Origin: Candidatus Aegiribacteria sp. MLS_C
Lineage (GTDB): Bacteria; Fermentibacterota; Fermentibacteria; Fermentibacterales; JCC-6
Assembly: GCA_002030045.1 (NCBI GenBank)
Contig: LQBI01000007.1
Location: 1 to 64,000 of the forward strand
Direction of reading: 5' to 3'
Length of the DNA: 64,000 nucleotides
The notes under the pieces were generated by a model. That model made no database searches, was not told where the DNA came from, and saw only the letters and a list, made by a program, of their open reading frames with translations. Shown here one piece after another: positions 1 to 64,000 of this stretch (the first letter of the stretch is position 1; every line of letters starts with the position of its first letter). Both the position numbers and the translations under genes were made by a program.

Positions 1-76
<76 letters not shown>

Positions 77-185
77 GCCTGTCTGTACGAAGTCGAGGAG
101 CCGCCGCCTCAGCAGGCGGTCGGCAAGTGTGAGCATCCCCGCCGCACCCGTCACCACCGCCACCGTCTGCAGGACAGGGAGGTTT

Positions 186-235
186 GGAAGCATGGTGACG
201 GGGCAACTCACGGAAGACGCGGAATCGAGTTTCCT
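186..235 (+). repeat. 50-bp direct repeat, copy A
   Basis: This segment matches 1899-1948 over 50 ungapped bases with about four mismatches, in the same orientation. The two copies bracket the secreted-protein gene and the alcohol dehydrogenase pseudogene. No transposase or coding function is visible in either copy. Confidence 0.75.
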
Positions 236-320
236 ATTGTCACGGTCCTGAAGAATGCATGTGATTCCTTGCGGGAAAGTACGGATTTAGGGCGCAGGGG
301 CCGCGGGGCTGAAACCGAGG

Positions 321-343
321 AGCCCGGGCATGTTGCCCGGGCT
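321..343 (-). terminator. Terminator of the leftward secreted-protein gene
   Basis: A perfect 10-bp inverted repeat (AGCCCGGGCA / TGCCCGGGCT) with a 3-nt loop lies just downstream of the leftward gene ending at 377. The T-run after it is weak, so termination is inferred mainly from the stem and its place. Confidence 0.6.
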
Positions 344-376
344 CGGGTCTCAGAATGTTCCGGGAGGACCGTCAGG

Positions 377-1228
377 CTAGAACGTGGTCTTGATGGATCC
401 CCAGGTTTCCTGCTGCAGGGCTACGCTGATATCGAAGGACAGCTCGGATATCTTGTAGTTGTTGCCGGTATCGCGGTAGCTCCAGAAAATCGTGTCCGTG
501 TTCGAGCTGTAGGCGAGTCCGTAGGATGATGAGCACGGCAGGGGACACGGTGCCGAACCCAGGTAGGTGAGAGAAGCGCCGTCCCATACGTAGAACCAGA
601 CACTGTGGTCGCTATAGGTGGTTACCGCCACACCAACGTCACCCTCGTAGGGGAAGGTGGTAACGCCGCTGGGCTGGCCGGTGACCTCGGGAATGGCCAG
701 GTTGCTCTCGCCGACACCGGGCTGGAACCTCCAGAGTCCCCCTCCGGTACCGTTGGTGGTCCAGTAATCGGTTCCGTCGAAGTCCATGCCCCGGGCTCTG
801 TCGCCCGCCGGACTGGGATAGGTGCTCCAGTTCAATCCGAAGTCATCGGTATAGAACAGGCTGGTGCTGTTCCAATCCGATGTGTAGTATGTGTCGTCCG
901 CAAGGTCGTTGTTCCAGGCGACTCCGAAGCAGCTGCCATTTGCGGGGTCCAGCGGAAGACTTCCCAGAGGGTTGCCTGTGTAGGCATCGTAGGCCTGCAC
1001 TACCAGGTCCTCGTTGTTGGTCCCCAGAACGTAAGTGAAGGTGACATCCTCGATGATGTCCAGGCCCAGGGCCTTCGTGACCGGGTCGAAGGTGTTCTCC
1101 ACAGTCAGGGTTATTCCGTCGGTCCCATGGACCGGGCGGCTTTCCATCGGTGCGGAAGAACCGGTCTGCCCGTCCATTCCGGCGAATGCCAACACAGCAA
1201 AACATATCAGAGCGGCAAGATATCGCAT
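377..1228 (-). CDS. Secreted beta-propeller-like protein of unknown function
   Basis: The chosen ATG at 1228 gives about 283 residues and follows a clear TGGAGG site at 1234-1240; upstream in-frame ATGs would put extra residues before the signal peptide. The N-terminus (MRYLAALICFAVLAFAG) is a signal peptide, so the product is exported. The rest is rich in Trp, Tyr, Gly and Asn, with spaced GMDFDGTDYW / GLAYSSNTDTIFW segments that resemble blades of a beta-propeller similar to those in other exported proteins in this window. No catalytic motif is visible. A terminator hairpin follows at 321-343. The propeller fold is inferred from the repeat rhythm; the function is unknown. Confidence 0.7.
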   Translation of the reverse strand: MRYLAALICFAVLAFAGMDGQTGSSAPMESRPVHGTDGITLTVENTFDPVTKALGLDIIEDVTFTYVLGTNNEDLVVQAYDAYTGNPLGSLPLDPANGSCFGVAWNNDLADDTYYTSDWNSTSLFYTDDFGLNWSTYPSPAGDRARGMDFDGTDYWTTNGTGGGLWRFQPGVGESNLAIPEVTGQPSGVTTFPYEGDVGVAVTTYSDHSVWFYVWDGASLTYLGSAPCPLPCSSSYGLAYSSNTDTIFWSYRDTGNNYKISELSFDISVALQQETWGSIKTTF

Positions 1229-1355
1229 TTTTTTCCTCCATCTGTCTTGTTTCAATAACATCATAATTCTAATCCCTGCGAAGCGCAGTGTCAAAAAGCC
1301 GGAAACAGGATGCAGCTGCATTCAGCGGCTCCAGCCGGAGTGCAGGGACAGGAAT

Positions 1356-1690
1356 TCAAGTCATCTTCAGTACCTTTGCCCCCCTGGTACCCCCCCGACC
1401 GGAGCAGAACCAGGGCCCGGTCGGCGTCCTCCAGCGCATACTCCGTCACCTCCGGCTGAATGCGCAACTCTCCGGAAAGCTCCAGGAACTCCGATATGTC
1501 CCGGAGGCTTACGTTTGCCACGCTCCTGATATCCTTCTACATTCACGGGTGGCGTGTGTAATCCAGCTCCAGAAGGTATTGACTGTCCAAGTTCTCCTTG
1601 CGGATCGCGTTCATTACAAGCTGCCCCCGGCGTGAGGCTGTTCATGGCCTCCGCCACTGCCTGTGGAACTCGCCTGTGAACCATGCGCGG
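1356..1690 (-). pseudogene. Decayed zinc-dependent alcohol dehydrogenase (3' part)
   Basis: Reading leftward and joining frames gives a recognisable C-terminus of a zinc-binding alcohol dehydrogenase: AMNSLTPGA, then MNAIRKENLDSQYLLELDYT, then VANVSLRDISEFLELSGEL, then GAKVLKMT and a stop at 1356-1358. At least four lesions break it: a one-base shift near 1618, a TGA (1543 region) and a TAG (1537 region) where the family has Trp-Met-Glu, and a shift in a seven-C tract at 1391-1397. The last could be a sequencing error; the nonsense codons are less easily explained so. The N-terminal Zn and NAD domains are not recognisable upstream. Family assignment rests on memory of this C-terminal block. 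Confidence 0.65.
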
Positions 1691-1898
1691 ACTACGTTCC
1701 CTGGAGAGGCAACGTGCCGGAGGTGGAAATCGGATTAATCCGGTATCAACCAATGGGAATAGGTATGCTTCTGCGGCATGGTCATGGATAATACTGGGAT
1801 CCAACTCTGCCTGACCGGTCGTTTCCGTTTCCGTATTCTGCGATCAAGCACCGGAATCGGTCAGAATAGGTGAGCGTGCGATCACGAAGCATGGTGAC

Positions 1899-1948
1899 GG
1901 AAGCATGGTGACGGAGCAACTCACGGAAGGCGTGGAATCCAGTTTCCT
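1899..1948 (+). repeat. 50-bp direct repeat, copy B
   Basis: Second copy of the repeat at 186-235, same orientation, about 46 of 50 bases identical. Its first 14 bases are themselves tandemly duplicated (1885-1898 and 1900-1913), suggesting slippage or an insertion junction. Confidence 0.75.
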
Positions 1949-1999
1949 GTCGATTTGCCCGAACATGCTGGAGAGACCTGGCGGAAGCGGCGCGAAATA

Positions 2000-2638
2000 C
2001 TAGAGAAGCTCCTCTATTTCGGCGGCGCGTTTCCTGACCATGTTTCCGGGAGCCATCACGAACAGGCACTGGTCGTCCCCCATTGCCCGGCAGCGGATCT
2101 CCTTCGCCTCCAGCTTGAGCCCGAAAGCCTCACCGCACCACCCGGCGGAGTAGCCTGCATTCATGTGGTCAACGGGTTTGTCCGTCTCTATACCGGCGTT
2201 GATGAACGCCTGGGCCTCGTAGCTGTTGGGGTGGTCGTACACCAGGATGAAACTGTCATCGGGGGCCGGCTTGCTCTGAGGGAGGATCTTTACCTTGGCG
2301 TATCCACCCATGGCGAAGGAGACCGGTCCGAGGGCAAGCCTGAGGGCGGGGTCCTCTATACCCAGTTTGCCGAACATGTACCTGGCGTCGGCGCTGCCGC
2401 AGGCCTTGCCGAACTGGTAGATGATGGTAGGCGTGCTGGCCCCCAGAACCTTCTCCAGCTGCCTTCGCAGCGCCACGGCCATGGAATCCCCCCTGTACAT
2501 GACGTAACGCTCGTCGCTTACGGTGATGGATCCCTGCTCGCTGTTTATCCTCATGTTCTGGAATACCGGTTCAAGTATCTTCTCAGCCTGTTCGAAAAGA
2601 CCCGCGAAGGGCTCCGGACACTCAACGTACTTGGGCAT
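2000..2638 (-). CDS. V4R-domain small-molecule-sensing protein
   Basis: About 212 residues, starting at the ATG at 2638 with GGAAGG eight bases upstream; the TTG two codons earlier is less likely. The C-terminal half has the features of the V4R (vinyl-4-reductase) domain found in XylR/DmpR-type sensors and some bacteriochlorophyll enzymes: an NAGYSAGWCGEAFG block around residues 165-180, then a short EIRCRAMGDDQCLFVMA segment with the paired Cys typical of the family. The N-terminal region resembles the XylR N-terminal ligand-binding part. There is no AAA+ or DNA-binding domain, so it is a stand-alone sensor or ligand carrier rather than a complete activator. A good promoter lies at 2708-2735. 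Ligand unknown. Confidence 0.75.
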   Translation of the reverse strand: MPKYVECPEPFAGLFEQAEKILEPVFQNMRINSEQGSITVSDERYVMYRGDSMAVALRRQLEKVLGASTPTIIYQFGKACGSADARYMFGKLGIEDPALRLALGPVSFAMGGYAKVKILPQSKPAPDDSFILVYDHPNSYEAQAFINAGIETDKPVDHMNAGYSAGWCGEAFGLKLEAKEIRCRAMGDDQCLFVMAPGNMVRKRAAEIEELL

Positions 2639-2707
2639 TTGCAAATCCTTCCCAGTGGTTTGCGGTGAGTCTCAATAAACCGAGATCCTTATGCTTAGAC
2701 TGCCTGA

Positions 2708-2735
2708 ATGATATACAATCACGGCCCGATTGCAA
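2708..2735 (-). promoter_or_regulatory. Promoter of the V4R gene
   Basis: On the minus strand TTGCAA (2735-2730) and TATCAT (2713-2708) are separated by 16 bases and point into the V4R gene about 70 bases downstream. The hexamers fit a vegetative sigma-70-type promoter. Confidence 0.55.
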
Positions 2736-2738
2736 GTG

Positions 2739-3328
2739 GAATGAAGTGCCGGCGGCCTTGCCGCCCTGCCACGAAGGTAAGCAACCGCCATTCGAGAAGC
2801 TCTTCCGCGGCGAGTATCCCGCCGGCAGGCCGGACCGCCTCCCGGAGAAGGACAACATGACTGTCAGGTGTCAAGGGACATCCATTTCCCCGCACAACAC
2901 GGACGGTCCCCTTTGTTCCATGATGTGCTTTCAAATGGATCGTTTTTTTCTAGAAACAGATATGACAACAGCTTAACCCGCATGAAAGGTGGGGCGCCTC
3001 ACCCTGAATCGCTCAACTCAGGCAGGATATATCTGAGCGGACGATGCCGTAAACAATACCTCGGGGAACGGAGCCTCCTGCTATGGAGCGGTGGAGGTTA
3101 TCGTAAGAGCAGTCGGCACGGGTCCGGTCAGGCCGGGCGGGAACTCCACAGGACCGGCAGTAGCTGTATCATGTCTGGCCGGCACTTCCTGCCGGGGGTA
3201 TGGTATGAACGTCCGGGTTTCCGCGATCACGGAGTGTTTTTCAGGTTCGAGGCACTATCTGATCCGATCACCCGCACGGATCCGAATGCAGAAACCGGGG
3301 AGCGCCGGCCGCTCTCCTGTGGGAAGGG
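2739..3328. other. Gene-free region before the antiporter
   Basis: About 590 bases without a credible gene. It holds the first copy of a 282-bp diverged repeat (3032-3313) that runs up to the antiporter start. Several open frames cross the region but lack ribosome binding sites or family resemblance. Confidence 0.55.
3032..3313 (+). repeat. 282-bp diverged repeat, copy 1
   Basis: Collinear with 10932-11213, offset by exactly 7,900 bases at both ends. Conserved blocks include TCTGAGC-GACGATGC at the left end, GCCGGGGGTATGGT and TTCCGCGATC in the middle, and ACCGGGGAGCGCCGGC at the right end, with roughly 70 percent identity over the last 130 bases and small balanced gaps elsewhere. No protein reading frame is shared between copies, so it behaves as non-coding. 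Confidence 0.6.
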
Positions 3329-5794
3329 ATGAGGATGCACCTGGATATCCACGATCCGGTCTTCACCTTCGCCGTGGCGCTTTCCGCGGTGCTGCTGGTG
3401 CCGATGCTCTTCAGAAGGTTCAGGCTCCCGGATATTGTGGGACTCATAACGGCCGGCATAGTCCTCGGTCCCCACGCCACGGGACTGATACACAGCGACA
3501 GCTTCGTCCAGCCATTCGGACAGGTGGGACTTCTCTACCTTATGTTTCTGGCGGGCCTGGAGATAGACATGCACCGCTTCCGCAGGGAGAAGCGGAACAG
3601 CCTGGTCTTCGGAGGAATAACGTTCCTGGTCCCGATGGTCGTCGGCGTCTCCGGTGCCCTGCTCATGCTGGGAATGGACTGGGCGGCAGCCCTGCTGCTG
3701 GCCAGCATGTTCGCCTCGCACACGCTGCTCCCCTATCCCATCGTCCAGAAGCTGGGACTGGTGAAGGCAAGGTCCGTAACCACCGCGGTTGGGGGCACGG
3801 TGCTGACCGACACCCTGGCGCTGCTGGTGCTGGCGGTGGTGGCCGAATCGGCGGGAGGGGACCTTTCCACAGGCTTCTGGGTGAGGCTTTGGGTACTCCT
3901 TGCGGTGTACGTCGCCGTCGCATTCCTGACCATACCGGCTCTGGGAAGATGGTTCTTCAGGCGATTCTCCTACGAATCGATGCCGGGTTTCCTGTTCGTC
4001 ATCGTGATCGCCTACTCATTCGCCGCCCTGGCGCCCCTTGCCGGCCTGGAGCCCATCATCGGCGCCTTCCTCTCCGGACTGGCCCTGAACCTCCTCATTC
4101 CCGAGAGGAGCAGGCTGATGATAAGGCTGGGTTTTGTCGGGGAGTCCTTCTTCATACCCCTCTTCCTGATATCCGTGGGCCTGATGGTCAACGTATCCAC
4201 CCTCCTGGATTCGGGAAGGGTATGGGTGCTGCTGGTGTTCATGGTGACCGGAGCCTATATGGCCAAGTACCTTGCGGCCAGGCTGGCCGGCAGGCTGCTG
4301 GGGTTCAGTTCCAGCGAGACGGGGCTCCTCTTCGGCCTGAGCGTCAACCAGACCGCCGCCACCCTGGCGGCTGTAGTGGTTGGCGTCAACCTGGGCATCT
4401 TCTCCGAGGACGTGCTGAACGGAACCATCCTGATGATACTGGCCACCTGTGCCATGGGTCCGATAATCACCGACAGGCACGGCAGAGCACTGGCCATGGA
4501 GGGCAGAGAGGAGCCCCTGTCAAGCTCCGGGGCACCGGAGAGAGTTATGATACCGGTCAGCTCGGCGGACCAGATCGAACCGCTGATGTCCCTTGCGGTA
4601 CTGGTACGAAACCCGGAAGCAGGACAGGACCTCTACCCGACGATGATAGTGGGAAGCTCGGATGACAGCGAGGAGATGCTGGCCGAGGCCGAGAGGATAC
4701 TGGCCGGGGCGGTCGTGATGGCGGTGGAGGCGGATGTGGGGGTCCGGCCCGTGACTCGCCTGGCAGGAGCCACCCTGGAGGGGCTGATGGCCGCGGCCAG
4801 GGATTCACGGATATCAACCATCATCCTCGACGAGGACTACGCAATGGAGCGGGACCCTGCCAACCTGCCCGTGCTTGTCGCGGATGCGGACAGACAGATG
4901 GTCCTTAGAGCAATGAACCTCGGAAGTCTCAACACCGCTGCAAGGATGCTGGTGGCGGTTCCTCCCCTCATGGAGAAGCAGTCCGGCTTTGCTCAGGCCT
5001 GGGAGGCGGTGAGCAGGCTTGCGCTGCAGACAGGCGCACATCCTCTCATCATTGGAGAGGAGGCCACTTTGCTCTCAATGAGGAGGCTCCTTGGAAGGAG
5101 CGACGGCCTGCTGTCCAGGGCGGATACCGCCTACCTTGAAGACTGGCACGGAGCTGCCGACATGCTGTTCTCGCTCTACGGGATGGACGATCTTCTCGTG
5201 ATAATGGCGGCCAGGACCGGCAGACTGGCCTGGCAGCCGTCCCAGGAGAGGATGATTGGACAGCTGGAACGAAAACTGAAAGCTCTGCAGCTCATAGTTC
5301 TCCATCCGCCGGAAATGAAATGGGAGACTGCGGAAGCCGAATCCAGGCCGGCGGTGGATTTCAGGGAGATCTTCCCGCCGGGGAGGGTCCTCCTCCACAT
5401 GACAGAGACCGACGGGGAGGAAGCCCTGCGCATCCTGATAAAAAAAGGTTACGGTCAGGACGAGGCTCTTGAGGAGGAGTGTCTGAGGCAGCTGAGGGAA
5501 TCGCCGTTGTGGCTTTCCGGGGACTGCGTCATGGTGCATACTCACGAGGCGGGTCCCCCCGCACCCATGGCCCTGCTCGCGACGGCGCGGAATGGCTTCG
5601 ACCTGAACGGAAGAACCGCCAGGATACTGCTGCTTCTGCTGGGTACCCCCGGCGAGACCCCGGAGGAGCATCTGGGCAGGCTGGCGGTGGTAGCTGGAAT
5701 GCTGCACGGGAAGGAGACCGCTTCCGCCGTGGTGGAAACTTCGGATTACGACACCCTTTCACGGATGCTGTCGGATAATACGGACGGGGGGTGA
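3329..5794 (+). CDS. CPA2-family cation:proton antiporter with long regulatory tail
   Basis: 821 residues; ATG at 3329, or ATG at 3335 which is better placed behind AGGGATGAGG. The first ~390 residues form about 12 membrane segments of a KefB/GerN-type Na+(K+)/H+ exchanger, with the family-typical RLPDIVGLITAGIVLGP near the start, a loop around GLEPIIGAFLSGLALN, and FGLSVNQTAATLA. The last ~430 residues are soluble and acidic, with no TrkA-N nucleotide-binding Rossmann motif that I can see; they look like two weakly conserved universal-stress-protein-like modules. The likely role is monovalent cation efflux against protons at the inner membrane. It stands alone, with the repeat copy immediately upstream and an arsC remnant on the other strand just downstream. 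Confidence 0.85.
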   Translation: MRMHLDIHDPVFTFAVALSAVLLVPMLFRRFRLPDIVGLITAGIVLGPHATGLIHSDSFVQPFGQVGLLYLMFLAGLEIDMHRFRREKRNSLVFGGITFLVPMVVGVSGALLMLGMDWAAALLLASMFASHTLLPYPIVQKLGLVKARSVTTAVGGTVLTDTLALLVLAVVAESAGGDLSTGFWVRLWVLLAVYVAVAFLTIPALGRWFFRRFSYESMPGFLFVIVIAYSFAALAPLAGLEPIIGAFLSGLALNLLIPERSRLMIRLGFVGESFFIPLFLISVGLMVNVSTLLDSGRVWVLLVFMVTGAYMAKYLAARLAGRLLGFSSSETGLLFGLSVNQTAATLAAVVVGVNLGIFSEDVLNGTILMILATCAMGPIITDRHGRALAMEGREEPLSSSGAPERVMIPVSSADQIEPLMSLAVLVRNPEAGQDLYPTMIVGSSDDSEEMLAEAERILAGAVVMAVEADVGVRPVTRLAGATLEGLMAAARDSRISTIILDEDYAMERDPANLPVLVADADRQMVLRAMNLGSLNTAARMLVAVPPLMEKQSGFAQAWEAVSRLALQTGAHPLIIGEEATLLSMRRLLGRSDGLLSRADTAYLEDWHGAADMLFSLYGMDDLLVIMAARTGRLAWQPSQERMIGQLERKLKALQLIVLHPPEMKWETAEAESRPAVDFREIFPPGRVLLHMTETDGEEALRILIKKGYGQDEALEEECLRQLRESPLWLSGDCVMVHTHEAGPPAPMALLATARNGFDLNGRTARILLLLLGTPGETPEEHLGRLAVVAGMLHGKETASAVVETSDYDTLSRMLSDNTDGG

Positions 5795-5807
5795 CCCCGG
5801 GACCGTG

Positions 5808-5949
5808 TGGCCCATGGCCTCCAGGTCCGGCCCTGTGCTGAAAACCTCGAAGCTGTCGCCGCCGTGCTCCCTGATGAAAGCCTCCGCCATCTTACAGCGG
5901 ACGGAATCTCCGTACAGAGAAGACCACCCTCGTCCCGTCCATGTGACAT
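5808..5949 (-). pseudogene. Truncated arsenate reductase (arsC) remnant
   Basis: Read leftward from the ATG near 5926, this matches the intact arsC at 15079-15516: MDGTRVVF, CT, then after a frameshift DSVRCKMAEAFIREHGGDS, FEVFST, then a jump across about two dozen residues to DLEAMGH. The catalytic CTGNSAR loop is disrupted and the C-terminal half is missing. The sequence just upstream (GGAAGGATGTCACATG) also matches the intact copy's ribosome binding site. An RRM gene lies on the same side of both copies, so this looks like the decayed half of an arsC-RRM duplication. Confidence 0.8.
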
Positions 5950-6091
5950 CCTTCCCGTGGAGTCGTTCGAAGCGCCAGGACAGGTGTTCCGTGATGACCT
6001 ATCTATTAGGCGGTCAGCTCAGCGGGGAGCTGTCGCGCGCCGCTCATCGCGCACCGACGGTGAAGGGCAGGGAGGAGGAGGGAAACAGGAA

Positions 6092-6115
6092 GGGGGAGAC
6101 ACGGATGCCTCCCCC
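6092..6115 (-). terminator. Terminator after RRM gene 1
   Basis: GGGGGAG (6092-6098) pairs with CTCCCCC (6109-6115) around a 10-base loop, 25 bases beyond the stop of the leftward RRM gene. The same stem sequence recurs after the other two RRM genes. Confidence 0.7.
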
Positions 6116-6139
6116 TCGATCTACCGGGAAATGACTTTG

Positions 6140-6400
6140 TCAGTCTCTCTTCGGCTTGTCGTTGGCGAAATCGACCCTGACCTGACGGCCGTCGAGTTCC
6201 TGTCCGTCCATGCCGTTCTTGGCAGCCCTGGCTGCCTCCTCGGTCTGGAAAGTCACGAAACCGAACCCTCTCGAGCGGCCCGAGTCCCTTTCGGCGACCA
6301 CTTTGGCCTCTTCAACGGTACCGTACTCCGAGAAAGCCTTTTTGAGGCTCTCGTCGTTCGTGTCCCAGGTCAACCCTCCAACAAACAGCTTCTTACCCAT
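6140..6400 (-). CDS. RRM RNA-binding protein 1 (cold-shock/Rbp type)
   Basis: 86 residues forming one RNA recognition motif: RNP2 is KLFVGGLTW at residues 3-11 and RNP1 is RGFGFVTF at about 45-52, with the aromatic residues that stack on RNA intact, and a short basic tail (NDKPKRD). Such single-RRM proteins in cyanobacteria and other bacteria bind U/A-rich RNA and are often cold-induced. The ATG follows AGGAG five bases upstream. It is one of three paralogues here (others at 14288 and 15721), all leftward, each with the same promoter, long leader and hairpin terminator. The likely role is cytoplasmic RNA chaperone; autoregulation through the leader is an inference. Confidence 0.92.
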   Translation of the reverse strand: MGKKLFVGGLTWDTNDESLKKAFSEYGTVEEAKVVAERDSGRSRGFGFVTFQTEEAARAAKNGMDGQELDGRQVRVDFANDKPKRD

Positions 6401-6653
6401 TCGAACTCCTGTTCACGGGACTTCCGTCCCGCCGTACCAGACGGCCTTCTGCCGCCTTTGCCCCTCAAGCAGGGGCGCGCTAACCGGGATGCGGCCCGGA
6501 ACCGTGCTGCCTACAGCAGCAATCCTTTGTGAAGCAAGCTATTCTTCGCTTATGCAGTGGCAGTTCCTGAATTAATGAGATTTGATATGCTCAGAAAAGG
6601 GGAAACTTCCTTGAAGCACAAGAATTGTTTAAAATAACCATCTTTCACATTAC
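6401..6653 (-). ncRNA. Conserved structured 5' leader of RRM gene 1
   Basis: About 250 transcribed bases precede the ATG. In RNA sense it contains, in order: a conserved GTGAAAGATGGTTATTT near the start, an A/U-rich middle with CTCATTAATTC, a GCTGCTG...CAGCACGG block, a CCGGG-loop-CCCGG hairpin, a GCCCC-TGCTTGA-GGGGC hairpin, and GGGAC-GGAA-GTCCC just before AACAGGAGTTCGAATG. The same order is found upstream of the other two RRM genes, with changes that keep most stems. I take it as a cis-regulatory RNA element. Confidence 0.75.
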
Positions 6654-6659
6654 TTGAGC

Positions 6660-6687
6660 AATATACTCCTAGGATTCTCATTGGCAA
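6660..6687 (-). promoter_or_regulatory. Promoter of RRM gene 1
   Basis: TTGCCA (6687-6682) and TATATT (6665-6660) with 16-bp spacing on the minus strand. The same hexamers and spacing occur at the other two RRM genes. The predicted start of transcription is near 6653. Confidence 0.75.
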
Positions 6688-6779
6688 GCCCCGGCACGAA
6701 CGTCGGGAAGCACCGCCGTGATCCACCGGCGGCGGTACCACCTCAGGGCAGCTTCAGGTATGTACTGACTGCATGGTCC

Positions 6780-9194
6780 TCATCGGCTGCCGGGGACCCA
6801 CACCACCATGACTCTCCTGATGGAGATGTTCTTCTTCAGTGGTCTCACGCTGAAGGTTTCCAGCGCTTCGCTTGCGGGGTCGAAGGATTTCTTCATCTCT
6901 TCGAGTTCGGTCTCCAGTTTCTCGTTCAGTTCCTCCAGGTCTTCCTTCAGCCTCTCCAGTTTCTTCTCAGCCATATCCACGTCCTGCTTCTCCCGCATGA
7001 CCCTGCTGGCGCTCCTGGCTGAAGTGGTCGCCCTTCCAACGGAGGACCTGGCCCCGCCGAAGAGCGCGCCGATCAGGGTGGCGCCCAGGGAGATGGTCGT
7101 CTGCACCTTCTGGTGCTTCTGCTGCTCCTTCTCCTTCTCCAGTCTCTGCTCGGCGGTGAAGACCCTGTTCTCGAGGGACTCGATCTTCTTCGCGTAGTCC
7201 GCCCTGAGCTTCTCCATCATTTCGTCCCGCTTTTCGTGGGCCGCGGTCTGGAGCCTTATCCTGAACGATCTCTCGTCCTCCCCCGGTTCCGATAGAAGGC
7301 CGGTGGAGGAGCTCTTCAGAAGGTCCAGCGTTCTGTTCCTGTAGACCCAGTCCTTCAGGTCCCTCTCCCAGGTCTTCAGTATCCTACCGTCGGAGAGGTA
7401 GCGGGGCGGCTCCGCGAAGGCGGCGCCCGGCGCCGGGCTGCCGCCTGGCAGGTCGATGGATATGTCCGTCCGCGAAGCGCCCGACCAGTCGGGCAGAGGA
7501 TTGCTGTCGTCCAGAGGGCACAGAAGGCCGATGGATTCCTCGAAGGAGATTCCCCTGCGGGAGTCGAGGTAGTACACGGTGCCCTCCCCGAGGACGCCGA
7601 GACGGTAGGTCAATCCCTGGTCCTCCTGCAGGTCTTCGGGGACCGGAAGGAAGCCGGACTGGAGATGTGACGGAAGAACCGGGATGTCCGGTGCCGCTGA
7701 GGGGGCTTCCGACTGCGCCTTCGGCGCGGTCTGCGGGGAAGCCGTGGCAGTTGCTGCTGCGGGCTCCTCAGGGGCGCTTTTCGGTCCGCTGCCGCTGAGT
7801 TCCTTCACCTGTTCCCTGGTGAGGGGTCCCCTGAGGTAGGACATAGCCCACCTGGTGTAGAACACCTGAGCGTAGTCCCTGTGGACACTGTTCAGAAGGA
7901 ACACCCTCTTGTCCAGTCCTCCCAGGACATCCCTGAGGTCCGAAGAATCCATTCCTCCCCCCGTCATGCCCGCGGTGTTCTTGAGCCCGTCAATGACCCT
8001 GTCCTGGTCCTGCTCGGTCTGAAGGCGTCCTATGAACCAGGTGCCGGTGTTGGCCAGCCCCTTGTAGTCCAGGTCCACCGGGTTCTGCGTGGTGAGCACC
8101 ATTCCCAGGCCGTAGGCCCTGGCCTGCTTCAGGAGCGTGAGAAGGGGCTTCTTGGACGGGGGTTCCGCCACCGGAGGGAAGTAGCCGAATATCTCGTCCA
8201 TGTAGCATATGGCCCTCAGACTTGTGGTGCCCTGCTGCGTCCTCATCCAGTTCACCAGCGAAGTCAGAAGCAGGGAGACTATGAACATCCGCTCCGAATC
8301 GCTGAGATGGGCGATGTGGAAAATGGAGACCCTGGGCCTGCCTGCATCGTCGTACAGGAACCGGTCTATGTTCAGGGGTTCCCCCTCCAGCCAGGCCTGG
8401 AACCCCGGGGCGGCCAGGAGGCTGTTCAGCTTCAGGGACAGCTGGGACCTGTCCTTCCGGGGGTAGAAGGAATCCACGTCCATCACTCCCATGCGCTTGA
8501 TGGGAGGGTTCTGCACGAGACCTATGAGGGATCCGAGTTCAAGGTCCTGACCCTTCTCCCAGGAGTTCCTGAGGATGTTCGAGAGGAGGATGTGTTCCCT
8601 GCTCTGCAGGGGGTCGGCCTCTATGTCCAAAAGGCTCAGCATACTGGTGACGGTGGCGCTCACGGCCTCGGCCAGGAGGTCGCCGTCGCCGGTGACCTGC
8701 GGTGGGGGGCAGGAGAGGGAACCCAGTATCGACACGGGTGTTCCGGCGGTGCTGCCTGGAGTGTAGACACTGAACTCCGCCGACTCCCTGAGACGGCTTA
8801 TCCTTGAACCATCCTGGCCCCACTCTGCCAGGCCCTTCCGCCACATCTGCGCCTGGGACTCGGCGTACTCCTCCGGCGATATTCCCCTGTTCCCGGCCTC
8901 CTCGTGGTTTATCCAGGGCAGGAACTCCCCGGCTGTCAGTCCCGGGAAGGTGAGGAGAAGGTTGCTCATGTCGCCCTTGGGATCGATGATTATGGAGGGG
9001 ATGCCGTCGATGGCGGCCTCCTCGATGAGGCCGACGCAGAGACCGGTCTTGCCGCTGCCGGTCATTCCGATGCATACAGCGTGGGTGGTCAGGTCCTTGG
9101 ATTCCAGAAGGAGGGGGCGTTCCAGCACCTCCTTACTGTTCCCGTCGTAATCCCTTCCCAGGTAGAACAGGCCCAGTTTCTCGAAATCGTCCAT
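6780..9194 (-). CDS. HerA/FtsK-like ATPase (helicase HerA-type, membrane or DNA motor)
   Basis: 804 residues from the ATG at 9194, behind GGAAGG; an ATG ten codons earlier is possible but has no visible site. Walker A is GMTGSGKTG near residue 40, followed by IIIDPKGDMSN, which marks the HerA/DUF87 branch of the FtsK-HerA superfamily; a second conserved block is AICYMDEIFGYFPP, the Walker B-like segment, and ALGMVLTTQNPVDLDYKGL follows. The C-terminal ~200 residues carry a long charged coiled coil interrupted by a Gly/Ala-rich hydrophobic stretch (LGATLIGALFGG). HerA relatives pump DNA or act in defence with nucleases, but no NurA or nuclease gene is adjacent, so the substrate is open. A YidB-like gene lies upstream in the same direction, 117 bp away. 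Confidence 0.8.
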   Translation of the reverse strand: MDDFEKLGLFYLGRDYDGNSKEVLERPLLLESKDLTTHAVCIGMTGSGKTGLCVGLIEEAAIDGIPSIIIDPKGDMSNLLLTFPGLTAGEFLPWINHEEAGNRGISPEEYAESQAQMWRKGLAEWGQDGSRISRLRESAEFSVYTPGSTAGTPVSILGSLSCPPPQVTGDGDLLAEAVSATVTSMLSLLDIEADPLQSREHILLSNILRNSWEKGQDLELGSLIGLVQNPPIKRMGVMDVDSFYPRKDRSQLSLKLNSLLAAPGFQAWLEGEPLNIDRFLYDDAGRPRVSIFHIAHLSDSERMFIVSLLLTSLVNWMRTQQGTTSLRAICYMDEIFGYFPPVAEPPSKKPLLTLLKQARAYGLGMVLTTQNPVDLDYKGLANTGTWFIGRLQTEQDQDRVIDGLKNTAGMTGGGMDSSDLRDVLGGLDKRVFLLNSVHRDYAQVFYTRWAMSYLRGPLTREQVKELSGSGPKSAPEEPAAATATASPQTAPKAQSEAPSAAPDIPVLPSHLQSGFLPVPEDLQEDQGLTYRLGVLGEGTVYYLDSRRGISFEESIGLLCPLDDSNPLPDWSGASRTDISIDLPGGSPAPGAAFAEPPRYLSDGRILKTWERDLKDWVYRNRTLDLLKSSSTGLLSEPGEDERSFRIRLQTAAHEKRDEMMEKLRADYAKKIESLENRVFTAEQRLEKEKEQQKHQKVQTTISLGATLIGALFGGARSSVGRATTSARSASRVMREKQDVDMAEKKLERLKEDLEELNEKLETELEEMKKSFDPASEALETFSVRPLKKNISIRRVMVVWVPGSR

Positions 9195-9311
9195 TCGCCG
9201 CCCGCCTTCCGGTAGCTTCTTCAACGTGGTCCGTACGAGTACGATACCCGCCCCCGGAGATGCACTGCGGGTTTTCGCGGCCCCGTCTGGCCGGCCTTTA
9301 CCGGCTGAATC

Positions 9312-9788
9312 CTAGAACCCTCCCGGGCCTCCCAGCAAAGAAAGCCCCCTTGAGATAAGGTCGTCCTGTTCGCCGGAGGTCTCTCCCTTCGGGGTTACCT
9401 GGTTCACAACCTCCGGGAGTATTTTTGCCAGGAGGGAGCTGGTCTCTCCGGTGCCCAGTCCCAGCTGCGATGCTATCCTGCCTATCGCCGAATCGCCGAA
9501 GACGCCGCGGACCTCATTCGGTTCTATCTCCTCGTTGGGTCCGCTGCTGACCCAGGATTGCGCTTTCTCCGCCAGGCCGCTCCTGTCGAACAGCGCGAGA
9601 AGACCCCCAAGGCCGCCGCTTCCCTTCACCAGTTCCAGAACGGACTTCAGCATGTCCGATTCCCTGTCCTGATCCCCGCCGCCCAGACCGTCCAGGAGAC
9701 TGCCAAGCGGGTTTTTCCCGCTGCCCGAAAGACCGCCGCCCACAAGTGTTCCCAGGGCCTTGCCAAGATCCCTTCCCAGGGTGACCAT
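9312..9788 (-). CDS. YidB-like DUF937 protein
   Basis: 158 residues, rich in Gly, Leu and Ser in the first half (GTLVGGGLSGSG, GSLLDGLGGGD), then a helical part containing LLALFDRSGLAEKAQSWVSSGPNEEIEP and IASQLGLGTGETSSLLAKILPEVVNQVTPKGE, the hallmark of the DUF937/YidB family. Members are small, abundant in Gram-negative bacteria and of unclear function. No signal peptide is visible. It lies upstream of, and in the same direction as, the HerA-like gene and may be co-transcribed with it. The start ATG at 9788 follows AAGGGAAGA. Confidence 0.8.
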   Translation of the reverse strand: MVTLGRDLGKALGTLVGGGLSGSGKNPLGSLLDGLGGGDQDRESDMLKSVLELVKGSGGLGGLLALFDRSGLAEKAQSWVSSGPNEEIEPNEVRGVFGDSAIGRIASQLGLGTGETSSLLAKILPEVVNQVTPKGETSGEQDDLISRGLSLLGGPGGF

Positions 9789-9929
9789 GTAATCTTCCCT
9801 TCAATGAGGCCAATTCTATTCCCTCTGGAACATAATTCCGACACGGGAGGCGGCACAGCCGGGATACAGGTGGAACGATATGAACGGTCCACCTCTGACG
9901 AATGCTCTCCAAGAGGGCAATTCTGAAGA

Positions 9930-9957
9930 TTGTGACGCAGATATTCTAATCTATTAT
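9930..9957 (+). promoter_or_regulatory. Promoter of the kbp gene
   Basis: TTGTGA (9930-9935), 16 bases, TATTAT (9952-9957), followed by the kbp start about 45 bases downstream in an unusually A/T-rich patch for this genome. Confidence 0.55.
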
Positions 9958-10004
9958 AGTGACTTGGCAGCGGATGACCGTTGCGGAATCGGAAGGGGCA
10001 TGTC

Positions 10005-10460
10005 ATGGGAATGATGGATTTCATTAAGGACGCCGGAGAGAAGCTGACGGAAATGGGCAGGGAGGCGGAACTCGCCGACAGGATCGAGAAGAGGATCAGC
10101 GGTCTTGGCGTGAAGGTCAAGAGCCTCGAGGTTGCCGTGGACGGCGAGAAAGTTGTCCTGAAGGGCTTCCCGGCAAGCGAGGAGGATCATGAGAAGGCTC
10201 TCCTGATCGCCGGCAACGTCAGGGGGATCGCGAAGGTCTCCGACCAGATGAGCCTCAAGATGGAGCACGGTAAGCCCGGGAAGGCCGGGATCTCGAAGAC
10301 CCGGTTCCACACCGTGCAGTCCGGTGACACCCTGTCCGGCATCTCGAAGAAGCTCTACGGCGACGCCAACAAGTACATGAGGATCTTCGAGGCCAACAAG
10401 CCCATGCTGGCCGATCCGGACAAGATCTACCCCGGACAGGTCCTGCGTATCCCCGAGTAG
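10005..10460 (+). CDS. kbp: BON-LysM potassium-binding protein (Kbp/YgaU)
   Basis: 151 residues from the ATG at 10005, behind GGAAGGGG; E. coli Kbp (YgaU) is 149. The N-terminal ~90 residues form a BON domain (LGVKVKSLEVAVDGEKVVLKG), and the C-terminal 50 a LysM domain (HTVQSGDTLSGISKKLYG ... NKPMLADPDKIYPGQVLRIP). There is no signal peptide, matching the cytoplasmic E. coli protein, which binds K+ and changes conformation with it. Length, domain order and the MGMMDFIKDAGEKL start all fit closely. It has its own promoter and is convergent with hup, with a stem-loop between them. Confidence 0.92.
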   Translation: MGMMDFIKDAGEKLTEMGREAELADRIEKRISGLGVKVKSLEVAVDGEKVVLKGFPASEEDHEKALLIAGNVRGIAKVSDQMSLKMEHGKPGKAGISKTRFHTVQSGDTLSGISKKLYGDANKYMRIFEANKPMLADPDKIYPGQVLRIPE

Positions 10461-10531
10461 GGAAGACCACGGCAGTCCGTCCATTTCATCCGGACCCCGG
10501 TTTTCAGGAACTGGAGGACTGATGCGGAAAA

Positions 10532-10557
10532 GCCCCGTCCCCCGGAAGGGACGGGGC
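10532..10557 (-). terminator. Terminator of hup (possibly shared with kbp)
   Basis: GCCCCGTCC (10532-10540) pairs with GGACGGGGC (10549-10557), nine base pairs, 24 bases beyond the hup stop. On the minus strand it is followed by TTTTCC, as expected of an intrinsic terminator; on the plus strand the T-run is weak. Confidence 0.85.
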
Positions 10558-10580
10558 CTTCTGACAGTCGCCTGAGCCTG

Positions 10581-10874
10581 CTACTTCGCCACTCTCTCCT
10601 TGAGGGTCTTGCCGGCCTTGAATACCGGGTACTTCTTGGCGGCTATGTTCATCTTCTGACCGGTCTTGGGGTTGATGCCGGTCCTTGCCTTGCGGCTGGC
10701 GGTCTTGAAGACGCCGAACCCGGGTATGGTGACCTTCCTTCCGGCATCGAGTTCCACGGCGATGATCCCCTTGCCGGGCCTGGCGTCGAAAAGCGAGTTA
10801 ACGGCCGCCTGTGCGTCCTTGAGAGTGAGTCCCGCCTGCTTGGCGAGCTTCCTGGCCAGTTCGGTCTTCGTCAT
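10581..10874 (-). CDS. hup: HU-family DNA-binding protein
   Basis: 97 residues with the HU/IHF fold throughout: TKTELARKLAKQAGLTLKDAQAAVNSLFD at the start, GRKVTIPGFGVFKTASRKARTGINPKTGQKM in the beta-arm region with the DNA-intercalating Pro (GINPKTG), and AAKKYPVFKAGKTLKERV at the end. It binds DNA as a dimer and compacts the nucleoid. GGAGGAGAAG lies directly before the ATG. One odd point is a slightly longer loop, LFDARPGKGIIAVELDAG, between helix 2 and the first strand compared with typical 90-residue HU. Confidence 0.95.
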   Translation of the reverse strand: MTKTELARKLAKQAGLTLKDAQAAVNSLFDARPGKGIIAVELDAGRKVTIPGFGVFKTASRKARTGINPKTGQKMNIAAKKYPVFKAGKTLKERVAK

Positions 10875-10931
10875 CTTCTCCTCCTTGGTTGACGGTTCAT
10901 GGTCCAGCCCCTGAATTCATATCAAGATAAG

Positions 10932-11213
10932 TCTGAGCTGACGATGCTGTCAATGATCCGTTCTATGTATGGAGGGGCCTGCCATGGGATGGAGAAAGAG
11001 ATCCGTCGGGAAGGTGCTATGCAGTCGGAAGGGGCGGGACGAGAGCCCAGCAGCACGGTCGCCAGCGGAAGCATGCTTGGCTGGCACTTTTCGCCGGGGG
11101 TATGGTGCAAATGTTCTGTTCCGCGATCGCCCAGGGATCCGGGGGTCCGAGTTGCAGGCAGATGTGATCATCCGCGGGGAACCGCATGCCGCGACCGGGG
11201 AGCGCCGGCTCGT
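10932..11213 (+). repeat. 282-bp diverged repeat, copy 2
   Basis: Partner of 3032-3313, same orientation. It fills most of the gap between hup and the leftward DUF6320 operon. The best preserved part is the right half, GCCGGGGGTATGGT to ACCGGGGAGCGCCGGC. Confidence 0.6.
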
Positions 11214-11278
11214 TCTAACTCCAGACTCCCCACGGCACAGGGGAGGACTCTGCCGACCTGTGACATGCGGAGGAAAAC

Positions 11279-11980
11279 CTAAATGTGAAGGAGCTTTCGG
11301 ATCTCGTTCCTCCTGACCCTGAGCCACCTGCGGAAGTACAGGAGCAGGGGGACCACCAGGACCAGGCATCCGAATACGACCGCGGACCAGCTGATGTGCC
11401 AGCTCCGGTGGAAATGGCGGTTGATGAGAAGCTCCAGCCCCACAGCCAGGACGCCCCCGGTCGTCATGGAGGCTATGACGCTTCCGATGGCGGACAGTTT
11501 CAGTTTCCTGGCCGTGACAAGGGCCAGCGCCAGGACGGTTCCGGTCAGCAGAGTCACCGGGAGGGCCAGGGGAAGGAACCAGGCCGGCCCCGGCGTGAAC
11601 CTGTCCAGTAAGTAGAGGAACAGGCAGACCGCGGCGGTCTGGGCCGGGAGGTATACCCATGTTCTGCGGGAGAGCAGCGCGCCCATGATCACCGAGACCC
11701 AGGTGAACGCGATGAAGACCACCGGGTAGTGTGCCCAGGAAATGGACATGCCTGAAGCCATGTCGGCGGCCAGCACCACCAGGATACCAGTCACCGCCAT
11801 GAGGGAGAATGCTTCCAGAAGCCATCGTCGAATGCTCCGTTCCGCCTCCCGCGCCTTGCGCTGGAGCTGCTCGGGAGTCACTCTGTCCTCTTCGGTCCAG
11901 GGAGGAATGGGGTTCCCGCAAAGCGGGCAGGAGCGGGAGTCCTCCTCAACCTCTACCTTGCAGTGCTCGCAGAGCTTCAT
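11279..11980 (-). CDS. Zinc-ribbon membrane protein (DUF6320-like)
   Basis: 233 residues. A four-Cys zinc ribbon (CEHCKVEVEEDSRSCPLCG, residues 4-22) precedes a short linker and then about six membrane helices, ending in a basic tail (RRWLRVRRNEIRKLL). This architecture matches the DUF6320 family, which commonly sits beside an alcohol-acetyltransferase/condensation-like protein, as it does here. GAAAGGAGCGG precedes the ATG. The gene overlaps the acyltransferase gene upstream by four bases (ATGA), so the two are translationally coupled. The function of the family is unknown; a membrane partner for lipid or ester acylation is an inference from neighbours. Confidence 0.75.
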   Translation of the reverse strand: MKLCEHCKVEVEEDSRSCPLCGNPIPPWTEEDRVTPEQLQRKAREAERSIRRWLLEAFSLMAVTGILVVLAADMASGMSISWAHYPVVFIAFTWVSVIMGALLSRRTWVYLPAQTAAVCLFLYLLDRFTPGPAWFLPLALPVTLLTGTVLALALVTARKLKLSAIGSVIASMTTGGVLAVGLELLINRHFHRSWHISWSAVVFGCLVLVVPLLLYFRRWLRVRRNEIRKLLHI

Positions 11981-13287
11981 GGATTACCGCTCCTTTCAGA
12001 CACACTCACCCGCACGCCTTCATCTGAAATATGACGGAAGAAGAGCATCTCCGTCTCCCTGCTGCGGATCACGCTCCCGAAACTCACGTTGAGTTCATCC
12101 CCGTAACTGAATACCGCGCAGCTGCTCTTCATCCTGGTGTTCGGACCCAGCATGAGGCCGAACCTCTCGATGTGAGGGCCCGTCCCTTCCGGCACGGAAA
12201 TGCGCCCGAGATTGGTGAGCACGCCGGAGTAGAGCCTCTCGCCCAGCCATCTGCGAACGAACAGGAGGAGCAGGTCCTTCAGGAACAGCGGCAGGACCCT
12301 GACCAATGGGTTCCTCTGCGCCCTCACGTTCCTCGCTATCTGCCGTCCCAGCTCCCTGCGGTCAGCCTGCAGGACCATGCTGTGGTGGACCCTCTGAACG
12401 ATCTCCCGGAAGCTGTAGTCCCCGAGTCTCAGATCGATCTCGGGGGAGACGTAGAGGGAGAAGTTGCGCATGGTCCTGGAGGGATGGAACCGTCTCATGT
12501 CGACCGGTACCTCGATGCGCAGGATTCCCCTGCCCTCTGAACCATCCGTGCCGCCGGCCCGGACCCGTGCCAGTGCATGCATGTACACGGCGACCAGGTA
12601 CTCGGTGAGACTGGCTCCATGGCCGCGGGCCCGGAGCAGGACTTCATTCACGGGCATCCTTCCGGTGATCACACGGTAGATCGACAGCGGCGGGTCGGGA
12701 AGGTGGTATGCTGGGGAGAGTCTCTTCGGGCCGGGCACGTCTATGTCGCAGTACCTGCAGTAAGCGTCCTCGAATTCCTCCGGCGAGGGCGGTTCGTCCG
12801 GGTCGAGGAAAGGTTCACTGCTCGCGACCCGGATACCTCTCTGCCGAAGGTACTCGGTAACGAGGGTTCCGAAGAAACGCATGGCTCCGGAGCCGTCGGT
12901 GAGCACGTGGGAGAAATCAACTGCCATAGTCCTGCCTCCGGCCTGCACCCGGAGAAGGTGGCCGCTTCCGGTGGGCCCCGGCAGCACCGAACCCGGCACA
13001 TCCCCGAGCGGACGAAGTTCGGGTATCTCATCGTCCCGCTGCAGGTAGTACCAGAAGAGGCCGCGCTTCAGATGGACCTGGAAGTAGGGGAACCGTGGGA
13101 AGACCTTCCGAAGCGCCATCTGCAGAGCGGCAACACGGATGGGAGCGTCGAGCGTCGCCGAAAGCCGGTAGACGTCCGGTGACCAGTCCGAGAGGGAGGC
13201 GGGATAGATGCGCGCCGCGTTGTCCAGGGTCAGCCAGTCCCGGCGGGAATCTTCGTTCCCCGGCTTCCGGTCATCAGCCGTGGCCAT
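11977..13287 (-). CDS. Condensation/alcohol-acetyltransferase-like acyltransferase
   Basis: 436 residues resembling the WES/PapA5/condensation-domain fold. The catalytic HxxxDG motif is HVLTDG, in VDFSHVLTDGSGAMRFFG near residue 135, and the second half-domain has the NLGRI ... YGDELNVSFGS pattern that forms the other wall of the acceptor tunnel. It would transfer an acyl group to an alcohol or amine in the cytoplasm. GGAGAT precedes the ATG at 13287. It overlaps the downstream zinc-ribbon membrane gene by four bases and the upstream CPBP gene by 14, making a tight three-gene operon. Its substrate cannot be read from sequence. Confidence 0.8.
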   Translation of the reverse strand: MATADDRKPGNEDSRRDWLTLDNAARIYPASLSDWSPDVYRLSATLDAPIRVAALQMALRKVFPRFPYFQVHLKRGLFWYYLQRDDEIPELRPLGDVPGSVLPGPTGSGHLLRVQAGGRTMAVDFSHVLTDGSGAMRFFGTLVTEYLRQRGIRVASSEPFLDPDEPPSPEEFEDAYCRYCDIDVPGPKRLSPAYHLPDPPLSIYRVITGRMPVNEVLLRARGHGASLTEYLVAVYMHALARVRAGGTDGSEGRGILRIEVPVDMRRFHPSRTMRNFSLYVSPEIDLRLGDYSFREIVQRVHHSMVLQADRRELGRQIARNVRAQRNPLVRVLPLFLKDLLLLFVRRWLGERLYSGVLTNLGRISVPEGTGPHIERFGLMLGPNTRMKSSCAVFSYGDELNVSFGSVIRSRETEMLFFRHISDEGVRVSVSERSGNP

Positions 13288-13903
13288 GAATTATCTCCAT
13301 CAGGGGATCCCGCCCGAGCACGAAATAGTACAGACACGTTCCGAACAGGCCGTGAAACAGTCCCGGGGCCCAGAGATTCCCGGTCCGGAAGTAGACGGTG
13401 GCAGTGATGAGCGCCAGAACGAAGGCGGCTCCCGTCAGCGCCGGTGAGGAAGCGTGGGCCGCTGCGAACAGAAGCGCTGCCAGGATGACCGTGACGGATT
13501 CGGGCAACCGGCTGTGCTTCCTTATGTTGCCGGCGATCAGGACCACTACCAGGAATTGCTGGACGAGTCCCCACAGAGGGTAGAGCAGGAGTACCGGCAC
13601 AATGTGCCAGTTAAGCGCCATGCTGCCTGTCAGCTTGCCGTACGCCGCGAAGCCAAGTACAGAGAGGACCATGAAAGGTGTGAGAAGCCCTATGGCGCGT
13701 CCGAACCCCCTCCTCGTGAATCCCCAGTCGGCAGGGGCCGAGGGATCGGATGACGCTCGGACCAGAACGAAACCCGTCCAGAAGAGGGAAGCTGCCACAA
13801 CATATACCAGCTGAAGGTCCAGCCGGTCGGCCAGGATGAAGTTGCCGAGACCGGTCAGCAGCACGAATGCGATCTCCCATCGAGAGGTGTTCTTTGCAGT
13901 CAT
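13274..13903 (-). CDS. CPBP/Abi-like membrane protein, probable non-catalytic
   Basis: 209 residues with about six to seven membrane helices. The order of motifs fits the CPBP (Abi, Rce1-like) intramembrane protease family: a GLVQQFLVVVLIAGNIRK segment where motif 1 should be, FAAAH for motif 2 and GLFHGLFGT for motif 3. Active members need the paired glutamates of EExxxR in motif 1; here the pair reads QQ and the Arg is displaced, although both histidines remain. It is therefore either an inactive homologue or a divergent enzyme. First gene of the operon with the acyltransferase and zinc-ribbon membrane protein. Confidence 0.7.
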   Translation of the reverse strand: MTAKNTSRWEIAFVLLTGLGNFILADRLDLQLVYVVAASLFWTGFVLVRASSDPSAPADWGFTRRGFGRAIGLLTPFMVLSVLGFAAYGKLTGSMALNWHIVPVLLLYPLWGLVQQFLVVVLIAGNIRKHSRLPESVTVILAALLFAAAHASSPALTGAAFVLALITATVYFRTGNLWAPGLFHGLFGTCLYYFVLGRDPLMEIIHGHG

Positions 13904-14149
13904 CTCTTCCGCTCTCCGGTCCGGCCTGTTGTTTCCTTCACTCCATCGGTTCCCGAATACTCCCCGGAGGAGCAGGATAGCATGAGACTGGTCCTCGCTT
14001 CCTCCACGAGATCATGAGTAACCCTGCTGTAAGAAATATCCTCCTAATTAGATAAGTCATTCTCATTGCCTCGTTACATGATACCGAAGCGGGTCCAGAG
14101 GGTCAACGAGCCGGGGGTCATTAGAAAAATGAATGTCTGCCGAAGAAAA

Positions 14150-14256
14150 GGGGAGGCACTTATGCCTCCCCCGGGTATGCCCATGCAAAGAAGGGGAGGC
14201 ACGTATGCCTCCCCTGCACAGACAAGAAATAAGGAGGGGAGGCACGAAGCCTCCCC
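14150..14256 (-). terminator. Triple tandem terminator hairpins after RRM gene 2
   Basis: Three near-identical hairpins GGGGAGGC-loop-GCCTCCCC lie at 14150-14171, 14193-14214 and 14236-14256, with loops of five to six bases. On the minus strand each is followed by a T-rich stretch. The same stem closes the other two RRM genes once each. Confidence 0.8.
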
Positions 14257-14287
14257 CTTCTAAAGAAGAACTGAGTCAGTTCGTTCT

Positions 14288-14536
14288 CTATCTTTCGTTG
14301 GCGAAATCGACCCTGAGCTGACGACCGTCCATTTCCTGTCCGTTCATCGCCTTCTGGGCAGCGATCGCACCATTCTCGGTCTCGAAGGTCACAAAACCGA
14401 ATCCCCGGGACCTGCCAGTGTCTCTTTCACAGATGACCTTGGCCTCTTCCACTGTACCGTGTTCCTGGAAAGCCTTGCCGAGACTCTCGTCATCAGTCGC
14501 CCAGGCCAATCCTCCAACAAACAGCTTCTTGCTCAT
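14288..14536 (-). CDS. RRM RNA-binding protein 2
   Basis: 82 residues from the ATG at 14536 (MSKKLFVGG), placed like its paralogues five bases after GGAG; a longer frame to 14575 would translate the conserved leader. RNP2 is [12 protein letters not shown]1 is RGFGFVTF. It is the most divergent of the three ([31 protein letters not shown]) and lacks their basic KPKR tail. Single-RRM bacterial proteins bind RNA in the cytoplasm and often rise in the cold. Its promoter (14797-14824) and leader resemble those of the other two, and its three tandem terminator hairpins are unique in the window. Confidence 0.9.
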
Positions 14537-14790
14537 TCGAACTCCGTTCACGGGACTTCCGTCCCTCCGTACCAAGCGGCATCATTGCCGCTTCTGCCCC
14601 TGAAGCAGGGGCGCGCTAACCGGGATGCGGCCCGGAACCGTGCTGCATGACCGCAGCAATTTCCTGAAGAGTGTTTTTCTCAGTGTGTGATGATGGTCCT
14701 GGAATTCTTTACAAAAAAGCCGGTTAAGAAATCACGCAGACTATCTTGAAACACGGAAAAAGTATTAAAAATATCTATCTTTCATATTAC
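14537..14790 (-). ncRNA. Conserved structured 5' leader of RRM gene 2
   Basis: About 250 bases. Near the ATG it is almost identical to the leader of RRM gene 1: GCAGCACGG, CCGGG-loop-CCCGG, GCCCC-loop-GGGGC and GGGAC-GGAA-GTCCC before the ribosome binding site. The promoter-proximal part has drifted more and is A/T-rich, but keeps TGAAAGAT. Confidence 0.75.
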
Positions 14791-14796
14791 TGTGGT

Positions 14797-14824
14797 AATA
14801 TACATTTAAGTATTTGATTGGCAA
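14797..14824 (-). promoter_or_regulatory. Promoter of RRM gene 2
   Basis: TTGCCA (14824-14819), 16 bases, TATATT (14802-14797) on the minus strand, identical in hexamers and spacing to the other two RRM promoters. Confidence 0.75.
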
Positions 14825-15078
14825 GCCCCGGCCAGATCCCCTGATCCGCTGCTGTAACTTCATGCCTCCCGGTCATATCTGCAGGGGATGCCAGACAGGA
14901 TGATCCCGCTGTTCCCGGGAGAAGGGTATTGCGGCAGGATTGTCCGGTCTATGATGAGCGATGGTGTTTCATGTGGATTTCCTCTCCGGGACGGGAAATG
15001 ACCTTTGAGTCCATACCGCCGAAACTTCGCCGCGATCTTGACCCGAGTCGGTGTGATGATTTGCCGTTCTGACTGATC

Positions 15079-15516
15079 TCAGCCGCCGGTCCCGGCTATG
15101 AAGTCCTTCACCTTCCCCTCGATGAGGTCCCTCGTCTTCCGGAAGAACTCCAGCCGCTCCTCATCGCTTCCCTGGAAGGAGGCCGGGTCTTCGATGTCCC
15201 AGAACTCCCTGACCCCGGCCCAGGGGTAGATGGGGCACCTGTCCTCGGCCTTGCGGCAGACGGTGATGAGATAGCCTATGTGAACCTGCTTCCTGAAGAA
15301 CTCGTCGATGAGGCTCTTGGAGCGGTGCCCCATTGCCTCCAGGTCCAGTCCCTTCTCCCGCATCACCTTGAGGGTGAGGGGGTGTATCGGGGAAGGTTCC
15401 AGCCCTGCGCTGAAGACCTCGAAGCGGTCGCCGCCGTATTCCCTGAGGAACGCCTCCGCCATCTGGCTGCGTGCGGAATTCCCCGTACATAGGAAGAGCA
15501 CCCTTGTCCGGTCCAT
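15079..15516 (-). CDS. arsC: Arsenate reductase, low-molecular-weight phosphatase (thioredoxin-coupled) type
   Basis: 145 residues. The P-loop is CTGNSAR (Cys10 to Arg16, CX5R), and two further cysteines, Cys87 and Cys94, sit where thioredoxin-linked ArsC enzymes carry the disulfide relay; the general acid Asp110 lies in an Asp-Pro pair. It would reduce arsenate to arsenite in the cytoplasm using thioredoxin. AAGGATGTCTC precedes the ATG. No arsR, arsB or acr3 gene is adjacent, so export must be encoded elsewhere, or the protein may act as a tyrosine phosphatase. A truncated second copy at 5808-5949 lies in the same relation to an RRM gene. Confidence 0.9.
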   Translation of the reverse strand: MDRTRVLFLCTGNSARSQMAEAFLREYGGDRFEVFSAGLEPSPIHPLTLKVMREKGLDLEAMGHRSKSLIDEFFRKQVHIGYLITVCRKAEDRCPIYPWAGVREFWDIEDPASFQGSDEERLEFFRKTRDLIEGKVKDFIAGTGG

Positions 15517-15672
15517 GAGACATCCTTCCTGTGTAAGACCAGGCCGGAGGAAGATAGGACCTCTGTGTTAACCTTCGATTAAGTGCCGGTAGATACTCCA
15601 GCCGACGTATCGAGTGGACAGTGTGTCTTTCCCGCCGTGCTCTCCAATGAGGGTATCCAGGCATATAAAGAA

Positions 15673-15696
15673 GGGGGAGGCACGAATGCCTCCCCC
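15673..15696 (-). terminator. Terminator after RRM gene 3
   Basis: GGGGGAGGC (15673-15681) and GCCTCCCCC (15688-15696) form a nine-pair stem with a six-base loop, followed on the minus strand by TTCTTTATAT. It is the best-formed member of the RRM terminator family. Confidence 0.85.
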
Positions 15697-15720
15697 TCGA
15701 TCTACCTGAAGATTACTTTG

Positions 15721-15981
15721 TTAGTTTCTCTTCGGCTTGTCGTTGGCGAAATCGACCCTGACCTGACGTCCGTCGAGTTCCTTTCCGTCCATCGCGTCCT
15801 TGGCGGCCTTGGCCGCCTCCTCCGTCTGGAAAGTCACGAAACCGAATCCCCTGGACCTGCCAGAGTCTCTTTCGGTGACGACGTTGGCCTCTTCCACGAC
15901 ACCGAACTTCTCGAAAGCCTTCTCGAGACTCTCGTCATCAGTGCCCCAGGTCAACCCTCCAACAAACAGCTTCTTACCCAT
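15721..15981 (-). CDS. RRM RNA-binding protein 3
   Basis: 86 residues, about 85 percent identical to RRM protein 1: RNP2 KLFVGGLTW, RNP1 RGFGFVTF, basic end NDKPKRN. As in the others, AGGAG sits five bases before the ATG. It lies just downstream of arsC in the leftward direction, matching the arrangement of RRM 1 with the arsC remnant at 5808, which argues that the arsC-RRM pair was duplicated as a unit. Predicted role: cytoplasmic RNA chaperone or regulator of its own or sister mRNAs. Confidence 0.92.
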   Translation of the reverse strand: MGKKLFVGGLTWGTDDESLEKAFEKFGVVEEANVVTERDSGRSRGFGFVTFQTEEAAKAAKDAMDGKELDGRQVRVDFANDKPKRN

Positions 15982-16263
15982 TCGAACTCCTGTTCCCGGG
16001 ACCTACCGTCCCTGAGTACCGTGCGCCCCTGATAACCCGGCATTCTCGCCGCAGGCTCCCGGACCGCATCCGCCCCCGGTGGGGGCATGTAAACCGGGTC
16101 TCGGCCCGGCACCGTGCTGCATGACAGCAGCAATCCCATGTGAAACCAGTTGTTATTCATCTTATGTCGCCGCAGTTCCGAATTAATGAGGTTGGAAGGT
16201 CTCAGAAACCGGTGAAAAGCCTTGAAGCATAAGAACTGTTCAAATAACCATCTTTCACATTGC
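15982..16263 (-). ncRNA. Conserved structured 5' leader of RRM gene 3
   Basis: About 280 bases, the longest of the three. It keeps TGTGAAAGATGGTTATTT near the start, CCTCATTAATTC in the middle, CAGCACGG, a CCGGG-loop-CCCGG stem, and GGGAC-GGTAG-GTCCC before the ribosome binding site. The middle GCCCC/GGGGC hairpin is replaced by a different C-rich/G-rich stem (GCCCCC-ACC-GGGGGC) at the same place, an apparent compensatory change. Confidence 0.75.
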
Positions 16264-16269
16264 TGGAGC

Positions 16270-16297
16270 AATATACACTCCGCTTTTCAAATGGCAA
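16270..16297 (-). promoter_or_regulatory. Promoter of RRM gene 3
   Basis: TTGCCA (16297-16292), 16 bases, TATATT (16275-16270) on the minus strand. Confidence 0.75.
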
Positions 16298-16775
16298 GCC
16301 CCGTGGCAGAGCGGTTCGGGATCGCGGTACAACGGCATCCGCATAGTGCGTTCGGAAGGAGGAAGACATGATTCGGCGGCATTCGTCGGAAATGTGATGA
16401 AGCACGGCCGCATGACCATTCTGCCTGCGGATGCCCTTCCGGGGACCCCGGGCGCAGGCCTGCAGCGATAACGCCGGCCCATCGTCCCTGGACAGGACTT
16501 CCATGCATGCGTTCTCCGGCATAACGGGGTTCCGGAGGGTCAGGTCATTGCTCTGGAAGATGCGGACCTCGCAGGTGGAGTCCCCGTAAAGTCGTGGACG
16601 CGGCGGGGCAACCGTTCAACCTTCAGGATATTCAGCGGGTCCGCGGCGGACACGGCAATGGCGAGGATGGCGAGGTGTCCTGCCGTTGCCGCATCCTTTC
16701 CAGCCTGCGAAGTACGCTGTTGTCCTGGAAGTCATGTGGAACCGGGGATCGTGAGCCGGAAAGGGATGCTGATGG
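16298..16775. other. Gene-free stretch, possible gene relic
   Basis: About 480 bases with no supported gene. A leftward frame near 16590-16680 reads VSAADPLNILKVERLPRRVHDF, weakly like the C-terminal part of Lhr-type helicases, but it is short and has no continuation, so I do not call it. Confidence 0.45.
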
Positions 16776-17687
16776 TCACCTCTCGTGTATCACTGCGGCC
16801 CTGGCGCGTTTCCTTACCTGGGAGAGGAATATGCCGGAGATGATTATGGCCATGCCGATCGTCTTCCTGAGCGTGAAGGTCTCACCCAGCATGAGATAGG
16901 CGGTTATCGCGGTCACCACCGGTATGATGTTGGTGAAGATGTTGGTCCTGCCTATTCCCAGCTCCCTTATGGCCACGGTTATGAAGATGAACGCCAGGGA
17001 GGATCCGAACACGGCAAGCATGACCAGGTCCAGGATCACATGGGTCGGTGGGTCCACCGCCAGGGTGTCCCCCAGTTCGAATCCGAGAACCAGCGGAAGG
17101 AAGTAGAAACCCCCGACGGTGTTCTGTATCCTGACGATGGTCAGGGGTCTGTAGCGGTGGGACATCCTCTTCACGACGAGACTGTAACCCACCGCTGATA
17201 TCACTGCGAAGAGGAGGAACAGCAGCCCGGCGGTGGAAGCCTCCAGCCTGGAGTCGCCGGTGGTAGTGAACACCGCCAGGCCGAGGAAGGAGAATACAAG
17301 CCCTGCTGTGTTCACCATGGAGAGCTTTTCCCTGTAGACCATGTAGGCGAAGAAGGGAGAGACCACCGGTATAAGCCCTATCATTATGGAGGCAAGTGTG
17401 GAGGAGACCCTGAGCAGGCCCAGGCTCTCGCCGATGAAGTAGCAGAAGGGCTCCAGGAAGGCCAGCAGGAGGAACATGGGCCAGTCCTTCCTGTCCACCC
17501 TCTCGCCCCTGCCCGTGAACTTCGCGTACAGGTTCAGGAAGACGGCGGAGATGGCCAGCCTGAAAAGGAGGGTGGTGAAGGGCCCGTAGTACTGGAAGAC
17601 TATCTTGGTCCATACGAAGGATACTCCCCAGAAGAACATTGCTCCCAGGGTCCCGAGGTATACTCCGAGCTTCCTGAAATTCGTCAT
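16776..17687 (-). CDS. EamA/DMT-family transporter
   Basis: 303 residues from the ATG at 17687 (MTNFRKLG), behind AAAGGAC; an upstream extension in frame lacks a ribosome site. Ten membrane helices in two EamA repeats are visible: WGVSFVWTKIVFQYYGPF opens the first and FLFAVISAVGYSLVVKRM the second, with the typical ending GETFTLRKTIGMAIIISGIF. Members of this drug/metabolite family export amino acids, nucleosides or sugars, or take up metabolites; the substrate cannot be told. The C-terminus ends in a basic tail (RKRARAAVIHER). It is divergent from rex, about 215 bp away. Confidence 0.88.
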   Translation of the reverse strand: MTNFRKLGVYLGTLGAMFFWGVSFVWTKIVFQYYGPFTTLLFRLAISAVFLNLYAKFTGRGERVDRKDWPMFLLLAFLEPFCYFIGESLGLLRVSSTLASIMIGLIPVVSPFFAYMVYREKLSMVNTAGLVFSFLGLAVFTTTGDSRLEASTAGLLFLLFAVISAVGYSLVVKRMSHRYRPLTIVRIQNTVGGFYFLPLVLGFELGDTLAVDPPTHVILDLVMLAVFGSSLAFIFITVAIRELGIGRTNIFTNIIPVVTAITAYLMLGETFTLRKTIGMAIIISGIFLSQVRKRARAAVIHER

Positions 17688-17831
17688 GACCGTCCTTTTC
17701 CAGAGGATGTCGATCAGTCCCGGGGTCTTCTGCGCAATCCCGCCGCCGGGGGCGCGGGCCTTGACGGTACCGGGAAGAATAACGAAAAACCGGTGCAGCC
17801 GGATAGATACCGCGTGCTCGAAACGACCCAC

Positions 17832-17860
17832 TTGACACCGGAAATCGGGGGGGATTATCT
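17832..17860 (+). promoter_or_regulatory. Promoter of the rex-mbx operon
   Basis: TTGACA (17832-17837), 17 bases, TTATCT (17855-17860), a near-consensus sigma-70 promoter 42 bases before the rex start. Confidence 0.75.
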
Positions 17861-17869
17861 TCGCTTAAA

Positions 17870-17887
17870 TTGTGAATGTGAACACAA
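17870..17887 (+). promoter_or_regulatory. Rex operator
   Basis: TTGTG-N8-CACAA in 18 bp (TTGTGAATGTGAACACAA), the length and end sequence of the Rex operator described in Gram-positive and other bacteria. It covers the predicted transcription start and lies 15 bases before the rex ATG, so bound Rex would block transcription of its own operon when NADH is low. Confidence 0.8.
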
Positions 17888-17902
17888 TCACATGGAGGTT
17901 GG

Positions 17903-18559
17903 ATGACGTACAGGGACGTTCCCACCGAGACGATGGACAGACTTTTCCTCTACATGAGGGCTCTCACATGCCTCAGGAGGGAGAAGTCCGAGACGGTCTC
18001 ATCCAGCCGCCTTGCTGAGATCTGCAATGTGAACGCGCCCAAGGTGAGAAAGGACCTGTCCTACTTCGGGGAGTTCGGCGTCAGGGGAGTGGGTTACAAC
18101 GTCAACGAACTCCTGGACCATATTCGCAGGATACTGAAGCTGGACCGGTCAGTGAACGTGGCCCTGATCGGAGCCGGGAACATCGGAAGGGCCCTGATAA
18201 CCCACTCGTCCTTCCAGCTGGAGGGATTCAACATCTCCATGGCCTTCGACATAGACCGGGAGAAGATCGGCACAAGGGTCGGCTCCATAACCGTCGAGGA
18301 CATGATGGACTTCCCCGACAGGGTCGAGGAGGAGGGAATAGACCTGGCCATCCTGGCGGTGCCGGAGGAAGTGGCTCCGGAGATAGCCCGAATAATAGCC
18401 GACACGAACATCATCTCCATACTGTCCTTCGCACCCTGCGAACTCTGCATGCCTGAAAACGTGAAGGTCACATGCGTCGACCTGAGCATGGAAATGGCGC
18501 GTCTGCTCTACAATTCCAGGCAGACCGTCACAAGGAAGAAGAAGGAAAGGAAACCCTGA
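17903..18559 (+). CDS. rex: Redox-sensing transcriptional repressor Rex
   Basis: 218 residues. The N-terminal winged helix has the family sequence VSSSRLAEICNVNAPKVRKDLSYFGEFGVRGVGYNV (residues 30-67), and the Rossmann domain that reads NADH/NAD+ follows with ALIGAGNIGRALI near residue 91 and the domain-swapped C-terminal helix. Rex dimers bind their operator when NAD+ dominates and leave it when NADH rises. GGAGG sits five bases before the ATG, and an operator-like site overlaps the start of transcription. The rex stop is separated by one base from the first antiporter gene, so the repressor and the ion-pumping complex form one transcription unit and rex is probably autoregulated. Confidence 0.96.
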   Translation: MTYRDVPTETMDRLFLYMRALTCLRREKSETVSSSRLAEICNVNAPKVRKDLSYFGEFGVRGVGYNVNELLDHIRRILKLDRSVNVALIGAGNIGRALITHSSFQLEGFNISMAFDIDREKIGTRVGSITVEDMMDFPDRVEEEGIDLAILAVPEEVAPEIARIIADTNIISILSFAPCELCMPENVKVTCVDLSMEMARLLYNSRQTVTRKKKERKP

Positions 18560-18560
18560 G

Positions 18561-19121
18561 TTGAGCGTTGAAGAACGAGAAGGCGCGGCGGCGGGACCGG
18601 TGGACGACGAGGGCGCGGCAGGGACCGGCGGTTTTCGAAGCGCCCTGTACATGTTCGTTCTGCTGTTCCTTACATGGATACTGCTCACCTTCAGCCTGGA
18701 CTGGCAGGAGCTGGCAGCCGGTGCCGTGGTCTCCCTGGTGATAACCCTGTTCTTCGAAGGCAGCTACAGGGCCATCGGCCTTCCCACCCTTTCCCCCAGG
18801 AGGCTCTGGTACATGCTTGTCTACGTGGTGGTCCTGGGCTGGGCGATCATCAAGGCCAACCTGGACGTCGCCATCAGGATACTGAACCCGAAGCTTCCCA
18901 TCAGGCCCGGCATAGTGGTCATAAGGACCGGGCTCACCAGCAGCATGGCGAAGCTGGTGCTGGCGAACTCCATAACCCTCACTCCCGGCACCTTCACCCT
19001 GGACGTGATAGGCGACAGGCTGCTGATCCACTGGATAGACGTCAGGGCCGAAGGCCTGGAGGAGGCCACGGGAATAATAAGCGGGACGTTCGAGCGTTAC
19101 CTTAAGGAGATCTTCGAATGA
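18561..19121 (+). CDS. mrpE: MrpE-type antiporter subunit (MbxA/MbhA homologue)
   Basis: 186 residues, TTG start one base after the rex stop; a GTG at about 18600 is an alternative because the first 30 residues are poorly conserved. Two or three membrane helices (MFVLLFLTWILLTFSL, AAGAVVSLVITLFFEG, YVVVLGWAIIKANLDVAIRILNP) are followed by a cytoplasmic domain with GIVVIRTGLTSSMAKLVLANSITLTPGTFTLDV, the MnhE signature. In Mrp antiporters and in Mbh/Mbx complexes this subunit helps assemble the Na+-translocating part. It overlaps the next gene by four bases. Confidence 0.92.
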   Translation: MSVEEREGAAAGPVDDEGAAGTGGFRSALYMFVLLFLTWILLTFSLDWQELAAGAVVSLVITLFFEGSYRAIGLPTLSPRRLWYMLVYVVVLGWAIIKANLDVAIRILNPKLPIRPGIVVIRTGLTSSMAKLVLANSITLTPGTFTLDVIGDRLLIHWIDVRAEGLEEATGIISGTFERYLKEIFE

Positions 19122-19378
19122 CGGAGACAGTGGCACTGGTATACGCGGGAGTCATGGGCCTCGGCATCCTGCTCTGCCTTCTGAGGCTCCTGATGGGCCC
19201 CACGGCTGCTGACAGGGCTGTCGCATCCGACACCGCATGCACCGTAACCACGGCGCTTCTGGTGCTGATGGCCCACGTTTTCAAGAGGTACATCTACCTT
19301 GATGTGTCGCTCGTGTACGCCCTTCTGACGTTCATCGGCGCGGTGGCCATCGCCCGCTATCTCGAGAGGGGGATCTGA
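19118..19378 (+). CDS. mrpF: MrpF-type antiporter subunit (MbxB homologue)
   Basis: 86 residues, three membrane helices, with LLMGPTAADRAVASDTACTVTTALLVLMA in the centre, the typical MnhF pattern. In the membrane it contacts MrpE and MrpG in the sodium-translocating module. ATG overlaps the previous stop (ATGA), and the stop abuts the next ATG. Confidence 0.93.
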   Translation: MTETVALVYAGVMGLGILLCLLRLLMGPTAADRAVASDTACTVTTALLVLMAHVFKRYIYLDVSLVYALLTFIGAVAIARYLERGI

Positions 19379-19720
19379 ATGGTTCTGGAAGCCGTGGGAA
19401 CCGTGGTCACAGGCATCGGCGCGGCATTCCTCCTCGTGGGAAGCCTGGGAGTCTTCAGAATGCCCGATGTCTACAACAGGCTTCAGGCCGGGACGAAGTG
19501 CACCACTCTGGGTGCGTGCCTGGCCATCGTGGGAGTCGGCATAATGGAGCCTTCGTGGCTGCCCAAGACCCTGCTGATAGCCGGGTTCATACTCCTTACC
19601 AACCCCATCTCGAACCATGCCCTGGGGAGGGCTTCGCGCAAGAGCGGCGTGGAACTGTGCCGGAGGTCGGTAGTGGACATGACCGATTCCCTGGGCGAAT
19701 ACGGGAAGGAGGGGGAATGA
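19379..19720 (+). CDS. mrpG: MrpG-type antiporter subunit (MbxC homologue)
   Basis: 113 residues with three membrane helices. The conserved core GSLGVFRMPDVYNRLQAGTKCTTLGACLAIVGVG (residues 21-54) is diagnostic of MnhG, followed by LLTNPISNHALGRASRKSG. It starts directly after the mrpF stop and overlaps the next gene by four bases. It is part of the MrpE-F-G group thought to form part of the sodium path. Confidence 0.93.
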   Translation: MVLEAVGTVVTGIGAAFLLVGSLGVFRMPDVYNRLQAGTKCTTLGACLAIVGVGIMEPSWLPKTLLIAGFILLTNPISNHALGRASRKSGVELCRRSVVDMTDSLGEYGKEGE

Positions 19721-19956
19721 TCTTCCTGGTTGCATTCCTTGTGCTGGTCATGCTGGCGGCAGCCATCGCGGCGTTTTTCTTCAGGGACCTGCTCAGCGCG
19801 GTGATAGCCTCCTGCATAGTCAGCCTGATCGCATCCATCATCTTCTTCCTCCTCCAGGCGCCGGACGTGGCAATGGCCGAGGCATCGATAGGGGCGGCCC
19901 TGCTCACAGCGATCCTCATCATAGCCATTCGAAGGACCGGGAGGTACGAGGAATGA
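19717..19956 (+). CDS. DUF4040 antiporter subunit (MbhD homologue, MrpA-derived)
   Basis: 79 residues starting at the ATG (19717) that overlaps the mrpG stop. Three membrane helices; LLSAVIASCIVSLIASIIFFLLQAPDVAMAEASIGAALLTAILI corresponds to the segment that is fused to the C-terminus of MrpA in standard antiporters and is a separate gene, mbhD, in archaeal Mbh/Mbx operons. The acidic APDVAMAEA loop lies in the membrane and is likely part of an ion path. The separate gene supports the Mbx-like rather than the standard Mrp layout. Confidence 0.88.
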   Translation: MIFLVAFLVLVMLAAAIAAFFFRDLLSAVIASCIVSLIASIIFFLLQAPDVAMAEASIGAALLTAILIIAIRRTGRYEE

Positions 19957-20639
19957 GAGTTCTTCTGAGTCTCGCGGTGGTCGCCGTCCTTGCTGCCGGG
20001 ATCGTCACCGTGCTTCGGGACGTTCCCTTCGGCGGAAACTCCAGTCGGCTGGGGTCGCACTTCGTCGAGAACGGCAGGGAGGATACAGGCGCGGCCAACA
20101 TCGTCACCTCGGTGGTCCTTGGCTACAGGGGCTTCGACACCCTCGGGGAGGTAACGGTGCTGTTCGTTGCGGCAGTTGGTCTGGGGGCGCTCCTGGTCGC
20201 AGGGGAGAAGAACGCTCCCCGTAAGCTGGAGAAGGCCAGTATGGTCCTCACGACAGGAAGCAGGTTCCTGTTCCCGCTAATCCTCCTGTTCGGTGCCTAC
20301 ATCTTCATTCACGGGCACCTTACGCCCGGAGGAGGCTTCCAGGGCGGAGCGATCATCGCGTCGGGATACCTGCTGGTCTACCTGGGTTCCAGGGACCGGC
20401 GTCTCGGTAAGAACTGGGCCGCCTCCATCGAGACCGGGGGAGGTCTGACCTTCGTCCTGCTTGGACTGGCCGGGCTCACCGCGGCGGGGCACTGGTTCCT
20501 CTCGAATTTCCTTCCCCTTGGTGTTCCGGGTCAGCTGCTGAGCGCCGGAATAATACCGATCATCTACGTCGCCATCGGCCTCAAGGTCGGAGTGGAACTC
20601 ACCGGGGTCATCGACAGCCTGATGGGGGGTACCGAATGA
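19953..20639 (+). CDS. mrpB: MrpB-type subunit fused to an MbhE-like segment
   Basis: 228 residues. The first ~90 (two helices with VLRDVPFGGNSSRLGSHFVENGREDTGAANIVTSVVLGYRGFDTLGEVTVLFVAAVG) match the MbhE/MrpA tail domain; the rest (ILLFGAYIFIHGHLTPGGGFQGGAIIASGYLL and the long C-terminal helices) is a MnhB domain. In archaeal Mbh the two are separate proteins, MbhE and MbhF, so this is a fusion. It overlaps the preceding and following genes by four bases. Membrane location and antiporter role follow from the family. Confidence 0.9.
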   Translation: MRVLLSLAVVAVLAAGIVTVLRDVPFGGNSSRLGSHFVENGREDTGAANIVTSVVLGYRGFDTLGEVTVLFVAAVGLGALLVAGEKNAPRKLEKASMVLTTGSRFLFPLILLFGAYIFIHGHLTPGGGFQGGAIIASGYLLVYLGSRDRRLGKNWAASIETGGGLTFVLLGLAGLTAAGHWFLSNFLPLGVPGQLLSAGIIPIIYVAIGLKVGVELTGVIDSLMGGTE

Positions 20640-20995
20640 CCTTCCTGAACGAGTACGCCTTTTACATAGGAGCCTTCGGCCTGATCCTCATCGGTCTTCT
20701 GACTATCCTGCTGCGGCACCATCTCATCAAGCTGATAATCGGCCTCAGCATCATGGAGACGGGCATCAACCTGTTCCTGATCGCCATCGGCTACATCTCA
20801 AGGGGTACGGCCCCCATCTTCCCGGTGGACGGCGGCGCCGGAACCGTCATGGTGGATCCGGTACCGCAGGCGCTGGTCCTGACGGCCATCGTCATCGGGG
20901 TCGCCGTCCTCGCCATGGCACTGGGAATGGCCATCAGGCTCCATGGGCACTACGGCACCCTGGACATGCGCAGAATAAAGGAGCTGAAATGGTAA
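20636..20995 (+). CDS. mrpC: MrpC/NuoK-type antiporter subunit (MbhG homologue)
   Basis: 119 residues, three membrane helices: GLILIGLLTILLRHHLIKLIIGLSIMETGINLFLIAIGYI, then DPVPQALVLTAIVIGVAVLAMALGMAIRL, the NuoK/MnhC pattern with an acidic residue (METGIN) in the second helix and LVLTAIVI in the third. It would line the lateral proton/sodium channel between the large pump subunits. It overlaps both neighbours (ATGA before, 7 bases after). Confidence 0.94.
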   Translation: MTFLNEYAFYIGAFGLILIGLLTILLRHHLIKLIIGLSIMETGINLFLIAIGYISRGTAPIFPVDGGAGTVMVDPVPQALVLTAIVIGVAVLAMALGMAIRLHGHYGTLDMRRIKELKW

Positions 20996-22455
20996 ACCCT
21001 GTTCTTCTCCTGGCCGTGCCGATGGGGCTTGCCTTCACCGTACCGGTGATCGAACGCATCACCGGCAGGGTCTCCCGCTGGGTGCCCGTTGCGGCCATGC
21101 TGTTCAACCTGGTCCTCTGCGTGAGGCTCATTCCCGCGGTGCTGGAAGGTCCCGTGATCGTCCAGCTGGGCGGATTCGTACCGCCCTTCGGCATCAACCT
21201 CTACGTGGGGCCCCTGGGGCTGTTCTTCGCCGGTCTGATCGCACTGGCCGGGCTGGTGATCTCCGTCTACAGCCTGACCTACATACGGACCGGACCCCTG
21301 GCCCGTTACCACATGCTCTACATCCTGCTCCTGGTGGGCGCCACAGGCGTGGCGCTGACCGGGGACCTCTTCAACCTCTTCGTCTTCTTCGAGATACTGT
21401 GCATCTCCTCCTATGCCCTTGTGGCCTACAACGGTGACCGGGCAGGACTCGAGTCCTCGGTCAAGTACCTCATTCAGGGATCGGTGGGCTCCAGCATGCT
21501 CCTTGTCGGCATCGGAATGCTGTACGGAATCTTCGGGACCCTCAATATGGCGGACATCGCCCGAAGCGTGGGTATGGTGGACCAGGGGGTGCTCTTCGTC
21601 CCCCTGATCTTCATGCTGGGAGGACTCGGGGTGGAAGCCGCCATCTTCCCGATGAACGCCTGGCTGCCGGACGCGCATTCCTCGGCCCCCTCTTCCATCA
21701 GCGCCGTCCTGTCAGGCATAGCCATCGAGGTCGGACTCTACGCGGTGGCCCGAATGGTCTTCACCGTCTTCGGAATCTCGGACCTGTTCCTTTTCCTTGC
21801 CTTCCTCGGTGTCCTCACTCTGCTTATCGGGGAGATGTGCGCCTTCGCCCAGAGCAACATCAAGCGGATGCTGGCCTATTCGAGCATCGGCCAGATAGGG
21901 CTGATCCTCTTCGCCCTGGCCGTGGCGTCCGGAGTCACGGTGACCGGCGGCCTCTTCCAGTTCGTCAACCACACCTTCAGCAAGGGGCTGCTGTTCCTTT
22001 CCGCCGGTTACCTTATCTACCGAAGCGGTTCCATGGAGATCTCCTCCCTTCAGGGGATGGGGCGTCGAATGCCCCTCACCTCCCTGGCCTTCACCGTGGG
22101 GTCCTTCTCCCTGGTGGGCCTGCCCCCTTTCGCCGGCTTCCCGGGCAAGTTCCTGATCGTCCGCGGTGCGCTGGAACGGGGAGGGACGGTGATAGTTGTC
22201 CTCACCGGCCTGGTGCTGCTTTGTACGATCCTGGAGGGTGCCTACTTCTTCCGGGTGGTGCAGGCGCTCTACTTCCGGGAAGGGATATCCGGAGGCTCCG
22301 GCGAGAGGGCCCCGGCGGCGGCAGCGGTGGCCATGATACTGCTCATGATGCTCATACTGGCGCTGGGTGCTTATCCGCAGTTCGCGGAAACCTTCCTCCG
22401 CTCCGCCGCCTCGGACCTCATGGGCGCGGTTGAACACGTTGGGAGCGTGCTGTGA
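20989..22455 (+). CDS. mrpD: Ion-pumping subunit, MrpD/NuoM type (MbhH/MbxH homologue)
   Basis: 488 residues, about 14 membrane helices. Conserved residues of the antiporter-like fold are visible: an acidic residue in LFVFFEILCISSYALVAY (helix 5), the lysine-containing GLGVEAAIFPMNAWLPDAHSSAPSSISAVLSG (helix 7-8) and QSNIKRMLAYSSIGQIG, then VNHTFSKGLLFLSAGYL with the channel lysine. It is the first of two large pumps in the operon. The start ATG overlaps mrpC by seven bases. Role: moves H+ or Na+ across the membrane in step with electron flow in the hydrophilic arm. Confidence 0.95.
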   Translation: MVNPVLLLAVPMGLAFTVPVIERITGRVSRWVPVAAMLFNLVLCVRLIPAVLEGPVIVQLGGFVPPFGINLYVGPLGLFFAGLIALAGLVISVYSLTYIRTGPLARYHMLYILLLVGATGVALTGDLFNLFVFFEILCISSYALVAYNGDRAGLESSVKYLIQGSVGSSMLLVGIGMLYGIFGTLNMADIARSVGMVDQGVLFVPLIFMLGGLGVEAAIFPMNAWLPDAHSSAPSSISAVLSGIAIEVGLYAVARMVFTVFGISDLFLFLAFLGVLTLLIGEMCAFAQSNIKRMLAYSSIGQIGLILFALAVASGVTVTGGLFQFVNHTFSKGLLFLSAGYLIYRSGSMEISSLQGMGRRMPLTSLAFTVGSFSLVGLPPFAGFPGKFLIVRGALERGGTVIVVLTGLVLLCTILEGAYFFRVVQALYFREGISGGSGERAPAAAAVAMILLMMLILALGAYPQFAETFLRSAASDLMGAVEHVGSVL

Positions 22456-24317
22456 TGACGGGTGTAGAGATCATTCTTGCAGCGGCATTCGCCGGAGCCC
22501 TTCTGACCTGGTTCATCGGCCGCACCTCCTCCACCGCGGGAAGCGCGTTCGCGGTGGCGGTACTCCTCGCTCTGACGGCCCTGGTCGCCCTCCTGCACGG
22601 CCGGGTGTACGAGACCGTTTTCTACAGAGGTTTCCTGGGCCTTCCCATGAGCCTGAGGACGGATTCCCTCTCCTGGTTCTTCGCCATGGCCACCACGGTG
22701 CTTGCGGCTCTCTCGGGCATCTTCTCCCTCAGCTACATGAAGGACCGGAAGAACACCGGGTTCTTCAATACGATGCTCCTGCTGGTTAACGCAGCCATGC
22801 TGGGCGTGGTCTTCTCCGGAGACCTGCTCTCCTTCTTCATCTTCTGGGAGATAATGAGCTGGTCCACCTTCCTCCTCATAAGCTTCAACCGGGGACAGGG
22901 CGTCAACGCCGGCCTGAAGTACATCGTCATGTCCCTTGTGGGATCCATGGCCATGCTTGTAGGGATCGGGTGGCTGCTGGGCGCCTTCGGGACCCTGAAC
23001 ATCGCCCGGCTGTCGGAGCTGATACCCTCCGCCTCCGGCGGTCATCAGCTCGTACTCCTTCTCCTGTTCGGCATCGCCTTCGGGATCAAGAACGCCGTGA
23101 TGCCGCTGCATACATGGCTGCCGGACGCCTACACCGAGGCCCCGTCCCCGTTCACCGCCGTCCTCTCAGGCATGCTGACGCGAATGGGCATCTTCGGCTT
23201 CCTGCTGATACTCTACGTTATGGCAGGAGCCGCCCGTGTGCTTCATTCACCGGGATCGACGGTCCCGACGTACAACGTGGTCCTCGCCTGGCTGGGAGCC
23301 GTAACCATAGTCGTCCCGACGTTCATCGCAATGCTTCAGAACGACGCCAAGAGACTCCTTGCATGGCACGGCATCGGACAGGGCGGGTACATGATTCTGG
23401 GCATGGCATTCGGGACCGGCATGGGCCTGGCGGGGGGTATCTTCCACACACTGAACCACGCCATCTACATCGTCCTGCTCTTCATGAGCGTGGGGGCGGT
23501 CCAGCACCGGACCGGCGGCGTGCGGGACCTGAACTCGCTGGGCGGACTGGCCAGGAAGATGCCGGTGGCCTTCATCGGTGCCCTGATGGGAATATCCGGC
23601 CTGATCGGTGTGCCCCTGACCAACGGCTTCGTCTCCAAGTGGATGATCTACCGGACACTGATCCTGGGCGGGGCGCCGTTCCTGGCGTTCGCCGCGCTAA
23701 TAGGGTCCTGGGGAACGATCCTTTCGGTCTACAAGTTCCTGCACAACGTCTTCCTGGGCCAGCTGCCATCGAAGTACGAGAATGTCCGGTCGTCGCCCGT
23801 CAGCATGAAGATACCCATCCTGGTGCTCTCCTTCGCCATACTCCTGTTCGGGATCCTTCCGGGCCTGCCTCTGAAGGTGATCGACGGCATCGTCGTCTCC
23901 TTCGGTCTGCCGTCCCTGGACGTTTCCCTCTGGGGTATCGCCTCCGAAGCGGGCACGCTCAACACTGTGAACCTCTTCGCCGCCCTTGCTGTGGGCGTCC
24001 TGGTGGTCCTGGCATTCGTCCGGATACTTGGGAGGAGCGAAAGGGTCGGCCAGGACAGCAATTACTCCGCCGGATGCGGCGTCCCCCGGGATCGCTACAA
24101 CTACACGGCAAGGTACTACGATCCGCTGTTCCGAATGATCTCCCCCTACCTGAAGGATTTCTTCAGCACCCTGTACGACGGGCTGGCACGGGGGATCGGC
24201 TCCCTGTGCGAAGCCGTAAGGATGATCTATACCGGGTACGTCTCCAGTTATGTCATGTACATTCTTCTTTTCATCTCGGCGATGATCTTCATCCATCTAA
24301 CCTGGAATCCGTGGTGA
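22452..24317 (+). CDS. Second ion-pumping subunit, NuoL/HyfB type (MbxH' homologue)
   Basis: 621 residues, about 15 membrane helices plus a C-terminal extension ending in two hydrophobic segments (YVMYILLFISAMIFIHLTW). Core motifs match the antiporter-like family: FFIFWEIMSWSTFLLISF, GIAFGIKNAVMPLHTWLPDAYTEAPSPFTAVLSGMLTRMG, QNDAKRLLAWHGIGQGGY and LNHAIYIVLLFMSVGAV. The presence of two such pumps in tandem is the hallmark that separates Mbx operons (H and H') from Mbh ones. The start at 22452 overlaps the previous stop by four bases. Confidence 0.93.
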   Translation: MMTGVEIILAAAFAGALLTWFIGRTSSTAGSAFAVAVLLALTALVALLHGRVYETVFYRGFLGLPMSLRTDSLSWFFAMATTVLAALSGIFSLSYMKDRKNTGFFNTMLLLVNAAMLGVVFSGDLLSFFIFWEIMSWSTFLLISFNRGQGVNAGLKYIVMSLVGSMAMLVGIGWLLGAFGTLNIARLSELIPSASGGHQLVLLLLFGIAFGIKNAVMPLHTWLPDAYTEAPSPFTAVLSGMLTRMGIFGFLLILYVMAGAARVLHSPGSTVPTYNVVLAWLGAVTIVVPTFIAMLQNDAKRLLAWHGIGQGGYMILGMAFGTGMGLAGGIFHTLNHAIYIVLLFMSVGAVQHRTGGVRDLNSLGGLARKMPVAFIGALMGISGLIGVPLTNGFVSKWMIYRTLILGGAPFLAFAALIGSWGTILSVYKFLHNVFLGQLPSKYENVRSSPVSMKIPILVLSFAILLFGILPGLPLKVIDGIVVSFGLPSLDVSLWGIASEAGTLNTVNLFAALAVGVLVVLAFVRILGRSERVGQDSNYSAGCGVPRDRYNYTARYYDPLFRMISPYLKDFFSTLYDGLARGIGSLCEAVRMIYTGYVSSYVMYILLFISAMIFIHLTWNPW

Positions 24318-25207
24318 CGAAGATGATCTGGTATGTACTTTCACCGCTGATAGCACTGGTCGTGGGCATACTCCTGATGGGGCTGTCGCGAAAGCTCCTG
24401 GCCAGGATCCACTGGCGCGTCGGTCCTCCGATCCTGCAGCCAGTGATCGACCTGATCCGGTTCCTGAGCCAGAAGAGCGCCTCCCATGGCTTCCTCTTCG
24501 ATTCGGGACTGATACTCTCGCTGGCGGGATCCCTGGTGCTCACACTCTTCCTCCCGCTGGGCCAGTACACTCCGATGAGCGGGTCCGGCGGGCTTCTGGT
24601 GATCCTCTACGTGATGCTGCTGGGCCCTCTCGGAATAGCCTTCAGCAGCGGGGGTGCGGCCAATCCTTACGCCAGCATCGGCATCTCAAGGAAGCTGATG
24701 CTGGCCATGGGCTACGAGCTGCCGCTGCTGCTCATCGTGCTGACGGTGATGACCGGATACCGTACGATCTCCATCGTGGAAGTCGTGAGGATCCAGCAGG
24801 CCCAGGGATGGGCCATCGCCACCTTCCCGCTCCTTCTCTCGGCGCTGGCCTACATCCTCATCCTTCCGGCCATCCTGGGAATGAGGCCCTTCGAGGTGGT
24901 GGGCGCCGCCCAGGAGATATCCTCGGGACCCGTGGTGGAGTTCGGCGGACCCCACCTGGCCCTTTCCACACTTCAGCACGCTCTGACGACCTACATCGGC
25001 CTTTCCCTCTTCGTGAACCTGATGCTGGGAGGGGGTTCGAATCCCGTATTCTTCCTCCTGAAGATGCTGGTGGTCTTCGTCCTGTGCCTCTGCGTCCATG
25101 CGGTCTTCCCGCGATTCAGAGTGGACCAGGCGATACGGTACCTCTGGCGCTGGCCTGCCCTCGTTGCCATGGCGGGCCTGGTGCTGACGGTACTCATGGG
25201 AGGTTAG
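24314..25207 (+). CDS. NuoH-type membrane anchor subunit (MbhM/MbxM homologue)
   Basis: 297 residues from the GTG at 24314, which overlaps the previous stop as GTGA; an ATG three codons later is possible. About eight membrane helices with the NuoH signatures GPPILQPVIDLIRFLSQK near residue 40, ASIGISRKLMLAMGYELPLLL, and LPAILGMRPFEVVGAAQEISSGPVVEFGGPHLALSTLQHAL, the acidic loop that joins the hydrophilic arm to the membrane arm; it ends in PRFRVDQAIRYLWRWP. It transmits the redox energy from the NuoB/NuoD homologues to the pumps. Confidence 0.93.
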   Translation: MTKMIWYVLSPLIALVVGILLMGLSRKLLARIHWRVGPPILQPVIDLIRFLSQKSASHGFLFDSGLILSLAGSLVLTLFLPLGQYTPMSGSGGLLVILYVMLLGPLGIAFSSGGAANPYASIGISRKLMLAMGYELPLLLIVLTVMTGYRTISIVEVVRIQQAQGWAIATFPLLLSALAYILILPAILGMRPFEVVGAAQEISSGPVVEFGGPHLALSTLQHALTTYIGLSLFVNLMLGGGSNPVFFLLKMLVVFVLCLCVHAVFPRFRVDQAIRYLWRWPALVAMAGLVLTVLMGG

Positions 25208-25210
25208 CGC

Positions 25211-25768
25211 ATGGACCGGAACCAACTAGTCAAATGGCTCGAGTCTCCCGCGAAGATGGGTCACAAGTATTCCCTGCACGCGGTGTATTTCTGTACGGGG
25301 TGCGGGATCATAGAGGTCCCGCCCTCCATAACGGCAAGGTGGGACGCGGAGAGGTTCGGCGTGCTGCCCTCCGCCTCGCCCAGGCATGCCAACCTCTTCC
25401 TGATAACCGGCTACGTATCCGTGAAGACGCTCCGGGCGATCATCCAGACCTACGACCAGATGCCGGAGCCCAAGTACGCGGTAGGGTTCGGTTCGTGTCC
25501 CATAAACGGCGGAATGTACTGGGACTCCTACAACACCATAAAGCACCTGGACAAGTACATACCCATAGACGGCTGGATAGCGGGATGCATGCCCCGTCCC
25601 GAGGCGATATTCGTTGCGGTGACCCATCTCTGGACCCTGATAGACAAGGACATGGCGGACGGCTACAAGAGGTACAGGAAGCACTACGCCGCCTACAGGG
25701 CCAACCAGGAGAAGGCCCTGCCGGGTCTTGACTGGCCGCCGCTCTTTCCCCTGGAGGGTTCCGAATGA
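25211..25768 (+). CDS. NuoB-type iron-sulfur subunit (MbhJ/MbxJ homologue)
   Basis: 185 residues. Four cysteines to hold one [4Fe-4S] cluster are at 28 and 31 (FCTGCGIIE), 95 (GSCPINGG) and 126 (GCMPRPEA). The CxxC spacing at 28/31 is that of [NiFe]-hydrogenase small subunits and Mbh/Mbx, not the adjacent-Cys pair of complex I. The cluster would pass electrons to or from the site between this subunit and the NuoD-like one. The gene begins three bases after the NuoH stop and overlaps the next start by four bases. Confidence 0.94.
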   Translation: MDRNQLVKWLESPAKMGHKYSLHAVYFCTGCGIIEVPPSITARWDAERFGVLPSASPRHANLFLITGYVSVKTLRAIIQTYDQMPEPKYAVGFGSCPINGGMYWDSYNTIKHLDKYIPIDGWIAGCMPRPEAIFVAVTHLWTLIDKDMADGYKRYRKHYAAYRANQEKALPGLDWPPLFPLEGSE

Positions 25769-26286
25769 GGGATATGGGGACACTGCTTGAACAGCTGACC
25801 TCGACTTTCGACGGGGTCCGGGCAAGACTGGACGATGACGGCAGGATGAGGCTGGAGGCGGAAAAGGAATCGGTGATGTCCCTCCTCAGCTTCCTGAGGG
25901 ATTCAGGTTTTGACTTCCTTCAGATGGTTTCCTGCGTGGACTGGATCGACCGCGGCAGTATGGAGCTGGTGTACGTTCTCTCCAGTTATCCCTCCACGGA
26001 TGGCGGGAGCGGGGACCTCCTCTACTGCATCCTCAAGGTGGAGCTGCCCAGGGACCGGGCACGGACGGTCTCTGTGATACCGCTCTACGAATGCGCGGAA
26101 CCGTACGAGAGGGAGATACATGAGCTGTTCGGGGTCGACTTCCACGGCCATCCCCGTCTCACGCCGCTTTTGCTGGAGCGGGAATATCCGGTCCCGCCCT
26201 TCAGGAAGGACTTCGACACCAGGAAGTACGTGAGCGATTTCTTCGACAGCATCCCTCCTGTGGAAGAGGAGGGAGGAGCACAATGA
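25765..26286 (+). CDS. NuoC-type 30 kDa subunit (MbhK/MbxK homologue)
   Basis: 173 residues. The conserved part of the 30 kDa complex I subunit is clear at the C-terminal half: SVIPLYECAEPYEREIHELFGVDFHGHPRLTPLLLER, then PFRKDFDTRKYV. It binds the NuoD-like subunit and stabilises the hydrophilic arm; no cofactor is expected. Overlaps of four bases on both sides show translational coupling with the NuoB and NuoD homologues. Confidence 0.93.
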   Translation: MRDMGTLLEQLTSTFDGVRARLDDDGRMRLEAEKESVMSLLSFLRDSGFDFLQMVSCVDWIDRGSMELVYVLSSYPSTDGGSGDLLYCILKVELPRDRARTVSVIPLYECAEPYEREIHELFGVDFHGHPRLTPLLLEREYPVPPFRKDFDTRKYVSDFFDSIPPVEEEGGAQ

Positions 26287-27380
26287 GAGAACTCGAACTT
26301 TACTTCGGTCCCCAGCACCTTGGCATGGTGGGCAACTTCAGCATAACCCTCCAGGTGGAGGGCGACAGGGTGGTGAAGGCCGATGCCAACCCGGGATTCC
26401 TGCACAGGGGCTTCGAGAAGCTCATGGAGCAGAGGAGCTGGATAAAGAACTTCCCCATGGTGTGCAGGATGAACGTGGTGGAGCCGGACTCCATGGAGAT
26501 GATATACGCCATGGGTGTGGAGAAGCTGGCGGGAATAGAGGTCCCGGAGCGGGCCCAGTTCGTTCGGAGCATCTACCTGGAGCTGGCAAGGGTCGGATCC
26601 CACCTTTTCGGGCTCTGGGCCTACGCCAACATGCTGGGGTTCGACACGGTTGCCCAGTGGGCCATGTACCACAGGGACCTTGTCCTGGACCTCTTCGAGG
26701 AGCTGACCGGAGGCAGGGTCTACCACATCTACATCTGGCCGGGAGGCGTAAGGCGGGACTTCCCCGCCGGCTTCGAGAAGAGGATGGTGGAGACCCTACA
26801 TTCCATAGGCGGTTGCGTGCCCGACTACGACGACACCTTCTTCAACAACTCCCTCTTCCGCAGCCGGGCATCGGGAGTGGGTACCGTGACCAGGGAACAG
26901 GCCCTGAGGATGGGCGGCAGCGGACAGGTCCTGCGGGCCACCGGCGTACCCTTCGACGTACGCAAGGCCGAGCCCTACGCCGCCTATTCCAGTGTGCCGT
27001 GGGAAGTGCCCACCAGGGAGAAGGGCGATGCCTACTCCCGTATATGGGTAGTTCGTGACGAGATGATAGAGAGCGTCCACATGATCTTCAAGCTGCTTGA
27101 CTCCATGCCGGGAGGCAGCGTCTACACGCGGATACCGAATCCCTTCAAGTGGCGCATCCCCGAGGGGGATGCCTACGTGCGCTGTGAATCTTCAAGGGGA
27201 GAGCTGGGACTGTACCTGGTGAGCGACGGGGGCGACAAGCCCTACAGGGCCCACTTCAGGACGCCCTCCTACCCCCACGGGCTCACCGTGCTGGAACACG
27301 CCCTGGAAGGGGCGAACATATCCGATGTGGGGAACATCATGATAAGTCTTTACGTGGTCGCTCCGGAAATTGACAGGTGA
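26283..27380 (+). CDS. NuoD/hydrogenase-large-subunit homologue without nickel ligands (MbhL/MbxL type)
   Basis: 365 residues with the 49 kDa subunit fold: GPQHLGMVGNFSITLQVEGDRVV at the start, GFLHRGFEKLMEQRSW (38-53) and MGVEKLAGIEVPERAQFVR. In [NiFe] hydrogenases four cysteines, in two CxxC pairs, hold the metal. Here the first position is Cys61 (FPMVCRMN), its partner is Asn64, and the C-terminal end (NIMISLYVVAPEIDR) has no cysteine, so it cannot carry a standard NiFe centre. This matches Mbx/Ehr-type complexes. It probably forms, with the NuoB-like subunit, the site where redox chemistry drives ion pumping. Which oxidant is used here, if any, cannot be read. Confidence 0.92.
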   Translation: MRELELYFGPQHLGMVGNFSITLQVEGDRVVKADANPGFLHRGFEKLMEQRSWIKNFPMVCRMNVVEPDSMEMIYAMGVEKLAGIEVPERAQFVRSIYLELARVGSHLFGLWAYANMLGFDTVAQWAMYHRDLVLDLFEELTGGRVYHIYIWPGGVRRDFPAGFEKRMVETLHSIGGCVPDYDDTFFNNSLFRSRASGVGTVTREQALRMGGSGQVLRATGVPFDVRKAEPYAAYSSVPWEVPTREKGDAYSRIWVVRDEMIESVHMIFKLLDSMPGGSVYTRIPNPFKWRIPEGDAYVRCESSRGELGLYLVSDGGDKPYRAHFRTPSYPHGLTVLEHALEGANISDVGNIMISLYVVAPEIDR

Positions 27381-27402
27381 ATGATGCGCGGGGGTGTCGA
27401 CA

Positions 27403-29253
27403 ATGGCTAGACCGAGTCTGCTGAAGCCCTTCAGGGCGGTGAGGTTCCTGTTCAGGAAACCGAGGACGCTCAGGTACCCCTTCCAGCTCAAGGAGCCGGC
27501 CGCAAGGTACAGGGGTTTCCACCTGAACGACTGGGACCTCTGCACGGGGTGCGGGAACTGCGCCGACATATGTCCCAACGAGGCCATCGAGATGGTTCCT
27601 CAGCCCGACCTGATCCCGGAACCCGGGACCAAGAACGAGAGGCCGCGCCTCGATTACGGGAGGTGCTGTTTCTGCGGGCTCTGCGTCGACATATGCCCGC
27701 CGGCCTCCCTGAGGCTCTCCCGGGACTACTTCCACATACATTTCGATCCCGGCACCTTTGTCTTCACTCCCAGGGACGAGAAGACAGACGACAGTAACTT
27801 CGTGCCGGACGAGGGCTACTCGGTGCTGAAGGCCAGCCTCAGCCACAGGAAGAGGGATTACGAGGGGTTCAGCTCCGACCTGGACTACGCGCTCTTCGAC
27901 CCTCAGCGGGTGGAGATGCCTGAGCTGCCGCCGGAGGAGAGGAAGAAGTCGTTCATAGAACAGGTGCTCGGCTACAGCAGGGAGCAGGCGGTCAGAGAGG
28001 CCGAGAGATGCCTGGAATGCCGTCTCTGCGAGGAGGCCTGTCCTGCGGGACTGAGAATATCCGAGTACGTGGAGGCCATCTACAGGGACGAACCGGAGGA
28101 ATCTCTGAGGATAATCCTGGAGGACAATCCGATACCTTCCATCTGCGGCAGGATCTGCATGAAGCACTGCGAGGACGCCTGTTCTCTCAGGTTCAGGGGT
28201 GAATCCGTGGCCATAAGGTGGCTCAAGAGGTTCGCGGCGGATTCGGTGCGCAGCTTCCGTGACGCCCTGGAGGCCTCTCCCGGCGAACCGACAGGTAGGA
28301 GGATAGCGGTGGTGGGCGCGGGTCCCAGCGGCCTGTCGGCCGCCTACTTCCTGAGGCTCCTGGGACACGGGGTCACCGTGTTCGACGAGAGGGAGGCGGG
28401 AGGCGGAATAATCAGGACAGGGCCTCCGCGGTACAGGCTGCCCATGGAGAGCATAGACAGGGACGTGGACTACATAGCCTCGCTTGGAGTGGAGTTCCGC
28501 TTCAACACCAGAGTGGGCAGGGATATCCGGTTCGCCGACCTGCAGAATGATTTCGATGCGGTCTTCATAGGGACCGGCTATACCATCAGCCGCTCCACGA
28601 GGGTGGAGAACGCCGACAGGTGCCTGCTGGCGCTGGATTTCCTGGAGAGGAACAAGACCGGTGACCCGGTGAAGGTGACGACGGAAGTCATAGTCATAGG
28701 CGGAGGCAACGTGGCCATGGACGTGGCACGGGAGGCTCTGAGGCTCCAGTACATCCAGCACCCCGGCGTCGAATGCAGCGTGAAGACGGTTTCCCTGGAG
28801 GACTGGGACCAGATGCCCGCCACCGAGGAGGAGATCCGGGAAGCCCGTGAGGAGGGAATAGTCTTCAATCCGGCCTGGGGTCCGGACATGGTCCTGCTGG
28901 ACGGCGGCGGCGGCATCATCGGACTGCAGTGCAAGAAGGTCAGGTCTGTATTCGACGGCGAGGGCCGCTTCGCACCCACCTTCTACGAAGAGCAGAAGAT
29001 GGTCATTCCCGGGTCCATGATTATCGAGGCCATCGGCCAGGGAGCGGACCTGTCCTTCATTCCGGAGGAGCTGCTGAAGGACCTGGAGTACACTCCTAGA
29101 AGGAAGGTCAGCGTGGATGAGAACGGCATGACCTCCATCAGAGGGATCTTCGCCGGAGGCGACATCGTCAACGTCAACATGGACGCCGTCACGGCCATCC
29201 GGGACGCCAGGACCGCCGCCGAGGGAATCGACAGGTGGCTCGCCGGCAGGTAA
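27403..29253 (+). CDS. Fusion of MbhN/NuoI ferredoxin subunit with GltD/NfnB-type NAD(P)H flavoprotein
   Basis: 616 residues from the ATG at 27403; a GTG three codons earlier is possible. Residues 1-105 are a NuoI/MbhN-like subunit with two [4Fe-4S] ferredoxin motifs, Cys47/50/53/57 and Cys88/91/94/98. After a ~95-residue linker comes a complete GltD/NfnB-type module: CLECRLCEEACP and CGRICMKHCEDAC for two more clusters, VVGAGPSGLSAAY for FAD and VIGGGNVAMDVA for NAD(P)H, ending in GIFAGGDIVNVNMDAVTA, a conserved FAD-domain motif. It is the last gene of the operon. It would let the complex exchange electrons with NAD(P)(H) directly, in place of the NuoEFG module of complex I. Separate GltD-like genes occur near Mbx operons in Thermotogae; the fusion is the unusual part. 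Confidence 0.9.
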   Translation: MARPSLLKPFRAVRFLFRKPRTLRYPFQLKEPAARYRGFHLNDWDLCTGCGNCADICPNEAIEMVPQPDLIPEPGTKNERPRLDYGRCCFCGLCVDICPPASLRLSRDYFHIHFDPGTFVFTPRDEKTDDSNFVPDEGYSVLKASLSHRKRDYEGFSSDLDYALFDPQRVEMPELPPEERKKSFIEQVLGYSREQAVREAERCLECRLCEEACPAGLRISEYVEAIYRDEPEESLRIILEDNPIPSICGRICMKHCEDACSLRFRGESVAIRWLKRFAADSVRSFRDALEASPGEPTGRRIAVVGAGPSGLSAAYFLRLLGHGVTVFDEREAGGGIIRTGPPRYRLPMESIDRDVDYIASLGVEFRFNTRVGRDIRFADLQNDFDAVFIGTGYTISRSTRVENADRCLLALDFLERNKTGDPVKVTTEVIVIGGGNVAMDVAREALRLQYIQHPGVECSVKTVSLEDWDQMPATEEEIREAREEGIVFNPAWGPDMVLLDGGGGIIGLQCKKVRSVFDGEGRFAPTFYEEQKMVIPGSMIIEAIGQGADLSFIPEELLKDLEYTPRRKVSVDENGMTSIRGIFAGGDIVNVNMDAVTAIRDARTAAEGIDRWLAGR

Positions 29254-29492
29254 TGGAAGCTGGCCCATGCGGTAACTGACGGTCTGCTCAGGGAACAGGT
29301 CCATCGTCTTCAGAACGTAGCAGGCATGTTGAGCGTTCAATTCACGTTGCCCGTGAGCGGATGCACTGTGCGGAAACCCGGTGTGCTGAGCGGGAATGGA
29401 TGTATATTCGGTCCCGTGACCGGGATTTGCTCCTGTATGTATCATCCCGGCCGTACAATAAGGATCCTGTCAGGATCATGAGAGGTGGTACG

Positions 29493-30146
29493 ATGGGAAC
29501 TGCAGCCAGGACAGCCGGTGCCATCATCCTGCTTGCGACGGTCTCCTCCGCGGCATACGCCGATTCCCCCCTGACGTCCACTCCCTTCCACGAGGCTTAC
29601 ATGGACCTGCCGGTGATCAACAGGCACGTCGGGAGCGTCATGAACAGGGACATATACGGTATCCTCCGTTCCGAAGAGTACCCGATTCATGTGAAGGCGG
29701 CGCTTATCAACGCCATGGGGTGGGACTTCGGGGGGCAGAGCAACGCGGCGCTGTTCATGTTCTACTTCATGGAGGACACGGGTCTGGATGCCGTCGTGCC
29801 GGAGGACATGACCGGTGAGGAGCTTCTGCTTCTGGCCTACATGGTGAGCATGGACGACTACTTCACCATGAGCCCCATAGAGACCGATGGGGAGGGGGTA
29901 CTGGGAATGTCCGGCGCGGACCTGGCCAGGCTTGCGGCCGAGAGGGTGCCCGAGGACTTCACCGTGCGGTTGATCAGCGCCCTGATACTGTCGCAGGAGG
30001 CCATGGGCCACGACTGGGGAAAGGTCTTCGAGCTTTGCGATTCAGTCATGAGGGAGGACCTGGACCGGAACATGCGCGGCGACGCCATCGGTATCATAAT
30101 GGACTACATAAGCCTCTACTACGACTATTCCAGGGGGATCCAATGA
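29493..30146 (+). CDS. Exported protein of unknown function
   Basis: 217 residues from the ATG at 29493, behind AGAGGTGG. A signal peptide (TAARTAGAIILLATVSSAAYADS) is followed by an acidic, helical protein with no Cys-rich, metal or catalytic motif that I recognise (NAMGWDFGGQSNAALFMFYFMED, RLISALILSQEAMGHDW). The helical repeats resemble those of the next gene's product in composition only. It is 240 bp after the Mbx operon; the only promoter hint is TATATT near 29403. Confidence 0.65.
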   Translation: MGTAARTAGAIILLATVSSAAYADSPLTSTPFHEAYMDLPVINRHVGSVMNRDIYGILRSEEYPIHVKAALINAMGWDFGGQSNAALFMFYFMEDTGLDAVVPEDMTGEELLLLAYMVSMDDYFTMSPIETDGEGVLGMSGADLARLAAERVPEDFTVRLISALILSQEAMGHDWGKVFELCDSVMREDLDRNMRGDAIGIIMDYISLYYDYSRGIQ

Positions 30147-30210
30147 CGCTGCCTCCGGTAGCAGGCTCATCATGTTCCGGGAGGTGTTTTTTCCCGGCGT
30201 GGAGGATGAC

Positions 30211-30816
30211 ATGATCCAGGTCCTGTGCATCGCGATGGTGCTGACGGTTCCCCACGACGATTTCCTCGACGAGCTTGACGAGCAGTACCGGAGCATGGTC
30301 ATGGAGATCATTCCGAGCGACTACGGTTCCGTCGGAACGGGGACCCTGATGGAGGAAGCGGCGGTGATCGCGGGCAGCGTCTATTCCACGGGAGCCGGGG
30401 CGATCCACGACCTTGCCGTCGAACTCACGGCTATGCTCCCGGCGGTGGACCAGGGAATACTGGACGGCATGGTCCAGAGGGATGGGGTGGACATCCAGGC
30501 CCTGGGGCTGATGCGCCTGCTGGCCGAGCAGGGTACCGGCGATCTCGACGGATACCTCTATCTGCTCCGTTTCTGGGACCCGGCCATCGCCGCAGGCTAT
30601 ACCAAATCCATCATGCTGGCCAGGTCCCTGCCACCCGGGGAGTACGGCGGAAGGACCATCGCGGAGAGGCTGGTGCCGGACCGCTACTACTATCTCGACG
30701 GTGACTACGCGTCACCTGTGATAGCCATCGTGTCTCTCCGGGACCTCTTCACCGTCAAGCTCGTACTGCAGGAGTCCGGATGCTTCCTCCCGGTCCGTTT
30801 CATCTGGTACGAGTGA
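30211..30816 (+). CDS. Unknown helical protein, possibly exported
   Basis: 201 residues if the ATG at 30211 is used, which has GGAGGATGAC just before it; the earlier ATG at 30172 lacks a site. The N-terminus (MIQVLCIAMVLTVP) could be a short signal or membrane segment. The rest is acidic and mostly helical, e.g. QGILDGMVQRDGVDIQALGLMRLLAEQG, and ends in a beta-like EYGGRTIAERLVPDRYYYLDG stretch. It follows the previous exported gene by 65 bases and may share its transcript. I do not recognise a family. Confidence 0.55.
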   Translation: MIQVLCIAMVLTVPHDDFLDELDEQYRSMVMEIIPSDYGSVGTGTLMEEAAVIAGSVYSTGAGAIHDLAVELTAMLPAVDQGILDGMVQRDGVDIQALGLMRLLAEQGTGDLDGYLYLLRFWDPAIAAGYTKSIMLARSLPPGEYGGRTIAERLVPDRYYYLDGDYASPVIAIVSLRDLFTVKLVLQESGCFLPVRFIWYE

Positions 30817-31036
30817 TGCGGGCCGGTGCCGTGAACCGCGCGGGGAGGACCGATCTAGCCGTCGTATTCCATTGCCGCCGGAATTCCTGAGCCTTCCGGT
30901 ATACCATTGCCGCGGGTGCATCAATTTTGCATCTTGTGTCTGCCCGCAGAGTCTCGAGAACTTTTTCACCGGTCTTCGTGTTGTGTTATAAGTATGCAAT
31001 TCATTCGGAACCCAATTACAGACCCTGGAGGTCGAA

Positions 31037-33235
31037 ATGCTCAGAGTGATGATTACCTGTTCGCTCCTTGCGTCTTTCGCATTCGCGGAAGTACTCTATC
31101 GATCCGGGGAGCAGGTGGAACCGGCCCTGTACCTGGGCACTGACGGCGAGGGCATTCTCGTCGAGTTCAACTTGCCCGCGCTGACCGCGGAGGAGCTGGT
31201 CGTGGGTGAATACGGTCCGGGCACCGTGATGAGGATCCCCGGAGAGGGAGTAGGAATGCCCGTAGGCGCTCCGGACCTCCCGGTGATCCGGCGGATGGTC
31301 CTGTTGCCCAATACAGGCGACGTCTCGATCGAGATCGTGTCCTCCGAATGCACCTCTCTCGGTATCTACGACATTCCTCCGTTCCAGGAGTTCCCCATCA
31401 GGAGCGGCGGAGCCGCCCCCTACAGGATAGACGACGGCATATACTCGAGTTCGGATCTGTATCCATACCAGCCGGTGGTCCTGGACAGGATAAGCATCCT
31501 CAGGGACATCAGGGTGGCCTGGGTTTACTTCTCACCGGTGCAGTACGATCCCGTGACCGGCCAGACTTTGCTCAACACATCGGTCACCGCCAGGCTCGTG
31601 GTCTCCGGCAGCGGCGAGAACGAGATATACAGGCCCTTCAGGGGCTACACCAGGAGCTTCATGCCCCTGTACGAGCAGGTGCTGGGCTTCCAGGGCGGAG
31701 GCACCGACGTCATCGACGGCTCCTACCTGGTCATCGGGCCCCAGGAGGGGATCGACCTGGTCTCCGGCCTTGTGGAATGGAAGAGGCAGAAGGGCCTGGA
31801 GGTCTTCATAGGCACCGTCCCAGAGATAGGCGGGACGGCCGCCGAGATAGACGACTACATAGAGGACGCCTACAACACATGGCCGAACCCTCCCGAATGG
31901 GTGCTGCTGGTGGGCGACGAGTACAACGTGCCGGTCTACTACTCCAGCGGCACCGCGGCCGACAACCAGTACGGGGTCATCGGCACCGGATACGACCCCA
32001 GCGTCCACATCGGAAGGCTCTGCTCAGACACCGGCGACCTCCCCTACGTGGGCTGGAAGATAGAGGCCTACGAGAACGATCCCTTCGAGCCGGATCCCAG
32101 CTGGTTCCAGTACGCCATAAGCATCGGCTCGACTGATTTCCAGGATCCCTGGATGTCCTGGAGGTACGAACAGATATTCGAGGCTCACGGCATGCCCACC
32201 ACGCTCTACTGCAACAACACCTCCTACGGCGGCATACCGCCTACCATAGCCCTGATATCCGCCGACGTGAACAGCGGTATCTCCCTGCTCAGCTACATCG
32301 GCCACGGAAGCACCCAGTCCTGGGGCACAACCGGCTTCAGCAACAGCGATGTTGCCGCGCTTTCCAACGACCGCAGGCTGCCGTGGATAAGCTCCATAGC
32401 CTGCTACAACTCAGAGTTCCAGGGAGGCACGACCTGTTTCGGCGAGGCCTGGATGAACGAGGGGGACGTAAACGACCCGAAGGGAGCCATAGGCTTCATG
32501 GGTGCCACCACCGGCAGCCCGGTGGGTCCCACCGACTCCCTGGCCCTCTACCAGTTCCGCGGGTACTTCGAAGAGGAAATGTACCACATGGGCGCCGCCT
32601 TCGACTACGGCAAGATCATGGCCTACTACATCTTCGGCTGCCCGGAGATGGACATCTTCTGCACTACCGGACCGCTGGTGCATCTCGCCGTCGACCACCC
32701 CGACTGCATCGAACCCGGTCCCTGGACGGTGACCGTGACCGCCGACGGCGTTCCCGTGGAAGGCGCCCTGGTTGGAATAGTCCAGGACACCACCTTCCTC
32801 GAGAGCGGCTACACGGACGCTTCAGGTGCGGCAGCCCTGGATATCCCCGCCATTCCCGGCACCGACTGGGTGACGGTCACGGCCACGGCCCACAACCTCT
32901 ACCCGTGGGTCGGTTCCGTTCCGGTATCCGGCCTGGGTGTCGAGGAGGGAACGAACCCCGGCGTGTTCAGTCTGTCCGTGGGACCCAACCCGTTCTCCTC
33001 GGCGGCCACATTCAGCTACACCCTGCCGGTGTCAGGCCGAATGTCGCTGGACGTCTACGACCTCACCGGCAGGCTGGTGACAAGCGTGGTCTCCGGAGAG
33101 CAGCCGGCTGGATCCCATTCCGTACAGTGGCAGGGAACCGGTGACGGCGGAAGTCCTGTACCGGGAGGAATGTACCTTGTGAGGCTCACGGCAGGCGGCG
33201 AGGCGCTTAACAGGTCCTGCGTCCTGATCCGCTGA
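31037..33235 (+). CDS. C25 (gingipain-type) cysteine peptidase with C-terminal sorting domain, copy 1
   Basis: 732 residues. After a signal peptide and a pro-region, the caspase-like C25 domain spans about 235-570: the catalytic His lies in SYIGHGSTQSWG, the catalytic Cys in ISSIACYNSEF, and VLLVGDEYNVP is the preceding strand. An Ig-like domain follows, and the last ~90 residues (SVGPNPFSSAATFSYTL ... VPGGMYLVRLTAGGE) are a FlgD-Ig/Por-type C-terminal domain that in Bacteroidetes directs secretion by type IX. It is probably a cell-surface or secreted protease for protein breakdown. GGAGG precedes the ATG, and a good terminator follows at 33254. A second C25 gene is at 44969. Confidence 0.9.
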   Translation: MLRVMITCSLLASFAFAEVLYRSGEQVEPALYLGTDGEGILVEFNLPALTAEELVVGEYGPGTVMRIPGEGVGMPVGAPDLPVIRRMVLLPNTGDVSIEIVSSECTSLGIYDIPPFQEFPIRSGGAAPYRIDDGIYSSSDLYPYQPVVLDRISILRDIRVAWVYFSPVQYDPVTGQTLLNTSVTARLVVSGSGENEIYRPFRGYTRSFMPLYEQVLGFQGGGTDVIDGSYLVIGPQEGIDLVSGLVEWKRQKGLEVFIGTVPEIGGTAAEIDDYIEDAYNTWPNPPEWVLLVGDEYNVPVYYSSGTAADNQYGVIGTGYDPSVHIGRLCSDTGDLPYVGWKIEAYENDPFEPDPSWFQYAISIGSTDFQDPWMSWRYEQIFEAHGMPTTLYCNNTSYGGIPPTIALISADVNSGISLLSYIGHGSTQSWGTTGFSNSDVAALSNDRRLPWISSIACYNSEFQGGTTCFGEAWMNEGDVNDPKGAIGFMGATTGSPVGPTDSLALYQFRGYFEEEMYHMGAAFDYGKIMAYYIFGCPEMDIFCTTGPLVHLAVDHPDCIEPGPWTVTVTADGVPVEGALVGIVQDTTFLESGYTDASGAAALDIPAIPGTDWVTVTATAHNLYPWVGSVPVSGLGVEEGTNPGVFSLSVGPNPFSSAATFSYTLPVSGRMSLDVYDLTGRLVTSVVSGEQPAGSHSVQWQGTGDGGSPVPGGMYLVRLTAGGEALNRSCVLIR

Positions 33236-33253
33236 CAGTATTCCTGGACCACA

Positions 33254-33279
33254 GGGGCGCATACCGCTGCGCCCCTTTT
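33254..33279 (+). terminator. Terminator after C25 peptidase 1
   Basis: GGGGCGCA (33254-33261) and TGCGCCCC (33268-33275) pair around a 6-base loop and are followed by TTTT (33276-33279). Confidence 0.85.
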
Positions 33280-33294
33280 CCGTTGGGGGACATT

Positions 33295-34098
33295 ATGCTC
33301 TTGCCCGCGATCGGTATCATAGGCTGCATGGGTGGCTTCATGGAATACGCAGGAAGCCTTCTGGAGACGCCACCCGGCACCATCCTCCGCAGCGACTCGG
33401 CAGTGACCCCCGAGGAGATGCTGTCCGCTCTCTCAGAAGCGGACGTGGTCTTCCTGGGGGAGAAGCACGACGACCCGCTGGCCCACAGGTGGGAACTCTT
33501 CATCTGGACGCGCCTGGCCGGGTCCGACAGGGCACTGGCGCTGGAGATGTTCGAGACCGACGTGCAGGAGCTGCTTGACGGCTACCTTTCCGGCGGAGTC
33601 ACACGGGAGGAGTTCCTGGAGGGGAGCAGGCCCTGGAGCAACTACGCAACGGATTACTCGCTGATGGTGGAGTACGCCAGGCTCAAGGGGTACAGGGTCA
33701 TAGCCGCCAACGTGCCCAGGCGATTCGCCTCGGACGTGGCCAGGGATGGGTGGGACGCTCTGTCCGATGAGGAATGGTTCAGGGAGGTTACGGTGGATTC
33801 CTCCGACTCCGGCTACAGGGAGCGTTTCCTGGAAACCATGGGTATCGTCGGGGGGCAGATGCACGAGATGCCCATGGACCCCATGAACATGTACAGGGCG
33901 CAGAGCCTCAAGGACGCGGTAATGGCCCGATCAGTCGATGGCGAGAGGTGCGTCTTCGTCTGCGGGAGCTTCCACAGCGACTACAGGTCCGGCATTCCCG
34001 ACCAGCTGGCCGGAGGTACCACCTTTCTGACCGTCAGGATGCTTACGGATGGGGAGGAGTACTCACCGGAGCTGGCGGACTTCGTGATAGTGCCGTGA
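33295..34098 (+). CDS. ChaN-family (DUF399) haem-associated lipoprotein
   Basis: 267 residues from the ATG at 33295; a TTG at 33283 would add four residues. A short signal ending in IGIIGC gives a lipobox, so the protein is probably tethered to a membrane. The ChaN/DUF399 signatures are all present: VVFLGEKHDDPLAH near the start, LALEMFETDVQ, ATDYSLMVEYARLKGYRVIAANVPRRFA, and CVFVCGSFHSDYRSG. In Campylobacter ChaR/ChaN binds haem at the surface, but most members have unknown roles. It overlaps the next gene by four bases (GTGA). Confidence 0.85.
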   Translation: MLLPAIGIIGCMGGFMEYAGSLLETPPGTILRSDSAVTPEEMLSALSEADVVFLGEKHDDPLAHRWELFIWTRLAGSDRALALEMFETDVQELLDGYLSGGVTREEFLEGSRPWSNYATDYSLMVEYARLKGYRVIAANVPRRFASDVARDGWDALSDEEWFREVTVDSSDSGYRERFLETMGIVGGQMHEMPMDPMNMYRAQSLKDAVMARSVDGERCVFVCGSFHSDYRSGIPDQLAGGTTFLTVRMLTDGEEYSPELADFVIVP

Positions 34099-34559
34099 CT
34101 CGCGTAAAAGACGGCAGGGTGGCACCTGCAGCGGTACTCCTGCTCCTTTTCGCAGCGGCTGCTCCGGCCGACCTCTTCGTCTGGACACCGGCCGGGGTCG
34201 ATACCCTCATTCCGCTTGGCGGAGAATTCCCCGTACTCTATGTACTGAGCCAGTCCATGGGCTACGGGTATTCCGTCCACCTTGCGCTGGTGGACCATAT
34301 GGGCACCGGTCTGCCTGACTCCTTCTGCGTATTCGGTGAGGTGCTGGTGGAACCGGACGACTACCTCGACACCCTTGAAGCATGCGGCCTGCAGCCTCTG
34401 CTCGAGGGCCCCTTGCCTGTCCTGGACATGGAACGTTCCGGGCTGCCCGACACTCTTGAGCTGCTGCTGGTGGACTTCCCGTTCCGGGCGGAACCGGATA
34501 CGGCCATCGGCCTCTGGATACTGACCGATGGCCGGTATATCCGTATGGAGGGACCCTGA
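34095..34559 (+). CDS. Small exported protein of unknown function
   Basis: 154 residues from a GTG at 34095 that overlaps the chaN stop as GTGA. It starts with a clear signal peptide (VAPAAVLLLLFAAAAPADLFVW) followed by about 125 residues of beta-strand-rich sequence with TPAGVDTLIPLGGEFPV and DTAIGLWILTDGRYI. I recognise no family. The position suggests co-transcription with the ChaN-like lipoprotein, possibly an exported partner. Confidence 0.6.
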   Translation: MTRVKDGRVAPAAVLLLLFAAAAPADLFVWTPAGVDTLIPLGGEFPVLYVLSQSMGYGYSVHLALVDHMGTGLPDSFCVFGEVLVEPDDYLDTLEACGLQPLLEGPLPVLDMERSGLPDTLELLLVDFPFRAEPDTAIGLWILTDGRYIRMEGP

Positions 34560-34717
34560 GACACGGTAGATTACCGCCAGGCGATGCCGTACTTTTGCTC
34601 AGTTGAGTTTATCCTGCGGAAGCAGGCCTGTTCCGAGGGACTCCTGCCGTCGTATGGGGAACCTGTTCGTGACGCGTTCCAGGCGGCGGACACGGACCGT
34701 GCGAGCATGCATCATGA

Positions 34718-34747
34718 TTGACCGCTGTGTCCTTTTCCGGGTATCTT
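34718..34747 (+). promoter_or_regulatory. Promoter of the M15 peptidase gene
   Basis: TTGACC (34718-34723), 18 bases, TATCTT (34742-34747), about 60 bases before the ATG. The 5' gap of 34560-34717 shows nothing else. Confidence 0.5.
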
Positions 34748-34808
34748 TCCAGTGTAAATGCGCCTTCACGGCCGACGGGTTTCCTATGGCCCCAAATCCA
34801 TTGGAGGT

Positions 34809-35477
34809 ATGAGGACAGTGTTTCTTCTGCTGGCCGCTCTGGCCGTTCCCGGTGTTCAGACGGAGGGAACAGCCTCGTCGGAGGAATGGTTCCCGATGAC
34901 CTTCGAGGAGTCTCTGGAAGGGGTCAGCGAGGACTGCCCCGGGTGGATAACGGACAACCAGGTACTTATGGACGTGGCATTCGTGGGATTCGACGGGGAA
35001 GTGCACTTCGGACAGCTTGTCGTGGATGCCCGGGTCGTGGTCGATCTGCAGCTGGTGTTCACTCAGATGCTGCTTACTGGATTCCCCCTTGAGTCGGTGG
35101 TCCCGATATGCGAGTACGGCTGGGACGACGGTCTATCCATGGCAGACAACAACACATCGGGCTTCAACTACAGGACCGTGGCCGGCACCGACAGACTTTC
35201 CCGCCACGCCTACGGCCTGGCCATAGACATAAACCCGGTACAGAACCCGTACTGCACCGGCGACAGGATATCTCCGGCCGGGGCGGTCCACGATCCTTCC
35301 GTTTCCGGTACGCTCTATGCCGGGCATCCCGTGGTGCTGCTCTTCAAGGAGCTGGGATGGAGATGGGGAGGGGACTGGACCGAGAAGGACTACCAGCATT
35401 TCGACCTGCAGATCAAGCCGATGGCTCTGGAAGGCGTTGAACACCGCCGTTGCTGGCCTCCATGGAGGGTATTATGA
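34809..35477 (+). CDS. Exported M15-family peptidase (VanY/D,D-carboxypeptidase-like)
   Basis: 222 residues from the ATG at 34809, behind GGAGGT. A signal peptide leads into a zinc peptidase of family M15: the SRHAYGLAIDINP motif (SxHxxGxAxD) gives two zinc ligands, and DYQHFDLQ gives the third. These enzymes cut D-Ala-D-Ala or L-Ala-D-Glu links in peptidoglycan peptides outside the membrane. Unusually, the N-terminal half (residues 20-110) carries no recognised cell-wall-binding domain. The stop overlaps the next gene's start by four bases. Confidence 0.88.
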   Translation: MRTVFLLLAALAVPGVQTEGTASSEEWFPMTFEESLEGVSEDCPGWITDNQVLMDVAFVGFDGEVHFGQLVVDARVVVDLQLVFTQMLLTGFPLESVVPICEYGWDDGLSMADNNTSGFNYRTVAGTDRLSRHAYGLAIDINPVQNPYCTGDRISPAGAVHDPSVSGTLYAGHPVVLLFKELGWRWGGDWTEKDYQHFDLQIKPMALEGVEHRRCWPPWRVL

Positions 35478-36889
35478 AGATCATCGCAGCTTTGCCCTTT
35501 TTTCTCCTTGTATATTCCGCACCTGCCCTTGCAGTGAACGGTGACGGTCTCGAGGCTCGAGTGGAACTCTGCTACGCTACCTCGGTGAACATGCCGGAGA
35601 CGGAGTTCGGTCCCGAGAACGTGTTCGACGGGGACACCGCCACCTGCTGGGCCACCATGCCCGGGGCAGCTCCGGACGAAGGGCTTTTCTTCTCCTTCGT
35701 CGAGCCGAAAACGATCAGCACCATAATGGTGGACCTGGTTCCGGCGGGGGACGGTTACGAGGGGATAGAGACATACCAGATCTACGTCAACGGCCTGGAG
35801 GGCGGAACCTACTCGGGAAGCGACGCTCCCGTCTGGATCAGTACTCGTGTGAAATCGTTGTTCATCAGGATAAACACGACGGATTCCATGCAATTGGACG
35901 TCGATGGGATCCGGTATACCGGGGACCTGCCTGTGGGCATAAGGGAGGTCACAATGACGGTGGAGGTATCAGAAGCGGGAGATCTCGCCCCTTTGAGGAT
36001 CGTCCCCATCGGCAGAGCGGCGGGAAGCGTAAGGGCCAGTTCGAGCCTCGAGCCCGAGGAGGCCTACTCGCCGGATTTCCTTTTCGATTCACGTCCGGCC
36101 TTCGGCTGGGCCGACGGCAATGAAGAGGATACCGGGGAGGGGGAGAACCTGGTCTTCACACTGGACGAGCCCGTGAGAATAGAGCAGCTGAGGATATGGA
36201 ACGGCTACCAGAGGTCCGAGACGCATTTCCTGCACAACGAGAGGGCCTCCCGTATCTCCTTCGGGACCTGCCTGGAGAATCCCGGAGTGTACCGGCTGGA
36301 GGATTCGATGGAGCCCCAGGTGGTGACCCTTGACCATCCTCTCGAGGGCGACTGCTTCGAGCTGGACTTTCTGGATGTCTATTCAGGCGAAGTCTACCGG
36401 GACCTGGTCATCAGCGAGTTCCGTTTCTTCGACGGCGAGAACTGGTTCATACTCGATACCGGGACCAGCGAGGAGCGCAAGTTCGCCATACTGGAATGGG
36501 CCGAAGGCGCCGAGTTCGGGAGGATTCTGGACCGGCAGCTCTACCTCGGCGCCATGGAGAACGGCGACAGCTGGGAACCCCATGCACAGACACTGGTGCT
36601 GCGTTCCAACGGGAGTTTCATAGTCTGGATGGAGGACTACTGGGTCGACGGCGAGGAACACATGTACGCCGACGGCAACTGGCAGGTCATCGACGGCAGC
36701 ACGGTCCGCATCTTCGGCCGTCTGCAGAGGGTATCCAGGACCGGTATGGAACCCTACGACCCCTACGCCGGTTCCTGGCCCGACCAGGGACAGGATACGC
36801 AGCGTCTCACCGTCTTCAGCGACACGCTCCGCATGAGCGGGAACACGGTCTCCAGCGACAGGGGCCTCTTCCAGGACTTCAGTTTCTAG
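35474..36889 (+). CDS. Exported discoidin-like/NADase-type glycan-binding protein
   Basis: 471 residues after the ATG at 35474, which lies in GGAGGGTATTATG. A signal peptide (MKIIAALPFFLLVYSAPALA) is followed by two copies of a jelly-roll fold: PENVFDGDTATCWATMPG ... ISTIMVDLVPAG near residues 45-90, and PDFLFDSRPAFGWADGNEEDTGEGENLVF near 195-230. This is the pattern of the NADase-type glycan-binding (discoidin-like) domain. The C-terminal third, YLGAMENGDSWEP and following, is unassigned. It probably binds carbohydrate at the cell surface; no catalytic site is visible. Confidence 0.7.
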   Translation: MKIIAALPFFLLVYSAPALAVNGDGLEARVELCYATSVNMPETEFGPENVFDGDTATCWATMPGAAPDEGLFFSFVEPKTISTIMVDLVPAGDGYEGIETYQIYVNGLEGGTYSGSDAPVWISTRVKSLFIRINTTDSMQLDVDGIRYTGDLPVGIREVTMTVEVSEAGDLAPLRIVPIGRAAGSVRASSSLEPEEAYSPDFLFDSRPAFGWADGNEEDTGEGENLVFTLDEPVRIEQLRIWNGYQRSETHFLHNERASRISFGTCLENPGVYRLEDSMEPQVVTLDHPLEGDCFELDFLDVYSGEVYRDLVISEFRFFDGENWFILDTGTSEERKFAILEWAEGAEFGRILDRQLYLGAMENGDSWEPHAQTLVLRSNGSFIVWMEDYWVDGEEHMYADGNWQVIDGSTVRIFGRLQRVSRTGMEPYDPYAGSWPDQGQDTQRLTVFSDTLRMSGNTVSSDRGLFQDFSF

Positions 36890-36901
36890 GGGAGACAGTC
36901 A

Positions 36902-38494
36902 TTGTCCCGCGAACCGCTCGGGCCGCGGTACCTCCCGGTGCTGCTCCTGCTCCTCGCCGTTTCCGCCGGGTCCGGTCTGCTTGCAGTTCTGCGGAGCGAC
37001 CATCCCACCGGCTGGGACGGCTACTACTACCTGGTGCAGGTCCGGACCCTGCTCTCGGAGGGCGAAATGCACTCGCCGGAGTACTCCCCCGTCTACATAC
37101 CGATGATCCTCTTCCGGCTGCTGACCGGCAGCTGCCTGTGGGCCTTCAGGCTCACGGCGGTGCTGGCGCGGGTGCTCTTCGTGCTGTCGGTCTTCGTTCT
37201 TTCACGGACCCTCGTAAGGTCGTGGGGAGGAGGGGGGGATGAACCTGCGTTAACGGCCCTGGCCGCGGCTGCGATGGCGGTCATGAGCCCTTCGCTGGAT
37301 TTCTTCTCCGCACAGTTCCCCAAGAACCTGCTGGGCTTCTGTCTTCTGCTGTTCTTCGCCTCTTCGGTCATCGTCCTGTCCGGCCGGTGGCAGAGGGGGG
37401 CTTTCAGGGTTAACGCACCGGGTCTTTCGGTCTCCCTGCTCCTTTTCGCCGCCACGTTCCTGACACACCGCTTCTCCGCGGTGCTGGCAGTGGCCTTCAT
37501 GCTGCTGTACCTTGTTCCCCCGGTCTTCCGTGGTTCCGAAAGACGGATTCCCGCCGTGGCGACGGCAGCAGCTGCTCTGCTCCTCGCCGTCCTGACGGTC
37601 CTCTCCGGCAGGATTCCCCTGGCACCCTCGCTGCGGGACCTGGAGAGGGTTACAGGGGACCTGTCGGCCTCACCCTCCCTGGTACCCCTGGAATTCGTGC
37701 GAAGCTTCGGCAGTTTCAGGATGTCCCTTCCCTGGCTGCTGGAGACCGGGGCAGCATCCCTGGCACCCGTGCTGTCCGCGGTACTCCTGCTGATCCCCGC
37801 GGTTCGGGACAGGGTCCGTCCGGGCGGGGGATACGCCTCGGTGCTTGTTCTGTCGATGGTGGGGCTGTTCCCATTCCTGGAGTTCTCCCTGACGGGTCTT
37901 GCGTACAGGCTCCTTTTCGCAACACTCCTGCTCTTCCCCTTGGTATGCCTTCCGTGGCTGGTCGGGACGGTGCGGTTCCTGCGCCGGAGATCAGGAGGAA
38001 GGGTCCTTCCGGCGGTGGGACTCACGGCTGTCCTGGCCGGTATGTCGTTCCTGACGGCTCCGTCGTACGACCCGGTTCTCCACGACCCGCCCTACGACCG
38101 CTACGAGGAGATCTCTGACAGGGTGGCTGAACTCCTTTCCGGCAGTGACTTCGAGCTTGTGGTCGCTCACCGTTCTCTGGCGGAGGTCATTACCTTCAGG
38201 CACGGTATCGACGCCCTGCCATGGGCCCCTGAGGAGAGGTTCACACGGGAAAGGGTATGGCGTGTCACCGCGGGGGTGATGAGGGGGGAGTTCGCCTGGT
38301 ATCTGGGGAGCGGAGCCATGGACAGTCTGTACCGGAGGCTGCCAGGGGACTACGCACTGCTGCGGGAGGACGCGTGGGAGAGCTTCCTCGAAGGGATAGC
38401 GGGCGATCCTGCCCTGCTGGAGGCGGTGGGGACCTGGAGGAATCCCATGGACGTGAGACCCGGGTACCTGGTGGGAGACTCCTCCAGGAAATGA
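36902..38494 (+). CDS. Multi-spanning membrane protein, probable GT-C-type glycosyltransferase
   Basis: 530 residues starting at a TTG (36902) preceded by GGGGAGACAG. Twelve or so membrane helices occupy the first 400 residues, and the first periplasmic loop contains HPTGWDGYYYLVQVRTL, in which the Asp-containing WDGYYYL resembles the catalytic Asp loop of PMT/GT-C glycosyltransferases. A ~130-residue soluble C-terminus follows, with YDRYEEISDRVAELLSGSDFELVVAHRSLAEV. It would transfer a sugar from a lipid carrier on the outer face of the inner membrane. The assignment rests on topology and one motif. Confidence 0.65.
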   Translation: MSREPLGPRYLPVLLLLLAVSAGSGLLAVLRSDHPTGWDGYYYLVQVRTLLSEGEMHSPEYSPVYIPMILFRLLTGSCLWAFRLTAVLARVLFVLSVFVLSRTLVRSWGGGGDEPALTALAAAAMAVMSPSLDFFSAQFPKNLLGFCLLLFFASSVIVLSGRWQRGAFRVNAPGLSVSLLLFAATFLTHRFSAVLAVAFMLLYLVPPVFRGSERRIPAVATAAAALLLAVLTVLSGRIPLAPSLRDLERVTGDLSASPSLVPLEFVRSFGSFRMSLPWLLETGAASLAPVLSAVLLLIPAVRDRVRPGGGYASVLVLSMVGLFPFLEFSLTGLAYRLLFATLLLFPLVCLPWLVGTVRFLRRRSGGRVLPAVGLTAVLAGMSFLTAPSYDPVLHDPPYDRYEEISDRVAELLSGSDFELVVAHRSLAEVITFRHGIDALPWAPEERFTRERVWRVTAGVMRGEFAWYLGSGAMDSLYRRLPGDYALLREDAWESFLEGIAGDPALLEAVGTWRNPMDVRPGYLVGDSSRK

Positions 38495-38549
38495 CGATTC
38501 GGTGTTTCCGTGTATATTCTGGCCCTGTCGTTCGAGAGGGGTTTATGAG

Positions 38550-39326
38550 TTGATAGAGGTACGCGACCTGGTCAAGACCTTCAGGCTCACCCGCAGGCAG
38601 CGCAGGGAGGAGGGCTGGCCGAAGGACGTCCGCGAGATAAGGGCGGTCGAAGGCGTCAGCTTCACCTGCAGGCCGGGCAGGATATTCACGCTGCTGGGGC
38701 CCAACGGCGCCGGCAAGACCACCGTCCTCAGGATTATAGCCACCCTCATGGAGCCCGATTCGGGCAGCATAAGCGTCTGCGGATTCGATACCGTCGAGCA
38801 GCCGGGCAATGTCAGGGCCAGGATCGGATTCCTTACCGGCAGCACCCGTCTCTACGACCGGCTCACGGTTTCGGAACTGATCAGGTACTACGCCGACCTC
38901 CACGGAATGGAGGCGGACCACTACAGGAAACGCAGGGACGAGCTGTTCGACATGCTGGACATGCACGAGATAGCCGGCAGGAGGATCGGAAAGCTCTCCA
39001 CAGGCATGAAGCAGAAGGTCTCCATCGTCAGGACCGTGATACACGATCCAGAGGTCATGATATTCGACGAGCCCACGGTGGGCCTGGACGTGATCACCTC
39101 CCGCAGCATCATAGAACTGATCCACAGCTGCAAAGAAAGGGGAAGGACGGTCATCTTCTCCACCCACATCATGAGCGAGGTGAGCAGGCTCTCCGACGAC
39201 CTGGCCATACTCCACAGGGGCAGGCTGCTCTACAACGACACGTACGAATCCTTCACCGGGGGCATGAAGACTCCGTCGGTTGAGGAGGAGTTCGTAAGGG
39301 TACTGGTCGGGGAGGTGGAGGAATAG
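38550..39326 (+). CDS. ABC transporter ATP-binding protein (NatA/drug-exporter type)
   Basis: 258 residues from a TTG at 38550, behind GAGAGGGG; the in-frame ATG nearby is out of frame with the protein. All nucleotide-binding motifs are present: Walker A GPNGAGKTT near residue 51, signature LSTGMKQKVSIVR near 148, Walker B VMIFDEPTVGLD, and the H-loop in VIFSTHIMSE. The MEPDSGSISVCGFD segment places it with DrrA/NatA-type exporters. It pairs with the membrane protein encoded just downstream. Confidence 0.93.
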   Translation: MIEVRDLVKTFRLTRRQRREEGWPKDVREIRAVEGVSFTCRPGRIFTLLGPNGAGKTTVLRIIATLMEPDSGSISVCGFDTVEQPGNVRARIGFLTGSTRLYDRLTVSELIRYYADLHGMEADHYRKRRDELFDMLDMHEIAGRRIGKLSTGMKQKVSIVRTVIHDPEVMIFDEPTVGLDVITSRSIIELIHSCKERGRTVIFSTHIMSEVSRLSDDLAILHRGRLLYNDTYESFTGGMKTPSVEEEFVRVLVGEVEE

Positions 39327-40516
39327 GCATCGCATTCACGATCTTCCGCAAGGAACTGAAGGACTCCCTCCGGGACCGCAGGACCCTCTTCATGCTGGTG
39401 GTCCTTCCCATGCTGATGTTCCCTGTTCTGATCGGGCTCACATCCAGTTTCATAGCCTCCCACGAGGCCCGGGCCCATGAGAGGACCATGACCGTGGCGG
39501 TCTTCATGCAGGGCAACCGGCCGGGATTCGCCGATTTCCTGGAGGGGAGCGAGTCGGTGCAGATATTACCTGTAGAGGACCTGGACGAGGCCAGGGAGCT
39601 TGTGCGGAGCGACAGTCTGGACGCGGTGATAGTCTTCGAGGAGGATTTCGACAGAGTTGTCCGGGACCTGGGCACCGGCGGCGTCGAACTGTGCATCAAG
39701 CTCACGGAGGACAGCGAGATAGAGCGGGGAAGGCTGCTGGACGCACTGTCGGCCTACGGCGACACGCTCCGGGAGGAGAGGTTCCGTTCGCTTGACCTGG
39801 AAGTATCCGTCTGCCAGGTGCTGGAGGTGGACACGGTGAACATGGCCACAGTGCGGGAGAGGTTCGCCGACGTGGCCGGCGGAATACTGCCCTACATGTT
39901 CGTGATCTTCTGCTTCATGGGAGCTATGTACCCGGCAATCGACCTGGCCGCCGGTGAGAAGGAGAGGGGGACCCTGGAGACGCTGCTGACCTCTCCGGTG
40001 AACAGGATGCAGATACTGGTGGGCAAGGTGGGCGTGGTGATACTCACCGGCATCACCTCGGCGGCGGTCTCCTTCGTTGGTCTCTACGCCGGTGTGAGGT
40101 ACATGGGATCGATACCCCCGGAGCTCTTCCACCTGCTACTGTCGATACTCAGACCTGGAACGGTGCTGTTCCTCCTGACCCTGCTCCTGCCCCTTACCGT
40201 TTTCTTCGCGTCGCTTCTTTTGTCGCTGTCCTTCACCGCAAGGTCGTACAAGGAGGCGCAGAGCAAGCTCGGTCCCCTGATGCCGGTGATAATCATCCCC
40301 GCATTCATAGGCATGCTCCCGGGAATAGGCTTCAACGCGCTCACGGCGGTGATACCTGTGCTCAACGTCACGCTGGCTACGAAGCAGGTAATCGCGGGAC
40401 ATGCGGACCCCCTGCTGATAGGCCTGGTCTACGCATCTCTGGTCCTGTACGCGGCACTTGGGCTGTTCATATGCTCCAGGGTCTTCTCAAGGGAGAGCGT
40501 CATTTTCGGAAGCTGA
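39323..40516 (+). CDS. ABC-2 type permease (NatB/CcmB-like), start codon uncertain
   Basis: About 397 residues if translation begins at the ATA at 39323. An ordinary ATG exists only at 39392, which would remove FRKELKDSLRDRRTLF, the conserved N-terminal motif of ABC-2 permeases just before the first helix. An ATC at 39329 is also in frame, both after a strong GGAGGTGGAGG. The protein has six helices and a large loop between helices 1 and 2 (MFVIFCFMGAMYPAIDLAAGEKERGTLETLLTSPV marks the conserved second half). It is the membrane partner of the preceding ATPase and overlaps its stop. Confidence 0.88.
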   Translation: MGIAFTIFRKELKDSLRDRRTLFMLVVLPMLMFPVLIGLTSSFIASHEARAHERTMTVAVFMQGNRPGFADFLEGSESVQILPVEDLDEARELVRSDSLDAVIVFEEDFDRVVRDLGTGGVELCIKLTEDSEIERGRLLDALSAYGDTLREERFRSLDLEVSVCQVLEVDTVNMATVRERFADVAGGILPYMFVIFCFMGAMYPAIDLAAGEKERGTLETLLTSPVNRMQILVGKVGVVILTGITSAAVSFVGLYAGVRYMGSIPPELFHLLLSILRPGTVLFLLTLLLPLTVFFASLLLSLSFTARSYKEAQSKLGPLMPVIIIPAFIGMLPGIGFNALTAVIPVLNVTLATKQVIAGHADPLLIGLVYASLVLYAALGLFICSRVFSRESVIFGS

Positions 40517-40529
40517 TCTTTCAGCGACC

Positions 40530-41558
40530 TCAGGAAATGTGGAACATGGATTTCCTTATCTCGCCCTTATCAAGCTCCAGCCTGCGCCATCCGCTATGGT
40601 CGTTCAGGCCCTGCCAGCGCCGCTCTTCCGTTATGTAGTGCCAGTCCTTGTCCACCTGGTAGTACAACTGAAGGTCCCGTGTCTCTATGATGTTGACTAT
40701 CTCGTTGTTGTGGTAGCGGTTGGCGTCGAAATCGGTTATGGCGTTCTGGCCCATCTCGGAGTACACCTCGTTGAGGTCCAGCAGCAGGTCGTGGATCCTG
40801 GAGTCCATGTCCACGGCGTTCAGGCCCACCGCCCTGGCCTCCCTGGCTATGATGGGGTAGTCGTGGGATGGATACCATGAGTTCAGCGCGTGTGATATCC
40901 TCTCGATGGTGCCTTCGTCCTCGATATGGAAGCTGAGTATGTCCCTGGAAAGCTTCACGGAAAGGGAGTTGGACCTGTCGGCGTCCCCTATCACCAGGGG
41001 ATGTATGTACTGGTAGAGCGACTGGTAGGGGTTCCCGGACTGTGAGTCCTTCTCGTCGCGCCAGAGCTTGATAACCCTGTTCATTGCGTCCAGGGATACC
41101 GCCACCCTGTTGTTGTCACGGTCCAGGGGAGAGAGTTTGTGTGTTATTGATGTATCCACCGCCGTGAGGTAGGCCATGGGTCCCATTATTATCCTGTCGG
41201 CTCCCAGGGCGATCATGGTGGCGGCCGAGGCGCATTCCAGCGGGATGAGGGCCACCAGCTCCTCGCAGTACATCCGCAGAAGGCTCACTATTCGAAGGCT
41301 CGCCTGCCCGTTGCCGCCGTTGGACTTGAGGAAGATGTAGAGCCTGTTCCTCTTGCCGGTGCGCTCCAGCATCTGGTAGAAACCCATGACGTCGTTGCCG
41401 CAGACGCTTCCGTCGGGATTGTTCCAGTAGGTGATGAGATCCCCGTCCAGCATTCCGTCGATCTCCTTGATAAGCTCCTGTGTCTGGTCGAAGAGCACCG
41501 GCGGCTGCTTCAGGACGGGACCATCGACACTGTTCTGCTGAGAATCGCTGCCGTTCAA
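40530..41558 (-). CDS. SDH-family serine protease (ClpP/crotonase fold, PF01972-like)
   Basis: 342 residues from a TTG at 41558 that follows GGAGAGGGG. The family sequence is clear: LYIFLKSNGGNGQASLRIVSLLRMY around residues 85-110, then LECASAATMIALGADRIIMGPMAYLTAVDTSI, which contains the Ser of the ClpP-like active site (ASAATM). Serine dehydrogenase proteinases are soluble ATP-independent proteases in some thermophiles; homologues in other phyla are uncharacterised. It is convergent with the ABC permease and has no partner gene nearby. Confidence 0.8.
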   Translation of the reverse strand: MNGSDSQQNSVDGPVLKQPPVLFDQTQELIKEIDGMLDGDLITYWNNPDGSVCGNDVMGFYQMLERTGKRNRLYIFLKSNGGNGQASLRIVSLLRMYCEELVALIPLECASAATMIALGADRIIMGPMAYLTAVDTSITHKLSPLDRDNNRVAVSLDAMNRVIKLWRDEKDSQSGNPYQSLYQYIHPLVIGDADRSNSLSVKLSRDILSFHIEDEGTIERISHALNSWYPSHDYPIIAREARAVGLNAVDMDSRIHDLLLDLNEVYSEMGQNAITDFDANRYHNNEIVNIIETRDLQLYYQVDKDWHYITEERRWQGLNDHSGWRRLELDKGEIRKSMFHIS

Positions 41559-41705
41559 TTGGATCCCCTCTCCATGGATGCGGTTGCTAATGACGAACGA
41601 AGTAATATAGAGGACTCGGCCTGCGAAAGTGAATCAACTCAAGCGGTGAACAACCTGAAGCAGGTGAATCATCTCATGCCGTTGATTCGCCGCTTTCCCG
41701 GGCCG

Positions 41706-42500
41706 TTACTGTTCCGGATTCGAATGGAAGCTCCAAGTTGATGCGTCGCGTTCTTCGTATGTGCCGGGGTCATCGGGAGGGTAGTGAATTCCGCTCATTG
41801 AATAGATCGCCTCCGCGCGCAGGGACGTGAGTCTCCGTCCGCCGTGGAAGGGTCCCTCGTAGAGGAACTCTACATACCCGATGAAAGGGATGTGACTGCT
41901 GAAAAAGCCGGGATGCTCCTGCTCTAGCCATCGGCAGGCGGCGTCCTCGTCGCTCTTCCATGGGACTTCCATTTCGGCGTATTCCGCGATGAGTTCGGAG
42001 TAGGCGTCCGTTTCCAGGGCCGGGACTCGCAGGTAAACGTAGAAGTTGCTGCCGGGTTGATCCGGGCGGGTCGCCGCGGGATCCGTTCCATGATTGAGAA
42101 CTTGCCAGCTCGACCAGTTGTTCATGTCCGCCGAGTACCTGACGTAAATGTCTCCCCGGTACGGCGTGATGGTCTGGCCGTTGTCCAGGACCACCTCACC
42201 GGGAGCCGGAATCAGGGCGACTGATAAATGAACTGCTGCAGGGGCCCTCCATGAAAGCCCGAGAGCCATGGGCCGTGTCCGGACCCAGCCGTTTCTGATG
42301 GATTGCGGGTCCCCGTCCCATCCGAGCCCTTCCGCAGTAATGGTGATTATTTCCGGATCCGACCAGGAGGCCAGTTCGATTGCTTCTGCATGGTTTGAAA
42401 GGTCGATCTCAAGTGTCTTGAGATCGATGATGGACGGCACCGCAGTTCCGGCAGTCACCACAAGCAGCACCGCTGCTCCGAGGAAGGCTTCCCTTTTCAT
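41706..42500 (-). CDS. Exported protein of unknown function
   Basis: 264 residues, starting after GTGAAAGGGAACCGTC. The signal peptide is REAFLGAAVLLVVTAGTAVPS. The rest is beta-rich with many aromatics (GDIYVRYSADMNNWSSWQVLNHGTD, RVPALETDAYSELIAEYAEMEVPWKSD), a pattern that recalls carbohydrate-binding or sialidase-like modules, but no diagnostic motif is present. Its nearest neighbours are convergent or unrelated, so the context does not help. Confidence 0.55.
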   Translation of the reverse strand: MKREAFLGAAVLLVVTAGTAVPSIIDLKTLEIDLSNHAEAIELASWSDPEIITITAEGLGWDGDPQSIRNGWVRTRPMALGLSWRAPAAVHLSVALIPAPGEVVLDNGQTITPYRGDIYVRYSADMNNWSSWQVLNHGTDPAATRPDQPGSNFYVYLRVPALETDAYSELIAEYAEMEVPWKSDEDAACRWLEQEHPGFFSSHIPFIGYVEFLYEGPFHGGRRLTSLRAEAIYSMSGIHYPPDDPGTYEERDASTWSFHSNPEQ

Positions 42501-42752
42501 GACGGTTCCCTTTCACCTGGTTCGGATCACTGGATCATACCGGAATCAGTTCCTTGACGATACACCGCCGCGGGGGGGAGTATTCCCTTTTGCTGCAGGT
42601 GACGGTCGGTCCTGGAGCGCGGAGTTTCAGTCGTCAGACGTTTCTCATCTGCTCGCCATGGGACCGGAGTACGAGATGAGAGCAGTCCGCTGCTCCGGTG
42701 GACGTAACTGTGTTCGTGCTGAAGTCCCGGTCAGGTGCCTGTGTCCGGAGTA

Positions 42753-43463
42753 TCATGACCTGCTGATGAGATCTTTTTCCCGTTCCTCTATCATATCGAG
42801 CATCTCGTCCCCGCCTGCAGCCGACAGGAGCTCTTCGATGAACCGGTCCGAGCGCAGCATCCTGCTCAGTCTGGCCAGCACGTGAAGATGTTCGTTGGCT
42901 TCGGGAAATACAAGTAGGAAGAAGAGTGCGGTAAGCCTGCCGTGTTCCTCGCCGAAGGGGAGAGGGTGGGGAGGTCGGAAGAGCATCAGAAGGCTCTGCT
43001 CTACGTAGAGCTGTTTCACGTTCAGGGGATGTGTCAGGGCCACTCCGCACCGAAGGGCCGTGCTGCAGGCCTCCTCCCTTCGGATCAGCTGGTCCAGCAG
43101 GGCCTTCTCGTCGTAAATAGCGCCTGTGGATACCGCCTCGGCGGCCATGGTCCTCAGCATGCTGGACCCGGTGCCCACCCTGGGAGGGAACACTATTCGG
43201 CCGAAGAGCTTGTCGGTGACGAGAAGCCGGGAGGGATCAAGGCCGATGGTCTCCGCGTTGGACTGTTCCGCCGCCGCCAGCTTCTCCGCGGCAAGGCTGC
43301 CGAACTCCCTCGTGAGCCATTCCATTATGTCGCTGCGGAGATAGCATCGCCTGCCCTGGCGAAGGACAGTCCTGAGCCCTGCCTTCTCCACCTCTCTGGA
43401 GGCCTCCTTCAGGCCCATCCCAAGGCACCTGGCCGTATCCGTCAGCGTCAGATAGTCCTCCAT
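42753..43463 (-). CDS. Helix-turn-helix plus PTS EIIA-domain protein
   Basis: 236 residues. The N-terminal ~70 residues (DYLTLTDTARCLGMGLKEASREVEKAG ... RRCYLRSDIMEWL) form an excisionase/MerR-type DNA-binding helix-turn-helix; the rest is a PtsN/fructose-type EIIA domain whose phosphorylatable His lies in GVALTHPLNVKQL. Such proteins can report PTS phosphorylation to transcription. No PTS sugar permease or PTS-regulated operon is close by. AAGGGAC lies before the ATG. Which genes it controls is unknown. Confidence 0.8.
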   Translation of the reverse strand: MEDYLTLTDTARCLGMGLKEASREVEKAGLRTVLRQGRRCYLRSDIMEWLTREFGSLAAEKLAAAEQSNAETIGLDPSRLLVTDKLFGRIVFPPRVGTGSSMLRTMAAEAVSTGAIYDEKALLDQLIRREEACSTALRCGVALTHPLNVKQLYVEQSLLMLFRPPHPLPFGEEHGRLTALFFLLVFPEANEHLHVLARLSRMLRSDRFIEELLSAAGGDEMLDMIEEREKDLISRS

Positions 43464-43686
43464 GTCCCTTCAGTCTATCTTTTGGGAGGACCGGTTATCC
43501 TCCCGCCCATTTCCTGCGGGGATTTACGGAAGGACAATATACCCTGTTCCGCGGTCCGTCAAAACTGTTCCCCCTGGCATCATCAGCTTCCGACTCCGAA
43601 CTTGCCCCAGGCTTACAGTGATCCCGCTGTGTTTCGTAAAGTGTAACCGGTTCGCATGCCATTGACTGGGAGTTTCCAGAAACACA

Positions 43687-43715
43687 TTGACCGGGAGTCT
43701 CCGTCAGCCTAGATT
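43687..43715 (+). promoter_or_regulatory. Promoter of the TGA-interrupted gene
   Basis: TTGACC (43687-43692), 17 bases, TAGATT (43710-43715), about 35 bases before the ATG. The motif ATTGACYGGGAGTYTCC occurs twice (43663 and 43686 regions), so a protein-binding site is possible. Confidence 0.55.
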
Positions 43716-43750
43716 CATTTCATCTTTTCAAACATGAATAGGGGGGTTGA

Positions 43751-44764
43751 ATGAAACTGCTCGTATTTTTCCTTCTGGCCGCGTCAGTCGCGGTCTGTAC
43801 CGCCGATCCCGTGGTCGACCGGACGCTTGACGCACCTGCCGGCGATATCACCGGCCTCGGGTTAGGAGGCGGCTACCTCCGGGCCCTGGACAGGACCTCG
43901 GAGACCGTTTACAGGATGGACCCGGTCACCGGAGCCGTGAGCCTTTCATGGGCGGTGACCCAGACCGGGACTAGGATACCCACGGGACTTACATTCCTGA
44001 ACGACTGCGTGTTCGTTGCGGCCGGCACTGCCACCGGTACCGCCGCCTGCGCCTACAGATACTCGTCCTCCGGTAGTTACGTAAGCTGCTTCTCGCAGGA
44101 CTGTTGAGGCAGCGGCCCGGACCAGGAGGTTTCTGGTCTTGCCACCAACGGTACATACCTTTACGGGGCCGGCATCGACTCCTATACCATGAACGAGACC
44201 GTGGAGAGGTACAGCTACACAGGCTCGCAGCAGGCTGGTCCGAACCTCTTCCAGCCCGTAGGGCTCCCGGTCTTCTTCGACATCTGATACATGCAGGATG
44301 ACATCCGGTTCGACTGCAACGACGCGGATTCTCCGGTTAAGGCCTTCAACACCGGCGGTGCTCTCACCGACTGCATCCGGAACACGGTCATACCTGCGGC
44401 CCGCGGTCTCGCTTTCGAGAGCGACCAGTTCATGCGGGTGAGCAACATGTACGAAGACAGGATATACAGGATTAACCTGAATCCAACCGGTACAGCCGAA
44501 GGCGGCTGCGGGACCTCGGTATCGCTCTGCAGCGACATCAACCCCTTCAGTTCCGTGGTGACCGTAACCGGGACCGGTCTTACACCCGATGCGTTCCTGG
44601 AGGTCTACGACATGGCCGGCAGGGCGGTCATCAGCGCGCCCTTCTGCGGTTCCTTCACCTGGGCAGCGACTTCGAGTGCAGGTAAACCCGTTCCGGCTGG
44701 AGCCTACATTGCCGTCGTCAGGGACGGAGAAAGCTTCGAAAGCCTGAGAATAGTCAGGCTCTGA
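43751..44764 (+). pseudogene. Exported propeller-like protein with two in-frame TGA codons
   Basis: From the ATG at 43751 one frame reads for 337 codons with two TGA triplets, at 44105-44107 and 44285-44287, and no other stop until 44762. It encodes a signal peptide (MKLLVFFLLAASVAVCTA), a propeller-like body (GGYLRALDRTSETVYRMD, GLATNGTYLYGAGID) and an Ig/Por-like tail (LEVYDMAGRAVIS ... KPVPAGAYIAVV) like those in other exported proteins here. The contexts are QDC-TGA-GSG and FDI-TGA-YMQ. No frameshift is present. It may be a recent pseudogene, a TGA read as Trp, or a selenoprotein; only the first needs no further machinery. Confidence 0.7.
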
Positions 44765-44783
44765 AGCGGAAGGTCCTCAGGCC

Positions 44784-44817
44784 AAGGGACCCCGGGCACC
44801 GGACGGCCGGGGCCCTT
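44784..44817 (+). terminator. Stem-loop after the TGA-interrupted gene
   Basis: AAGGG-A-CCCCGG (44784-44795) pairs with CCGGGG-CCCTT (44807-44817), an 11-pair stem with one bulge, 20 bases after the stop. The T-run is poor, so termination is likely but not certain. Confidence 0.55.
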
Positions 44818-44839
44818 CCCTGCCGGTGTCATGAACTGC

Positions 44840-44869
44840 TTGACAGCGGCAGCTCAGGCGGAGTATGCT
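44840..44869 (+). promoter_or_regulatory. Promoter of C25 peptidase 2
   Basis: TTGACA (44840-44845), 18 bases, TATGCT (44864-44869), about 100 bases before the gene start. Confidence 0.5.
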
Positions 44870-44968
44870 CCTATGTCAAAGTATTGATTACAATGGTATT
44901 AGGTATGCGGTTCCCTACTGCTGTCCTGGCGAATAACCATCACCGGTTCAATGAGAGAAGGTCGTTCC

Positions 44969-47380
44969 ATGAAGAGGCTGTCTTTCCTGGCCATGTTATT
45001 CCTGCTGCCCGCGGCTGTACTGGCGGGCAGCATGACGGTGAACATTCCCTTCGATCCCTCCGAGGTCTCGGTCTCGGAAAGGGGACCCGTCACATCCGTG
45101 GTGCATCCCATGGGATACGTCACGTACACGCCTGGGCTGCCCTGCCTTCCGTTCCTTCCGGTAAGGGTAGCCCTTCCCACCGGATGCAGGGCCACCGGAA
45201 TCACCGTCCTCGAGGAGAGCTACTCCACACTGGACGGTACCAGGTACGTGGCACCCTCGTCCGGCTGCTTCCCTCTCTCCAGGCCCGATCTTGCAGTCCC
45301 CGCGGAAGCCGATCCTCACGTGTACAGCCGGGACGGTTTCTTTCCCGAACGGCCGGTGATGATAAACGGTTCCAGTGTTCTCTGGGGAATACCGATAGCC
45401 TACATGACCGTATTTCCCGCCAGGTGGAACCCGGTGAGCGGCGAGCTGGAACTGCTTGACCACCTGCTGATCGAGGTGGAGTACGAGGAGGACCAGTCGG
45501 TCCGGCTGGTGCAGAGACGAACCGGGACCAGCGAGGAAAGGGCCATGGAGATGGTCCGCGGGATCGTCGTGAACCCATCCGACGTGTCCCCCTCCGGCGC
45601 CGTAATCGTCGAACCCAGGGAACTGGAGTACGGCCAGTACGTGATAGTGACCCATCCGGACTACGAAGCCGCCTTGGACGACCTGGCCGCCTGGAAGACC
45701 TCCAAGGGAATACCGGCCAGGATCTACACCACGACCTGGGTGGAGCAGAACTATTCCTTCTGGGATCTTCCCCAGGACATTAGGGCCTTCCTCACCGACT
45801 GCCGTGACGAGGGCGCAGACTACGTACTCATAGTTGGCGATGACGACATGGTCGCCTGCAGGGACGCCCGGATCGCCACCTTCGGGTACCTGGAGGACGC
45901 CCCGTCCGACCTCTACTTCTCCGACATCAACGACACCGCTCCCGGCGCTGACCTGTGGGACACCAACTACAACCACATCTGGGGGGAACCCGCCGACAGC
46001 ATAGACTACCATCCCGACCTCTGGGTGGGCAGGGCCAGCGTGAACTCGGTTTCGGAAGCCGAACTCTGGGTACAGAAGGCACTGTTCTACGAGCACATGA
46101 CTAGCTGGCCGGGAATGACCGACTACTTCGACACGGCTCCGGTGGAGATGCGTATCGGCCACAGCACCCAGCTGCTATTCTCGCCCCCGTACTACGGCGC
46201 GGTGAGCGCCGAGATCATCTCCGGCTACGTACCGCCGGAGTGGGAGATTGAGAAGTGCTACGAGATGACGGGCAACAACAGCCACGCCATAACCGATGCT
46301 ATGTTCAACGCGGGGCCCCACCACGCCTATGTGGCTGCCCATGGAAGCCAGACCAGCTTCTCGGTACCGGGGGGCAGCTATACCACAGGCGACGTCATGG
46401 GTTTGACCAACATCTCCGACCAGGGCAGCGTGGCCATAATAAGCGCTATATGCTGTCTCACCGGGCACCTTGACGGCTCAGAGTGCTTCACCGACGCCTG
46501 GCAGGCCAGTCCCCAGGGCGGAGGCTTCGCCATGATGAACGCCCGGGAAGGCTGGGGTCACTACGGCGATCCGGGAATGGGTCCCAGCGAGAGGATCTGC
46601 GAGAAGTTCTACTACAGGTACCTCATCGAGGGCTACTACGAGCTGGGAATGGCCCACCTGACCGCCAAGGACTACTTCACACCGCCCTCCGCCTTCGTTG
46701 ACAGTTTCGACCTCGACGGCAACGAGGAGGAAACCCTGGACTGGTGCCTGAAGGTCTACAACCTCTTCGGCGACCCGGAGCTGCCCATGTGGACTCTGGA
46801 GTCCATGGACCTGTCCGTAAGCCATCCTGCGGGCATCAACCAGGCAGGCGTGGTACATGTGGAGGTTACCAGCGGTGGCGGTCCCCTTCAGGACGCCAGG
46901 GTGTGTCTTCAGAAGGGCGACTGGCAGACCGGGGACATATACGAGGTTGCTTACACCGACGGTTCCGGCGCTGCCGACATATACGTGAACCCGGCTTCGA
47001 CCGGCACCATGGACATCCACGTGTGGGCCCACAACCACGACACCTATTCCGGAGCCATCGCGGTAACCGGGGTAGGGGTGGAAGAGGCACCGATACCGGT
47101 CTGGAGCAACGGACTTGACCCGATAGCTCCCAGCCCCGCAGCAGGCAGCGCCCTGGTCCGCTTCAGCCTTGCCGCTCCCGGACATGCCAGGGTGGACGTG
47201 TTCGACATCTCCGGAAGGATAGTGGCGACCCTCGCCTCGGAAGAGCTTGCTGCTGGAGCCCACAGTCTGGTATGGAACCTGGAGGACGGTTCAGGCAGGC
47301 CGGTACCGGCAGGTCTCTACCGTATCAGGCTGTCCTCGGGCTCCTTCGTGGAAAGTGCCGGAATGGTGGTTATCAGGTAG
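44969..47380 (+). CDS. C25 (gingipain-type) cysteine peptidase with C-terminal sorting domain, copy 2
   Basis: 803 residues from the ATG at 44969, behind AGAGAAGG. It shares the layout of the C25 gene at 31037: signal peptide, pro-domain ending with RRTGTSEERAMEMVRG, a peptidase domain with the catalytic His in YVAAHGSQTSFSVPGG and Cys in AIISAICCLTGHLDG, an Ig-like domain and a FlgD/Por-type tail (RVDVFDISGRIVATLASEE ... VPAGLYRIRL). The peptidase cores are only distantly similar to each other. It would be exported and act on proteins outside the cell or at its surface. A strong stem-loop follows at 47400. Confidence 0.88.
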   Translation: MKRLSFLAMLFLLPAAVLAGSMTVNIPFDPSEVSVSERGPVTSVVHPMGYVTYTPGLPCLPFLPVRVALPTGCRATGITVLEESYSTLDGTRYVAPSSGCFPLSRPDLAVPAEADPHVYSRDGFFPERPVMINGSSVLWGIPIAYMTVFPARWNPVSGELELLDHLLIEVEYEEDQSVRLVQRRTGTSEERAMEMVRGIVVNPSDVSPSGAVIVEPRELEYGQYVIVTHPDYEAALDDLAAWKTSKGIPARIYTTTWVEQNYSFWDLPQDIRAFLTDCRDEGADYVLIVGDDDMVACRDARIATFGYLEDAPSDLYFSDINDTAPGADLWDTNYNHIWGEPADSIDYHPDLWVGRASVNSVSEAELWVQKALFYEHMTSWPGMTDYFDTAPVEMRIGHSTQLLFSPPYYGAVSAEIISGYVPPEWEIEKCYEMTGNNSHAITDAMFNAGPHHAYVAAHGSQTSFSVPGGSYTTGDVMGLTNISDQGSVAIISAICCLTGHLDGSECFTDAWQASPQGGGFAMMNAREGWGHYGDPGMGPSERICEKFYYRYLIEGYYELGMAHLTAKDYFTPPSAFVDSFDLDGNEEETLDWCLKVYNLFGDPELPMWTLESMDLSVSHPAGINQAGVVHVEVTSGGGPLQDARVCLQKGDWQTGDIYEVAYTDGSGAADIYVNPASTGTMDIHVWAHNHDTYSGAIAVTGVGVEEAPIPVWSNGLDPIAPSPAAGSALVRFSLAAPGHARVDVFDISGRIVATLASEELAAGAHSLVWNLEDGSGRPVPAGLYRIRLSSGSFVESAGMVVIR

Positions 47381-47399
47381 GATAAGCCGTAATGAGGAG

Positions 47400-47429
47400 A
47401 CCGGGGGGCGGTTGATACCGCTCCCCGGT
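47400..47429 (+). terminator. Terminator after C25 peptidase 2
   Basis: ACCGGGG (47400-47406) pairs with CCCCGGT (47423-47429), and inside it GCGGT-TGAT-ACCGC forms a second stem, so a continuous ~13-pair hairpin is made. It lies 20 bases after the stop. Confidence 0.75.
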
Positions 47430-47483
47430 TGTGCTTCAGCCGGCATTGCCGTGAAGGTTTCGAAGGATAGGGTCAGGTTCTTC

Positions 47484-47656
47484 TTATCGTGTCCACCCGG
47501 TAGCCGGAATGACCGAGAAGGCTGAATCCTCCGCCGGCAGAGATGGATCTTCCTGCCGCACGCCGTGCAGTCGAGCGAATGCACCATGGCGTTCACCGGG
47601 ACGAAGGATTCGCAGCCGGGACAGGTCAGTCCCGCCTCGATGCATATGCCGATCAT
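47484..47656 (-). pseudogene. Zinc-ribbon protein N-terminal fragment
   Basis: An ATG at 47656 behind AGAGGGGAACA starts a short reading frame, MIGICIEAGLTCPGCESFVP ... SLDCTACGRKI, two CxxC pairs as in zinc ribbons. After about 40 residues the reading frame loses any similarity, and a slightly different frame gives an early stop. I take it as the beginning of a gene cut short by mutation; a small functional zinc-ribbon protein is possible. Confidence 0.4.
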
Positions 47657-47813
47657 TGTTCCCCTCTCTTCGGAATTCCACGAACACTTGTTTACTATAT
47701 CCTGCCATATCTATCCGGTACAGCCGGTGGAAAGAGGGCTGGTCATCGCACATGCGTGTATGCTATTATCATTCCCATGATGTTATACCGCACGAGGAAA
47801 GGCTGTAGTTTGC

Positions 47814-48581
47814 ATGGACTATGAGCAGAAATACTCTATAATAGGGATCGACTGCTCCACTCAGCCTGCCAGGACCGGTCTGGTCTTCGCAAGGTACCAC
47901 AACCGGAGGATCGATCTGGTCCATCACATCAACGCCGGTGACATTGACGACTACAGCCCGCTGCCCGACCACAGATGGTATCCGCTGGCGAAGCTTTGCC
48001 AGGACTGGATAGGGGAGGGGGACAACGTCCTGTTCTGCATGGATTCGCCGCTGGGCTGGCCGGACACCATGCGTGAGGTTCTGCCCGGGCACATGGCAGG
48101 TGAACTGCTTGGAGCCGAATCGAAGGACCTCTTCAACAGGGCGACCGACCTGTTCATAGACGAGACCATACAGAAACGCCCGCTGGAGGTGGGTGCCAAC
48201 CTGATAGCAAGGACAGCTGCGGCGGCTCTGGAACTCCTCACGACACTGAGGGTCATGTTGAGGATGGACCTTCCGCTCCTTTGGGAACAGGGTCCCCTGG
48301 AACGGTCCGGTGTGATAGAGGTGTACCCGGTGGCCACCATAATCGGCAGGGTGGGTGCCGGCACCAAACTGAACTTCAAGACCAAGAGCGACATCCTGCT
48401 CCCCATACTCGAGATGGATTTCGGACTGGAGTCAATAGACCTTCTGGCAGGTTCCGACGACCACATGCTGGACGCGGCGATGTGCGTGCTGGCCGGGGCG
48501 GACTTCATCGAGAAACGATGTCACAGCCCGAAGGATTTCGAGAAGGCGAAGAGAGAGGGCTGGATATGGTTCTCCAGTTGA
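47814..48581 (+). CDS. DUF429 RNase H-like-fold protein
   Basis: 255 residues. The DUF429 features are present: SIIGIDCSTQPARTG at the start (the first Asp of an RNase H-like metal site), VLFCMDSPLGWPDTM (second), GVIEVYPVATIIG and DDHMLDAAMCVLAGADF (last acidic pair). Members are predicted nucleases of unknown substrate, often in genomic islands or near helicases. No ribosome binding site stands out; an ATG at 47814 is preceded by GGCTGTAGTTTGC. Upstream lies the zinc-ribbon fragment on the other strand. Confidence 0.8.
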   Translation: MDYEQKYSIIGIDCSTQPARTGLVFARYHNRRIDLVHHINAGDIDDYSPLPDHRWYPLAKLCQDWIGEGDNVLFCMDSPLGWPDTMREVLPGHMAGELLGAESKDLFNRATDLFIDETIQKRPLEVGANLIARTAAAALELLTTLRVMLRMDLPLLWEQGPLERSGVIEVYPVATIIGRVGAGTKLNFKTKSDILLPILEMDFGLESIDLLAGSDDHMLDAAMCVLAGADFIEKRCHSPKDFEKAKREGWIWFSS

Positions 48582-48624
48582 TACGGAGAGCAGTATCTTC
48601 GAAATCCTGCAGGAGGTATTGCGC

Positions 48625-50088
48625 ATGAGATTCCCTGTAGAGACTCTGACTCTGCTGATGCTGACAGGAGCGATGGAGGCCCAGGCACCGGACACCCTGT
48701 GGACGGAGACCTTCGGAGGCAGCCTCGAGGAACACTGCTACGACTGTGTTCTAACGTCCGACGGCGGTTTCGCCATGGTCGGTTTCACAAGTTCCGCCGG
48801 GGCCGGGGAGGACGATGTCTGGCTGGTTAGGACCGACTCCTCCGGCAACATGCTATGGCAGCAGACCTACGGAGGAACCAGCGACGACCGGGGATACTCC
48901 CTCGCCCAGACATCGGACGGAGGTTTCATCCTGGGTGGATGGACCTTCAGTTTCGGCGCCGGAATGGCCGATATATGGCTCATCAAGACCGACGGGAACG
49001 GCAACCTGGAATGGGACCGGGAGTTCGGGACAACCAGCGGCTTCGAGAGGTGCTATCCCGTAATCCAGACCTCCGACGGATCGTACGTGATTGCCGGGGA
49101 AACCGACAATAACGGCACGACTTACAGCGACATCTGGCTCCTGAAGACGGACGGCGACGGTGATATCCTGTGGGACAGCACCTTCGGAGGCGCAAGGGAC
49201 GATTTCGGTCTGGACGTCATTGAGATGGACAGCGGGGATTACGCGGTTGCCGGATGGACCTGCTACGTGAACGGGACCTGCGACCTGAAGCTCTTCACCA
49301 CCGACCAGAACGGTGTCCTTGTGGACGAATCCCTGATAGGAGGTGCCGGAACAGATCAGTGCAGGGCGCTGACCCAGCTCCCGGACGGCGATCTCATGGT
49401 GGTCGGCGAGACCAACTCGACGGCGTCAGGTCTCTTCGACGCATGGCTGGTGAGGGCGGATCAGGAGTGCAACCTGGTCTGGGAGAATACATACGGGAGC
49501 GACGGGCAGGACGATTTCGGCAACGACATCTGCATACTGTCCGACGGGAACGTCGCCGTGTGCGGTCTTACCAAGCCATCTGGCGGGATCAATGAGGACC
49601 TGTGGCTCTTCCTCACCGATACCGCGGGATCACAGCAGTGGCATACCACCTTCGGCGGTTCGGGATCCGAGACCGGCGAGGCTATTGTGGAGACCGACGA
49701 CGGAGGCGTGGCCGTTGCCGGCTGCACCGGATCCTTCGGAGCCGGTTCCACCGATTTCTGGCTTCTGAGGACCGAGGGGTTCCAGTCCGTGGGACAACAG
49801 CAGGCATCTTCCGGATGCCTGCAGGTCCTCTCGGCCGCTCCGAACCCCTTCACGTGCTCCTGCAGGGTGACTGTCGGCTGTGCTGAAGCGGTTGATGCAG
49901 AGGTGTTCTCGATTGACGGAAGGCTGGTGCGCGAACTGCAAAGCGCTCCGGTAGCTCCGGGTACCTGGGAGATCCGCTGGGACGGTACGGCTCTCGGGGG
50001 AGACCCCGTTCCGCCGGGCGTGTACATCCTGAGAATGGTGACGGACGGTGGCGCAGCTTCCGTCAAGCTCTACAGAATGCTGATGTAG
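48625..50088 (+). CDS. Exported repeat (beta-propeller) protein with Por-type tail
   Basis: 487 residues from the ATG at 48625, which follows AGGAGG; an alternative TTG starts two codons earlier. A signal peptide leads into seven or eight ~50-residue repeats of the form TFGGS-DD-GY-S-QT-DGGF-GG-T-SFGAG--D-WL-KTD--GN--W, best seen as QTSDGGFILGGWTFSFGAG and TFGGARDDFGLDVIEMDSGD. They probably form a propeller. The last ~85 residues carry the Ig-like tail (EVFSIDGRLVRELQS ... VPPGVYILRM). It is surface-exposed or secreted; ligand unknown. A decayed relative is at 58360-58930. Confidence 0.75.
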   Translation: MRFPVETLTLLMLTGAMEAQAPDTLWTETFGGSLEEHCYDCVLTSDGGFAMVGFTSSAGAGEDDVWLVRTDSSGNMLWQQTYGGTSDDRGYSLAQTSDGGFILGGWTFSFGAGMADIWLIKTDGNGNLEWDREFGTTSGFERCYPVIQTSDGSYVIAGETDNNGTTYSDIWLLKTDGDGDILWDSTFGGARDDFGLDVIEMDSGDYAVAGWTCYVNGTCDLKLFTTDQNGVLVDESLIGGAGTDQCRALTQLPDGDLMVVGETNSTASGLFDAWLVRADQECNLVWENTYGSDGQDDFGNDICILSDGNVAVCGLTKPSGGINEDLWLFLTDTAGSQQWHTTFGGSGSETGEAIVETDDGGVAVAGCTGSFGAGSTDFWLLRTEGFQSVGQQQASSGCLQVLSAAPNPFTCSCRVTVGCAEAVDAEVFSIDGRLVRELQSAPVAPGTWEIRWDGTALGGDPVPPGVYILRMVTDGGAASVKLYRMLM

Positions 50089-50109
50089 CGTCAGAACGGA
50101 GTGTGGCCG

Positions 50110-50646
50110 ATGAAGAAATGGCCGCTGTTAGCTTTCCTGCTGATTGCCCTTCCAGCAGGCGCCTCCGCCGGTACCGTGGATGAGGTGAGGGCTTTCTACA
50201 ACGAAGTGAAGGAGGATCTGGACGGGTATTACCTTACCGAGGTCGTGGTGAACCGGGACTACCTGATGTACCCGGCGCTGGGCAACTACCAGGAGACGCT
50301 AAGGTTCTACTGGAGGAGCGAGGCCGGGTTCGACAGGCTCGTTCTTGCAACATGGTCCTCCGAGTGGGCGGCGCACACTGAGTACGGCGAGGTGCTGTAC
50401 CGTGTTGACGAGGTCAATGAGGGCGACCCGGAAGTGGTCGCATTCCAGTTCGTAGCCTTCGACAACTACGATGAGTACGGCGCCGAGAGCCGATGGTACT
50501 ACGACGAAGGCCTCCTGGTTGAGGCCTCCGGAATCAGCCGCAGCCCCGAGGGCGAAGTACGGTTCGTCCCCGAGGCGGGCGAGGAGAGATCCTACGGCCA
50601 CAACCACGAGGAACTTCTGGAGATGTTCATTTCGATACACCATTGA
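50110..50646 (+). CDS. Exported protein, tandem paralogue A
   Basis: 178 residues from the ATG at 50110; a GTG three codons earlier is possible. Signal peptide KKWPLLAFLLIALPAGASAG, then a beta-rich domain with YPALGNYQETLRFYWRSEAGFD. It is followed 32 bases later by a related gene with YPAVGHYQETVTFHWASEGGY at the same place. Both end in LLEMF/MLELF-SIHH/LIHG. No catalytic motif is visible and I do not recognise the family. Confidence 0.65.
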   Translation: MKKWPLLAFLLIALPAGASAGTVDEVRAFYNEVKEDLDGYYLTEVVVNRDYLMYPALGNYQETLRFYWRSEAGFDRLVLATWSSEWAAHTEYGEVLYRVDEVNEGDPEVVAFQFVAFDNYDEYGAESRWYYDEGLLVEASGISRSPEGEVRFVPEAGEERSYGHNHEELLEMFISIHH

Positions 50647-50678
50647 TCATCTGGACAGCCCTGTCATGAGGGAGGAAC

Positions 50679-51248
50679 ATGACACCTCACGGGTTCAGAA
50701 TGATGCCTGTCATCATGCTTGCGGGAACCCTGATCGCCGGCGGTGTACCGGACATACTGGATCTTTACGAACAGGTAACTGACCGTCTCGACGACGAATA
50801 CGGCATTTACAGGACCGTACTTTCCGTCAACACCGAGGATGCCATCTACCCCGCCGTCGGCCATTACCAGGAGACTGTCACATTCCACTGGGCCTCCGAG
50901 GGCGGCTACTCATGGCCGCTGCTGGCTGTATGGACCGATGAGCAAGCCAATGCCTCGATATACGGTGAGATACTCTTCGAACACTCTTTTCCGGAGATCG
51001 AGTCAGGTCAGGACCAGGCCGTATACCAGTACGTCTTCCACCATGACTGGAACGGCGACGGAACCAGCTATACGTGGTACTGGTCGGACGGCCTGCCTCT
51101 GCAGAGCACAGGTCTCACAGTCACTGCGGAGGGCGATACCCTGGAGTTCACGCCCGAAAGTCCCGGGAGCTACTGGTTCTGCAGAACATCGAAGTACATG
51201 CTGGAACTCTTCCGACTCATACACGGCCGGTCGGGGCCGTTGAGGTGA
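50679..51248 (+). CDS. Exported protein, tandem paralogue B
   Basis: 189 residues. It shares order and spacing of conserved blocks with the preceding gene: VDEVRAFYNEVKEDLD versus PDILDLYEQVTDRLDD, YPAxGxYQETxxFxW, YxWYWSDGLPLQSTG versus YDEGLLVEASG, and a similar end, RTSKYMLELFRLIHG. The N-terminus (MTPHGFRMMPVIMLAGTLIAGG) can serve as an export signal. It is a duplication followed by divergence; the family is unknown. GGAGGAACATG precedes the ATG. Confidence 0.65.
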   Translation: MTPHGFRMMPVIMLAGTLIAGGVPDILDLYEQVTDRLDDEYGIYRTVLSVNTEDAIYPAVGHYQETVTFHWASEGGYSWPLLAVWTDEQANASIYGEILFEHSFPEIESGQDQAVYQYVFHHDWNGDGTSYTWYWSDGLPLQSTGLTVTAEGDTLEFTPESPGSYWFCRTSKYMLELFRLIHGRSGPLR

Positions 51249-51308
51249 GGAATATATCCCGGTAACAGGTGTATCACAGCAGGCATTTCAATGTGGAAGG
51301 AGTGCGAT

Positions 51309-52037
51309 ATGAGGTACCTGTGCGGAGTATTGCTCATGGCGGCCCTGGCGCTTGCCACCGGGGGTTGCGGGAAGGAAGAGGCCGAGTACTACGGCACCGT
51401 GAGCGTAACCGGCAGCGGCGCAGCCTACGGTGAGGCGGATGTCGCGTCCATAGTCTTCGGTGTGGACATCATCGAGGAAGATCCCGGAGTTGCCGTCGAC
51501 AGGGCGGCGGAACTGATGGACCGGGCATTCGCCGCAGCACTTGAGCAGGGCGTGGCCGAGGAGGATATGAAGACCACTTCCTACAGCCTCTGGGCGGAGG
51601 AGCAGTACGACTACGCCACCTATGTGTACAGCGGTGACGTGAACTACCATGTGACCCACTACGCTCAGGTCGAAGTGAGGGATCTCGAACGGGTCGGAGA
51701 GGTTCTCTCCGAGCTGGTGAATTCTGGGTCGAACACGATTCAGAGCGTCAGCTTCAGGGTGGAAGACAGCCGGTCCCTGGTGGAGGACGCCAGGTCGTCG
51801 GCTATGGAGAACGCGAGGACTAAGGCCGAGCAGCTGGCTGCCGAGCTTGGTATGGAAGTGGGGGAAGCCACCTACGTGAGTGAGTACATGGACTATTACT
51901 ATCCCATGTCAGGAGCGGCGGATTTCACTACCGTCAGCAGGGGCGAGACGGCTCCTTCGATATCCGCTGGAGCGCAGAGCGTATCCCTCAGCGTCCAGGT
52001 TACCTTCGAGCTGAAGCAGCCCCCGGGATCTCTGTAA
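51309..52037 (+). CDS. SIMPL-domain (DUF541) lipoprotein
   Basis: 242 residues from the ATG at 51309, behind AAGGAGTGCG. A lipobox (ALATGGC) follows the signal peptide, so it is membrane-anchored. The body is a SIMPL/DUF541 domain: GTVSVTGSGAAYGEADVASIVFGVDI near the start, then DLERVGEVLSELVNSGSNTIQSVSFRVED and AMENARTKAEQLAAELGMEVGEATYVSE. Proteins of this family (E. coli YggE, mammalian SIMPL) are periplasmic or signalling proteins with stress roles; the exact function here is unknown. Confidence 0.88.
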   Translation: MRYLCGVLLMAALALATGGCGKEEAEYYGTVSVTGSGAAYGEADVASIVFGVDIIEEDPGVAVDRAAELMDRAFAAALEQGVAEEDMKTTSYSLWAEEQYDYATYVYSGDVNYHVTHYAQVEVRDLERVGEVLSELVNSGSNTIQSVSFRVEDSRSLVEDARSSAMENARTKAEQLAAELGMEVGEATYVSEYMDYYYPMSGAADFTTVSRGETAPSISAGAQSVSLSVQVTFELKQPPGSL

Positions 52038-52096
52038 AGAGTATATTCCTCCGTTTCGAACAGACCTTTGCAGGAATTGGATCGGAGGAAAACCAC

Positions 52097-52387
52097 ATGT
52101 CGAACTCCTGGGATGGTGTCCTGGAGACTGAGGAGTACAGGACGACCCTGGCCAGGGCCGAGGCCCTGGCCTCCGACAACTTATGGATACTGAACCCTGA
52201 CAACGAGCGGGTCGAGAAGGTGGTCGGTCTCATGACAATGAACTACACCGGAACCGGCGAGTACTACTGCCCCTGCAAACAGAGCCACCCGCTCGACCCG
52301 GAGAGGGACACGGTCTGTCCATGCCCGGAACTCCGCCAGGAGATACGCGATACGGGACACTGCTTCTGCCGGCTCTTCTACCGCTGA
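52097..52387 (+). CDS. ftrB: Ferredoxin-thioredoxin reductase catalytic subunit (FTR beta)
   Basis: 96 residues. The cysteines of the family are CPCKQ (58, 60), CPCPE (74, 76) and HCFCRLF (89, 91), which hold the [4Fe-4S] cluster and the redox-active disulfide. The protein passes electrons from ferredoxin to thioredoxin in plants and cyanobacteria; in anaerobes a related route gives ferredoxin-driven thiol chemistry. The ATG follows GGATCGGAGGAAAACC. No ferredoxin-thioredoxin reductase variable (alpha) subunit or thioredoxin gene is adjacent. The inverted-repeat element starts one base after its stop. Confidence 0.9.
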   Translation: MSNSWDGVLETEEYRTTLARAEALASDNLWILNPDNERVEKVVGLMTMNYTGTGEYYCPCKQSHPLDPERDTVCPCPELRQEIRDTGHCFCRLFYR

Positions 52388-52512
52388 TGTCCCATTTTCG
52401 TGCCGGGCCTGGATAATGGGACATTATCAAATAATCTCAGCCTCAGATTGGGTTTCTGTCCGTAACTGGTTTTCGATGTCACTTTTTCCAGGCCCGGCAC
52501 CAGAATGGGACA
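52388..52512. repeat. 125-bp inverted-repeat element (MITE-like), copy 1
   Basis: Its ends are 26-bp inverted repeats, TGTCCCATTTT-...-GCCTGGA at 52388-52413 and its near-perfect complement (24 of 26) at 52487-52512. The interior is A/T-rich and contains another AATGGGACATT. No open reading frame is inside. A relative lies at 62401-62453. Confidence 0.75.
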
Positions 52513-52522
52513 TTTTTCAGGG

Positions 52523-52550
52523 TTGTCAATTTATTAGGTGGGCGTATATT
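52523..52550 (+). promoter_or_regulatory. Promoter of the structured RNA
   Basis: TTGTCA (52523-52528), 16 bases, TATATT (52545-52550), the same spacing and -10 as the RRM promoters. Predicted start of transcription near 52557. Confidence 0.7.
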
Positions 52551-52556
52551 CCTTGC

Positions 52557-52773
52557 CGAAGCTGCTGCTTCAAATCCAGCAACTCCAACGCCGATCCTCA
52601 GGTCGGCACAGACGAAAGGAGGTACAATGAGCAATTTGCGTAACCGGCAGGGGTGTCGGGCTACCTAGCCTCCTTAGCTCTTCACACTACATCTTAGCAG
52701 GACGGCAGGGGTAACCGCGCAGCGCCTGAGTCGCGTTGTACCCAGGGTATGGGTGCCCCTGCCGGTTTCTTAT
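52557..52773 (+). ncRNA. Structured RNA or attenuator leader with competing hairpins
   Basis: About 215 bases from the predicted start to a T-rich end (TTTCTTATT after 52766). The terminal arm CCCCTGCCGGT (52756-52766) can pair completely with ACCGGCAGGGG (52643-52653, 11 of 11) or with CGGCAGGGG (52703-52711, 9 of 9). Between them GGGTA-ACC-GCG ... CGCG-TTG-TACCC (52709-52743 region) forms an internal hairpin, and GCCGA-TCGGC is another near 52593. A 13-codon ORF with a strong site (AAAGGAGGTACA) covers the first partner. It lies 80-90 bases before the GNAT gene. Confidence 0.6.
52627..52668 (+). CDS. Thirteen-codon leader ORF
   Basis: ATG at 52627, six bases after GGAGGT, encodes MSNLRNRQGCRAT and a TAG at 52666-52668. 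Codons 6 to 9 (AAC CGG CAG GGG) are the first pairing arm, so a ribosome on this frame would cover it. It may be a leader peptide that governs folding of the RNA. No tandem regulatory codons (Trp, Leu, His etc.) are present. Confidence 0.5.
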   Translation: MSNLRNRQGCRAT

Positions 52774-52853
52774 TAAAGGGTTGTATGAGTGTACATAAAG
52801 CCTGCATATCGCCCTTCTGACGGGCGGGGCTCGGTGGTCAGCATGGAGGGTTT

Positions 52854-55796
52854 ATGGAAGAGATACTTTATCGCGAACTTCGGGATTTGGACATCGACGG
52901 GGTCACTCGAATGTGGCGGGAGAGCCTGGATGGCTGGCCGCCGGGATTCTTCGGCGGGTCCGGAATAACAGCAGAGACTGTGCGCAGGGAGGAGAGGAGT
53001 TCGAACAAGCTCTTCACAATCCTCGCGCTGTTCGGCGACAGGGTCGTGGGATACTGCCTGGTGAGCCCCTACGGCGGTGAGCCGGATGCCTCCTACGTGA
53101 ACCTGGTAAACGTGGTGCCCGACATGCACGGAAGGGGCATAGGCAAGGCCCTTCTACTTGACGCTGTGGCTCGATCGTCCGAGCTGGGCCTTTACAGGAT
53201 TGACCTGCATACCTGGCCGGCCAACATGAAGGCGGTCCCGCTCTACAAGAAGACCGGTTTCTTCTGGGTACCGGACACCAGCGTTTATATGCAGAACTAC
53301 ATGCCTTTTCTCCTGGGAATGAACGAGTTCAGGGATTTCCTGGAAGGTGAGGACTGGTACAGTTGCCTGCGCAGGGAGCTTACTGAGGAGCAGGATCGGC
53401 AGCGTACCGATTCCGGAAGGGATGTCTTCACCTACTGGTTCAGGATGGGCGACCGGGAGTTCCTGGCCGAGTTCGACAGGAGCGGCAGGATACTGTCCAG
53501 ACTGGAGTACCCCGGTTTAAGGGCCTGCATCGAGGTGGACGACGGAAGGGACTACTTCGTCGGCCGCCAGTACACCGTGGAAATATCGGGCCATGGTTTC
53601 GACACCGCTGGCGTGGAAGTGGAATACAGCCATTCCATACGCTGCAGCGGGATCCGTGACGGAAGGCTGAACATGGAGCCCCTTGCCGTCAGGGTCGAGA
53701 AGAGCCCCTACGAGATCGCTGACAGGCTCAGGGTGGAACTCCCGGACGGACTTCCCGCGCTGGGTCTGGGAGTATGCGGTTCCGAGGAGGTCAGGCTCGC
53801 ATCTCCACCGTTCCTCTACCTGGCTCCGGGCAGCAGTGAAGTATCCTTCGAACTCAGGAAGCTTTCAGGCAGGACCTCCGTCATCCTCAGCTGGTCGGTG
53901 GAGGGAAGGTCCGGGCAGCATGAGCTGGATCTGTCGGCCGATACCTACCAGAGCTTCACTCTACAGCTGCCGGAACTCTGTCGCGGAGTGCACCTGATGA
54001 CCCTTCGTCTCGGGGAGTCCTCCCATTCGGAGACCGTGGTGCTGATAGTGGGTTCCCACACCGGTCCTCCCGAAACGGTTGACACCAGGGGCAGCGCCCT
54101 GGTCCTGGGAGGGGACATGGTTCTCTCCTTCAACAGGAAGGGTGGCAGAACCAGTGTCTGGGTACCCGGCGCAGGTGGAAAGCCCGAGAGACTGGGAAGC
54201 TTCTTCATCTGTGCCGGTCCACCGGTCTCGTGGAACTCCGATCTTCCCCGGCAGACCTATGAGCTAGAACTCGGAGAGGGCCAGGTCACCGGAAGCGCCT
54301 CATGGCCCTCAAGACCGGGGATGACTCACTTCGTGAACGTGAGGCTTGACCGGGAGGGATTCATCGAGACCTGCTCGCGGGTTCACAACGGATCGACGGA
54401 GCCCAGGACGGCCATGTTCAGCGCCGACAGCGGCTGGGCAGAGTGCTTCGAGCCCAGGACGGACCTCCTTCCCATGCCCGACGGGCTGATGGCTGAGCAG
54501 AGAGTGTACAATCAGGTGCCCGACTGGGCCGAGGACCTTACATCCTCCACTTCCGGACTGGCGGCCCCCTGGACTGGTGTCACCGGGGGGTGCGGTTCGG
54601 CCATGAATTACTTCCCCGGCTGGACGGAGCTGGAACACGACATGCCCGGCACCGGGCAGGAGACCATCCCTCAGGGGGGATCCCTCGTTTCTCCGCCTTT
54701 CATGATACTGTTTTCGAAGGGCGGTGTGAAGCATCTCCTGGCCAGGGCCGGGAACCTCGGCTGGAAGACCGGCGGATGGGACCGCAGGATACCCTTCTTC
54801 CGGCACGATCTCGAGCCGGTCATGGGGTCGGGAGCCGAGTTCACGCTGGGCCATCCGCTCCACGGCGGGAGGACCGGATCCCTGGAGATCGACGGTGAGA
54901 GGAAAGCCGGCGGCGAGGTAAGGACGGGCCACGGGCTGTCGGCGAAACTCGAGGGGAAGGGTCGCGTCAGGGTCGGACTCTCGCTGGCCGGAAGGTCCAT
55001 GGAGTACCCCGTGTTCCTCGTTCAGAAGAATTCCTCGGTTGATAGAGCCGGAGAACCCCCGGGCGAGCTGCTGCTGACGAATGACAGGGTCAGGGCGGTC
55101 ATCGATCCCCGGGCCTGCGGACAGGTCCATTCGCTGGAGATGGACGGGACCGAGTACCTGTTCTCGTCGCATCCGGTACCCTCGGAGTTCTGCTGGGAGA
55201 AACCATGGTTCGGCGGTATCGTACCCAGGGTCTCCGGTACCAGGGGTCACCCATACCCGCTTCAGGATTCGGTTCCCTTGGTCGAGGAATACACCAGGGA
55301 ACATGCCGGTCTGAGCGAAAGGGGGTGGAGGATGTCCTGGCGCATCGACAGGCGGCATTACGGCTCGCTGTCGCTCACCTGGACCGTCAGTCTGTTCCCC
55401 TCGGTGCCTCTGCTCAGGACACTGCTTGAACTGGATGCGACGGCGGGTGCCTTCCATCCAGGCGAGCTTGACTTCCGTGGATTCCTGGCCCCCGGCGGCA
55501 GCCGTGACGGTGCACTTCTGACCTGTGACAGTTTTCCCGCCCTTGTCCAGGGAAGGGACCATGCGGGAGCCTGGACGGACATGGGGAAGTGGGCCCGGGT
55601 GGCCAGGGGGAACGCTTTCGTAGAGGGATACTCCCTGGGAGAAGGCGTCTTCTTCTGTGAGGACTATGGCAGGCATGGATGCCACCTATCCGTGATCGGG
55701 ACCCACGACAGACCCAGGAGGATGGAGATGCTCTGGCTGTTCGGTTCAGTGCGGGAGGATGACGATCTGGCCCGGATCGTCAGGGCCCACAGATAG
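52854..55796 (+). CDS. GNAT acetyltransferase fused to large beta-sandwich protein
   Basis: 980 residues from the ATG at 52854 behind GGAGGGTTT. The first ~150 residues form a GNAT N-acetyltransferase: VNLVNVVPDMHGRGIGKALLLDAVARSSELGLYRIDL contains the acetyl-CoA loop (GRGIGKALL). The remaining ~800 residues are beta-rich, with Ig-like segments near 230-420, and a galactose-mutarotase-like block at the end (LELDATAGAFHPGELDFRGFL). No signal peptide, so it is cytoplasmic. The fusion suggests acetylation of a carbohydrate or glycolipid the C-terminal part holds, but that is an inference. It is flanked by the structured RNA upstream and a terminator-like stem after. Confidence 0.7.
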   Translation: MEEILYRELRDLDIDGVTRMWRESLDGWPPGFFGGSGITAETVRREERSSNKLFTILALFGDRVVGYCLVSPYGGEPDASYVNLVNVVPDMHGRGIGKALLLDAVARSSELGLYRIDLHTWPANMKAVPLYKKTGFFWVPDTSVYMQNYMPFLLGMNEFRDFLEGEDWYSCLRRELTEEQDRQRTDSGRDVFTYWFRMGDREFLAEFDRSGRILSRLEYPGLRACIEVDDGRDYFVGRQYTVEISGHGFDTAGVEVEYSHSIRCSGIRDGRLNMEPLAVRVEKSPYEIADRLRVELPDGLPALGLGVCGSEEVRLASPPFLYLAPGSSEVSFELRKLSGRTSVILSWSVEGRSGQHELDLSADTYQSFTLQLPELCRGVHLMTLRLGESSHSETVVLIVGSHTGPPETVDTRGSALVLGGDMVLSFNRKGGRTSVWVPGAGGKPERLGSFFICAGPPVSWNSDLPRQTYELELGEGQVTGSASWPSRPGMTHFVNVRLDREGFIETCSRVHNGSTEPRTAMFSADSGWAECFEPRTDLLPMPDGLMAEQRVYNQVPDWAEDLTSSTSGLAAPWTGVTGGCGSAMNYFPGWTELEHDMPGTGQETIPQGGSLVSPPFMILFSKGGVKHLLARAGNLGWKTGGWDRRIPFFRHDLEPVMGSGAEFTLGHPLHGGRTGSLEIDGERKAGGEVRTGHGLSAKLEGKGRVRVGLSLAGRSMEYPVFLVQKNSSVDRAGEPPGELLLTNDRVRAVIDPRACGQVHSLEMDGTEYLFSSHPVPSEFCWEKPWFGGIVPRVSGTRGHPYPLQDSVPLVEEYTREHAGLSERGWRMSWRIDRRHYGSLSLTWTVSLFPSVPLLRTLLELDATAGAFHPGELDFRGFLAPGGSRDGALLTCDSFPALVQGRDHAGAWTDMGKWARVARGNAFVEGYSLGEGVFFCEDYGRHGCHLSVIGTHDRPRRMEMLWLFGSVREDDDLARIVRAHR

Positions 55797-55800
55797 AATG

Positions 55801-55833
55801 ACGGGACGCGGCATCAAAAAGGCTGTGTCCCGT
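55801..55833 (+). terminator. Terminator after the GNAT fusion gene
   Basis: ACGGGAC-GCGGC (55801-55812) pairs with GCTGT-GTCCCGT (55822-55833) in a 12-pair stem with a 9-base loop, and is followed by TTCAG. It stands a few bases after the stop. Confidence 0.65.
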
Positions 55834-55909
55834 TTCAGCGGGTTTTCATGAGGGCATTCGAAGGCTATCGGGCATTCTCCCGACCTGAAGCCACTGATCC
55901 GGTAACGGA

Positions 55910-56899
55910 CTACGGACAGAACCTGCACGCTGCGAAGCTCCTGGAATCCTTGGCCTCCCTCCAGCCTGAGGCCCTCCGCCATGCTTCCTCTGAAGGTCTG
56001 TCCTCCCTCGGTCCGTCACCTGTCAGGAAAGGGCACGGAAGCAATGTGCCTCCAGCCGTGAGGAAAACGCAGCCGGCAAGGGGACATCCCCTGGGTTCAC
56101 GGACGAGTACCGGCCGGCCTTCAGGTGAGAGCGTGTAAGGAGAGGATGGATGTCCAAGCGCCAGGTTCTCAACCCTGCCGATCGATTGACCCTCCGGATC
56201 GTATCGGCCGAAGACGACCTGTCTTCTCTTCCAGCCATTGAGTACAGCCAGTTCCTCGAATGCTTCTCCATCCCTCTCGGATGATTTCCACAGCGTAAGA
56301 ACGACCTCCACCATGGCTGGGGAGCGCCTGCGGAGGGTGTCGATGGCATCCATTACATCATCGAAGCTGTCTCTGTCCCTCAGCGGCTTCCATGACGCCT
56401 CCGTAGCCGCCGGGATCGACACTATCCATCTGTCGACTTTCATCCCGGCGATCCCGCCTGTCAATCCCAGACCTATCGTGCTTATGGACGTCATCATGCA
56501 CCGTTCCGCGGCTGCGGCCACCAGTTCCTGCAGCAGCGGGGATGCCAGTGGATCTGAATGTCTTCCCGTGAAATGCACCGTAACAGGTTTCGAAGGAGCC
56601 GAATCCAGCCATTCCTCAAGGAGGGTGGGCGCCATTACCGCCGGTACCTCAGGCCTGACGCAGCCGGTACAATGCCCGGTACAGCCCTGGGTGGGTTCAA
56701 CCATTATCCCCCTGGGCATGCCTTTCACTCTGCAACCTGTGGCGGTGATGAGGAGTTTGAGGGGCCAGATCGGTCCCCTCCTCTTCAGGACCGTCAGGGC
56801 GGTAGCGGCGGTTCTCAGCATCCTCTGCCTTTCCACGGGGGACTTGGTTCGGGAATGTATTGATAACATGCCTCTGGTTCCCTGAACAGTAGCTTCCAT
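55910..56899 (-). CDS. Radical SAM protein
   Basis: About 329 residues from the ATG at 56899 (a later ATG at 56869 is possible). The radical SAM cluster motif is CTGHCTGC (MVEPTQGCTGHCTGCVRPEV), CxxxCxxC, near residue 75, and a C-terminal Cys-rich part, GCPLAGCVFL ... LLPCPF ... FAACRFCP, may hold extra clusters like SPASM/twitch domains. It lies divergent from a frameshifted lipoprotein gene; no substrate peptide or partner is adjacent. Such enzymes modify peptides, tRNA or cofactors; the substrate is not evident. Confidence 0.75.
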   Translation of the reverse strand: MEATVQGTRGMLSIHSRTKSPVERQRMLRTAATALTVLKRRGPIWPLKLLITATGCRVKGMPRGIMVEPTQGCTGHCTGCVRPEVPAVMAPTLLEEWLDSAPSKPVTVHFTGRHSDPLASPLLQELVAAAAERCMMTSISTIGLGLTGGIAGMKVDRWIVSIPAATEASWKPLRDRDSFDDVMDAIDTLRRRSPAMVEVVLTLWKSSERDGEAFEELAVLNGWKRRQVVFGRYDPEGQSIGRVENLALGHPSSPYTLSPEGRPVLVREPRGCPLAGCVFLTAGGTLLPCPFLTGDGPREDRPSEEAWRRASGWREAKDSRSFAACRFCP

Positions 56900-56951
56900 T
56901 CGCTCAGGAAGGCTTATACGTTTCGCATCACTTGCATGGAGGGGAGTCGTT

Positions 56952-57502
56952 GTGGCTGGATGCAAGTGGATGATCCTCGCGCCTCTGTTCCTGGTTATCA
57001 TCACCGCCTGCGGAGATGGCGGGGATGCCGAACTGTCGGCGTCCCCAGCTTCCGAGGATATCAGGATCCCCTTGATCGTGGATCCCATCGGTTTCGCCCT
57101 CCTCGGCGACGGCGGGATATGCGTCATCGATCCCTGGAGGGGCGGATTCCTCACCTGGAACGCCGACCATTCGTCCCAGGTCTCGGGGTTGAGTGCACAG
57201 ACAACACCCCTGCTCTCTGCCGGGGACTTGACGATTCCGGGTTCGTCGCCGGACAGGCGGGTTACGTGAACGTCTACGGGGTCATCAGGGCGCATGTCCG
57301 AATGCTCAGGTACGATCTTCGGCGGGAACCTTCGCATGTCTGCATTGAGACAGGTGAAATCATCATACCAGATGGTTCAGAAGCCGCCCGCCTTCCCGTC
57401 CGGTTCCACCACCGGCAGTCCAGTCTCGCCTCGTTCCAGCTGGGTGCTGTCCTGCCATTGCCAAGGAAGACTACCCTGAGGAAGTTCCGTATCGTCCTGT
57501 AG
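56952..57502 (+). pseudogene. Frameshifted lipoprotein gene
   Basis: A GTG at 56952 behind GGAGGGGAG starts MAGCKWMILAPLFLVIITACG, a lipobox, followed by GFALLGDGGICVIDPWRGGFLTWN, a propeller-like blade. That frame stops at 57267, but from about 57190 the next frame continues as CTDNTPALCRGLDDSGFVAGQAGYVNVYG ... CIETGEIIIPDGSEAARLPV to 57502. One base lost or gained near 57190-57240 would join them. The product would be a membrane-anchored propeller protein. It may be a sequencing error rather than decay. Confidence 0.6.
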
Positions 57503-57630
57503 TCGTCCTCCTCCGGGAAGGGTCTGCCCGGAGCTCCACTTCGACACCTCCGTTCACAGGGTCATCAGTATTATAATCCTGCAGGTCAGAGCTGCTGTTC
57601 CGGGACCTGTTCAACCGGGGGGATGCTTGC

Positions 57631-58044
57631 ATGAAGCTTTTGCCGGTCGCAACGACCGTTCTGGTGTCGATTCTCCTGATATCCTGCGGTAGAAGGATAC
57701 TTCCGTCCCATGAGCTGGTCCTTGACAGGGTTGATTCCCTGGAAACCGGTTTCTCTGGAGGTGTGCTCAGTATCGGTATACAGAGCAGTTTCGGTATCGG
57801 TTCCTGTATCCTGGAGTTCTCCGGGGAGGTTGCAGCGGATTCGCTGAGGGTGAGCCTGGAGTACGGAGAAGGGCTTGGGTATTCCATGTGCGAATACCTG
57901 GATGTCGTCGCCGGCAGTGGGACGTGTGATGCCGATACCCTCTTCAACGGTTCGGTCAGACTGGAGGCAGGATCGATGACGCTGCCTCTTGAGGGACCGG
58001 TGGATTCGGTATCGGTGACCTGGATAGATTACTACCGGTCCTGA
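57631..58044 (+). CDS. Small lipoprotein of unknown function
   Basis: 137 residues with a signal peptide and lipobox (LVSILLISC, then GRR). The mature part is beta-rich (LVLDRVDSLETGFSGGVLSIGIQSS, SVSVTWIDYY) with three further cysteines (GSCIL, SMCEY, GTCDAD). Similar small lipoproteins are common here. A weak site (GGGGGATGCTTGC) precedes the ATG. No family assigned. Confidence 0.6.
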   Translation: MKLLPVATTVLVSILLISCGRRILPSHELVLDRVDSLETGFSGGVLSIGIQSSFGIGSCILEFSGEVAADSLRVSLEYGEGLGYSMCEYLDVVAGSGTCDADTLFNGSVRLEAGSMTLPLEGPVDSVSVTWIDYYRS

Positions 58045-58359
58045 GCCGTCCGGAGGACTGCCCGCCCCGCCGGGTTTGCCGGTTCCTGCCGGTCATCCTT
58101 TGAATACCCGCAGACGCATTCTGAAGAAGGGTCCGAAGAACTGCCGGAAAGGATCATCTGAATATACCGGTCTGCTTTCTCGTCGTGCCGAAGAGCTTCC
58201 CGGGTTCCATGGAGCTTTCTTGCAGCAGGCCGACAGGGTCTGAACGAACGTCGGGAACGTTGCTGGAGGGTCTTACCCTTGACAGCCCCTACCGTAGAGT
58301 CCTGCGGGCGTCGAGCCATTTCAGGTCATGGACTGATCATCGGGAGGGGAGAGTGACAA
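58045..58359. other. Gene-free stretch
   Basis: About 315 bases between the lipoprotein and the decayed repeat-protein gene. No supported open reading frame, promoter or repeat. Confidence 0.5.
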
Positions 58360-58930
58360 ATGAGGGTACTGATACCGTTTCCTGTCGTTCTTCTGGGTAC
58401 CGCACCGGTGGTACCGGGTATTGATATCGATGACACTTTCGGATCCCTGCTGCCGGAACAGGCTTTCTTCTCCCCGGACACGGGGGACGGGGGGCTCCTG
58501 GTCCCTCGACATGTCAATGATGGCCGACGGCACACTCATGATGGCGGGTTACGGGTCCTCCGGAAGGAATGGCTGCGACATCTTGGTGGGAAGGATGGAC
58601 GTGGAGGGTAAACTGCCGGGTTCCCGGACCTTCGGCGGCGAGAACGACGACATTTCCTTCTCAACGGTATCATCCATAGATGGTCCTGTGATAGCTTGAA
58701 GTACCGCGTCCACGCCTGCCGCGAGGAACGATCTGCTGATCATGTGCTTGTCTCCCGAGGGGAACGAGATCTGGTCCCTGAATCACGGCGGACAGGGGAA
58801 CGAAGCTGCCGAGAACATAACAGATGCCCCCGGTGGTGGTTTCTACGTGTCCGGCTATACTTCCATCAGGGGTTCGGGTGACACGGGCATCCTGGTACTC
58901 GGGGTTGAAGGGTCAGGACAGCTTCACTGA
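58360..58930 (+). pseudogene. Decayed exported repeat (propeller) protein gene
   Basis: The start (MRVLIPFPVVLLGTAPVVPG) resembles a signal peptide, then frames change: GGSWSLDMSMMADGTLMMAGYGSSGRNGCDILVGRMDVEGKLPGS, then FGGENDDISFSTVSSIDGPVIA, a TGA at 58697-58699, and LLIMCLSPEGNEIWSLNHGGQGNEAAENITDAPGGGFYVSGYTS. The last two sit in one frame across the TGA. The repeat rhythm matches the intact gene at 48625. At least one frameshift and one nonsense codon break it. Confidence 0.65.
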
Positions 58931-59180
58931 GAAGGCGGTGTATGACCTGGCCGGCTCGAATAAGCACCGTCTTCGGCCGGATTCATCTATTGAGAGGTCG
59001 AAGAGCGTCGGTATCGGGCCAGTTTATTCCGCATGTCCCCGCCGGGTCATGGAATGCTGCATCATTTGCGACAACAACGGGTCCGGGTATGGTACGCCGT
59101 ATCACATCGACCTGATTGACAGCGCGGACGGGGTTTGAATATTCTCACAGTTCCGATACCGATCACCGCGAAGGGGTCCC
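58931..59180. other. No supported gene
   Basis: Reading frames here are short and mixed, likely the tail of the decayed repeat-protein gene. The GGDEF gene starts at 59181 with its own AAGGGG site. Confidence 0.45.
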
Positions 59181-62100
59181 ATGGAAATCTCACCAGAGGT
59201 TCTTGACAGGTTCGGAATACCAAGGGTCTCCTCCCTATCCTTCATCGACGACCTCACAGGGCTCCCAAATCGGAGATTCCTCCGCAGGGTACTCGACAAG
59301 CTGATAGACACCGGAAGTCCGTTCTGCGTCCTGTTTATCGACCTGGACAGTTTCAAGCAGGTTAATGATTCAGCGGGACACGAGGAGGGGGACCGCCTCC
59401 TCCGAAGGCTGGGGGAGCTTCTGAGGGACTCCCTGCGGAAAAGGGACCTTGTCGCACGCTATGGGGGGGACGAGTTTGTGGTGATCCTGTCCTCCGGCGA
59501 GCGGGAAGAAGGAATTCTGGTGGCCGAGAAGGTGATCGAATCGATCGAGAGGGAGCTTGGTTCCCTGTGGGGTGTATCAGCCAGCATAGGCATCGCCTGC
59601 TATCCGGAACACACGATGGTGGCCAGTGATCTCATATCCATGTCTGACAACGCCATGTATTGCGCTAAGACCTCCGGCAGGTCGTGCTGGCGGTTGGCTT
59701 CCCCCGAGAGCAGCAGCGTATTCTGGCACGAGGATGTGTTCCTGGCGAGGAACCGTGAACTCGACAGGGCCACGGAGATACTGAGGGACCCTGACCGGAA
59801 CTCCCTCCTCCTGATTACCGGCAGGATGGGATCGGGGAAGACCTCCTTCCTGGGTGTCGTCGGGGAGAAGTTCGAGGACAGGAGAGTTCTCAGGATCGAA
59901 GGTCGACCGGAGCTGTCCGAAATACCATGGGCGGCACTGTCAACCTCCATCAGGAAGCATGCGCCCGATTTCCCTGGAGTGCGCATGTCCAGCCTCTGGT
60001 CGAACCTGCTTGGAAGGCTTATGCCCGATGTATTCGGCGAATCCGATCTCAGGGACAGCATAATGGACCGTTTCGCACTTCTGGACGCCTTCTCCAGGCT
60101 CCTGCAGGGCTGGGCGCCTGTGCTGTGCCTGGTCGACAACGCCCAGTGGCTGGACAGAGATACGGTTTCGATGCTGAGCTATGCGCTGCAGACTGGTGTT
60201 GTATCGGGCTTCTCCGTATGTGCCGCAGTCCTCGAGGAGGATGATGACGGCGGTGGAGAGGTAGCGGAACTGCTGCGAAGGATACCCTTCGCACGGGAGA
60301 TAGAGATGGGACCGATGTCATTGTTCCAGACATCGGAACTGATCAAGGGCAGGCTGGGCGTTTCAAGGGAAGTTGATGAGTTTGCGGGTACGGTCCATAG
60401 ATTTTCCGGCGGTAATCCGCTGTTCGCCTGCGAGTACATAAGGACCATACTGGATTCGGGCATGCTCAAGGTCGATGACGGAAAACTGCTGCCCTTCGCC
60501 CAGCCGGCCTCAGTTCCGGATCGAATAAGGAACATAGTCACCAGGAAGATAAGAACGCTGGGTTCCGAGACCAGGAAGCTGCTCCAGCAGGCTTCGGTCA
60601 TCAGGAAGGAACCTCTGGAGCTGGACCTGCTCGAAGAAATGTCAGGAAAGACGGAGGGTGAGGTCCTGAGTTCCCTGGATGAGGGTAAGCGCAGTGGAAT
60701 TCTGAGGACGGGTCCGGAAGACTCCATGTCCTTCTACTTCACGAACGAAGCCTTCAGGGAACAGGTTTACTCCAGCGCGGGAAGCCGGACCGTCACAGGT
60801 TACCATGCGCATGTGGCCGAAAGGAGGATTAGGGAAGAAGACCATCTGAATGCGGGCTATCACCTGAACAGGGCGGGAAGGAACCTGGAGGCCCTGGATA
60901 TCTACCGGGAGGGCGCCGAAGCATATCTGCGAAAGGGACTTCCCGGCGCGGCAGTCTCATGCCTGGAGCAGGCGGACAGGCTCAGCCGCGAAATACCGGA
61001 AGCAAAGCTCTCCTTAAGCGAACTCTGTGATTTCAAGTACGATCTGCTGAACGCCTACAGACTCGCCGGGGACTGGAAGAAAACCGGAGAGATATCACTC
61101 CAGCATGCATCCCTGGCCGAAGAACTGGGACGGACGAAAAAGGCTTTGTCCAGCAGGATCCTGGCCGCCGACTGCCATAGGATGGACGGCAGGTATGTGG
61201 ATGCTCTGGTCGAGCTTGAAAAACTGGAACCCGGTCTGGAAGGTCTGTTTCTGGTGGACCTGCTGACAAGGGAAGCGGACAGTCTGAGCCGACTGGGAAT
61301 GGCCGGGAAGGCGATGGAAAGACTGGACAGGGCCGAAGCCATCCTCGAGAGTGAGACCGGGGACACGTCCGTTGCCAGAGCGGACACCCTGCATCAAAGG
61401 CTCATCGTCACGATATCGGTGGAGAGAATGGACGGGATCGATGGACTCATCCGCGAAAACCTCGCGGTAGCAGAGAGGAATACCTGGATACCCTGGTGGA
61501 ACTTCTACGACATAGCCGAGACGTACCTCCTCGCCGGGGAACCGGGGTACGCGGTGGAGGTTTTCCGAAAGGCACTGGACAGAGCGGAACTGACCGCCTC
61601 CCTGCACGGTATCATGCTGATCAAGGCCGAAATGGCGGATGCCCTGTTCCATGACCTTCGTCTGGAGGCGGCGTCCGGTATCCTTGATGAGGTCGAGGAT
61701 CTCGCACGAAGGTTCGGAGAACTCAAGGTCCTGGATGATGCAACCCTCATAAGGGTGGAACTCTCCATGGAGACCGGTAACCTTGGACTTGCAAGGAACG
61801 GAGTGAACGGACTACTGTGCAGGCGTCCGGAGGACCCCGCAGCCGCAGTTGTGAACTCTTTCCTGCTGGAACAGGAGAATGATCTGGAGGGTTCTCTCGA
61901 AGAGATTCGAAGAACCCTTGATCTCCTGCAGGGCAGCAGCATGAGTTCCATAATCGATACTTCGGTCATGACAACTCTGGACGAGATAAGACTTCAGGAA
62001 GCATGGACCTCTTCTCTCATGGAAGGTTCCGACTTCGAGGCAATTATTCGCGGAATGATGCCCGGTCTCAATCGCAGGGCATCCTGCAGGGCCGCTGGAC

Positions 62101-62282
62101 TCCTTGCCGGCTGGCTTCATGAGAGAGGCAGGACCGAAGAGGCGGAGGAGATCATCTCGAAGGCGCTGAATAACCCGGACTGGAGCAGGATGAGACTGTT
62201 CCGTTACCGGAACCTGATAATCCGGTCCCAGTGGGACATAGAAGCGGCTGAGGAAGCCCACGGGCTGATACGGGACTCCTGA
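59181..62282 (+). CDS. GGDEF diguanylate cyclase-STAND ATPase-TPR protein
   Basis: 1033 residues. The N-terminus is a complete GGDEF domain: GGDEF at 95-99 and an inhibitory-site RxxD (RKRD, 86-89) five residues before it, so it probably makes c-di-GMP with feedback control. Residues ~190-560 form a STAND/AAA-type ATPase with Walker A GRMGSGKT (214-221) and Walker B VLCLVDNAQWLD near 310. The C-terminal ~450 residues are helical repeats of TPR type. STAND proteins usually sense a signal and oligomerise; linking this to a cyclase suggests signal-dependent c-di-GMP production. The ATG follows AAGGGG. No phosphodiesterase or effector is adjacent. Confidence 0.85.
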   Translation: MEISPEVLDRFGIPRVSSLSFIDDLTGLPNRRFLRRVLDKLIDTGSPFCVLFIDLDSFKQVNDSAGHEEGDRLLRRLGELLRDSLRKRDLVARYGGDEFVVILSSGEREEGILVAEKVIESIERELGSLWGVSASIGIACYPEHTMVASDLISMSDNAMYCAKTSGRSCWRLASPESSSVFWHEDVFLARNRELDRATEILRDPDRNSLLLITGRMGSGKTSFLGVVGEKFEDRRVLRIEGRPELSEIPWAALSTSIRKHAPDFPGVRMSSLWSNLLGRLMPDVFGESDLRDSIMDRFALLDAFSRLLQGWAPVLCLVDNAQWLDRDTVSMLSYALQTGVVSGFSVCAAVLEEDDDGGGEVAELLRRIPFAREIEMGPMSLFQTSELIKGRLGVSREVDEFAGTVHRFSGGNPLFACEYIRTILDSGMLKVDDGKLLPFAQPASVPDRIRNIVTRKIRTLGSETRKLLQQASVIRKEPLELDLLEEMSGKTEGEVLSSLDEGKRSGILRTGPEDSMSFYFTNEAFREQVYSSAGSRTVTGYHAHVAERRIREEDHLNAGYHLNRAGRNLEALDIYREGAEAYLRKGLPGAAVSCLEQADRLSREIPEAKLSLSELCDFKYDLLNAYRLAGDWKKTGEISLQHASLAEELGRTKKALSSRILAADCHRMDGRYVDALVELEKLEPGLEGLFLVDLLTREADSLSRLGMAGKAMERLDRAEAILESETGDTSVARADTLHQRLIVTISVERMDGIDGLIRENLAVAERNTWIPWWNFYDIAETYLLAGEPGYAVEVFRKALDRAELTASLHGIMLIKAEMADALFHDLRLEAASGILDEVEDLARRFGELKVLDDATLIRVELSMETGNLGLARNGVNGLLCRRPEDPAAAVVNSFLLEQENDLEGSLEEIRRTLDLLQGSSMSSIIDTSVMTTLDEIRLQEAWTSSLMEGSDFEAIIRGMMPGLNRRASCRAAGLLAGWLHERGRTEEAEEIISKALNNPDWSRMRLFRYRNLIIRSQWDIEAAEEAHGLIRDS

Positions 62283-62538
62283 TCTCCGGAGCGCTCCTGA
62301 AACCGTCATACTGTAATGAAGTCGATATCAACACTCCGGCAACGCAAATGTTCCGTTTTCCGGGCCAGGAGCATGCTTCCGCCCGGAATCGATGCAGGAA
62401 TGTCCCATTTTCCGGGCCCGGCACGAGCTTCCGGCCGGCACCGGAATGGGACATTTTCGGAATGGAACTTTTCCGTTATTCTTGGAGTAGCCCATGCAGA
62501 CCCGATAATTCCAGAACCTGACAGAGGAGGATTGACCA
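62283..62538. other. Intergenic repeat-bearing region
   Basis: Contains the second copy of the TGTCCCATTTT inverted-repeat element (62401-62453), flanked by partial versions of the same motif (ATGTTCCGTTTTCCGGGCC at 62348 and GGAATGGAACTTTTCCG at 62459). No gene is seen. Confidence 0.55.
62401..62453. repeat. Inverted-repeat element, copy 2 (shorter)
   Basis: TGTCCCATTTTCCGGGCCCGGCAC begins a hairpin whose other arm (GGCCGGCACCGGAATGGGACA) ends at 62453. The outer six to nine bases are the same as in the 52388 copy, the middle is shorter, and partial copies flank it. It looks like a nested or eroded member of one family. Confidence 0.65.
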
Positions 62539-63177
62539 ATGAAGAAAAAGGCTGCTCTGACTTTCCTCTCGATCCTTGCGGTATCAGTCGCAGGATGCAG
62601 CATCGACGATCCGCTCACTCTGCTCAGGTGCAGGTTCAGGGTCGAGAATACCGAGGATTTCGCCCTGGCCGGGATCCTGCTGGACGATCTGGAATCCCTG
62701 TCAGCGTCCCAGGTTGCGGAGCTTGTCTCCCTGTGGGCCTCGGGCAGCTTACCCGTGGATTTCACCCTCAATATAGGCATCTTCAATCCCAACGACGGCT
62801 CCACAGGTCCGGACATCATTCCGGTATCCCTCACCGAGTTCGTCTGGGACCTCTATCTCGATACCGATCCCGAAGACGGTTTCGACACCACCTGGGTAGC
62901 TTCCGGGACTCTGGCACAGCCCCTGGAGATACCGGGTTCCGGGGAGACCGTCCTTCTGCCGCTGGACATCAGCTTCGACGCAGTTGCGCTCATGAGCGAA
63001 CTGGGCGCGCTGCAGTTCATAGACCTGGCTCTGGCGATAGGAGGAATAGACTCGGGTCTCAGGGACGACGACCACCTGGGCAGGATACTGGTGGTGGGGG
63101 TCCCGACCATATCCACCCCCGTGGGGCCGATGACATACTCCGGTGCCCTGAACATCAATCTGGACTGGGTGGACTGA
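62539..63177 (+). CDS. LEA14-like lipoprotein
   Basis: 212 residues. A signal peptide with lipobox (ALTFLSILAVSVAGC) is followed by a beta-rich domain with NIGIFNPNDGS, typical of the LEA-2/WHy-like fold (an N-P-N motif after a strand), and WVASGTLAQPLEIPGSGETVLLPLDISFD. Such proteins are membrane-bound and of uncertain role, often linked to stress. GAGGAGGATTGACC precedes the ATG. Confidence 0.7.
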   Translation: MKKKAALTFLSILAVSVAGCSIDDPLTLLRCRFRVENTEDFALAGILLDDLESLSASQVAELVSLWASGSLPVDFTLNIGIFNPNDGSTGPDIIPVSLTEFVWDLYLDTDPEDGFDTTWVASGTLAQPLEIPGSGETVLLPLDISFDAVALMSELGALQFIDLALAIGGIDSGLRDDDHLGRILVVGVPTISTPVGPMTYSGALNINLDWVD

Positions 63178-63189
63178 GGTCCCGGTCTC

Positions 63190-63218
63190 TTGCCCGTTGA
63201 TGGCCTCGTTTGTATTAT
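63190..63218 (+). promoter_or_regulatory. Promoter of tRNA-Cys
   Basis: TTGCCC (63190-63195), 17 bases, TATTAT (63213-63218), 15 bases before the tRNA start. Confidence 0.65.
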
Positions 63219-63233
63219 TGACCTCCATCAAGA

Positions 63234-63308
63234 GGCGGCGTAGCCAAGTGGGAAGGCAGAGGACTGCAAATCCTCCATTCATCGGTTCGAATCCGATCGC
63301 CGCCTCCA
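63234..63308 (+). tRNA. tRNA-Cys (GCA anticodon)
   Basis: The acceptor stem GGCGGCG (63234-63240) pairs with CGCCGCC (63298-63304), followed by discriminator T (63305) and an encoded CCA (63306-63308). The anticodon stem GAGGA/TCCTC encloses the loop CTGCAAA, whose anticodon GCA decodes Cys, and the T-loop is GGTTCGAATCC. U at position 73 is a known identity element of tRNA-Cys. All arms are present. Confidence 0.95.
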
Positions 63309-63330
63309 GCTCTTTTCCCGATTGGTCGAC

Positions 63331-63474
63331 ATGAGAAGGATCCCGATCTGGCTCAGCATAGCTCTGGTAGTTTCAGCTTCGGCCATGACCGTGTCGGGTT
63401 ACATCTGGGGCGATCCACTGGTGATATGGCAGAAGGCGGCAAGCATATGTCTCGAGTGCATCGGGGTAGGGTGA
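63331..63474 (+). CDS. CD1871A-type CxxC small membrane protein
   Basis: 47 residues from the ATG at 63331. One hydrophobic helix (PIWLSIALVVSASAMTVSGYIWG) is followed by a short tail ending ASICLECIGVG, a CxxC motif. This is the architecture of the small CD1871A family, which commonly precedes a NapH-type polyferredoxin gene, as here. The gene is short and easily missed. Its role is unknown, possibly electron transfer or assembly at the membrane. Confidence 0.75.
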   Translation: MRRIPIWLSIALVVSASAMTVSGYIWGDPLVIWQKAASICLECIGVG

Positions 63475-63490
63475 CGGGACCGACCGGGGA

Positions 63491-64000
63491 ATGACCGTTC
63501 GGGAGAGGTACAGGAAGTCGGTCCAGCTGGGGACCCTGGTCCTTACCAATCTGTACCTTCAGGGCTGGATCCAGGGGACCATCTTCACGGGCAGGTCCAA
63601 GGTGTTCCCGATCCCGGGCCTCCACTGCTATTCCTGTCCCTCCAGCGTACTCACCTGCCCGGTGGGTTCCATGCAGAACATCCTGTCCTACGAAGGATTC
63701 CTGGGCGGCCTGTCTACGGGACGGCCCGACGCGGTCATCCTGCTTGGAATAGTGGGCTTCCTGCTGGTCCTTGGCTTCCTGGCCGGCAGGTTCGCCTGCG
63801 GCTGGTTCTGTCCCTTTGGTCTTCTCCAGGACCTGCTGTACCGCATACCGTCCCCCAAGTTCGGGATCCCCTCATCCTGGCGGGACGCCAAATATGCAGT
63901 TCTCCTGATATTCGTCATATTGCTGCCCCTCACCCTCAGGACCGTACCCGGGGCCGGCGGCGACCCGTGGTTCTGCAAGGCCGTCTGTCCCGCCGGGACC
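63491..64000 (+). CDS. 4Fe-4S-binding membrane polyferredoxin (NapH/CcoG type), truncated by window end
   Basis: Starts at the ATG at 63491 and runs open to the end of the window, so only the first ~170 residues are seen. Conserved features are GLHCYSCPSSVLTCPVGSMQNI near residue 50, several membrane helices, GRFACGWFCPFGLLQDLLYRI near 107-127, and WFCKAVCPAGT at the very end; the two Cys-rich blocks FACGWFCP and WFCKAVCP are typical of NapH/CcoG/RdxA membrane polyferredoxins. It follows the CxxC small protein by 16 bases. It probably moves electrons across or along the membrane. Confidence 0.85.
   Translation, partial: MTVRERYRKSVQLGTLVLTNLYLQGWIQGTIFTGRSKVFPIPGLHCYSCPSSVLTCPVGSMQNILSYEGFLGGLSTGRPDAVILLGIVGFLLVLGFLAGRFACGWFCPFGLLQDLLYRIPSPKFGIPSSWRDAKYAVLLIFVILLPLTLRTVPGAGGDPWFCKAVCPAGT

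Follow-up and report, generated by a model that had tools for sequence, protein, structure and literature searches.

An Mbx-type operon encoding an MbxN-GltD/NfnL fusion subunit in Candidatus Aegiribacteria sp. MLS_C, and its putative role as an NADH-linked sulfane/disulfide oxidoreductase

Background

The closest solved relative of the complex described here is MBS of P. furiosus (formerly MBX; 6u8y), which has all 13 of the subunit types found here, including two of the antiporter kind, and receives electrons from ferredoxin through a stand-alone MbsN. Catalysis in this enzyme is assigned to the proximal cluster of MbsJ, which is held by three cysteines (PMC7684303). The 13-subunit MBX of T. 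maritima is also described as a ferredoxin-dependent sulfur reductase, with no NAD(H) domain mentioned in the literature examined, and its mbx operon is induced by sulfur, with mbxA up 4.4-fold (PMC9431562). Two further systems offer points of comparison, namely NfnL/NfnB (T. maritima 4ylf, P. furiosus 5jca), which works with an NfnS partner ([2Fe-2S] and FAD) in Nfn (NfnSL), and complex I, in which NADH enters through NuoEFG at the far end of an Fe-S chain leading to the NuoB/NuoD/NuoH junction and antiporter-like pumps.

Operon layout and class of complex

The window, which is the whole stretch of 64,000 nucleotides analysed, was surveyed by ORF mapping and profile searches. These place rex, followed by a 13-gene Mbx/MBS operon, at 17870-29253 on the + strand (Table 1). 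All of the genes lie on that strand, with neighbours overlapping or almost abutting, and subunits A, B, C, D, E, G, H, H', J, K, L, M, and N are all present in the one operon, including two Proton_antipo_M proteins, mbxH and mbxH'. A preliminary description of this DNA had listed rex, antiporter genes, two tandem pumps, and homologues of NuoH, B, C, and D, each of which was found where it had been placed; it had also reported that no NuoEFG module accompanies them, and none appears in the ORF list or profile searches of the operon. The assignment to the Mbx type made there is upheld as well, since, among solved structures, subunits H, H', M, J, and L all match 6u8y far better than any other and are closer to it than to MBH or complex I.

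Table 1. Features of the rex-mbx region (positions in the window)
Feature	Positions	Strand	Evidence or remark
Promoter-like site TTGACA-18-TATCTT	17832..17861	+	10/12; consensus match only
Rex-operator-like element TTGTGAATGTGAACACAATCACAT	17870..17893	n/a	two overlapping sites, 2 and 3 mismatches
rex, redox-sensing transcriptional repressor, 218 aa	17903..18559	+	NF003993, above its cut-off
mbxA (MrpE/MnhE-like)	18561..19121	+	PF01899
mbxB (MrpF-like)	19118..19378	+	PF04066
mbxC (MrpG-like)	19379..19720	+	PF03334
mbxD (MbhD)	19717..19956	+	PF13244; its ATG overlaps mbxC stop
mbxE (MbhE + MnhB)	19953..20639	+	PF20501 + PF04039
mbxG (MrpC/NuoK-like)	20636..20995	+	PF00420
mbxH, MrpD/NuoN-like antiporter subunit	20989..22455	+	best solved match 6u8y_H, 341 bits
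mbxH', second antiporter-like subunit	22452..24317	+	6u8y_X, 268 bits
mbxM (NuoH-like membrane anchor)	24314..25207	+	6u8y_M, 217 bits; next best 79
mbxJ (NuoB-like)	25211..25768	+	6u8y_J, 215 bits; next best 118
mbxK (NuoC-like)	25765..26286	+	PF00329
mbxL (NuoD-like)	26283..27380	+	6u8y_L, 345 bits; next best 238
Fusion, N-terminal MbxN/NuoI domain, [4Fe-4S] motifs CTGCGNCADICP + CCFCGLCVDICPP	27403..27790	+	
Fusion, C-terminal GltD/NfnL domain	27892..29253	+	two [4Fe-4S] motifs, FAD + NAD(H) Rossmann motifs

The residues of MbxJ and MbxL also resemble those of P. furiosus MBS. The proximal [4Fe-4S] ligands of MbxJ (C31, C96, and C126, with a spare C28) align without gaps to C28, C93, C123, and C25 of PfMbsJ, and the FCTGCG-IE loop has the PfMbsJ length, whereas the loop of hydrogenase-type MbhJ has three more residues. 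The spare cysteine is replaced in relatives by Ala (L057, L066) or Gly (L120-L126, L128), indicating that three MbxJ ligands suffice. Both CxxC pairs that bind NiFe in the large subunit of group 4 hydrogenases are absent from the MbxL sequence, and the positions aligned with quinone-binding His38 and Tyr87 of Nqo4 are both Val; we therefore expect no hydrogenase and no conventional quinone site here, and MBS likewise lacks these residues. C85 and C385 of MbsL, which were shown to be dispensable, correspond to Asn and Val in MbxL.

The fused subunit

The most conspicuous difference from MBS lies in the last gene, where MbxN is joined to a GltD/NfnL domain. This gene is a single open frame with zero internal stops ending at 29253, and begins at GTG 27394 (619 aa) or, more likely, at ATG 27403 (616 aa, the length reported previously). 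Two N-terminal [4Fe-4S] motifs are followed by a Fer4_20 domain with two more complete Cys4 motifs and then by Pyr_redox_2, and all four Cys4 motifs of the fusion are conserved. The GltD part carries an FAD Rossmann motif (GAGPSG) and an NAD(H) Rossmann motif (GGGNVA...VSLEDWDQMPA). In a single-chain predicted structure it adopts the NfnL fold with confidence (TM 0.86 to 5jfc_L), while the N-terminus and the linker between the domains are modelled at low confidence, so electron transfer across the linker is putative.

Although the fold and cysteine motifs are those of NfnL/NfnB, an NfnS partner gene is absent from the ORF list and profile searches of the operon, and the nucleotide site differs. 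Where the NADPH-binding large subunit has VYRR, the fusion has VSLEDW, with Leu-Glu in place of Arg-Arg. SLE replaces the YRR motif in almost every close relative, a sister clade retains YRR, and one genome has fusions of both types. The loss of the NADPH arginines leads us to predict, from this motif, that NADH is the nucleotide. The nucleotide domain proposed earlier for NAD(P)(H) is present, but because of the motif the proposal can be narrowed to NAD(H).

Distribution of the fusion

Among 385 genomes, 39 Mbx operons were assembled; the fusion is present in 37 of these, and two bacteria have a separate MbxN. The GltD part follows in the same frame in 67 of 71 N-domain loci, out of frame in two, while in two the contig ends. 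Every full-length copy with flanking sequence lies directly 3' of mbxL, and the fusion occurs under about twenty phylum-level labels, including, at 39-44% identity and within the same operon, sulfur-oxidising Pseudomonadota (Lamprocystis, Parasulfuritortus, and Thiotrichales). A single database model, NF010590/PRK13984, spans both domains, aligning to residues 3-617 of 619. The window protein, a distant relative, reaches 686 bits, below the curated cut-off of 946, and the model's label, 'putative oxidoreductase', carries no function; the full-length match in T. maritima scores above the cut-off, as do the proteins of 25 of 38 genomes within one order.

The fusion is therefore real, but it is not new as a protein, given the NCBIfam model PRK13984 and the T. 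maritima copy. An origin by frameshift or misassembly is rejected by the same-frame fusions in the 67 N-domain loci, T. maritima, and the 37 operons; no stop or frameshift separates the domains, and homologues elsewhere are not always two genes. The preliminary description was right about the frame, and the domain order recurs beside mbxL. Its statement that known Mbx operons have a separate MbxN finds no support, since among the sampled genomes fusion is the rule. Our search of the open-access literature found no paper naming the fusion or PRK13984.

Probable control by Rex

Between the promoter-like site and the rex ATG (17903) lies a near-consensus operator-like element whose start, 17870, is the first position of the feature under study. 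The whole genome contains 4 near-consensus Rex sites, compared with 2 for a control pattern. The same element is found 5' of rex in L037, L039, L049, L056, and L061, and in other phyla similar sites lie ahead of rex or mbxA, with 8 loci reaching p<0.01 in a shuffle test. Control of the operon by Rex through this predicted operator is likely, and the redox switch postulated earlier gains support from the rex gene, the candidate site at the promoter-like sequence, and its recurrence across phyla.

Potential functions of the complex

Taken as a whole, these sequence features suggest that electrons pass between NADH and sulfur compounds rather than between ferredoxin and NAD(P)H. On balance, the complex is probably a sulfane/disulfide oxidoreductase that is linked to NADH and pumps ions. 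It would amount to an analogue of complex I with a GltD-type NADH module instead of NuoEFG, no quinone residues, and an Mrp Na+ module. The FAD of the GltD-like domain would take hydride from NADH, and the four [4Fe-4S] clusters in the fusion would relay electrons to MbxJ and its proximal [4Fe-4S] cluster. There, the site-differentiated iron of a cluster bound by only three cysteines may split polysulfide or some other disulfide at its S-S bond, within a chamber that MbxJ, MbxL, and MbxM form together. MbxM, MbxH, and MbxH' would couple this reaction to the movement of protons, and the Mrp-like module would couple it to Na+. Rex would repress at high NAD+ and let go as NADH rises, so that the complex would dispose of excess NADH. 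The sulfur induction of mbxA in T. maritima agrees with this reading.

Several observations weigh against this NADH-sulfane reading. No conserved neighbours able to name a substrate were found beyond the operon, no conserved sulfur genes adjoin it, and a search of the genome gave no NSR/CoA-disulfide reductase. MbxH has Glu in place of the central lysine of PfMbsH (K250) and Gln in place of H330. The inter-domain linker is of low confidence, and the preference for NADH comes from a motif. At standard conditions NADH and polysulfide are separated by only tens of millivolts, and therefore little pumping is to be expected unless ferredoxin also contributes. This energy gap is one reason to consider two donors, with ferredoxin chiefly feeding sulfane, as it does in MBS, while the GltD domain would either admit NADH (confurcation) or act as an uncoupled valve linking the pools of ferredoxin and NAD. 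The conserved MbxN docking domain and the bifurcating flavin borne by the NfnL fold in Nfn also favour such an arrangement, which we nonetheless regard as unlikely, and the missing NfnS partner speaks against it. Slightly less likely still is the model proposed in the preliminary description, in which ferredoxin is oxidised at MbxN, NAD(P)+ is reduced at the GltD flavin, and ions are pumped, as in Rnf. MbxN of P. furiosus MBS does accept electrons from ferredoxin (PMC7684303), the GltD domain is complete, and the passage of PMC6349859 that cites the proposal indicates that P. furiosus Mbx was once thought to catalyse this reaction. This circuit is poorly supported because electrons passing straight from MbxN to the flavin would miss MbxJ, whose cluster lies beside the coupling loops, leaving most of the complex without a role; moreover, MbxJ retains the MBS-type catalytic site, and Rnf, encoded elsewhere in the genome, already serves that reaction.

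The complex might also run in reverse, oxidising sulfide, persulfide, or thiols at MbxJ while the ion gradient lifts electrons to NAD+. The occurrence of the operon in sulfur-oxidising Pseudomonadota fits this direction, as does expression of a putative Mrp-Mbx of undetermined direction in the Riftia symbiont (PMC11636981). We consider it distinctly improbable here, however, since the Fermentibacterota, to which the window organism belongs, are described as obligate fermenters (PMC5763382), which need to lose electrons, and a Rex-controlled operon suits NADH disposal. Distant matches to NiFe large subunits and to complex I could point to a degenerate energy-converting hydrogenase or a quinone-dependent complex, but this is very improbable; both are rejected on the MbxL residues described above, and the genome has a separate group 4 Mrp-linked hydrogenase.

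Implications

Most bacterial Mbx complexes in the sampled genomes have the fused subunit, which is nonetheless nameless in databases. There is a slim chance that the complex represents a second NADH-driven complex I, built by fusing GltD/NfnL to a NuoI-like subunit, with a bifurcating or confurcating flavin through which NADH and ferredoxin would jointly drive S-S cleavage and pumping, and with NADH and NADPH paralogues coupling both pools via the ion gradient. If the complex is NADH-linked, as we favour, many uncultured fermenters would pass electrons from NADH to sulfur compounds in a respiratory step that present annotations as glutamate synthase, NADH dehydrogenase fragments, or hydrogenase would have overlooked.

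Operon structure and the fusion protein

The content of the rex-led Mbx operon proposed in the preliminary description was borne out gene by gene. Downstream of rex, 12 genes that overlap or lie close together encode the membrane and peripheral arms of Mbx; the fusion gene completes the operon, starting 22 bases after mbxL. The single 616-residue frame was likewise confirmed, running without a stop from its ATG, although a GTG start at 27394 is also possible. Residues 1 to about 120 constitute a NuoI/MbxN dicluster ferredoxin, and from about residue 167 the protein continues as GltD/NfnL, with two further Cys4 motifs, an FAD Rossmann and a pyridine-nucleotide Rossmann. In the AlphaFold model, the GltD part is predicted with high confidence and has the NfnL fold (TM 0.86 to 5jfc_L), but confidence is low for the N-terminus and linker.

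Coordinates of features in and around the fused Mbx operon
Feature	Position	Strand	Remarks
EamA transporter gene	16776-17831		Divergent
Promoter-like site for EamA gene	17854-17887	minus	Overlaps putative Rex operator
Putative Rex operator	17870-17887		TTGTGAATGTGAACACAA; two mismatches to Rex consensus
rex	17903-18559		First gene of operon
MbxH gene	20989-22455		Glu where P. furiosus MbsH has central TM8 lysine K250
Fusion gene	27403-29253		Last gene of operon
C25 peptidase	31037-33235		Gingipain-like, with FlgD-like C-terminal domain

Distribution of the fusion

The fusion is real and conserved rather than an artefact, and it is not unusual. A single NCBIfam model, PRK13984, covers both domains, and the protein is already catalogued, without an assigned function; Thermotoga maritima was the sole control genome with a full-length match above the model cut-off. 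Scanning of genome contigs yielded 58 loci with relatives of the fusion protein, and by their record titles the full-length fusions span about twenty phylum-level labels; most of the records are MAGs, so individual labels may be wrong. The proposed count of fusions adjoining mbxL placed the gene directly 3' of mbxL at every locus whose flank could be examined. Among 385 genomes, MbxJ relatives fell into two clear score classes (46 matches of at least 143 bits, the next at 115); in seven of these 46 Mbx operons the contig ends before the final gene is reached, and 37 of the remaining 39 carry the fusion. The other two (L133 and L134) are complete bacterial operons in which MbxN stands alone (179 and 176 aa), and in the tree both group with P. 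furiosus MbsL with moderate support. The assumption that MbxN is encoded separately in Mbx operons is therefore true only of P. furiosus and a small number of bacteria.

One operon (L041), on a contig labelled as a Thermoplasmata archaeon, is nested among Zixibacteria, and the label is probably a binning error. The neighbouring genome G020 and Candidatus Fermentibacteria Bin_206 (L037) have identical mbxL genes, and an mbxL of genome G031 matches that of a Candidatus Fermentibacteraceae MAG (L036) exactly. On this basis the window is assigned to Fermentibacterota.

Complex type and active site

The best solved relative of five subunits is the P. furiosus sulfane reductase complex MBS (6u8y): MbxL (345 bits, next 238), MbxJ (215, next 118), MbxM (217, next 79), MbxH (341, next 243) and MbxH' (268, next 208). 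In MBS, the catalytic site is a proximal [4Fe-4S] cluster on MbsJ C28, C93 and C123, with a cluster loop three residues shorter than that of MBH and C25 too distant to bind (PMC7684303). The window MbxJ aligns to MbsJ without gaps and has the same FCTGCG motif. This loop length is common to all fusion-bearing operons examined, whereas hydrogenase-type relatives in the same loci have the longer CTGSCNNC form. Since the spare cysteine is Ala in L057 and L066 and Gly in two related Fermentibacterota clades, evolution alone supports a three-cysteine cluster. The window MbxL lacks the CxxC pair and has Val in place of both the quinone His and the quinone Tyr. Given this MbxL and an MBS-type MbxJ site, a sulfane sulfur or disulfide acceptor would be expected by homology.

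In the clades of L120-L126 and L128, in which MbxJ has lost the spare cysteine, MbxL retains CRIC, a CxxC motif, close to the first NiFe position. MbxH relatives have Lys, Gln, Gly, Leu or Ala at the position of MbsH K250, which means that bacterial Mbx complexes do not conserve this pump residue.

Nucleotide specificity

In NfnL and GltD, the second Rossmann strand ends in VYRR, which binds the NADPH 2'-phosphate; an Arg pair lost and a Glu gained usually point to NAD(H). The window fusion and its close relatives have VSLE-DW here, the usual sign of an NAD(H) type, and a sister clade of the same genus and family has VSYRR and should use NADP(H). Genome G031 holds three fused operon types (L126, L127, L128; cf. 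L120-L125), two NADH-like (LE) and one NADPH-like (YRR). YRR is also kept in the soluble NfnABC/StnABC-like protein of the own genome (contig C31, 1221 aa). Its locus (C31:184000-198617, L113) encodes NuoE, NuoF and this protein, which has GltD and molybdopterin-oxidoreductase domains, a gene set resembling a bifurcating NfnABC/StnABC transhydrogenase.

Putative Rex operators

A promoter-like site matching at 10 of 12 positions lies 8 bases before the putative operator, which in turn is 15 bases upstream of the rex start. Operator-like places in the whole genome number 4, against 2 for a reversed control pattern. A longer form, TTGTGAATGTGANCACAATCACAA, recurs with small variations upstream of rex in L037, L039, L049, L056 and L061; NADPH-type operons are likewise headed by rex, and operons without rex in L045, L048, L059 and L084 have good Rex-type sites upstream of mbxA (shuffle p <0.01). 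The EamA gene may be under the same control, since its own divergent promoter-like site overlaps the putative operator. In two Aerophobetes loci, the fusion gene is immediately followed by a rex-like gene (L050 10913 and L086 8574).

Within the open papers covered, these recurrent putative operators, the NADH/NADPH split and the presence of an MBS-type active site throughout the fusion family appear to be new, with prior discussion of the fusion itself possible.

Electron route and energetics

The preliminary description envisaged a ferredoxin-NAD(P)(H) pump. Ferredoxin might feed the GltD flavin directly and reduce NAD, and MbxN is indeed the ferredoxin docking site in MBS. However, such electrons would skip MbxJ, leaving the loops that couple redox to pumping without a part, and RnfC and RnfD, both encoded in the own genome, serve the ferredoxin-NAD reaction; this circuit is thus disfavoured. 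The simplest route that would involve every part leads from NADH by way of FAD and four clusters to MbxJ and on to sulfur. Energy is the weak point of this route: NADH to polysulfide yields little, so ferredoxin may have to contribute, or in vivo ratios may have to be unusual. Also encoded in the own genome are a hydrogenase-like operon of the Mrp-linked group 4 type and two other NiFe hydrogenases (L118, L117, L116). Fermentibacterota are fermenters, and the phylum may have a link to sulfur (PMC5763382). The same complex is found in sulfur-oxidising Pseudomonadota, where it may run in reverse.
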